A program made the position numbers and the translations under genes. DNA of 34,128 bases from Belnapia moabensis DSM 16746. Lineage in GTDB: Bacteria > Pseudomonadota > Alphaproteobacteria > Acetobacterales > Acetobacteraceae. The notes under the pieces are model-generated. The model was given only the letters and a program-made list of their open reading frames with translations, was not told the origin of the DNA and ran no database searches. This document shows, one piece after another, positions 1-34,128 of the stretch. Each line of letters opens with the position of its first letter. The first letter of the stretch is position 1. Location: contig NZ_KN050758.1 in assembly GCF_000745835.1 (NCBI RefSeq), positions 12,141 through 46,268 of the forward strand. The letters are read 5' to 3'.

Positions 1-16
1 GTAATTACCCACCCCC
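1..16 (+). repeat. Left terminal inverted repeat of the IS66 element
   Basis: GTAATTACCCACCCCC is repeated in inverse orientation at 1352-1367. The outermost eight bases, GTAATTAC, are a perfect palindrome, so both tips read the same on either strand. Confidence 0.9.
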
Positions 17-36
17 TGACTTCTGCGGCGGAGTGG

Positions 37-1314
37 TCAGGCCGTGACGGTCGTCAGGATCGTGCCGAACACGCTGGTGCCGGGCACGAGGCGGGCGGTG
101 TCGACGACGGTGCGCACGTCCGCCTCGCCTTGGGCGGCCCACATCGCGCGATAGCCGTTGGTGACCTTGCGCTGGATCACGGCGGGACGGAGATCGCGCT
201 CGCAGGCGTTGTTCGTTGCTCCGACTTGGCCAGGCCAGTCCACGAAGGTCAGAAGCTGGTCGCGCGCTCGTCGCAGCTTCGCTTGCAACGCCCGCGTCAG
301 CTCGCAGCCGCTGGGGGCTGCGAGGATCGGGTCCAGCCTGCGCTCGAGTGCCCGCCGCTTGGCGGCCAGGGTGGAGGCGGCCAAGCCTGCGGCGGCGTCG
401 GCCAGAGCAAAGGCTGAGCCCAGCCAGAGCTTGAGCCGGAACGGCACGGGGTCGTCGCTGGCCTCCACTGCATACGCCACGTCGCGCGCCAAGTGCGCCA
501 GGCAGGTCTGCTGGGCCAAGCCGTGGCCCTGTTGCGCCGAGTAGCGGTCTGAAAGCCAGACCGCGGGGCGGTGCCCGTCCATCATGGCGCGCACGACGGA
601 GGCGGCGCGCGTCGGCGCGGCCTGGTGCACCACGGCATCCTGGCAGCGGAATACCCAGTGGTAGCCGCTGCAGCCCTCGATCCGCACACCGGTCTCGTCG
701 GACGCGACCACCTGGGCACGGCGCAGAGCCACGACAGCCGCCTCTCGCCCGGGCTGGAACCGGCCTTGGGCGCGGCGCAGCAGGTTCATCAGCCCACCTT
801 GGCTGAGGCGCAGCCCAAACAGATCGGCCAGCGCGGCCTGCAGCCGCTCGTAGGAGAGCGCCTGGTAGGTCTTGAGGTAGGTGGCCACAGCATGCAGGCG
901 CGGGCCGAAGGGCGTGCCGCTGACCGGCACTGGCGCCACCGCCCGCGTGCCGCATCCGGGGCAGCGCACCGCCAGGCGGTGGTGGTGCACCACCCGCGGC
1001 CGGACCGCGGGCAGCTCGATGTGCTCCCAGACCCCGGCTGCTTCGGTCGGTAAACCGGGCGCGAGCTCCATTCGGCAGCACGGGCAGACCTCAGGGCGGT
1101 GGGCGACCCTCTCGGACACATCGTCGCTCAAGGGACGGCTGCGACCCTCGTGGCCCGGCTTGGCGCCTCCAGGCTTGGCGCGCTCGCGCCGCTCCTTTCG
1201 ATCCGTGGACGGCGGCTTAGAGGATGTGCGCGAGGTCTTCTCCGGCCGCTGCAGCCGCAACACCAGCTCGATCAGCTCCGCCTTGCTCAGGTGCTCAAGC
1301 TCGTCTCGCTGCAT
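37..1314 (-). CDS. IS66-family transposase (TnpC type)
   Basis: A 425-residue DDE transposase that would catalyse movement of the surrounding IS66 element. An N-terminal leucine-rich helix is followed by the family signature SSKPPSTD near residues 31-38. Next comes a zinc-finger-like region with CxxC pairs at 77-80 and 118-121. Candidate catalytic acids are D206 (SDETGVR), D256 (LSDRYSAQ) and E372 (NNACERDLRP). Length is a little short of classical IS66 TnpC (about 500) but typical of the single-gene subgroup. The ATG at 1314 lies 54 bases inside the right inverted repeat, and the frame is uninterrupted, so it may be active. A long ORF in another minus frame of the same DNA is a high-GC shadow. 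Confidence 0.93.
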   Translation of the reverse strand: MQRDELEHLSKAELIELVLRLQRPEKTSRTSSKPPSTDRKERRERAKPGGAKPGHEGRSRPLSDDVSERVAHRPEVCPCCRMELAPGLPTEAAGVWEHIELPAVRPRVVHHHRLAVRCPGCGTRAVAPVPVSGTPFGPRLHAVATYLKTYQALSYERLQAALADLFGLRLSQGGLMNLLRRAQGRFQPGREAAVVALRRAQVVASDETGVRIEGCSGYHWVFRCQDAVVHQAAPTRAASVVRAMMDGHRPAVWLSDRYSAQQGHGLAQQTCLAHLARDVAYAVEASDDPVPFRLKLWLGSAFALADAAAGLAASTLAAKRRALERRLDPILAAPSGCELTRALQAKLRRARDQLLTFVDWPGQVGATNNACERDLRPAVIQRKVTNGYRAMWAAQGEADVRTVVDTARLVPGTSVFGTILTTVTA

Positions 1315-1351
1315 GCCAAGATCGAATCAGCCAACCCGCTCCCGCGCAAGG

Positions 1352-1367
1352 GGGGGTGGGTAATTAC
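1352..1367 (-). repeat. Right terminal inverted repeat of the IS66 element
   Basis: The reverse complement of this stretch is identical over 16 bases to the left end of the window. It marks the boundary with the IS1595-type transposase remnant that follows. Confidence 0.9.
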
Positions 1368-2067
1368 CCAGTATCTGTCCCACATGACCGACCACCGCTC
1401 GGTCACAAAGATCGTGGAGGCCGGGATCGGGGTGAACCGCACTACCGTCTGGCGTTGGCGCCATCGCTTCCTCAAGGCTGCCGCACAGGACAACGCGACG
1501 ACCCTCTCCGGGGTGATCGAGGCCGACGAGACATTCTTCGTCCGCTCCTGCAAGGGGCACCGAGGATGGGTGAAAGGCAGACCGCCCGAGCCACGCGCCG
1601 CGCGCCCGCGTGCGTGGGGCGCCACCAAGCGGGACCTGTCGGGCGAGCAGGTGCCGGTGCTGACCGCTCTGGACAATGCGGGTGGGGTCTACGAAGCCAC
1701 TCTGCCATCGCTGGCAGCGATCGAGGCGGCGCTGGACGGCCGGTCGCCGCCGGGTCGGTGGTCTGCTCTGATGGCACGACGGCCTATGTGAAAGCGGCGG
1801 TAAAGGCGGGCGCCGAGCATCGCCGGGTCGTGGTGCCGACCATCACGCCTGGGGCGGCGAAGGCCGCTCCGGTGCCAACCAAGCGGCGGCAAAAGGGTCG
1901 CCTTGGGCTTTGGCGGGTGAACGCGCACCATGGCCAGATTAGAGCTGGTGAACGGGCGGTGCCGCGGCGTGACGACCCGGTATCTCGGCAACTACCTCGG
2001 TTGGCACCGAGCGATGCTGCGCACGGGCTTCACCGGAAAGGCACTACTGGATCGGGCGCTGGCGTAG
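1368..2067 (+). pseudogene. Broken IS1595-family (ISXO2-like) transposase
   Basis: The N-terminus is missing at the IS66 junction, and the remainder is spread over two frames. Up to about 1750 it reads as the helix-turn-helix region (TTVWRWRHRFLKAA) and the first catalytic motif, GVIEADETFF. The frame then shifts, and SDGTTAYVKAAVKAG continues around 1770-1900. From 1930 to the stop at 2067 the original frame resumes with a typical C-terminal end (RGVTTRYLGNYLGWHRAML). At least two indels therefore inactivate it. The missing start is either beyond the left window edge, if IS66 inserted into it, or lost. Family assignment rests on the ADETFF and SDG motifs and on the conserved YLGNYLGWHRA tail. 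Confidence 0.82.
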
Positions 2068-2132
2068 TCCGATCTGCCATCCGCCGTGGCCACCCCACAC
2101 CCAAGTCGAACTGCGCCTTGGTGAATGGCGTG

Positions 2133-2231
2133 CTAAGCTGCCAGCTGCGCCATCGTCAGCTGACCTCGAAGCGCCTCCAGCGCCACCTCCGCCTTAAAAT
2201 CTGCCGAATACCACGCTCGCTTGCCCGTCAT
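2133..2231 (-). pseudogene. Remnant of IS3-family OrfA, stopped by a nonsense codon
   Basis: On the minus strand the first 32 codons, from ATG at 2231, read like the start of an IS3-family OrfA: MTGKRAWYSADFKAEVALEA followed by LRGQLTMAQLAA. The next codon is TAG where functional relatives carry a sense codon (AAKHGVHP-type sequence). The following residues, HAIHQ, still resemble the family, after which similarity fades near 2115. An IS-like end beginning TGAGGTGGTCCC lies upstream at 2297. No OrfB or partner end is visible, so only the first ~180 bp of the element survives. Confidence 0.72.
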
Positions 2232-2297
2232 CCGGGCCCGTCCTTCTCACAGGCGCACCGAGCTTAACCACCTGTCCGAGATCCAGGGACCACCTCA

Positions 2298-2631
2298 CAC
2301 GAGCCCGAACCCGTCCGCCGGGGACCGCTTATGGAACCCTGCGAGGCACCGTGACTGAACTCGTCTTCGAAGCCTCTCCGCCAGGAGACGTTGAGCAGAT
2401 AATCCACCCGCTAGCCGCAGCATTGATCGTGAACTGCCCCCGCCCGGCGCACCGCCCCGGCGTAGCTGAGACCGATCGAGGAGGCGCGAAAGAGGTGGCA
2501 TCTGCAACGAGCGGAGCAGCCATAGCAGTGGACACCCTGCGTCGGGCGGGACCATCATTTAATGAGACCTGTGCGCGGGTCGCTGGAGGCGCAGCATACG
2601 GTAGCTAGAAGCTTGCCGCGACCGCCACCTA
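2298..2631. other. 334-bp stretch without a recognisable gene
   Basis: It lies between the IS3 remnant and the truncated amidohydrolase gene. An 85-codon frame at 2351-2608 on the plus strand has no recognisable family or clear ribosome-binding site and is probably chance. No RNA gene or convincing terminator is seen. Confidence 0.5.
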
Positions 2632-3063
2632 ATGTGGCTCAGCGGACCCGCGCCCAGGTCTCATAAGAAGTGCGCCGAGATCATCGCCCGTCATCCCCGG
2701 CAAGTTTGGGGCGACCTCAGCTACTTCACCGAGGTGCTCGCCAACGGTACGTCGCACACGGGCGCGGTTGAGGCACTCCGAAGCCTTGCCTCGCACCCCG
2801 CAGCGCCGAATTTGCTCTACGGCTCCGACTGGATCATGGTCGGTCAGGAAGACGGTGCCGATAGCTACGCCACGCGCGCAGTGTCGGCAGTAGCGGAAGC
2901 GGGCTTACCGGTTGAGGATTTCGCGTGGCGCGCTGCCGCGCGTTTCCTGGGATTAGATCGCCCCGGAAAGCCCCGCGACCGCCTTCTCGCCTTCCATGTC
3001 GGCGATCCGGAGGCGCTAGCCGCCCTGCGCCTGTTCATGCCCGGGCTACCGCATACGACTTGA
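2632..3063 (+). pseudogene. C-terminal fragment of an amidohydrolase-like (TIM-barrel) metal hydrolase
   Basis: This 143-codon frame resembles only the last third of amidohydrolase-2/COG2159-type hydrolases. The features are a strand-like VWGDLSYF, the late metal-site motif LLYGSDWIMV (the Asp is the usual barrel strand-8 ligand) and a terminal AWRAAARFLGL helix that normally closes the barrel. The HxH motif and the His ligands of the N-terminal part are absent, and nothing similar lies upstream. It therefore looks like a gene beheaded by the mobile elements to its left. The ATG at 2632 has no good ribosome-binding site. The substrate cannot be inferred. Confidence 0.6.
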
Positions 3064-3064
3064 G

Positions 3065-3586
3065 CTAAGGGTCAGACCGCAGCAGGTCACTCGGCACCAC
3101 GAGGCGGTTCTGCAATTCAAATGTCGAGTTTCTCAGATTGAGACCCTCGGGCAGTTCAAGGGCCAATGTAACCACATGATCGCGTACCTTGACTCGATCC
3201 TCACGGACTCGAACAATCGAGAGTCTATATGAATTGGCGCGGATCTGATCGAGGCGCAAAGTGAAGTGCGTAGCGTCTGTCCCGCCGCTCGACCTGACGT
3301 CGATCAGCACCTGGGTGCTTTCCATCTTCAGCCCGTACAGGACCGGCAGGTTTCCTTGCATTTGAACTTCTTTGGAGCTAGTTGGCTCGATACTCAGTAA
3401 AAAAAAGCAAATTACTAAGAATAATAAAATCTTAGCACGGAACAAATTTCGACATCGCTTAGAATTGGTCCGTGGAACAAGTTCCGGGAGTGCGGTTGAA
3501 CCGGCTTTTTGTACATACCTTTCACGGCCAGCTTGGCAAGTATCCCAATGAGGCTCCGTGCAGGGATTCTGCAGCGAGCGCACCAT
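3065..3586 (-). CDS. Unknown small protein with one membrane-anchor helix
   Basis: A 173-residue protein of no recognised family. The ATG at 3586 is preceded by a strong AAGGAG ribosome-binding site with seven-base spacing, supporting this start. Residues 1-50 are basic and cysteine-containing (C9, C17, C45). Residues 52-66 are very hydrophobic (ILLFLVICFFLLSI), so the protein probably has a single signal-anchor helix with the remaining ~105 residues outside the cytoplasm. That outer part alternates charged and hydrophobic residues as in a beta-rich fold. It is the last gene of a minus-strand run behind three secreted serine proteases, about 100 bases after the trypsin gene. A role with those proteases (inhibitor, chaperone or anchor) is only a guess. 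Local GC is clearly below the NRPS region. Confidence 0.6.
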   Translation of the reverse strand: MVRSLQNPCTEPHWDTCQAGRERYVQKAGSTALPELVPRTNSKRCRNLFRAKILLFLVICFFLLSIEPTSSKEVQMQGNLPVLYGLKMESTQVLIDVRSSGGTDATHFTLRLDQIRANSYRLSIVRVREDRVKVRDHVVTLALELPEGLNLRNSTFELQNRLVVPSDLLRSDP

Positions 3587-3682
3587 GATGGAACTCCTTC
3601 CTACCAGTCGCTTGTACTTATGTGACAGCGCGGCCCGACACCCGGAAGTGGCGTGCCGCGTCTGCCGAACGTGCTAGACGGT

Positions 3683-4597
3683 CTATTTGGCTCCTATCGC
3701 ACCGATCGTGGACGCAATCCAAGGGGCCGCAACCGTCACCCGACCATAAACGCCGTACTTGAGTCGGCGTCCACATCCATGTCCAAAACTTACAACACCG
3801 ACCAAGGTTGGTGTCCCCTGGGTCGTGGCTGCCAACGGACCGCCGCTATCACCTTGACAAGAATCGACGCCACCTTGCTCTCTACCAGCGCACAGCATAT
3901 TGGATGTTATGTCCCCGTCGTAACTCTCAGGTCGATTGCAGACTTCGTTGGGTACGACTGGCACCTCAGCGCCGAGTAGATTTAACGACCCGGGTCCGTT
4001 CTCCGCTGTGGCTCCCCATCCAGTAACCCACGCACGAGTCCCAGGCGTCACCTGCGTGTTGGCCTCCGCCAGCGCAATTGGCTTGCCCGCAGTAACAGAA
4101 GCGCTGAGGCGGAGAAGCGCGAAATCATTGTCGTTTGTATCAGGATTGTACTGTGGATGTATAACCAGCTGCGCGACTTGAAGTCTCTCGCCACCTGCCG
4201 CATACAAGCTGGTGCCAGTAACCACATTTACACGGTCCGGATCCTTGCGAACTAGTGTATTTTCAAGGCAGTGTGCTGCGGTTAGCACCCAATTTGGTGC
4301 AATTATGCTCCCGCCACAAAATTGCGAACGTTGAGGTTCCTGAAATCGGCCTAGTACTAACGCGACCTGCCATGGAAAGTCTGCGATTGCGACGGGTTCA
4401 CCACCAAGGATTTTGTTGTTATTTCGAGTAATTTCCGCTTGGCGGCTCAGTTCTCTCAACACTTCAGGAGATATGCTCTGGCGTTCTGGCAGGGCTAGCT
4501 GCCTAGCAGAAGGACTCTGGCCAAACGCTGAGGGGTTGAAGCCCACTGAACTCGGTACAAGGATTGCCGCGCAGACCAATGCCTGAAAAAGTTTCAT
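3683..4597 (-). CDS. Secreted trypsin-like serine protease (family S1A)
   Basis: A 304-residue preproenzyme. Residues 1-27 form a signal peptide. A propeptide follows to K62, where K-ILGG is a classical zymogen cleavage site that a trypsin could cut itself. The triad is H109 (TAAHC), D158 (NDFALL) and S251 (GDSGGP). D245, six residues before the serine, with the SFGHG and YGVYG pocket glycines, predicts cutting after Lys/Arg. Cysteine pairs C94/C110, C220/C235 and C247/C275 match the three core chymotrypsin-fold disulfides, pointing to periplasmic or extracellular action. The start has an excellent GGAGG site just upstream. The S1A form with full disulfides is less common in bacteria than in animals. 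It follows two other proteases on the same strand. Confidence 0.93.
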   Translation of the reverse strand: MKLFQALVCAAILVPSSVGFNPSAFGQSPSARQLALPERQSISPEVLRELSRQAEITRNNNKILGGEPVAIADFPWQVALVLGRFQEPQRSQFCGGSIIAPNWVLTAAHCLENTLVRKDPDRVNVVTGTSLYAAGGERLQVAQLVIHPQYNPDTNDNDFALLRLSASVTAGKPIALAEANTQVTPGTRAWVTGWGATAENGPGSLNLLGAEVPVVPNEVCNRPESYDGDITSNMLCAGREQGGVDSCQGDSGGPLAATTQGTPTLVGVVSFGHGCGRRLKYGVYGRVTVAAPWIASTIGAIGAK

Positions 4598-4839
4598 TAC
4601 TCTCCTCCCCTGTTCTCCTATCGGATTCGAAGTCTAGGCGGACGACGTCAGCGGGTCGGAGTACCGCTGAACTGCTCTAGACTAACCATCCGCCACGTTC
4701 TTCGCCTCAACAAAGTTGGTGAGCGGACCTCCGGCCAGGAGGGCTTTACCCACTAGCACTCAGGCTGCCCGACGAGCGGTATCGCCAAAGTGCCCCGATG
4801 TTCCTCATGCTCGGCCGCCCCGGCCGACTGCAGCGCCCT
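4598..4839. other. Intergenic region upstream of the trypsin gene
   Basis: This 242-base gap separates the V8-like protease from the trypsin gene and contains the latter's ribosome-binding site next to 4597. It is long enough for an internal promoter, but I see no confident -35/-10 pair. The 79-codon plus-strand frame here has no recognisable features. Confidence 0.4.
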
Positions 4840-6141
4840 CTATCGCTTTGACAGATCGTCCGCCTCGAGCGCGGCCCGAATCTGCGATGCGCTTACCCCG
4901 AAATTCTCTGCCGAAAGTGCTCGCCGATAAGCGTCGATATTTCCACTGTGCATAGGGCGAGCGTCGCCGCAGCAAACGTGAAGACCGACGACCTGCCAAT
5001 CGCCGTGCTGGTCTTGCCGCAAGATCGGAGCGCCAGACGTGCCTTTTCCAGAGCTGCAACGGTGAAGCAGGAGTGGTGTTCCAGCTAAGCTCCGCCCTTC
5101 ACACTGTGCGGCGACACGTTGAACGTCCCCCCAAGGATGCTGGACAAGCCAGACTGGGCCGCCTGCTGACGAAGGTAGATCAGATCCGACCGCCAATCGC
5201 GTCCTGTCTGCAGCATCTTTCAGCCGAATGGATTTCGGGTCCACGCGTAGCAGCGCAAAGTCCGCAGCGTCATGCACTTGAGCTCCTTCCCGAGCCTCGT
5301 CCGTCACCCTGGATTGCCCGTCTACGGTCATTACCCAAATCGGTCGAGGATCCTTGACATAGGCAATCTCTACGCAATGCACTGCGTGAGTTCCCGTATC
5401 GTCAAACGCAGTATCGATATAGTCAAACAGAATTCCGATCCGGCTGCAGGCCGTCCGCTGCCAGCCCGTAGGCCGATCGGGAGGAATCAAGCCGCGGACG
5501 CAATGCGCCGCCGTGGCCAATATTTCCGAGCTGATCAAAAATCCTGTGCACGCAAAGGTGCCGGCAGGCTCAGCAATCTGCACCATTGCAACCGCGCGAG
5601 ACGCAGTGACTATGGAGCGACTAGCCGGATCCACGGCGGCCGCAAGCAGGCTTACCCGCGTTAAGCCGGACGCAAGCTGTTGGGGCGCGTCGGGCGGCGG
5701 GAGCGGCACGAGGGCGCGCGAGATTACTACGCGGCCCGAAACACCGGGATTACCACGAAGCCGAACACGGACTGCACGAGCCGCCAAGGGAACAGTACGC
5801 ATCGCGTCACTGCTCTGACCACGAGTGAAGGCGATCGAATCTAGCAGCGTGCCGTTGATTGAATCGATAAAATCGAGTTCTACAGTAGCATCAATCTTCT
5901 CCGCGTATGCTTCGAGGACTACATATCTACGCGGGTTATTGGAAATCACGACGGGGGACAGATCAAATATACGATCATTGTTAACGAACCATGAGCCGTT
6001 GCGGAAGTCTAGGTGACGTAATCCGGAACCTAAATCTTCTAGGTGCCTCGCCTCGGGCGAGATGGGCATGCACGGCGCTGCCGAACATGTCCATAGATAG
6101 CAAACCAAGGCCACAAATAAGTTTTGGATCGTTTGCCTCAC
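4840..6141 (-). CDS. Secreted V8/trypsin-like serine protease
   Basis: The chosen start is the GTG at 6141. It overlaps the TGA of the upstream subtilase gene as GTGA and has GGAGG eight bases before it; an earlier ATG at 6222 would cause an 84-base overlap. The 433-residue product has a hydrophobic export signal (residues 6-22) and about 170 residues of unknown, beta-rich N-terminal domain. A chymotrypsin-fold domain follows with H213 (LATAAHCV), D294 (DAADFALLRV) and S369 (GKGTSGAP). The GTSGAP serine motif is that of glutamyl-endopeptidase/V8-like or 'trypsin_2' enzymes rather than GDSGGP trypsins, so specificity cannot be read. Translational coupling implies expression in step with the subtilase. 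Confidence 0.87.
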   Translation of the reverse strand: MRQTIQNLFVALVCYLWTCSAAPCMPISPEARHLEDLGSGLRHLDFRNGSWFVNNDRIFDLSPVVISNNPRRYVVLEAYAEKIDATVELDFIDSINGTLLDSIAFTRGQSSDAMRTVPLAARAVRVRLRGNPGVSGRVVISRALVPLPPPDAPQQLASGLTRVSLLAAAVDPASRSIVTASRAVAMVQIAEPAGTFACTGFLISSEILATAAHCVRGLIPPDRPTGWQRTACSRIGILFDYIDTAFDDTGTHAVHCVEIAYVKDPRPIWVMTVDGQSRVTDEAREGAQVHDAADFALLRVDPKSIRLKDAADRTRLAVGSDLPSSAGGPVWLVQHPWGDVQRVAAQCEGRSLAGTPLLLHRCSSGKGTSGAPILRQDQHGDWQVVGLHVCCGDARPMHSGNIDAYRRALSAENFGVSASQIRAALEADDLSKR

Positions 6142-8747
6142 GGAGTACACCTCCAGGAGCACCGAGTGAAGTTGTCGAGCTGTCCCAAGCTGGCCTGAAA
6201 CCCAGAGGCCGGCCCAGGCCAACCCGCGGACACTTGGCAGCGCAACGGAAGGCGGACCAGTGATGCATCGACCAGCTTGATAACTAGTGCGTCTCCGGGC
6301 TTCGCCCGTACAATGGCCTCATAGACACTCCCTTGGATGCGGCGAAGCCGCTGCACGTATCTGAATGGCAACTCGTTAAGACCGTTGCCTCCTGCTTCGG
6401 GCAGAGTAATTCCCTGCGACCGGCTATTGTCCAATACGATGCGTCCTCCGGCATTCTCGCAAAGTGTCGTAAGCGCCTGCTCTGGCGACGGAGGATCAGA
6501 CGGATTGCCTTCTGCTAACTCTATGCGGTCGCGCTGGAGGTCCAAGGCGCGTGTCGCGTTGATCCGCCCAAACTTGGCGTAGTTGCTGTCGAGCCGGTCG
6601 GCCGTGAAGCGTATACGATCCGCGACAAGGTTTGCTGCCGCCTCGTCTAGACGGAGCCCGAGTTCCACAGTCTTGGCCACTATCTGAGCTGCCAAGGCGG
6701 TCACATAAGGTGCAGCAAATGAGCTTCCCCACATCATGACTTGCCCCGAACCCGCCCCGTCGGAGCCGATACCGATCCCGACTGCGCCAACATCGAAAGC
6801 TGGTCCGTACAGGACAAGTGGCTCATTCTCCGCTGATCTATCTCCGTCCACGGTGGCCGGGCAGAACTCGGAAATTGCCTCTGGGCTTTGAGTGCGTCCA
6901 GGCCACGCTTGGATCAACGTCTGAATATGCGTGCAGCGCAGGATATCCTTCCCCTCCGGGGCCAAGCCCACGACGGATATAAAGCCCGCCGTCTCCGAAC
7001 GGCGCGAAAGCGATGCATAGCCGGATGGCTCATCCATGGGTGTGTCAGGCTGTGACGGATCGTTTCTCCGGCTTCGGTTCCCAGCTGCGACGGCGACAAC
7101 GAAAGGCGCGAGTTGAGCCGGCTGCCCGCTTGTGGGTCTACCAGCGATCAACCACAGGAACTGCTGTACCTGCTCCAACGACGTAGGTGCGCAAGATAGA
7201 TTCGCGACGCGCGGAGCGTGGAGCGGCCGTATGATACTCCTAGCGTCGGCGACATTGCTCATCAGCCAATCTAGAGACTTTACTGGGTCGGCATCTCGAT
7301 CGCGGACGATACGACGCGAGTCCCACACATGGCTCCAAACCCGCGAGTTCGGCACCAACCCGTTTCTTGAATGGACCAGCATCTCGGCAATGACCGTGCC
7401 ATGGTCGTTTGGTACCGCGGCGTCCCCACAAGGCCCCAAAGGGGATCTGCCATAGCGGGGAGGAAAACGATCCAGCCACGCTACTGCGTTACCTGCTACC
7501 AGTTCGTGCTGATCTTGGCGCGTTTCAGCCTCGCTTCTGTATTGCCATTTCGGCGCAGCATCTATCGGTCGCTCAAGACCTGAGCGGTTCCGGGTAACCT
7601 CACCATCCCAAACTCCTATCAGCCGCGCTCCGCTTGGGGGCTGGGCGTCAGGAAAGCGCATTGTACTGCGTAAGGCTGCTATCTGGCTGCCAACAGCATC
7701 TTGAGAGATTGGAATCTGCGCTAGGAACTGCGCTCGGTCACCAGCGTGCAACGAAGCCCGAATGGACTCGCGGCAGGACGTAAAGATGTTGCCGGTCGGT
7801 CCGTCACCCGGGCCGAGGTGGGGCCTCGCCCGACGTAGCTCGGCGTTGCCCGCGCGCACCGCTGCCTCGATCGACGAGCAACGGTCGTCTGCGTTAATTT
7901 TCTCGCTGACGGGGGCGACGGCCACGGATAGGAGTGCGGCCGGGAGAGCGACGACACCGGAGAGTTCTTCCCACCAACGTTCACCGTCGCCCACCTCAGC
8001 AGGTGCGAAAAGGTCGCTTTTCTGTGCGCGGAGCCACGCTTGGGGTTGGCGCGGATTTCTCTCAAGAATTCTTATCTGACAAACATGATCAAAGGTCTCA
8101 CACCCCCGCGTAATTCGAGTCACGATAGTCGGAATCCTAATACTCTCTTTCGGGTCAGTGAAACGTCTGGTAATAATGGTAATATTTTGGGTAATGGTGA
8201 CGTCTGGAATGCAAATAAAATTACGCTGATTGTTTGCTGCCGCTTTGCTCTTGTCCATGCAGGCGTCGGCTGGCGGTGGTTGCTTGGGATCTAAAGTCCA
8301 TCGCCAGACAGGGCGCCCGTTGGGTTTGCTACGCTCACAGACGTGGGAATTTACCGGCTCGCACAATGCATCTGAAAGCTGCGACAAATCGAACCAACTA
8401 GGCAGACCGTACCGATCTCGAAGCAGTACGCCAGGAACTTCGCTACGCAGTACAAGTTCTGGCCGGAGTGGGACAGCTTTGTTGCGCGCTAGATGCAACA
8501 GGGCGGCAGCGAGAGGTATGGAAGCGTCGCCACCTACGACACTAAAGCCGAGATCGATGGGTTGCGGCTCCTCCTGCGTAGTTTGGGCAGCCGCCGGTAT
8601 CGAAGTGCCAGCCGCGAACAGAAGCGCAACTGCAGTCACCAAAATGCGGCTCTGCTGCAAAACACGTTTCTCAAGAATATTTCCGCCAAAAAATTTTGGA
8701 AATACTCGCATTGTCCTAGGCTCCACAATTAGTGCCGTGAGGAACAT
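6138..8747 (-). CDS. Large secreted subtilisin-like serine protease (S8)
   Basis: An 869-residue protein with a signal peptide around residues 30-55 (ending PAAAQ). About 310 residues of cysteine-containing N-terminal region have no recognised domain. The subtilase core carries D381 (IGVWDGE), H449 (NDHGTVIAEML), N557 (VAVAAGN, oxyanion hole) and S676 (GSSFAAPYVTALAA). The usual GTS is GSS here. A C-terminal ~150 residues may be a substrate or pro-domain. ATG 8747 has a GAAGG site; a second ATG at residue 13 is also possible. It is the first gene of the protease run and ends in a four-base GTGA overlap with the V8-like protease. Low GC and IS remnants upstream suggest horizontal arrival. Confidence 0.88.
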   Translation of the reverse strand: MFLTALIVEPRTMRVFPKFFGGNILEKRVLQQSRILVTAVALLFAAGTSIPAAAQTTQEEPQPIDLGFSVVGGDASIPLAAALLHLARNKAVPLRPELVLRSEVPGVLLRDRYGLPSWFDLSQLSDALCEPVNSHVCERSKPNGRPVWRWTLDPKQPPPADACMDKSKAAANNQRNFICIPDVTITQNITIITRRFTDPKESIRIPTIVTRITRGCETFDHVCQIRILERNPRQPQAWLRAQKSDLFAPAEVGDGERWWEELSGVVALPAALLSVAVAPVSEKINADDRCSSIEAAVRAGNAELRRARPHLGPGDGPTGNIFTSCRESIRASLHAGDRAQFLAQIPISQDAVGSQIAALRSTMRFPDAQPPSGARLIGVWDGEVTRNRSGLERPIDAAPKWQYRSEAETRQDQHELVAGNAVAWLDRFPPRYGRSPLGPCGDAAVPNDHGTVIAEMLVHSRNGLVPNSRVWSHVWDSRRIVRDRDADPVKSLDWLMSNVADARSIIRPLHAPRVANLSCAPTSLEQVQQFLWLIAGRPTSGQPAQLAPFVVAVAAGNRSRRNDPSQPDTPMDEPSGYASLSRRSETAGFISVVGLAPEGKDILRCTHIQTLIQAWPGRTQSPEAISEFCPATVDGDRSAENEPLVLYGPAFDVGAVGIGIGSDGAGSGQVMMWGSSFAAPYVTALAAQIVAKTVELGLRLDEAAANLVADRIRFTADRLDSNYAKFGRINATRALDLQRDRIELAEGNPSDPPSPEQALTTLCENAGGRIVLDNSRSQGITLPEAGGNGLNELPFRYVQRLRRIQGSVYEAIVRAKPGDALVIKLVDASLVRLPLRCQVSAGWPGPASGFQASLGQLDNFTRCSWRCTP

Positions 8748-8902
8748 TTCATAACCTTCGCCTATCTGCGCCTACCGCAGGTCATAGTTTGTGTTATCTG
8801 GCCCTATTCACGCAAATGCGAGCAAAGGGTCGGCGTGGCGCAAATCCAGCAACAGAATCAAGCTATCGAACTAAGATGTCACGGTTAAGAAGCTGTACGC
8901 AA

Positions 8903-9068
8903 TTAAAAGCCCTGCTGCGTCTGGATTTGGGCGACAGGTCGACGCGCAATGATGGAGATCATTGCAATTTCGACGTGCTCGGCAAGGAGGTCGGCGGCGC
9001 AGTCGTACACGATGTTGAGCCGCCGGTAGCGACCGAGCCAAGCGAACAGCTACTCAATAGTCGGCCCT
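8903..9068 (-). pseudogene. IS5-type transposase C-terminal scrap (copy 1)
   Basis: The minus strand reads IE*LFAWLGRYRRLNIVYDCA, followed by an EIAMISIIARR-like tail and TAA at 8903. It corresponds to the end of an IS5-family DDE transposase, where the conserved ER of the third catalytic motif has become E-stop. The same C-terminus recurs at 9357-9700, and both are followed by a matching AAGAAGCTGTAC end sequence (8887 and 9341). It is therefore a second, older copy of the same element. Confidence 0.75.
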
Positions 9069-9079
9069 GAATAACCCCG

Positions 9080-9340
9080 TCAGGCTGCGCGGGCTGTAAC
9101 TGGGAGATGGTCCGGCTGGGCGATTGCGGGGATGAGGCTGGTGAGGAGGGCGAGCAAAAAGGCTCCCAGGTAGGCGAGGATCTTGCGGATGTTGTGACCG
9201 CAGCCGCAGAGGACGGCGTAGAGGGCGTCACCGATCGTGCCCTTGAGGGCGCATCGGGCGAGGCGTCCGTGAGATTTCATGTGGCCGATCTCGGGTTCGA
9301 TGGCGCTGCGTCGCCGCAGGAGCTTGCGCAGGCGTGCCGT
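9080..9340 (-). pseudogene. C-terminal fragment of a different IS5-family transposase
   Basis: Read on the minus strand from about 9340, the fragment is LRKLLRRRSAIEPEIGHMKS, then LKGTIGDALYAVLCGCGHNI and a hydrophobic tail ending at 9080. This is the IS5-subgroup C-terminus, with the last catalytic Glu in SAIEPEIGH. Everything N-terminal is missing. It is wedged exactly between two copies of another IS5-type C-terminus, indicating successive insertions or recombination between them. Confidence 0.8.
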
Positions 9341-9356
9341 AAGAAGCTGTACACGA

Positions 9357-9700
9357 TTAAACTCCTTGCGGCGCCGGGGTTTGGCCGACGAGCCGGCTTG
9401 CGATGATGGAGATTATCGCAATCCAGATATGCCCGGCAAAGAGGTCTGCGGCGCGGTCGTAGACGACGTTGAGCCGCCGGTAGGGGCTGAGCCAAGCGAA
9501 CATTCGCTCGACGACCCACCTGATCCCGTTCGGCAGGAAGCGACCCTCGCGCGTGCCGCCGGGCGAGGCCGAAACATGGATGTCGTGCTCGATCGCTGCC
9601 GCAGCGAAGGGCGCGCCCTTGAGGCTGCTGTCGCCGAGGAGAGCCCCCTGGCAGCCAAGCGCGGCCAGCCGCGGCAGCATCGGCATGACGCCGGTGCGCG
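9357..9700 (-). pseudogene. IS5-type transposase C-terminal part (copy 2)
   Basis: This frame holds the last ~114 residues of an IS5-family DDE transposase, including the catalytic Glu in RWVVERMFAWLSPYRRLN and the tail HIWIAIISIIASRL. It is cut at its N-terminal side by the IS3-family element starting near 9700. The N-terminal half of a matching transposase continues beyond that element at 11346-11923, so the two are probably halves of one split gene. The reading frame itself carries no stop. Confidence 0.8.
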
Positions 9701-9716
9701 TCAAGATAGTTGTCGC
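9700..9716 (+). repeat. Left inverted repeat of the IS3-family element
   Basis: GTCAAGATAGTTGTCGC pairs with the inverse of 11328-11344, with 13 of 17 positions matching. The inner nine bases, AGTTGTCGC, are identical. Confidence 0.6.
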
Positions 9717-9737
9717 CTTGGTTTCGTAACAGCTCCC

Positions 9738-10814
9738 CTAACCGGTCTGCTTCGACGTGCTGAGCGCGACGATGCTGTCGCGCTCGGGGTTGAGGGTGAC
9801 GGCGCCGATCGGGGTCCAGTTGCGGGTCGGCCCGCTCCAGCGGCGAGGATTGGCCTCGCGGGCCTGCTGGTACAGCGCGTGACGGGCGGCCAGGATGGGC
9901 CGGTCCTCGGTGGTATGGCGCTGGGCCGGGGTGACGTAGCGGATGCCGCTGTGACGATGGTCATGGTTGTACCAGTGCACAAAAGCGGCCGCCCACTGCC
10001 GCGCCTCGGCGAGGTCGGCAAAGCCCGCGGCGGGGAAGTCGGGGCGGTACTTGGCGGTGCGGAACAGCGCCTCGGCATAGGAGTTGTCGTCGCTGACCCG
10101 GGGCCTGGAGTGCGAGGGCGCGATGCCAAGCCAATGCAGCATGGCCAGCACGGTGGTGCCCTTCATGCTCGGGCCGTTGTCGCCGTGCAGCACCGGACGC
10201 TGCGCACGGGCATGGATGCCCTCGGCCAGCGCGGTGCGGCGGACCAGATGCGCGGCGTGCTCGGCCTGGTCGGTCTCATGCACCTCGTGGCCGACGATCT
10301 TGCGGCTGAACAGGTCGAGGATGAGGAACAGGTAGAACCAGCGGCCCTGCACCCGGGCCCGCAGGAAGGTCACATCCCAACACCAGACCTGCCCAGGAGC
10401 AGTGGCCACATGCGTGCTGGGTGGCCCTGCGGTCCGCGGTGGGCGAGCCCGGCCGCGGTGCCGCATCTGACCATGGTCACGCAGCACGCGATGGAAGCTG
10501 GCCTCGCTGGCGACATAGATGCCCTCGTCGGCCAGCACCGGGACGAGCCGGGTCGGCGGTGTGCTGGCGAAGCGCGGCTGGTTGGCCAGCTCGACGATGC
10601 GCGCCCGCTCTGCCTCGCTGAGCGCATGTGCCGGCCGTGACCGGACGGCCTCGGGCCGGCGGTCGGCCCGGACCTGGCCGTCCTCGGCACGCCAGCGCTG
10701 GACGGTGCGCTGGTCGATGCCGGCCAAGGCACAGGCCCGGGCCAGCCGGGCACCGGCGGCGCAGGCCGCCGTGATCTCAGCCATGAGGGTCTGGCGGTCC
10801 TCCAGGCGGGTCAT
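9738..10814 (-). CDS. IS3-family transposase OrfB (DDE integrase domain)
   Basis: A 358-residue frame carrying the rve-type catalytic core. A short helical HTH_21-like N-terminus (about residues 60-115) precedes D147 (WCWDVTFL), D212 (LHGDNGPSMKG) and E248 (SYAEALFRTAKYRP). The last two are 35 residues apart, the classic DD(35)E spacing. Its ATG overlaps the TGA of orfA as ATGA. The frame is also open back to an A7 slippery run in orfA, so an OrfAB fusion made by -1 frameshifting is possible. No stops or indels are seen, so it looks functional. Confidence 0.92.
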   Translation of the reverse strand: MTRLEDRQTLMAEITAACAAGARLARACALAGIDQRTVQRWRAEDGQVRADRRPEAVRSRPAHALSEAERARIVELANQPRFASTPPTRLVPVLADEGIYVASEASFHRVLRDHGQMRHRGRARPPRTAGPPSTHVATAPGQVWCWDVTFLRARVQGRWFYLFLILDLFSRKIVGHEVHETDQAEHAAHLVRRTALAEGIHARAQRPVLHGDNGPSMKGTTVLAMLHWLGIAPSHSRPRVSDDNSYAEALFRTAKYRPDFPAAGFADLAEARQWAAAFVHWYNHDHRHSGIRYVTPAQRHTTEDRPILAARHALYQQAREANPRRWSGPTRNWTPIGAVTLNPERDSIVALSTSKQTG

Positions 10815-11287
10815 TCGTCCTCGCCGTCGCGGAAGACCGCATCCAGTTTTTTTCGCAGCACCAGCAAGGCGGCCGTTTCGGCCAGGGCCTTGTCCTTGCG
10901 GTGCAACTCGCGCTCGAGCTCCTTGACCCGCCGCCGGTCCTGCCGCGCCTCGACGGCGCTGGCCGCTCGCGGCTCGCCGAGGCCGGCAATCGCATCATGC
11001 TTCCAGGCCTCCAGCTCAGCGGGGTAGAGGCCCTGCTCGCGGCACCAGGCACTGCGGGCAGCCTCGTCCATCGTCGCCGTGGTGATCACCGCCTCCAGCC
11101 GCGCCGCCGGCGTCCAGCGCTGGTTGTTCGTCAGCTTACCAGGTGCGGCCAGCGCCTGAGCTCGCCAGCGCTCCAGCGTGCCGACGCTGACCCCCACCTC
11201 GCGGGACACCAGATCGATCGCCGCGCTCTCCGGTGGCAGCAGCCGCGCTACGATGCGGTCCCTGAAGGCTTGTCCGTATCTCGCCAT
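10811..11287 (-). CDS. IS3-family OrfA (DNA-binding subunit)
   Basis: A 158-residue helical protein that would bind the ends of the element. Residues 1-50 hold a helix-turn-helix with the usual VSREVGVSVGTLERWRAQAL pattern. A second helical region and a C-terminal coiled-coil/leucine-zipper segment (RRVKELERELHRKDKALAET) match the IS3 OrfA plan. The coding sequence contains A7 at 10847-10853, 11 codons before its stop, positioned to let ribosomes slip into the orfB frame. Confidence 0.88.
   Translation of the reverse strand: MARYGQAFRDRIVARLLPPESAAIDLVSREVGVSVGTLERWRAQALAAPGKLTNNQRWTPAARLEAVITTATMDEAARSAWCREQGLYPAELEAWKHDAIAGLGEPRAASAVEARQDRRRVKELERELHRKDKALAETAALLVLRKKLDAVFRDGEDE
10847..10853 (-). 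promoter_or_regulatory. Candidate -1 programmed frameshift site (A7)
   Basis: In the orfA frame the run is read CGA AAA AAA CTG, giving the slippery heptamer A-AAA-AAA. Slipping back one base puts the ribosome in the orfB frame, which has no stop before the orfB ATG. This is the standard IS3 arrangement for making OrfAB. A stimulatory hairpin was not established by eye. Confidence 0.7.
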
Positions 11288-11327
11288 TCGCGATCATCCA
11301 CGCCCCTCATTGCGTGATCCTATCCAC

Positions 11328-11344
11328 GCGACAACTGCTCTGAC
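11328..11344 (-). repeat. Right inverted repeat of the IS3-family element
   Basis: The reverse complement reads GTCAGAGCAGTTGTCGC and matches the left end in 13 of 17 positions. It lies about 40 bases upstream of the orfA start. Confidence 0.6.
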
Positions 11345-11345
11345 A

Positions 11346-11923
11346 CAGGGGGACGCCAGCGCGGTCGTCCGTGTTGGCCGGCTGCAGTTCGAGATCGAGC
11401 AGCGCTCCGTGCTTGTCGCAGACCGCGAACAGCTTCACGCCTTGATCAGCTTGCCACCATCGATGCCGCGCGCCCAGGCGGTCGGGGCTAACCGTAGCGA
11501 GCGGCTGTCAGCCACCACCGCCGAGGGCAGCACCTCGTCGCCGCAGGCCAGTCGCCAATCGAGCGCGAGACGTTGGTCCAGCCGGCGCCACAGGCCCAGG
11601 CGGGTCCAGCGCGCGAAGCTGCTGTGCAAGGTGGTGAAGGGAACACCCGAGAGCCAGCCGGCGATGCGCCACTGCAGGCCGCCAAAGGTGGGGGTCCAGA
11701 TCAGCCCGATCAGGCGTCGCCGCAGGGTCAGGTCTGGCTTGCGGTCGCAGCAATGTACGCCGACCCGCTCGCAGTCCATGGCCTCCAGTTCCGCCTCGAC
11801 CGCGAAGACGAAGACTTCGATGTCGGCCAGTGTGTTCCAGCCGTCGCCACGGCTGGGTCGAGGAACGCGGCGGTCGGAAGGCGGAGGCAGGTCGGCATTG
11901 CTGCGTAGGCTGGTGCGAGACAT
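11346..11923 (-). pseudogene. IS5-type transposase N-terminal part, frameshifted and split
   Basis: The frame from 11923 to a stop at 11435 holds a DUF4096-like N-terminal region (GLQWRIAGWLSGVPFTTLHS) and the first catalytic Asp region (VVADSRSLRLAP). A one-base change converts ...KLIKA-V into KLIKA-stop. Reading on in the next frame restores a normal IS5 sequence (VKLFAVCDKHGALLDLELQP, then ANTDDRAGV) up to the IS3-element junction. The C-terminal half lies on the other side of that element (9357-9700). The gene is thus dead twice over: by frameshift and by insertion. Confidence 0.78.
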
Positions 11924-11955
11924 CGGCCCAACATGGTGAGGCTCAGCCGGCGCAC

Positions 11956-12299
11956 TGCCCTACGTATCGGAGCAGTCCCGAAAGGGCCGGCTTATTTCGC
12001 GTTCAGACTCTTAGGCCCATCCGTGCAAGCTCGCGCCATATTGAACTAAAGCCTCTAGGTCGGGCCAATCCTCATTGGCGCGGTCATTTACGAATGTTTC
12101 ATACTGGCTGAGGGTACTTTGACAGCCGGGCATTGTTACGAAATTCCAACGTCGTAGTCCGGGGCGTCTGCCGCAAGCGGCCCCCGGATCGTCGGCGGAA
12201 GGGCGGCAGACGGGCGCAATCGCATGGTTAGGCACATCCCCTCGTCACGCCTTGGGCGGTAGAGGGTTCGGCACCGTTCCTTAAGGGAGACGAAGTCGG
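11956..12299. other. Intergenic stretch before the PLP decarboxylase
   Basis: This 344-base interval separates IS5 debris from the decarboxylase gene. A 74-codon minus frame (12011-12235) ends in a reasonably protein-like segment (TLSQYETFVNDRANEDWPDL). It could be the tail of a lost gene, but no family is recognised. The AAGGGAG near 12280 may serve as a distant ribosome-binding site for the decarboxylase. The decarboxylase promoter should lie here; no box is convincing. Confidence 0.4.
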
Positions 12300-13718
12300 A
12301 TGAGCAGTCCCGTGAAAGCCAGCGAGGTCCCAGATTGCAGCCGCCACCCTGCCGACACGCTCGGCATGCCGGCGGAGGACATGCGACGGCTCGGCTACAA
12401 GGTCGTGGACCTCGTCGTCGAGCGCCTGATCGGGAGGGATTTGGAGCCCGCCATCCTGACGGGCACTCCCGAAGCGCTCATGTCCCGCCTTGACGGCGGA
12501 CTCCCCGAGGCGCCGGTCGATCCGGACAATTCGCTCGACCTCCTGGTCCGGGTCGCGCTGGCGCACCAGCAGCACGGCGACCATCCGCGGTACTTCGCGC
12601 GGGTGCCGGGACCGTCCTCCTTCGCGGCGGTACTCGGCGAGTGGCTGGGGACCGGCTTCAACGCCATCTCGGCGTCGTGGGGCGGCGGCTCCGGGCCGTC
12701 TACCGTCGAGCTCGTCGCGCTAGAATGGCTGCGGCAGTTCATCGGCCTGCCGCCGGGGACCGAGGGGGTGCTCGTCTCCGGCGGGTCGCTGGCGAACCTG
12801 ACGGCCTTCGCCGCGGCGCGGACTGCACGTGGCTCTGGCGTTGCCTACCTGACGGATCAGGCACATGCCTCGCTGCCGCGGAGCCTCCGCGGCCTGGGCT
12901 TCGCACAGGAGCAGGTCCGCACGCTCGAGAGTGACGCGAACCTGCGGATGCCCCCCGACGCGCTGCTAGCAGCGATCGCCAAGGATCGGAGGGCGGGCCG
13001 GCATCCGTTTATGGTCGTCGCGTCTGGCGGGACGACGAACGCGGGCACGATTGATCCGCTGCCGGAGATCGCTAGGATCTGCAAGGCTGAGAACCTATGG
13101 TTCCACGTGGACGGCGCGTATGGCGCGCCAGCGGCCGCCACCGCACAGGGGCGGAGATGTCTCGCCGGCATCGAGCACGCGGACAGCTTGGTCCTCGACC
13201 CGCACAAGTGGCTCTTCCAGCCCTACGACGTTGGCTGCGTGTTCGTGTCTCGGCCCGGCACCTTGGAGCGGTGCTTCGCCCTGGACGCGGAGTACCTGCG
13301 GGACGTCACGGCGGACCGCGGCCAAGTCGACTTCCGCGACCGGAGCCTCGAACTGACGCGTCGCGCGCGTGCCCTGAAGTTGTGGATGACGTTTCGGACC
13401 TACGGCTGCGAGAGGCTGCGCGCGGCGATCCGGCGCGGAATCGCGCTCGCTGAGTTCGCTGAAGCCTGCCTGCGCGGAAGCCCCGCCACCTGGGAGGTCG
13501 TTGTTCCGGCCCAGATCGGGATCGTCTGCTTCGCGCTTCGGAACGCCGGTGAAGGGGAGCACGCCAGGCGGGCGAAGGCCGTCTCGGACAGCGGTTACGC
13601 CGCGGTGTCCTCCACCATGTTGAAGAGCCGGAGCGTGCTTCGGCTGTGCACCATTAACCCGCTGACGACCGAGGACGACATCGCGGGTACAATAGACAGG
13701 CTCGCGCGACCCGCCTGA
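12300..13718 (+). CDS. Group II pyridoxal-phosphate amino-acid decarboxylase (AADC-like)
   Basis: A 472-residue cytosolic enzyme expected to remove CO2 from an L-amino acid to give an amine. Diagnostic residues are H189 (DQAHAS, stacking on PLP), D271 (FHVDGAYGA, pyridine N partner) and K303 (LDPHKWLFQP, Schiff base), with the cofactor loop LVSGGSLANL around 158-167. Length matches aromatic-L-amino-acid/tyrosine decarboxylases, but substrate cannot be fixed by eye; aromatic amino acids, diaminobutyrate or glutamate relatives all use this scaffold. It reads toward the biosynthetic operon and is separated from it only by a convergent hydrolase gene. Supplying or capping with an amine is therefore plausible but inferred. 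Confidence 0.9.
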   Translation: MSSPVKASEVPDCSRHPADTLGMPAEDMRRLGYKVVDLVVERLIGRDLEPAILTGTPEALMSRLDGGLPEAPVDPDNSLDLLVRVALAHQQHGDHPRYFARVPGPSSFAAVLGEWLGTGFNAISASWGGGSGPSTVELVALEWLRQFIGLPPGTEGVLVSGGSLANLTAFAAARTARGSGVAYLTDQAHASLPRSLRGLGFAQEQVRTLESDANLRMPPDALLAAIAKDRRAGRHPFMVVASGGTTNAGTIDPLPEIARICKAENLWFHVDGAYGAPAAATAQGRRCLAGIEHADSLVLDPHKWLFQPYDVGCVFVSRPGTLERCFALDAEYLRDVTADRGQVDFRDRSLELTRRARALKLWMTFRTYGCERLRAAIRRGIALAEFAEACLRGSPATWEVVVPAQIGIVCFALRNAGEGEHARRAKAVSDSGYAAVSSTMLKSRSVLRLCTINPLTTEDDIAGTIDRLARPA

Positions 13719-13876
13719 TGCAGTCCCGCGCATCTCCTGGCCTGCGAGCACGCGAGGCGGCCGAGCCGCTTTATGGCGGCGGCCACGGCAAGGACCGCAA
13801 TGACAAGCCCGCGGGTTGGAGGCATGCATTCAATCCGCTGCGGCATCTGACGTAAGCTGCCGCCACCCGAGCCCCG
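13719..13876. other. Convergent intergenic region, weak hairpin
   Basis: This 158-base gap lies between the 3' ends of the decarboxylase and the serine hydrolase. A GCGGCA...TGCCGC inverted pair at about 13840-13863 has a 12-base loop and no T-tract, so it is at best a weak bidirectional terminator. Confidence 0.3.
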
Positions 13877-15457
13877 TCAGCCAACCGTGGCGACGCGCGT
13901 GAACCAGACAAGTGGGGCTCCCGCGCCGGGCCGTACACCCAGCCTGTCGATACGGCCATCGAGGTCGTAGGCGAACATGATCCGCGCGTCCGATAGCGCC
14001 GGCGGATCGTCGGCCACCAGGAACACGTCGTGGTGCAGCGGCCGGAGCGGCCGCTCCTGGCCATTCAGCACGAAGGCAAGCCGCCCGCGCGTCCGGCCGC
14101 GGGTGATCGCGATATCTCCGTAGCCTGGATGAGCGTAGCGGCCGACATACTCCTTCATGGGATGTGACGGCGGCGGTCGCCGCGGCTGACACGGTGCGTC
14201 TGGCGGAGCCGCGGGATTCCCGGCGGGCGCTCGCTCCAGTGGTGACCGGGGCGCCGCCGTTGAGGCGATCTCGTCGAACCACCGCTCCGGCGACTCACCC
14301 AGCAGCAGGTCGCGCAGCACGGCTGCGGCAATGTGAGGCACTGGGTTCTCGTCCCCCAGGTTGCTCAAAGCGACGCAGCCGATGCCGGCGTGGGGCAGGA
14401 GGGACAGCACGGCATGGAAGCCGTCGAAGCTGCCGGTGTGCGTCACGATCTTGCCGCCCAGGTGGCTCGAGACGAAAAAGCCAAGGCCGTGAGCGAGAGG
14501 CGCGGAGGCCTCGGCCAGGCCGGGCGCCTCCACGAGAATCTGCGCGCGATGCAAATCGCCGAGGACGGCGCCGCTCAGCACCCGCCTGCCCTCATGCACG
14601 CCCCCTGAGAGGTGGAAGCGGAGGAAGACGAGCATGTCGTCTAGGCAGGAGACCATGCCACCCACTGGATCTAGGCCGTCCTCCATCGAGCGCCACGGCA
14701 CGCGGCGCCGCGCGCCGCGGCCGCAGCGTGCCGCGAGATGGGGCGTCGCCGCCATCCCGTCGAGCGCTGCCGGTGCGAGGTCGCGGAGAAAGCTCGTGGC
14801 CTGCAGCCCGAGCGGCCTGAGGACCTCGCGCATCACGAGCTCGGGCCAGGGGAGGCCGGCGACACGGCTGGCGGCGACGGCCGCTACAGCAAAGGCCATG
14901 TTCTGGTATTGCCAGCGGCTGCGGAATGGAGCGGTCGGCGCAATGGCGCGCAGCCGCTCCGGGATGTCACGCAGGGTTGGACCGCGGCCGTACCAGGTCA
15001 ATTCGTGCTCCGGCAGGCCGGTCCGGTGCGAGAGCAGGTCACGCAGCGTCGCCTCGGCGCCGGCGATCGGGTCTTGTAGGCGAAATTCTGGCAGGTATCG
15101 CCAGACCGGCACGTCCCAGGAGAGGAGCCCCGCCTCCACCAGCCTAGCGATGGTTGTCGCCGTGAAAGGCTTAGTCAGCGAGCCGATAGCGAAGCGCGTC
15201 CGCGGCGTGACCGCGTCGTGCACCGACGCGTCGCGGCGGCCGTAGCATAGGGCGTGGACGACCCCCTCCTCGGCAACAGCGCCGACCGCGAGCCCAGGAA
15301 CGCGCCAACGGCGCATGGCGCGCTTGATCAGGGTGGCGGAACGCATCTGCCAATTCGGACCTGCCATGACCCGCGCGAAGGCCTCCTCCACCCATGCCCT
15401 CGTCCCATTCGGGCCGGCGATAAGAGCGGCGGCCGCGCCGCAAGCCCCTGCGGCCAC
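13877..15457 (-). CDS. Serine hydrolase of the beta-lactamase/S12 family with C-terminal lipocalin-like domain
   Basis: A 526-residue penicillin-binding-fold hydrolase. S93-x-x-K96 (IGSLTKP), Y184-x-N186 (YQN) and H340-T341-G342 (THTGSFDGF) are the three active-site motifs. The HTG variant is common in esterase/D-aminopeptidase relatives of class C beta-lactamases. Residues ~430-526 (KEYVGRYAHPGYGDIAI onward) resemble the DUF3471-type barrel that follows S12 peptidases such as Pab87. No convincing signal peptide or membrane helix is seen, unlike ClbP-type prodrug peptidases. GTG 15457 lacks a clear ribosome-binding site; Met-31 or Met-38 could be the true start. Placement next to an NRPS operon whose first module epimerises its residue makes hydrolysis of a D-residue-containing peptide a reasonable hypothesis. 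Confidence 0.88.
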   Translation of the reverse strand: MAAGACGAAAALIAGPNGTRAWVEEAFARVMAGPNWQMRSATLIKRAMRRWRVPGLAVGAVAEEGVVHALCYGRRDASVHDAVTPRTRFAIGSLTKPFTATTIARLVEAGLLSWDVPVWRYLPEFRLQDPIAGAEATLRDLLSHRTGLPEHELTWYGRGPTLRDIPERLRAIAPTAPFRSRWQYQNMAFAVAAVAASRVAGLPWPELVMREVLRPLGLQATSFLRDLAPAALDGMAATPHLAARCGRGARRRVPWRSMEDGLDPVGGMVSCLDDMLVFLRFHLSGGVHEGRRVLSGAVLGDLHRAQILVEAPGLAEASAPLAHGLGFFVSSHLGGKIVTHTGSFDGFHAVLSLLPHAGIGCVALSNLGDENPVPHIAAAVLRDLLLGESPERWFDEIASTAAPRSPLERAPAGNPAAPPDAPCQPRRPPPSHPMKEYVGRYAHPGYGDIAITRGRTRGRLAFVLNGQERPLRPLHHDVFLVADDPPALSDARIMFAYDLDGRIDRLGVRPGAGAPLVWFTRVATVG

Positions 15458-15627
15458 GTCAGATGGAGGGCAGGTCTAACCAAGTCCATCGGCGGCCCGT
15501 CATGCCGACATCGCGACCGCTTCGCTTACAGAGCGCTCACAATTGTATGGCTTGCCGAGCCTCCGCAAGCATAGAGTTTGCACCGGCAACCAAGCATAGA
15601 ATGTGCACCGGCAACGGAGGTCGCTTC
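15458..15627 (+). promoter_or_regulatory. Divergent promoter/leader region of the biosynthetic operon
   Basis: These 170 bases separate the minus-strand serine hydrolase from the plus-strand operon and must hold the promoter for at least the latter. The downstream half is a two-unit tandem repeat ending directly at the GGAGG ribosome-binding site (15616-15620) of the first gene. I cannot name a confident -35/-10 pair. Confidence 0.55.
15566..15615 (+). repeat. Two adjacent 25-bp direct repeats in the operon leader
   Basis: Units at 15566-15590 and 15591-15615 abut perfectly and differ at two positions. Each begins CAAGCATAGA and ends TGCACCGGCAAC. The second unit stops one base before the ribosome-binding site, so binding of a protein or small RNA could influence translation or transcription of the operon. 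Confidence 0.85.
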
Positions 15628-16045
15628 ATGCATCCGTATTTCGACCTGTTGAGCCGTTCGGGCGAGTTGCAAGACAACACCGCGGGAAGGTATCGTGAGT
15701 TGTGGCGCGCCTATGCTGCCGACCTGCAGCGATTTGCGGTAGATGCGCAGGGCAAGTCGCGGGATCTGTGGCAATCCTATTTTCAGGAGACCCGCGCTGC
15801 TGGGGCGGGCGACGATACCTCCGAGCGGATCGGTGCGGCGCAGACCAACTTCCAGCGCGCCTATGCGGAGCTCGAAGAGCGCTACGTGCACGCATGCAAG
15901 GAGCGCCAGCGCAGCTTCGCGTGCGATCAGTCGTCGCTCCAGGCAGAGTATGGCCAGCGCTCGATCGAAAGCTTGATGCAGTATCTCGAGGCACTCAGAA
16001 CGAGCCTAGCCCAGGGTGCCTCCAGAACGCCTACCAGTCGCGTGG

Positions 16046-16062
<17 letters not shown>
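15628..16062 (+). CDS. Small helical protein, first gene of the NRPS operon
   Basis: A 144-residue protein from ATG 15628, chosen because GGAGG lies seven bases upstream; the longer upstream frame runs through the leader repeats. It is predicted almost entirely alpha-helical, rich in Tyr, Gln, Arg and Glu with heptad-like spacing (RYRELWRAYAADLQRF, QTNFQRAYAELEERY), and has no membrane segment. The look is phasin-like or coiled-coil scaffold-like, but no family is recognised with confidence. Its stop lies 17 bases inside the NRPS1 frame, so the two are co-translated. A second helical protein of nearly the same size (146 residues) lies downstream of the NRPS genes. A structural or docking role for the assembly line is inference. 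Confidence 0.72.
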
Positions 16063-22125
<6,063 letters not shown>

Positions 22126-22129
<4 letters not shown>

Positions 22130-25100
22130 GCGCCACGGCAAGGCCGGCCGACGAAATCGACGACATCTACGGGCTGTCGCCGATGCAGCTCGGCATGCTC
22201 CTCCACGGCCTGCTTGCCCCGGAGTCCGGCGCCTTCTTCGAGCAGCAGGTCATGCGGCTGCCGGGCGGCGTGGACGCGCGCGCCTTCGCCGCGGCCTGGG
22301 AGGGCGTCGTCGCGCGCACGCCGGTGCTCCGCACCTCCTTTCACTGGGAGCGCATCGAGAGGCCGGTGCAGGTCGTCCGCCGCGCCGTGCCGCTGCCCCT
22401 CGAGATCCTGGACTGGAGCGACGCGGGGCCGGCGGAGGCGGAGGTACGCCTGGCCGGGCACCTGCGCGAGACCCGCCGCAACGGCTTCCGGCTCAACGTG
22501 GCGCCGCTGTTCCGCCTCGTGCTCATCCGCCTCGGCCCGCAGCGGGGGTCCTGGTTCGTTTGGCACTTCCACCACATCCTGCTCGACGGCTGGAGCGGCC
22601 AGCTGCTGATGCGGGAGGTCGCCGACCTGTATGGGGACCTCCTGCGGGGCGTCCCGCCCGCGCCGCCGCGGCGGCCGCCCTTCTCCGACTACATAGGCTG
22701 GTTGCAGCGGCAGGATCCGGCGGCCCTCGAGGCCTTCTGGCGGGCCCGCCTGCGCGGGCTGAGCGGCCCGACCCCCTTCGGCATCGGCGCGCCCGCGCCC
22801 GGGCGCGCGGGCCAATGGCCGAACGACGGCGAGGCCAGCTTCACCATCCCGGTCGAGGAGGCGAAGGCGCTCCGGAACTTCGCGCGCGCCGAGCGGCTCA
22901 CCCTGAACACGCTCTTCCAGGGCGCCTGGGCGCTGCTGCTCGCCCGCTACGCCGGCGAGCCCGAGGTTACTTTCGGCACGGTCGTCTCGGGCCGCCCGCC
23001 CGATCTCGACGGCATAGACGCGATGATCGGGCTGTTCATCAACATCCTGCCGACGCGGGCCGGCGTGCCGGGCGAGCGGCAAGTGCTATCCTGGCTGCGC
23101 GAGTTGCAGGCGCGGCAGCTGGAGACGGCGCCGTTCCAGCACGTGTCGATGCAGCAGATCCGGCAATGGAGCGGGCTGGCAGCCGACATCGACCCGTTCG
23201 AGACGGTGCTGATTTTCGAGAACTTCCCGCTCGCCGAGACCGGCGGGGGCGCGGGGCTCGTCGAGGAGCCGCTTTACGTCGGCCGGACGAACGTGCCGGT
23301 GACTGTGCTCGTCGCACCCGGCGAGTCCATCCGGGTGAAGGTCCTCTACGACCACCGGCGGTTTGGCGCGCCGGCGATCGGCCGGGCCGTTGGGCACCTT
23401 CGCAACCTGCTCCTCGGCCTGGCGCGTGACCCGGAGGCGCGGCTTCGCGACGTGCCGATGCTCGGCCCCGAGGAGCGCCGCCGCGTGCTTCTCGACTGGA
23501 ATGCGACGGAGCGGCCCGGCTATGACGAGGTTCCGCTGATGGTGCAGCTGGCGCGGCAGGCCGCGCGCACGCCGGACGCGATCGCCTTCATCGAAGGCGA
23601 GCAGCGGCGGACCTTCGTCGAGATCGACCGGCGCTCGACGCGGCTCGCCCATGCGCTGGTCGCGCGCGGCGTCGCGCCCGGGGACCTTGTCGCCGTCTGC
23701 CTGCCACGATCCCTCGCCGCCGTGGAGACCTTCCTGGCGGTGCTGAAGGCCCGCGCCGCCTACCTTCCGCTGGACCCGGCCTATCCCGCCGCGCGCCTCA
23801 GCTACATGCTTGAGGACGCGCGGCCGGGCTTCCTGCTTGCCGAAGCGGATGCCATGCCCGGCATGCAGGGGCTGCCGCGCGCAGACCCGGCGAGCCTCCT
23901 CGCCGCCTGTCCGGATGCGGCGGGCGCGGAGGATCGCCTACCGGATGCCGCCCCGGACGACATCGCCTACGTCATCTACACCTCGGGCTCCACGGGCCAG
24001 CCCAAGGGCATCGCGGCGGGGCACGGGCAGATACTCAACCGGCTCGACTGGATCTGGCGCGAATATCCCTGGGCGCCGGGCGAGGTCGGGGTGATGCGCA
24101 CCGCCCTCAACTTCGTCGACTCCTTTCAGGAGATGCTGGGCGGCCTGCTGCGCGGCGTGCCGACCGTGATCGCCAGCGGGGACGCGGCGCGCGACCCCGA
24201 CGCGCTCGTCGAACTGCTTGCCCGCCACGGCGTGACGCGCATCTGGTTCGTGCCGTCCTTCCTCGCCCTCCTGCTCGACGTCGTTCCCGACGTCGGCGCC
24301 AAGTTACCGCGACTGACCTTCTGGTCGAGCGGCGGCGAGCCGCTCTCCGCCGACCTCCGCCGGCGCTTCGAGGCCGCGGTGCCGCACGGCGTGCTCTGCA
24401 ACACGCTCGGCGCGTCCGAGATCTGGGACGGCACCTTCTTCGATCCCCGGCGCGATCCGGTCGGCGCGGGCCCGGTGCCGATCGGGCGGCCAATCGCCAA
24501 CACGCGGGCCTACGTGCTCGACCGCCACGGCCAGCCGGCGCCGATCGGCGTTACGGGCGAGCTGTGCTTCGCCGGCGCGTGCCTGGCGAGCGGCTATGTC
24601 GTGCGCGAGGCCGATGCGCGCGACCGCTTCCTCACCCTGACGGTCGGTGGGCTGCCGGAGCAGCGGCTGTACCGGACCGGCGACCTGGTCCGCTGGCGCG
24701 AGGACGGCGTCCTCGAATACGTCGGGCGCACTGATTTTCAGATCAAGCTGCACGGCTACCGCATCGAGCCGAGCGAGGTCGAGGCGGCGCTGCGGGCAAT
24801 TCCGCAGGTGGCCGATGCGGTGGTGGCCGCCATCGAAGAGGTGGCCGGGCGCCGGCTGGTCGCCTATGCCCTGCCGGTCGGTCCGCCGCCCGCCGCCGGT
24901 GACCTCTTGGCGCATGCGCGCGGGATGCTGCCCTCGTTCATGGTCCCGTCGCAGATCGTGTTCGTGGAAAGCCTTCCACGCACGCCGAGCGGCAAGGTCG
25001 ATCGCAACCGGCTTCCGCACCCCACCGGCCCCGCCCGCGCGGCGCTGGCAGCTCCGACGCCGCGCACGCCCCTGGAGGCGACGGTGCTCGCGCGAGTCCA

Positions 25101-25407
25101 GGAGGTGCTCGGTGCCTCCACCATCGACCGCGGCGCCAACTTCTTCAGCGAGCTCGGGGGACACTCCCTGCTCGCGGCCCGGCTGGCGGCGCGGCTGCGC
25201 GACGATCTCGGCATGGAGGTGCCGCTGCGCCTGGTATTCGAGGCGCCGACGGTCGCAGCGCTCGCCGTGCGCCTCGGCGAGATGCTCGCGGCGGCCGGCG
25301 ACGCCGCGACCGAGCTTCTACTGACCGAGCTCAACGATCTCTCACCCGAGGAGCTGGAGGCGCTGCTCGCGGGGCTCGAGGGCTCCGCGCAGGAGCCGTT
25401 GGCGTGA
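22126..25407 (+). CDS. NRPS module C-A-T (NRPS2), atypical substrate pocket
   Basis: 1093 residues. Its condensation domain (YGLSPMQLGMLLHGLL start, HHILLDG at 149-155) is of the DCL look, fitting a D-configured donor from the E domain of NRPS1. The adenylation domain has YTSGSTGQPKG from 618 but an unusual pocket. NFVDSFQE replaces the usual FDxSxxE, so position 235 reads Val664 and the Asp moves to 665. The A5 motif is NTLGASEIWDG instead of NxYGPTE. The Val-Asp start recalls beta-alanine-type codes, so a beta-amino or other non-standard acid is likely. Carrier domain: ELGGHSLLAAR with Ser1014. An acidic, Leu/Glu-rich C-terminal tail may be a docking helix. ATGA links it to NRPS1; GTG/TGA overlap links it to NRPS3. 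Confidence 0.92.
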
Positions 25408-28400
25408 TGGACATCGCCGGCCGCGTCGGGGCGCTGACGCCAGAGGCGCGGCTGCGCCTGCTCCGGCGGCTCCGGGACCGCTCGGGCGGGGACGGCACGG
25501 ATTGCCTGCCGCTCGTCCCGGTGCCCCGCAACGGGACGGACTTCCCGCTCTCCTTTAACCAGGAGCGGCTCTGGTTCCTCGACCAGCTCACGCCCGGCAA
25601 CCCGTTCTACAACCTCGCCTCCGCGCAGGTGCTCGACTTCGCCATGGACGCCGCCGTGCTCGATCACGCCCTCGCCGAGCTCGCGCGCCGTCACGAGGCG
25701 CTGCGGACGAGCTTCCCTGTGGCGCGCGGCGAGCCCGTCCAACGCGTCGCCGCGGCGGTGGACCTGGCCTGCGAGACCGTCGCGCTCGACGCCATCGCGC
25801 CGGAGGAGCGGGAGGCCACGGCTCGGCGGCGCGCCGCCGCCTTCGCGGCCGCGCCCTTCGATCTCGCGCGCGGTCCCCTGCTGCGCGCGCTCGTCGCCCG
25901 TCTCGGTCCGCACCGGTCGCTCTTCGCCTGCGCCATCCACCACATCATCGCGGATGGCTGGTCCGTCGGCCTGCTGATGCGGGAGCTGGCCGCTCTCTAC
26001 CGCGCCTTCGCGGGCGGCGGCTGGGCGGTCCTGCCGCCGCCGCCGCTGCACTACGTTGACTACGCGGTCTGGCAGCGCGGTCGCGCCGCTGCCGGCGAGA
26101 CTGAGCGGGAGCTCGCCTTCTGGAAGCGGCAGCTCGACGGCCTCACGACGCTCGAGCTGCCGACGGACCGCCCACGGCCGCGGGTCCAACGCTTCGCCGG
26201 CGACCAGCTTCCCCTCGCCTTGCCAGAGCGGTTAGCCGAGGCCGCCCGCGGGTTGGCGACGCGCCAGGGTACGACGCTGTTCGTCGTGCTGCTCGCCGCC
26301 TTCATGGCGCTCCTGCACCGCTACAGCGGACAGGAGGATGTGCCCGTCGGCGTCCCGGTGGCGAACCGGCCACGAGCCGAGCTTGAAGAAGTCGTCGGCT
26401 TCTTCGCCAACACGCTCGTGCTGCGGGGCGATGTCCGCGGCAACCTGAGCTTCGGGGAGTTCGTCGCCCGCCTCCACCACACCGTGGTCGAAGCGCTGGA
26501 GCATCAGGAGCTGCCCTTCTCGACGCTGGTCGCCGCGCTGCGGCCGAACCCGGACCTCAGCCGCAATCCGCTGTTCCAGGTAAGCTTCCAGCTTGTCGCG
26601 GGGGTGCCGGGTGCGGGCGCGGCGCCGGGCGCGCAGTCCGGTGCGCTCGGGATCGACCGGACGACCTCGATCTTCGACCTATCCGTCAATCTCTGGGAGG
26701 CCGGCAAGGCGGTCGAGGGCCTCGTCGAGTTCGACACCGATCTCTTCGATCGCGCGACCATCGAGCGGATGGCGGGGCACTACCTGACGCTGCTCGAAAC
26801 CGCCCTGCGCGCGCCGGAGACCGGCGTGGGCGCGCTGCCGCTCATGACGGAGGCCGAGCGCACCCTGGTGCTGGAAACATGGAACGCGACCGCCATTCCC
26901 GTACCGCCAGACGGTCTCCTGCACGGTCTGGTCGAGCGCCAGGCCGAGCTTACGCCGGAGGCCTGCGCCGTGCGGCAGGGCCCAGCGGCGCTGTCCTTCG
27001 CAGAGCTCGACGCCACCGCCGATCGGCTCGCGGCGGCCCTGGCGCGGCGGGGCATCTGCCGCGGCTGGCGCGTCGGCCTTCGCATGCGGCCGTCGCCCGG
27101 GCTGCTGGTCGCGATCCTCGGTGTGCTGAAGGCGGGCGGCGCCTTCGTGCCCCTCGACCCGGCCATGCCGGCGGTCCGGTCCGCTGCCATGCTAGCGGAT
27201 TGCGGCGCGAGCCTCCTCCTCACGGACGGCGATGCCAGCGACCCGCCCGCGGAGGCCGGCTGCGATGTGGTCGCGCTCGGCGATTTACTGTCCGCCACCT
27301 GTGGCGACGGGGCGAAGCCCGATCCGGGCGTCGGGCCCGAGGACGTCGCCTATGTCATGTTCACCTCGGGCTCCACCGGCCGACCGAAGGGCGTGATGAT
27401 CCCGCACCGGGCGGCGGTGAACTACCTCGCTTGGTGCCTCGCCACCTATCCCGTCAGCGACGGCGTCGGCGCGCCGCTCTGCTCGCCGGTCTCCTCCGAC
27501 ATGTCCATCACGACGCTGTTCCTTCCGCTGCTGGCCGGCAGGACGGTCGTTCTGCTGGGCCCCGGGCACCCCGTCGAGGAGCTCGAGCGGCTGCTGGCTG
27601 CGGGCGAGCGCTTCGGCTTCGTCAAGCTCACGCCGTCGCACCTGGAGGCGCTGCGCCTCCTCTCGGGGGGCCGCGTCCGGGCGGAGGCGACCGCCGCCTT
27701 CGTCGTCGGCGGCGAGCAGCTGTATGGCGAGGCGCTGGCGCCCTGGCGGGACCAGGCTCCGGGGGTCATGGTCTTTAACGAGTACGGGCCGACGGAGACC
27801 ACGGTGGGCTGCTGCGTCCATGCGCTCCGGACCGGGGAGTGCGCGCCGGGGCCCGTCCCGATTGGCCGCCCGATCGCAAATACGCGCCTCTACGTCCTGG
27901 ACAGCTGGGGCTCACCGGTGCCTGTCATGGTGCCGGGCGAGCTCCACATCGGCGGCGCCGGCGTCGGCCTGGGCTATGCCGGCCGCCCAGAGCTGACGGC
28001 CGGAAGCTTCGTGGAGGATCCGTTCTCGCCCGACCCGCAGGCCCGGCTTTACCGCACCGGGGACCGCGTGCGCTGGCGCAGGGACGGGACGCTCGAGTAC
28101 CTCGGCCGCTTCGACGAGCAGCTCAAGGTCCGCGGCCACCGCGTCGAGCCCGGCGAGATCGAAGCTGTCCTGCGCGGGCATGGCGCGGTCCAGGACGCCG
28201 CCGTTATCGGCCGGAAGCTCGGCGGGGACATGCGGCTCGTCGCCTTCGTGGTGCCCTCCGCCGGGCTGACCGGGGATGCGGAGTTGTGGTCGGCGTCGCT
28301 GCGCGACCACCTCGCCGGGCGGCTCCCGAAGCACATGCTGCCGGGGGCCTTCATCCCGATCGAGACCATCCCCCTCACCGCGAGCGGCAAGGTGGATCGC

Positions 28401-28826
28401 CGCGTCCTCGCCGCGCTGGACGCCCCCGCCGCTGCCCCGGCGGCGGAGGACGGCACGCCGCCGCGCGATGCCGTCGAGGAGGTCGTTAGCCGGGTCTTCG
28501 CGGACGTGCTGGGCGCGCGACGTGTCACGGTGCGGGACGATTTCTTCGCCGAGCTCGGCGGCCATTCCCTCCTGGCCGCCAGGGCCGTGGCCCGCCTGCG
28601 CGAGCTCCTCGGCGTCGAGCTGCCACTGGGCCGCCTTTTCGAGGCGCCGACGGTCGAGGCGCTTGCCCGCTCGCTCCGCGCCGAGACCGCGGATGCCGCC
28701 GAGCTCGAGATCATCGCCCGGGCGGTCATCCAGGTGCTCGACATCGGCGACGACCAGGTCGGCACGATGCTCGGCGAGGATGGCGCGCAACCCCACGCCG
28801 ACCAGCAGGATGCCAGATGTACGTGA
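25404..28826 (+). CDS. NRPS module C-A-T (NRPS3), predicted asparagine specificity
   Basis: 1140 residues from GTG 25404 (AGGAG eight bases upstream; ATG 25407 is the alternative). The N-terminal helix (LTPEARLRLLRRL) may dock. The LCL-like condensation domain has HHIIADG at 179-185. The adenylation domain (FTSGSTGRPKG from 653) gives the pocket DMTKVGEVGK starting at D699, one conservative change from known Asn codes of the DLTKxGEVGK type. Carrier domain: ELGGHSLLAAR with Ser1055. After it only ~50 residues remain. There is no thioesterase, reductase, or terminal condensation domain, so the finished chain must be released in trans or transferred to a nucleophile. The last bases overlap the next gene by ten. 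Confidence 0.93.
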   Translation: MMDIAGRVGALTPEARLRLLRRLRDRSGGDGTDCLPLVPVPRNGTDFPLSFNQERLWFLDQLTPGNPFYNLASAQVLDFAMDAAVLDHALAELARRHEALRTSFPVARGEPVQRVAAAVDLACETVALDAIAPEEREATARRRAAAFAAAPFDLARGPLLRALVARLGPHRSLFACAIHHIIADGWSVGLLMRELAALYRAFAGGGWAVLPPPPLHYVDYAVWQRGRAAAGETERELAFWKRQLDGLTTLELPTDRPRPRVQRFAGDQLPLALPERLAEAARGLATRQGTTLFVVLLAAFMALLHRYSGQEDVPVGVPVANRPRAELEEVVGFFANTLVLRGDVRGNLSFGEFVARLHHTVVEALEHQELPFSTLVAALRPNPDLSRNPLFQVSFQLVAGVPGAGAAPGAQSGALGIDRTTSIFDLSVNLWEAGKAVEGLVEFDTDLFDRATIERMAGHYLTLLETALRAPETGVGALPLMTEAERTLVLETWNATAIPVPPDGLLHGLVERQAELTPEACAVRQGPAALSFAELDATADRLAAALARRGICRGWRVGLRMRPSPGLLVAILGVLKAGGAFVPLDPAMPAVRSAAMLADCGASLLLTDGDASDPPAEAGCDVVALGDLLSATCGDGAKPDPGVGPEDVAYVMFTSGSTGRPKGVMIPHRAAVNYLAWCLATYPVSDGVGAPLCSPVSSDMSITTLFLPLLAGRTVVLLGPGHPVEELERLLAAGERFGFVKLTPSHLEALRLLSGGRVRAEATAAFVVGGEQLYGEALAPWRDQAPGVMVFNEYGPTETTVGCCVHALRTGECAPGPVPIGRPIANTRLYVLDSWGSPVPVMVPGELHIGGAGVGLGYAGRPELTAGSFVEDPFSPDPQARLYRTGDRVRWRRDGTLEYLGRFDEQLKVRGHRVEPGEIEAVLRGHGAVQDAAVIGRKLGGDMRLVAFVVPSAGLTGDAELWSASLRDHLAGRLPKHMLPGAFIPIETIPLTASGKVDRRVLAALDAPAAAPAAEDGTPPRDAVEEVVSRVFADVLGARRVTVRDDFFAELGGHSLLAARAVARLRELLGVELPLGRLFEAPTVEALARSLRAETADAAELEIIARAVIQVLDIGDDQVGTMLGEDGAQPHADQQDARCT

Positions 28827-29722
28827 CGATGGAGATCTTCTCGGGTCGGCCGAACCCGGGCTGGCGCCTAAGCCCGCAGCAGGCCCAGCAGCTCGCCGAC
28901 GGCCTAGCGGGCCGTCCCGCGCGCACCGGGGCGGCCGAGACCATTGAGCGCCTCGGCTTCCGGGGCTTCGTCGTCGAACGGGAACCAGGCGACCCGCTGC
29001 TGCCGCCTGGTGTGCTCCGGCGGCTCCGGATCGCCCCCACGCCCGCGGTGAGCGCCCTCGTCGCCGTGGAGGCGCCCGACCTCACGCGCTCGCTGCTCGA
29101 GGCCGCGGCGGCGGCCCTCGATCCTGCCGTGGTGGAGGCCGCCGCGTCCCAGGTCGCTGCTGCTGCAGCCGACCCTCCCAAGGCGGCCCCGGCGCAGCCC
29201 CGCGGCGCCGCGCGCACGCGGCGCGCCAAGCCGGAGCAACCGCCCGAGAGCGAGGCTGGCCGGAGGATCGCGGCGCTGCCGGAGGGCGTGGCCTTCGTCA
29301 GTCCCTACAGGCCGGCATTCTGGAACAGCGCGCCCGTCATCGCGACCAACAACTGCTACAACTACGCGACCAACTTCGTGTCCGGCACAGTGGCCCAGCC
29401 GGGCCGCTGGGCCGGCAGGATCTACGACGCCTTCCTCTGCGATGCCGTCCGCACCGCGGCGATCGCCGATGGCTGCCGTCCCGACCTCGACGGCGTCGCG
29501 CGCGTCGTGGCCCTGGCCGTGTGGCCGGGCTTCGACTTCCACTGGTGGCGGCTGCACCCGGACGGGATGTGGGCGCACAAGCTCGGCCTCTCGATCGCCC
29601 GCAACTTCGACAATGCGGGCCGCGTGATCGCCGGCAACCTTACCCCCGAGACCTGCGACCGACGACCCTACACGGATTTCTGCGGCTACTTCTTCGTGCC
29701 GCTCGGCGTGCAGGTGCGCTAA
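28817..29722 (+). CDS. Two-domain protein: FSGRPNPxW domain plus putative Cys/His hydrolase-like domain
   Basis: A 301-residue protein starting inside the end of NRPS3. Residues 1-~115 form a domain marked by MEIFSGRPNPGW (5-16) and LGFRGFVVE (46-54), also present as the whole of the next gene product. A low-complexity Ala/Pro/Arg linker (~115-150) follows. The C-terminal half has strongly patterned residues: NNCYNYATN with C180, FHWWRLHPDGMWAHK with H242 and H254, ARNFDNAG and YTDFCGYFFVP. The single Cys and following His resemble the spacing of papain-like or CHAP-type enzymes, but no established family is claimed. There is no signal peptide, so it probably acts in the cytosol. Position after a thioesterase-less NRPS makes product release or tailoring a testable idea. 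Confidence 0.8.
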   Translation: MYVTMEIFSGRPNPGWRLSPQQAQQLADGLAGRPARTGAAETIERLGFRGFVVEREPGDPLLPPGVLRRLRIAPTPAVSALVAVEAPDLTRSLLEAAAAALDPAVVEAAASQVAAAAADPPKAAPAQPRGAARTRRAKPEQPPESEAGRRIAALPEGVAFVSPYRPAFWNSAPVIATNNCYNYATNFVSGTVAQPGRWAGRIYDAFLCDAVRTAAIADGCRPDLDGVARVVALAVWPGFDFHWWRLHPDGMWAHKLGLSIARNFDNAGRVIAGNLTPETCDRRPYTDFCGYFFVPLGVQVR

Positions 29723-29724
29723 CC

Positions 29725-30081
29725 GTGGCGACACCGCGCCTCCGCGTCGAGCTCGACATCTTCAGCGGCCGCCCCAACCCGTCCTGGGTGCTGGACGTGG
29801 CCGAGGAGCAGGCGCTCCTCGCGCACCTTCGCCTCGGAGCGGGCTGCGAGCCGCGGTCGGACGGCCTCGGCTACCGCGGCTTCCTCGTCCGTCGGATGGA
29901 CATGTCGGCTGCGGCTGGTCCGTGGCTGCGCGTCGGGCACGGCGTCGTCATGCTCTCGGGCCCCCGCGCCGTGGCGCACCGGGATGCCGGCCGCCTGGAG
30001 GAGCACCTAATCGGGCAGGCGGTCGCGCACGGCTTCGGCCCGCTCGTCGGCGTGCCAAGTCCAACGAGGGAGGATTCGTGA
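29725..30081 (+). CDS. Stand-alone FSGRPNPxW-domain protein
   Basis: A 118-residue protein from GTG 29725, two bases after the previous stop. It carries DIFSGRPNPSW (11-21) and LGYRGFLVR (48-56) at the same spacing as the N-terminal domain of the preceding gene. A later LRVGHGVV...RLEEHL segment aligns with LRIAPTPAV...RSLLEA there. The two domains are therefore paralogous over about 110 residues. The conserved Arg-Pro-Asn-Pro-x-Trp loop suggests a binding function, but nothing identifies the ligand. Its TGA overlaps the next ATG by one base (TGATG). It is too small and compact to be an obvious enzyme; a partner or adaptor of the larger protein is possible. Confidence 0.75.
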   Translation: MATPRLRVELDIFSGRPNPSWVLDVAEEQALLAHLRLGAGCEPRSDGLGYRGFLVRRMDMSAAAGPWLRVGHGVVMLSGPRAVAHRDAGRLEEHLIGQAVAHGFGPLVGVPSPTREDS

Positions 30082-30521
30082 TGGAAGCGCCGGACGAGCC
30101 ATCCGCCTGGCTCTGGGCCACTACGGGCCCGCAGAAGGACTTCGCCTCCGCCTACGCGGAGTTCCGGCACGCGCTCACCCTCGCCTTCCCGGACCCTGAG
30201 GCGGCGCGCGCCGTCGGCGAGGCGTATAACGCCTATGCCGGCGCGCTGCAGGAACCCTGGAAGTCGGGCGACCTCGCGCGCCGCGTCGGCGAACTCGCCG
30301 ACGCCTACGCCACGAGCGTCCATGAGGCGCTCTCGGGCGCGGAGGCGCGCACCCGCATCGAGGAGGCGTTCGGCCGCTATGTCGCCGCGACCAGGGCCGC
30401 CTGGGCCGCCACGGATCCCGCCGAGGTGAAGCCCGAGCACTTGACCATGATCGCGCAGAGCATGGCCTGGATTGCCGCCATCGCCGCCGAGATCCGGCGG
30501 CGCCCCCCCGCGGGGACCTGA
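30081..30521 (+). CDS. Small helical protein, downstream of the NRPS genes
   Basis: A 146-residue protein whose ATG (30081) follows an excellent GAGGGAGG and overlaps the previous stop as TGATG. It is mostly alpha-helical and alanine-rich with regularly placed Tyr/Trp (EAYNAYAGALQEPW, ADAYATSVHEAL, FGRYVAATRAAWA), and has no membrane helix or signal. Pattern and size resemble the 144-residue protein that opens the operon, and both have a phasin-like look, though homology is not proven by eye. Being enclosed by FSGRPNPxW proteins on one side and the PPTase on the other, it clearly belongs to the pathway. The function is unknown. Confidence 0.75.
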   Translation: MEAPDEPSAWLWATTGPQKDFASAYAEFRHALTLAFPDPEAARAVGEAYNAYAGALQEPWKSGDLARRVGELADAYATSVHEALSGAEARTRIEEAFGRYVAATRAAWAATDPAEVKPEHLTMIAQSMAWIAAIAAEIRRRPPAGT

Positions 30522-30551
30522 CATGGCACCGTTGCCCGGGGGACCGGCGGC

Positions 30552-31355
30552 GTGACCGGCGTCGGCATCCGGTCGCCGCGAGGCGCGCAGCCGGGCCGGA
30601 TCGCGCCGAAGGACCGGGAGGGCGCTCCGCCAGAGTTGCGCATGGACATCCGTCGTCGGACCGTCCAGCTGGACAGCGAGGCGATCGCTCGGCTCTTCCC
30701 GGCGGATGTGTCGGTCTGCATCGCCTCGCCCGACATGTACCGTGCGCGCCTGTTCCCGGCGGAAGCCGCGCTGCTGGCGCGGGCCGTCGAGCGGCGGCGG
30801 GCGGAGTTCACTGCGGGCCGCGCGGCCGCCCGCGCGGCGCTTGCGCGCTTCGGCCTGCCCGCATGCCCAATCCCGCGGGGGCCTGGCCGCGAGCCGGTCT
30901 GGCCGCGCGGCTTCAGCGGCAGCATCACCCACTGCGACGGCTTCTGCTGTGCGGTGGTCACCCGGGTGTCGGAGCTGCCGTCGCTTGGCATCGACGTCGA
31001 GGCCGGCGGCCCGTTGGAGGATTCCGTCGCCCGGCTGATCTGCCGTCCCGAGGAGTTCGCCCACTTTGCGGGGCTGCCCGACCTGCCCGGAGCGAGCTGG
31101 GCCAGGCTCGCCTTCAGCGCAAAGGAGGCCTTCCACAAGTGCTGCTATCCACTAACCGGCCAGATGTTGGACTTCCTGGACGTGCGCGTCCGCTTCGCAG
31201 CCAGCGACGGGACGGCCACGGGCACCTTCACCATGGCGGTCGTCGCGCCGGGCCGGGGCCGGGCCTTGCCGCCGCATTCCACCATGGGCGCCTGGGCGGT
31301 CGATGACGCGCGGGTTTACGCCGCCGTGGCTGCGAGGGCACCGATGCTCCTATAG
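30552..31355 (+). CDS. 4'-phosphopantetheinyl transferase (EntD/Sfp superfamily)
   Basis: A 267-residue enzyme that would transfer phosphopantetheine from CoA to the carrier-domain serines of the three NRPSs. It shows the EntD-like RRRAEFTAGRAAARAAL region (81-97) and SITHCDG (124-130). The Mg-binding GIDVE (D148, E150) and FSAKEAFHK (K191, E192, K196) follow. The GTG at 30552 has GGGGGA upstream; ATG 30642 would give 237 residues but lacks a well-placed site, and the first 30 residues are dispensable-looking. It follows the helical-protein gene after 30 bases, so it is the last operon gene. Its stop codon lies at the boundary of an IS110-type element. Confidence 0.93.
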   Translation: MTGVGIRSPRGAQPGRIAPKDREGAPPELRMDIRRRTVQLDSEAIARLFPADVSVCIASPDMYRARLFPAEAALLARAVERRRAEFTAGRAAARAALARFGLPACPIPRGPGREPVWPRGFSGSITHCDGFCCAVVTRVSELPSLGIDVEAGGPLEDSVARLICRPEEFAHFAGLPDLPGASWARLAFSAKEAFHKCCYPLTGQMLDFLDVRVRFAASDGTATGTFTMAVVAPGRGRALPPHSTMGAWAVDDARVYAAVAARAPMLL

Positions 31356-32518
31356 TGGTCAAGCGGCGTTTTGGGCTGGGCCCACGGCTTTGGATCGACG
31401 GCAGAGATAGCCGAAGATCACGCGTGCAACGAAGCGCTTGAGGCAGCGAATGATCTCCCGCTTGCTCTTGCCCTCAGCCGTGCGGCGCCGGACGTAGTTG
31501 AGAGTGGGCTGATGGGTGCGCATGCGCACGACCACCACGCGGTGGAGGGCAGCGTTGGCCTGCCGATGCCCGCCGCGGTTCAGCCTGTGCCTGGTGGTTT
31601 TGCCGCTCGAGGCCGGCACCGGGCAGGCGCCGCAAAGCTTGGCGAAGGCAGCTTCGGAGTGGATCCGCTCCGGCTCATCACCGACGAGAACCAGCATCTC
31701 CGCCGCGGTTGCGGTCCCCCTGCCGTGCGCCGCGACCATTTTCGGTGCGCACCGCTCGGTCAGCCGGCCGAGATGGGCGTCGTGTGACCGGATCTCGACG
31801 TCGAGGTCGAGCCAGCGACGGGCGATGGCACGCAGGCTGGCCTTGGCTGAGGCGATGGTCGTGGTCAGCGGCCGGCCCCGGCCGCAAGACCGCCAGATGC
31901 CGGACCAGCGCCATCCGGCCGGCGACTGCCTCGAGCTGCTCGCGCAGAGCCGTCGGCGCGCTGATCATGATGGCCTTCAGCGCCAGCATGGCCTGGGTGC
32001 GCGCCTTGACGGCGGGGTCACGGGCGACCTTGAGGTGTCTGATCATCTCCACCTCACCGGTGCCGGCCTTGGGCAAAGCCGTGGCCTGCCCACCCAGCAC
32101 GGCGCGGGCGGCGCCTTCGGCATCGAGGCGGTCCGTTTTGCCATGCCGGTGGCGCAGCCGGCGATCGGGCCGGCCGGCCTCGTGAACGGTATGGCCCGCC
32201 GCACGAAGAAAGCGCGCCAGGCCAGCGCCGTACGCGCCCGTGCCCTCGATGCCGAAGGCGCGGACGGCTCTCAGTAATCGGGCCCAGATCTCGAGCTCAC
32301 GGTAGCCCTCAAGGCGGACGCGGATCGTCAGCTCCCCAACCTAGGCGTCGAGCCCGGTGACGGCCACGGCAGCGTGGGTGTGCTTATGGGTGTCGATGCC
32401 GACGATGATGTCGTGCCGGCTGGCCTGGTTCATGCTGCCGGTTCTCCTATCGGGTGCGAGTCCAGCGATCTGACGGGCGGACAGGACTGTGACGGGATGG
32501 TCGGCCTCAGGCTCCTAT
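31347..32518 (-). mobile_element. Decayed IS110-family element
   Basis: A broken IS110 transposase is bracketed by the direct octamer GCTCCTAT (31346-31353 and 32511-32518), followed on both sides by a similar A/GGGTCA stretch. Direct rather than inverted end repeats fit IS110 elements, which recombine at a short core. Joining the flanks at the octamer leaves the PPTase ending at the same residue with TGA instead of TAG. About 77 non-coding bases lie upstream of the transposase start (32434-32510), where IS110-group elements encode their guide (bridge) RNA. Borders are approximate. Confidence 0.65.
31359..32433 (-). pseudogene. IS110-family transposase, nonsense codon and frameshift
   Basis: From ATG 32433 the product begins like an IS110 DEDD transposase: IIVGIDTHKHTHAAVAVTG with the first Asp, then IEGTGAYGAG with the Glu, and GKTDRLDAEGAA with the later Asp. 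Codon 31 is TAG (GLDA-stop-VGELTI). Around 31870-31890 the frame shifts. The continuation (TTTIASAKASLRAIARRWLD) leads into an intact C-terminal transposase_20-type region (AAFAKLCGACPVPASSGKTT, RLNRGGHRQANAALHRV). Two independent lesions mean it is inactive unless supplied in trans. An ORF for the last 126 codons alone remains open at 31359-31739. Confidence 0.85.
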
Positions 32519-32714
32519 GAGGTCACCTCCCCCCCAATCGCCGAGCGTCGTCCGGCAGGCCGACACGCCGGTACCATGACACCGGGTCAATCAACTTGGG
32601 GTCAGACCCGCCGAACAACACCAACACTCTCACAGTTGCACGGATCCAGCCGATGGCGCTGCAGAACGGGCCGACGTAGGAGGATTGCCTCAACTCTGCT
32701 CCCGGACACGCATT
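32519..32714. other. Short non-coding junction
   Basis: About 200 bases between the IS110 end and an IS5 scrap. No gene, RNA or repeat is recognised. It probably combines the original sequence downstream of the PPTase with insertion debris. Confidence 0.4.
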
Positions 32715-32780
32715 TTGCCGTTCAAGTTGAACCAGGACCGCCGCCACTACATCCTCATGCAAAAGCGCAAAGGACGACCC
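32715..32780 (+). pseudogene. N-terminal scrap of an IS5-family transposase
   Basis: The plus strand reads LPFKLNQDRRHYILMQKRKG from a TTG at 32715, closely resembling the conserved start (MPFKLN..RRH.IPKQK) of one IS5-subgroup transposase. Similarity stops at about 32780, just before the EAL gene, so only ~20 codons survive. It marks a break point that probably also removed the front of the EAL protein. Confidence 0.55.
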
Positions 32781-32793
32781 GGGCGCGCTGGAC

Positions 32794-33969
32794 GTGCCTT
32801 TGCAGGCGGTTCCGGTCAGCGATAATCTCCGCGCGGCTCAGCATGTCGAGGCGGCCAAGCCCGCGTCCGCACTGCGGCTTTATCATTTCGATGGATGCCG
32901 GTTCTGCCTTCCCTTCGCGGTCGGCGACACCGCTGCCAGTCAGATGCTTGAGGACTTCGCGGCCCGGCTCACCGCTGTTCCGCATGTTGCTTGCCGCGGC
33001 GTCTCGGTTTCGGCCCGGCCTACGATCGGCGCTGCCTCGCTGCTACCCAGCGCGGCCGACCACATGCAGACGGTCCGCGCCGCGGCCTCGGCCGCGCAGA
33101 GCGCAGCCGATGCGGGACCTGGGTGGGCCTTGCACGACACCGGACGGGATGCAGCTCAGCAACGGGTTTTCACCCTGCTCTCGGCCCTGGACCTGCTACT
33201 TGCCGACGCGACAATCAAGGCCAACGGCTCCTTCCGCCTAGTCTGGCAGCCCCGTATCGAACTCAGCACAAGCCGCTGCGTCGCGGCCGAGGGCCTCCTG
33301 CGATGGCGGCATCCCACACTCGGCGAGATATCCCCCGGCGAGTTCATCCCGCTCTCAGAGGGTAAGGCGTTGATGCCCAGGCTGACCGACCTTGTTCTGG
33401 CAACCGCCTTGGCGCAGATGCGGCGATGGCAGGATGCGAGCCTGAGGCTCGAGACGGCTTCGGTCAATATCTCCGCCGGCGATCTGGAGGACGACGCCCT
33501 GGCCGGTCGCGTGGAGCGAGCACTTGCGGCGGCGGGCGTTGCTCCTGGTGCGCTTGAACTTGAGTTCACCGAGACGGCGGTTATGGAGCCGGACCGGCTG
33601 CAGCGCCGCCTTGCAGCGGTACGCGAGCTCGGCGTCGGCATTGCGCTTGACGACTTCGATGCCGGATATAGCAACTTGACCTACCTGCGACGGGTGCCAG
33701 CAACGACCGTGAAGCTGGACCGCGAGCTCGTCGCAACGGCCGCGCATACCGCCCGGGACCGCACTGTCGCCGAAGCCACCGTATCCATGCTCCGGGAACT
33801 TGGGTTGCGGGTCGTGGCCGAAGGGATCGAGACCGAGGCTGACGCCGCGACCATGCGCGAATCTGGCTGCGATGAGGGGCAGGGTTATTTGTTCTCGCCT
33901 CCGTTCGAGGCCGAGGCCTTCGAGACTTGGCTGCGCACCACTACCACTGTGAAGCGTTCCCGAAACTAA
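32794..33969 (+). CDS. EAL-domain c-di-GMP phosphodiesterase with degenerate GGDEF half
   Basis: 391 residues from GTG 32794. Residues ~145-385 form an EAL domain. The signature is E166-G-L (EGL instead of EAL). Catalytic and metal residues appear retained: N225 (VNIS), E257/E260 (LEFTE), D286-D287 (DDFDAGYS), K307 (VKLDRE), E343 (AEGIETE) and Q363 (GQGYLF). It is therefore likely active in hydrolysing c-di-GMP. Residues ~25-115 look like the second half of a GGDEF domain whose signature has decayed to FDGCRFCLPF, which cannot be catalytic. The N-terminus seems clipped: an IS5 scrap ends a few bases upstream and there is no good ribosome-binding site. It may be a truncated gene, with no link to the NRPS operon. 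Confidence 0.85.
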   Translation: MPLQAVPVSDNLRAAQHVEAAKPASALRLYHFDGCRFCLPFAVGDTAASQMLEDFAARLTAVPHVACRGVSVSARPTIGAASLLPSAADHMQTVRAAASAAQSAADAGPGWALHDTGRDAAQQRVFTLLSALDLLLADATIKANGSFRLVWQPRIELSTSRCVAAEGLLRWRHPTLGEISPGEFIPLSEGKALMPRLTDLVLATALAQMRRWQDASLRLETASVNISAGDLEDDALAGRVERALAAAGVAPGALELEFTETAVMEPDRLQRRLAAVRELGVGIALDDFDAGYSNLTYLRRVPATTVKLDRELVATAAHTARDRTVAEATVSMLRELGLRVVAEGIETEADAATMRESGCDEGQGYLFSPPFEAEAFETWLRTTTTVKRSRN

Positions 33970-33985
33970 TACCAAATCCCACTGA

Positions 33986-34128
33986 TCAGAACCGATACGC
34001 CCAATCGCGCAGTCCGATGGACATGATAGTCCAGGGCTGCTCGACGAGGCGGTTCCAGGCGCGACAGCAATGGTCGACGATGTCGTCGTGGCAGCGGAAG
34101 ACGCGGTTGGAGAGCCAGTTGTCCCGCA
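33986..34128 (-). pseudogene. IS630-family transposase C-terminus, cut by the window edge
   Basis: The minus strand reads DNWLSNRVFRCHDDIVDHCC followed by RAWNRLVEQPWTIMSIGLRD, WAYRF and TGA at 33986. This is the typical tail of IS630-type transposases. Only the last ~47 codons are inside the window, so whether the gene is intact cannot be judged; it is listed as partial. Confidence 0.75.

Follow-up and report, generated by a model that had tools for sequence, protein, structure and literature searches.

A patchy two-gene cassette combining a putative cysteine enzyme with two versions of one small domain, found inside an NRPS operon of Belnapia moabensis

The gene pair and its neighbours

The window analysed here is a stretch of 34,128 nucleotides from Belnapia moabensis DSM 16746. 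Behind the third of its NRPS genes, two small genes encode a two-domain protein, A-B, and a free-standing version of the first domain, A'. The features, with the gene that follows the pair, are:

28817-29722, + strand: gene 1, A-B protein, 301 aa, ATG start (open reading frame; 17-row family alignment A1)
28817-29131, + strand: domain A in cis, about residues 1-105, with the FSGRPNPxW and LGFRGF motifs (hhalign of A3 against A2)
29132-29254, + strand: variable Ala/Pro-rich linker from A to B, approximate limits (alignment A1)
29255-29719, + strand: domain B, about residues 147-301 (39/39 B domains; alignment A5)
29725-30081, + strand: gene 2, stand-alone A', 118 aa, GTG start
30081-30521, + strand: small gene of no known family, sharing 1 base with the gene 2 stop; a phosphopantetheinyl transferase gene comes next

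The third NRPS gene runs 10 nt into gene 1, and the GTG of gene 2 lies 2 nt past the gene 1 stop; the start at 29521 in the list of open reading frames merely marks the longest frame of gene 2, whose real call is GTG 29725. Among the gene 1 homologues of the 17-row alignment, the linker differs in both length and sequence. The GC3 of the pair is close to that of the NRPS genes in the window and so does not signal a recent insertion. The small gene at 30081-30521 showed no similarity to the one at 15625-16059, upstream of the NRPS genes. Elsewhere in the window, a large protein with a subtilase (S8) domain is encoded at 6141-8747 (-), and IS66-type and rve-type transposase genes lie upstream of the NRPS region (40-1314, 9741-11287 (-)).

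The preliminary description of this DNA held that one domain occurs twice, once in each product, and proposed a profile comparison of the two. The domains do align: the family profiles of A (A3) and A' (A2) match with an hhalign probability of 99.6 (E 3.7e-24), and the window's own two copies share 42% identity over 55 aa in a single BLASTP comparison (E 2e-10). By sequence, then, A' is a paralogue of A and the two are homologous. The FSGRPNPxW motif that both gene products share exceeds chance by far, and it recurs across the family. A search of the organism's own genome with the A' profile returned only two copies, both in the window; a supposed second copy, C62, runs antisense in transposase-like DNA and was dismissed as a chance match.

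No match of either half of gene 1, or of A', exceeds the cut-offs of Pfam, NCBIfam or PHROGs, and profile searches of the PDB with A/A' and with B gave no significant match to a solved structure. Matches of A/A' to RbcX and a tRNA-splicing endonuclease (E 0.3-0.9) and weak matches to Imm53, DsbD_N and SitA6 (E 0.03-0.06) were judged to be chance. In the literature we found no paper for the FSGRPNP or NNCYNYA motifs or for DUF7689, a text search that cannot prove absence from print.

Composition and spread of the cassette

We scanned 84,980 species genomes once for the pattern and obtained 24 loci, to which we added loci from two plasmids, one phage and one viral contig, plus two genome searches. 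From 40 related loci and the window we count 39 B domains, leaving out those with broken frames (L025, L030) and a partial inverted copy in L006; L012, whose A and B lie in different frames, counts among those with A, and genes were miscalled in L005, L021 and L026. The scan was queried with the full A-B protein and the Streptomyces-order search with an A-B profile, and both queries may have under-sampled B domains that lack A. In the window's own order, 4 of 395 genomes carry a member, one of them a broken fragment and one B alone, and five genomes of the same genus, among those listed, yielded no B. The order of Streptomyces netropsis was matched in 10 of 293 genomes, and the tree records bear nine phylum labels. 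The family is widespread, yet rare and patchy.

An A domain stands in cis (at either end) or next door in 37 of the 39 cases. Thirty B domains have an in-frame A at their N-terminus, and directly downstream of 18 of these lies A' (the window, L003-L005, L008-L011, L014, L017-L019, L021, L022, L026, L056, L058 and L059). The 13 A-B/A' junctions listed are tight, 12 of them spaced by -4 to 57 nt and one by 112 nt. In the remaining 12 of the 30, A' is absent (L006, which lies at a contig end, L007, L027, L028 and L060-L067), so it is not obligatory. L012 has A', and L015 joins the domains as B-A within one gene. Five B proteins with no A in cis (L013, L016, L020, L023, L024) all have A' next door; in L013, and in L016 by near-identical sequence, a LamG-like domain takes the place of A at the N-terminus of B. 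In phage L029 and in L057 the B motifs are intact but A could not be detected, and the broken L025 shows none either.

Among the 293 Streptomyces-order genomes, searches with A2 and with A-B matched the same 10: nine hold A-B, and in the tenth, G941, the match covers just an A remnant with a stop. Besides G941, no orphan A turned up in these genomes. No Pfam family recurs in more than two of 99 neighbouring proteins; the scan covered 99 of 153 listed neighbours, leaving out those of L005, L013, L021, L026-L030 and some other loci. As a cassette, the pair is self-contained.

Several individual loci have features of their own. The B gene of the gut phage (L029, 4261-6459) encodes a leader, a trypsin-like region just under the Pfam cut-offs and a C-terminal B; it lies one gene past the holin, and the next gene is lipoprotein-like with no detectable A. 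The viral contig L030 carries A-like and then B-like pieces with broken frames (5572-6481). In a WOR-3 genome, a serpin gene lies directly upstream of the A-B/A' pair (L010, 8516-9739), and in L023, where B is lipoprotein-like and accompanied by A', a C39/C70-type papain-like gene (7357-7809) lies three genes upstream of B.

The history of the two domains was read from a tree of 56 A rows labelled as A or A'. The labels change 3 times on this tree (bootstrap 3-6) against a shuffled mean of 18.3, with 0 of 500 shuffles as low; by this measure A and A' separated long ago into two lineages. The deep splits of the tree are poorly supported. Of 53 inner branches, 20 stay open, the bootstrap did not reach convergence, and one A' clade is present in 0% of the bootstrap trees. 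Nearer the tips, some clades recur. Streptoalloteichus and G265, from the window's family, are starred sisters on both the A and the A' side. On both sides, again starred, a clade unites Sphingomonadaceae and Caulobacter with two Actinomycetota, Citricoccus and Pseudarthrobacter; its A version also includes Streptomyces. A further group joins Metabacillus and a Rhodospirillales bacterium to Pseudonocardiaceae; it is starred in A and, for three A' rows, supported at 86/83. Pairwise distances are correlated as well (A-A' 0.81 over 19 loci, B-A' 0.63 over 24, A-B 0.77 over 32; 0 of 2000 shuffles each). Thus some cross-phylum A and A' clades mirror each other, which argues that the pair moves as a unit. 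The sequences show joint inheritance, which does not by itself imply contact between the partners.

Conserved residues and export signals of domain B

Twelve residues are invariant in 39/39 B domains: N179, C180, Y181, P195, D218, D240, H242, R245, W252, H254, K255 and D265. The preliminary description had correctly singled out three of them, C180 in NNCYNYA, H242 in HWWR and H254 in WAHK, and had named loss of C180 and H254, in combination with a family found mostly away from biosynthetic genes, as the finding that would speak against its proposal; both residues are kept in every B. C180 is also the sole invariant cysteine. Other cysteines come and go in pairs across the 39 domains, in an alignment where the L057 sequence was shortened: C208 and C289 are both present in 35, one alone in 0 and neither in 4, and C267 and C281 are both present in 6, one alone in 0 and neither in 33. 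C157 and C220 covary imperfectly (both 26, one 4, neither 9), and the window has C220 without C157. The C208/C289 covariation suggests a disulfide and a B that acts outside the cytoplasm. We read the cysteine pattern as a free C180 nucleophile within a disulfide-bonded domain.

An invariant unpaired cysteine, standing with invariant His and Asp among disulfide-paired cysteines, fits a nucleophile better than a structural or metal-binding role. B is therefore probably a cysteine enzyme, a hydrolase. Papain-like Cys-His enzymes have a Cys in a helix-like context, then a His and then a third polar residue, and B has the same order. In contrast to the papain-like NlpC/P60, CHAP and transglutaminase-like enzymes, B matches none of their profiles; in fact, Pfam scans found no peptidase family at E <=1, or at E <=10 for the 24 members of A5. 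The activity, the hydrolase chemistry and any papain-like fold of B are putative.

One family of the databases resembles B. DUF7689 (PF24738) has NC..A and then H ... G.W..K.G in the same order and keeps the Cys, His, Trp and Lys positions, whereas it has S at the position of H254. The best Pfam score, 15.5 bits for the phage member L029, is below the 22.6-bit cut-off, and DUF7689 matched none of the 24 B domains of A5. Comparison by hhalign gave probabilities of 11.8, 7.9 and 6.5%, and a small DUF7689 HMM run on a set of 39 sequences scored 22.9 bits for phage L029 and 10.0 bits for L024. The kinship is suggestive only, not established. If it is real, the core pair would be C180-H242 and not C180-H254, as had been proposed before.

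Export leaders, called by a hydrophobicity rule, are distributed unevenly. None of the 30 A-B proteins has one, the hydrophobic stretch of the L027 A-B protein lying solely upstream of the annotated start. Six of the eight B proteins without an N-terminal A do (L013, L015, L016, L020, L023, L029), and so do 10 of 24 A' proteins, with L056 ambiguous. Where a leader-bearing B is accompanied by A' (L013, L016, L020, L023), A' bears a leader in 4/4; in L024 the leader is absent on both. A partner that acts on B would require such matching. The lack of a leader on A-B, despite its disulfide-like cysteine pairs, would leave its export route unexplained.

Setting and possible function

The preliminary description took the pair to be dedicated to the NRPS, tailoring its product or releasing the peptide in place of the missing thioesterase. 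Parts of the setting speak for this: gene 1 overlaps the last NRPS gene, this third NRPS has no thioesterase, and the phosphopantetheinyl transferase gene is downstream. The proposed role is not borne out by the relatives. In phmmer searches with the window's condensation and adenylation domains, none of 40 related loci has a condensation domain and three have an adenylation-type domain (L022, L063, L064); these loci span 5.0-21.2 kb, and the short ones reveal fewer neighbours. As controls, the same queries recover the window's remaining NRPS proteins and those of two further genomes, and condensation domains occur somewhere in the genome in 11 of 20 genomes tested. The family thus lies mostly away from biosynthetic genes, which is one half of the joint finding named beforehand as speaking against the idea; the other half, loss of C180 and H254, does not hold. 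Beside the thioesterase-less NRPS there is also a better release candidate, a serine hydrolase of PF00144 (beta-lactamase family) with DUF3471 at 13880-15457 (-), which may release the peptide; the PF00144 superfamily includes PBP-type thioesterases. A role in the NRPS pathway would, moreover, leave A' and an export-compatible B unexplained. We regard it as highly improbable, and the NRPS setting of the pair looks incidental. One biosynthetic neighbourhood is poor ground for assigning the function of a gene.

We favour another reading, which argues by analogy and to which we give a probability of roughly 0.4: B would be a cysteine enzyme that A restrains in cis, and A' would restrain it in trans or give immunity. 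The genes would form a horizontally moving, self-contained two-gene cassette. In B, C180 would serve as nucleophile and H242 as general base, with H254, D240 or D265 as the third member, and the enzyme, carrying disulfides, would act outside the cytoplasm. The N-terminal A, attached by the variable linker, would hold B inactive in cis much as a propeptide does; A', the duplicate of A from the next gene, would bind B in trans as an inhibitor or immunity protein. Gene order, paralogy, the near-constant presence of A with B and the matching compartments are what would be expected of an enzyme whose cis and trans restrainers have a common origin. The 12 A-B genes without A' and the two B proteins without A count against it.

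How else could the same facts be explained? The pair might be an interbacterial effector and its immunity protein, with A-B released or injected, B hitting an extracytoplasmic target such as peptidoglycan, A' conferring immunity and A serving delivery and not self-inhibition. A patchy two-gene cassette that moves between phyla, is free of conserved neighbours and often has a leader on A' and none on A-B would suit this idea. However, the partner is missing from 12 of 30 A-B genes (one at a contig end), none of 10 proteins scanned had a PADLOC match, and an immunity protein paralogous to the effector's own N-terminal domain would, to our knowledge, be unusual. We consider this rather unlikely, a little less so than the proposal that A and A' serve as modules for binding or targeting, perhaps by recognising a ligand on the cell surface, which guide B and compete for the ligand without inhibiting B. 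Modules of that kind would agree with the variable linker and with the LamG-like domain that replaces A in L013 and L016; they would not explain why B without A in cis still keeps A' next door in 5/5 loci. Finally, B might be no enzyme at all and instead a disulfide-stabilised binding domain in which C180 and H242 are structural or bind metal. The failure of B to match any known enzyme family speaks for such a domain. The unpaired Cys, invariant like its His and Asp companions, is a better fit for a nucleophile and makes it very unlikely.

The restrained-enzyme reading has a model in known cysteine proteases. Spi, encoded beside the SpeB protease, is described in PMC2873492 as a propeptide analogue, and staphostatins are a second case of an adjacent inhibitor. 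As in SpeB-Spi (C10 streptopain) and staphopain-staphostatin, a small gene here lies directly beside the putative cysteine enzyme gene, and where Spi is a propeptide analogue, A' is the paralogue of A: the adjacent gene does encode a paralogue of the enzyme's N-terminal domain, with the propeptide and inhibitor roles putative. Unlike SpeB, B matches no C10 or other peptidase profile, A belongs to a leaderless protein, the family is spread over many phyla, and inhibition is proposed by analogy.

Amidase effector/immunity pairs of the Tae/Tai type offer a second comparison, with a leaderless enzyme gene followed by the gene of an often-exported protein. In contrast to those pairs, no secretion system is evident beside the pair here, and we know of no Tae/Tai immunity protein that is a paralogue of an effector domain.

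This work defines two protein domains that are unlisted so far, together with the rule that B is almost always accompanied by A. More broadly, and doubtfully for now, the pair may represent an unnamed family of disulfide-bonded cysteine enzymes in which one domain is used both as a tethered restrainer in cis and as a free, often exported inhibitor in trans, on a cross-phylum cassette open to uptake by other clusters, this NRPS operon among them. It is thus a test case, beyond SpeB/Spi, for whether the duplicate of an enzyme's N-terminal domain acts as a trans-inhibitor or immunity protein.
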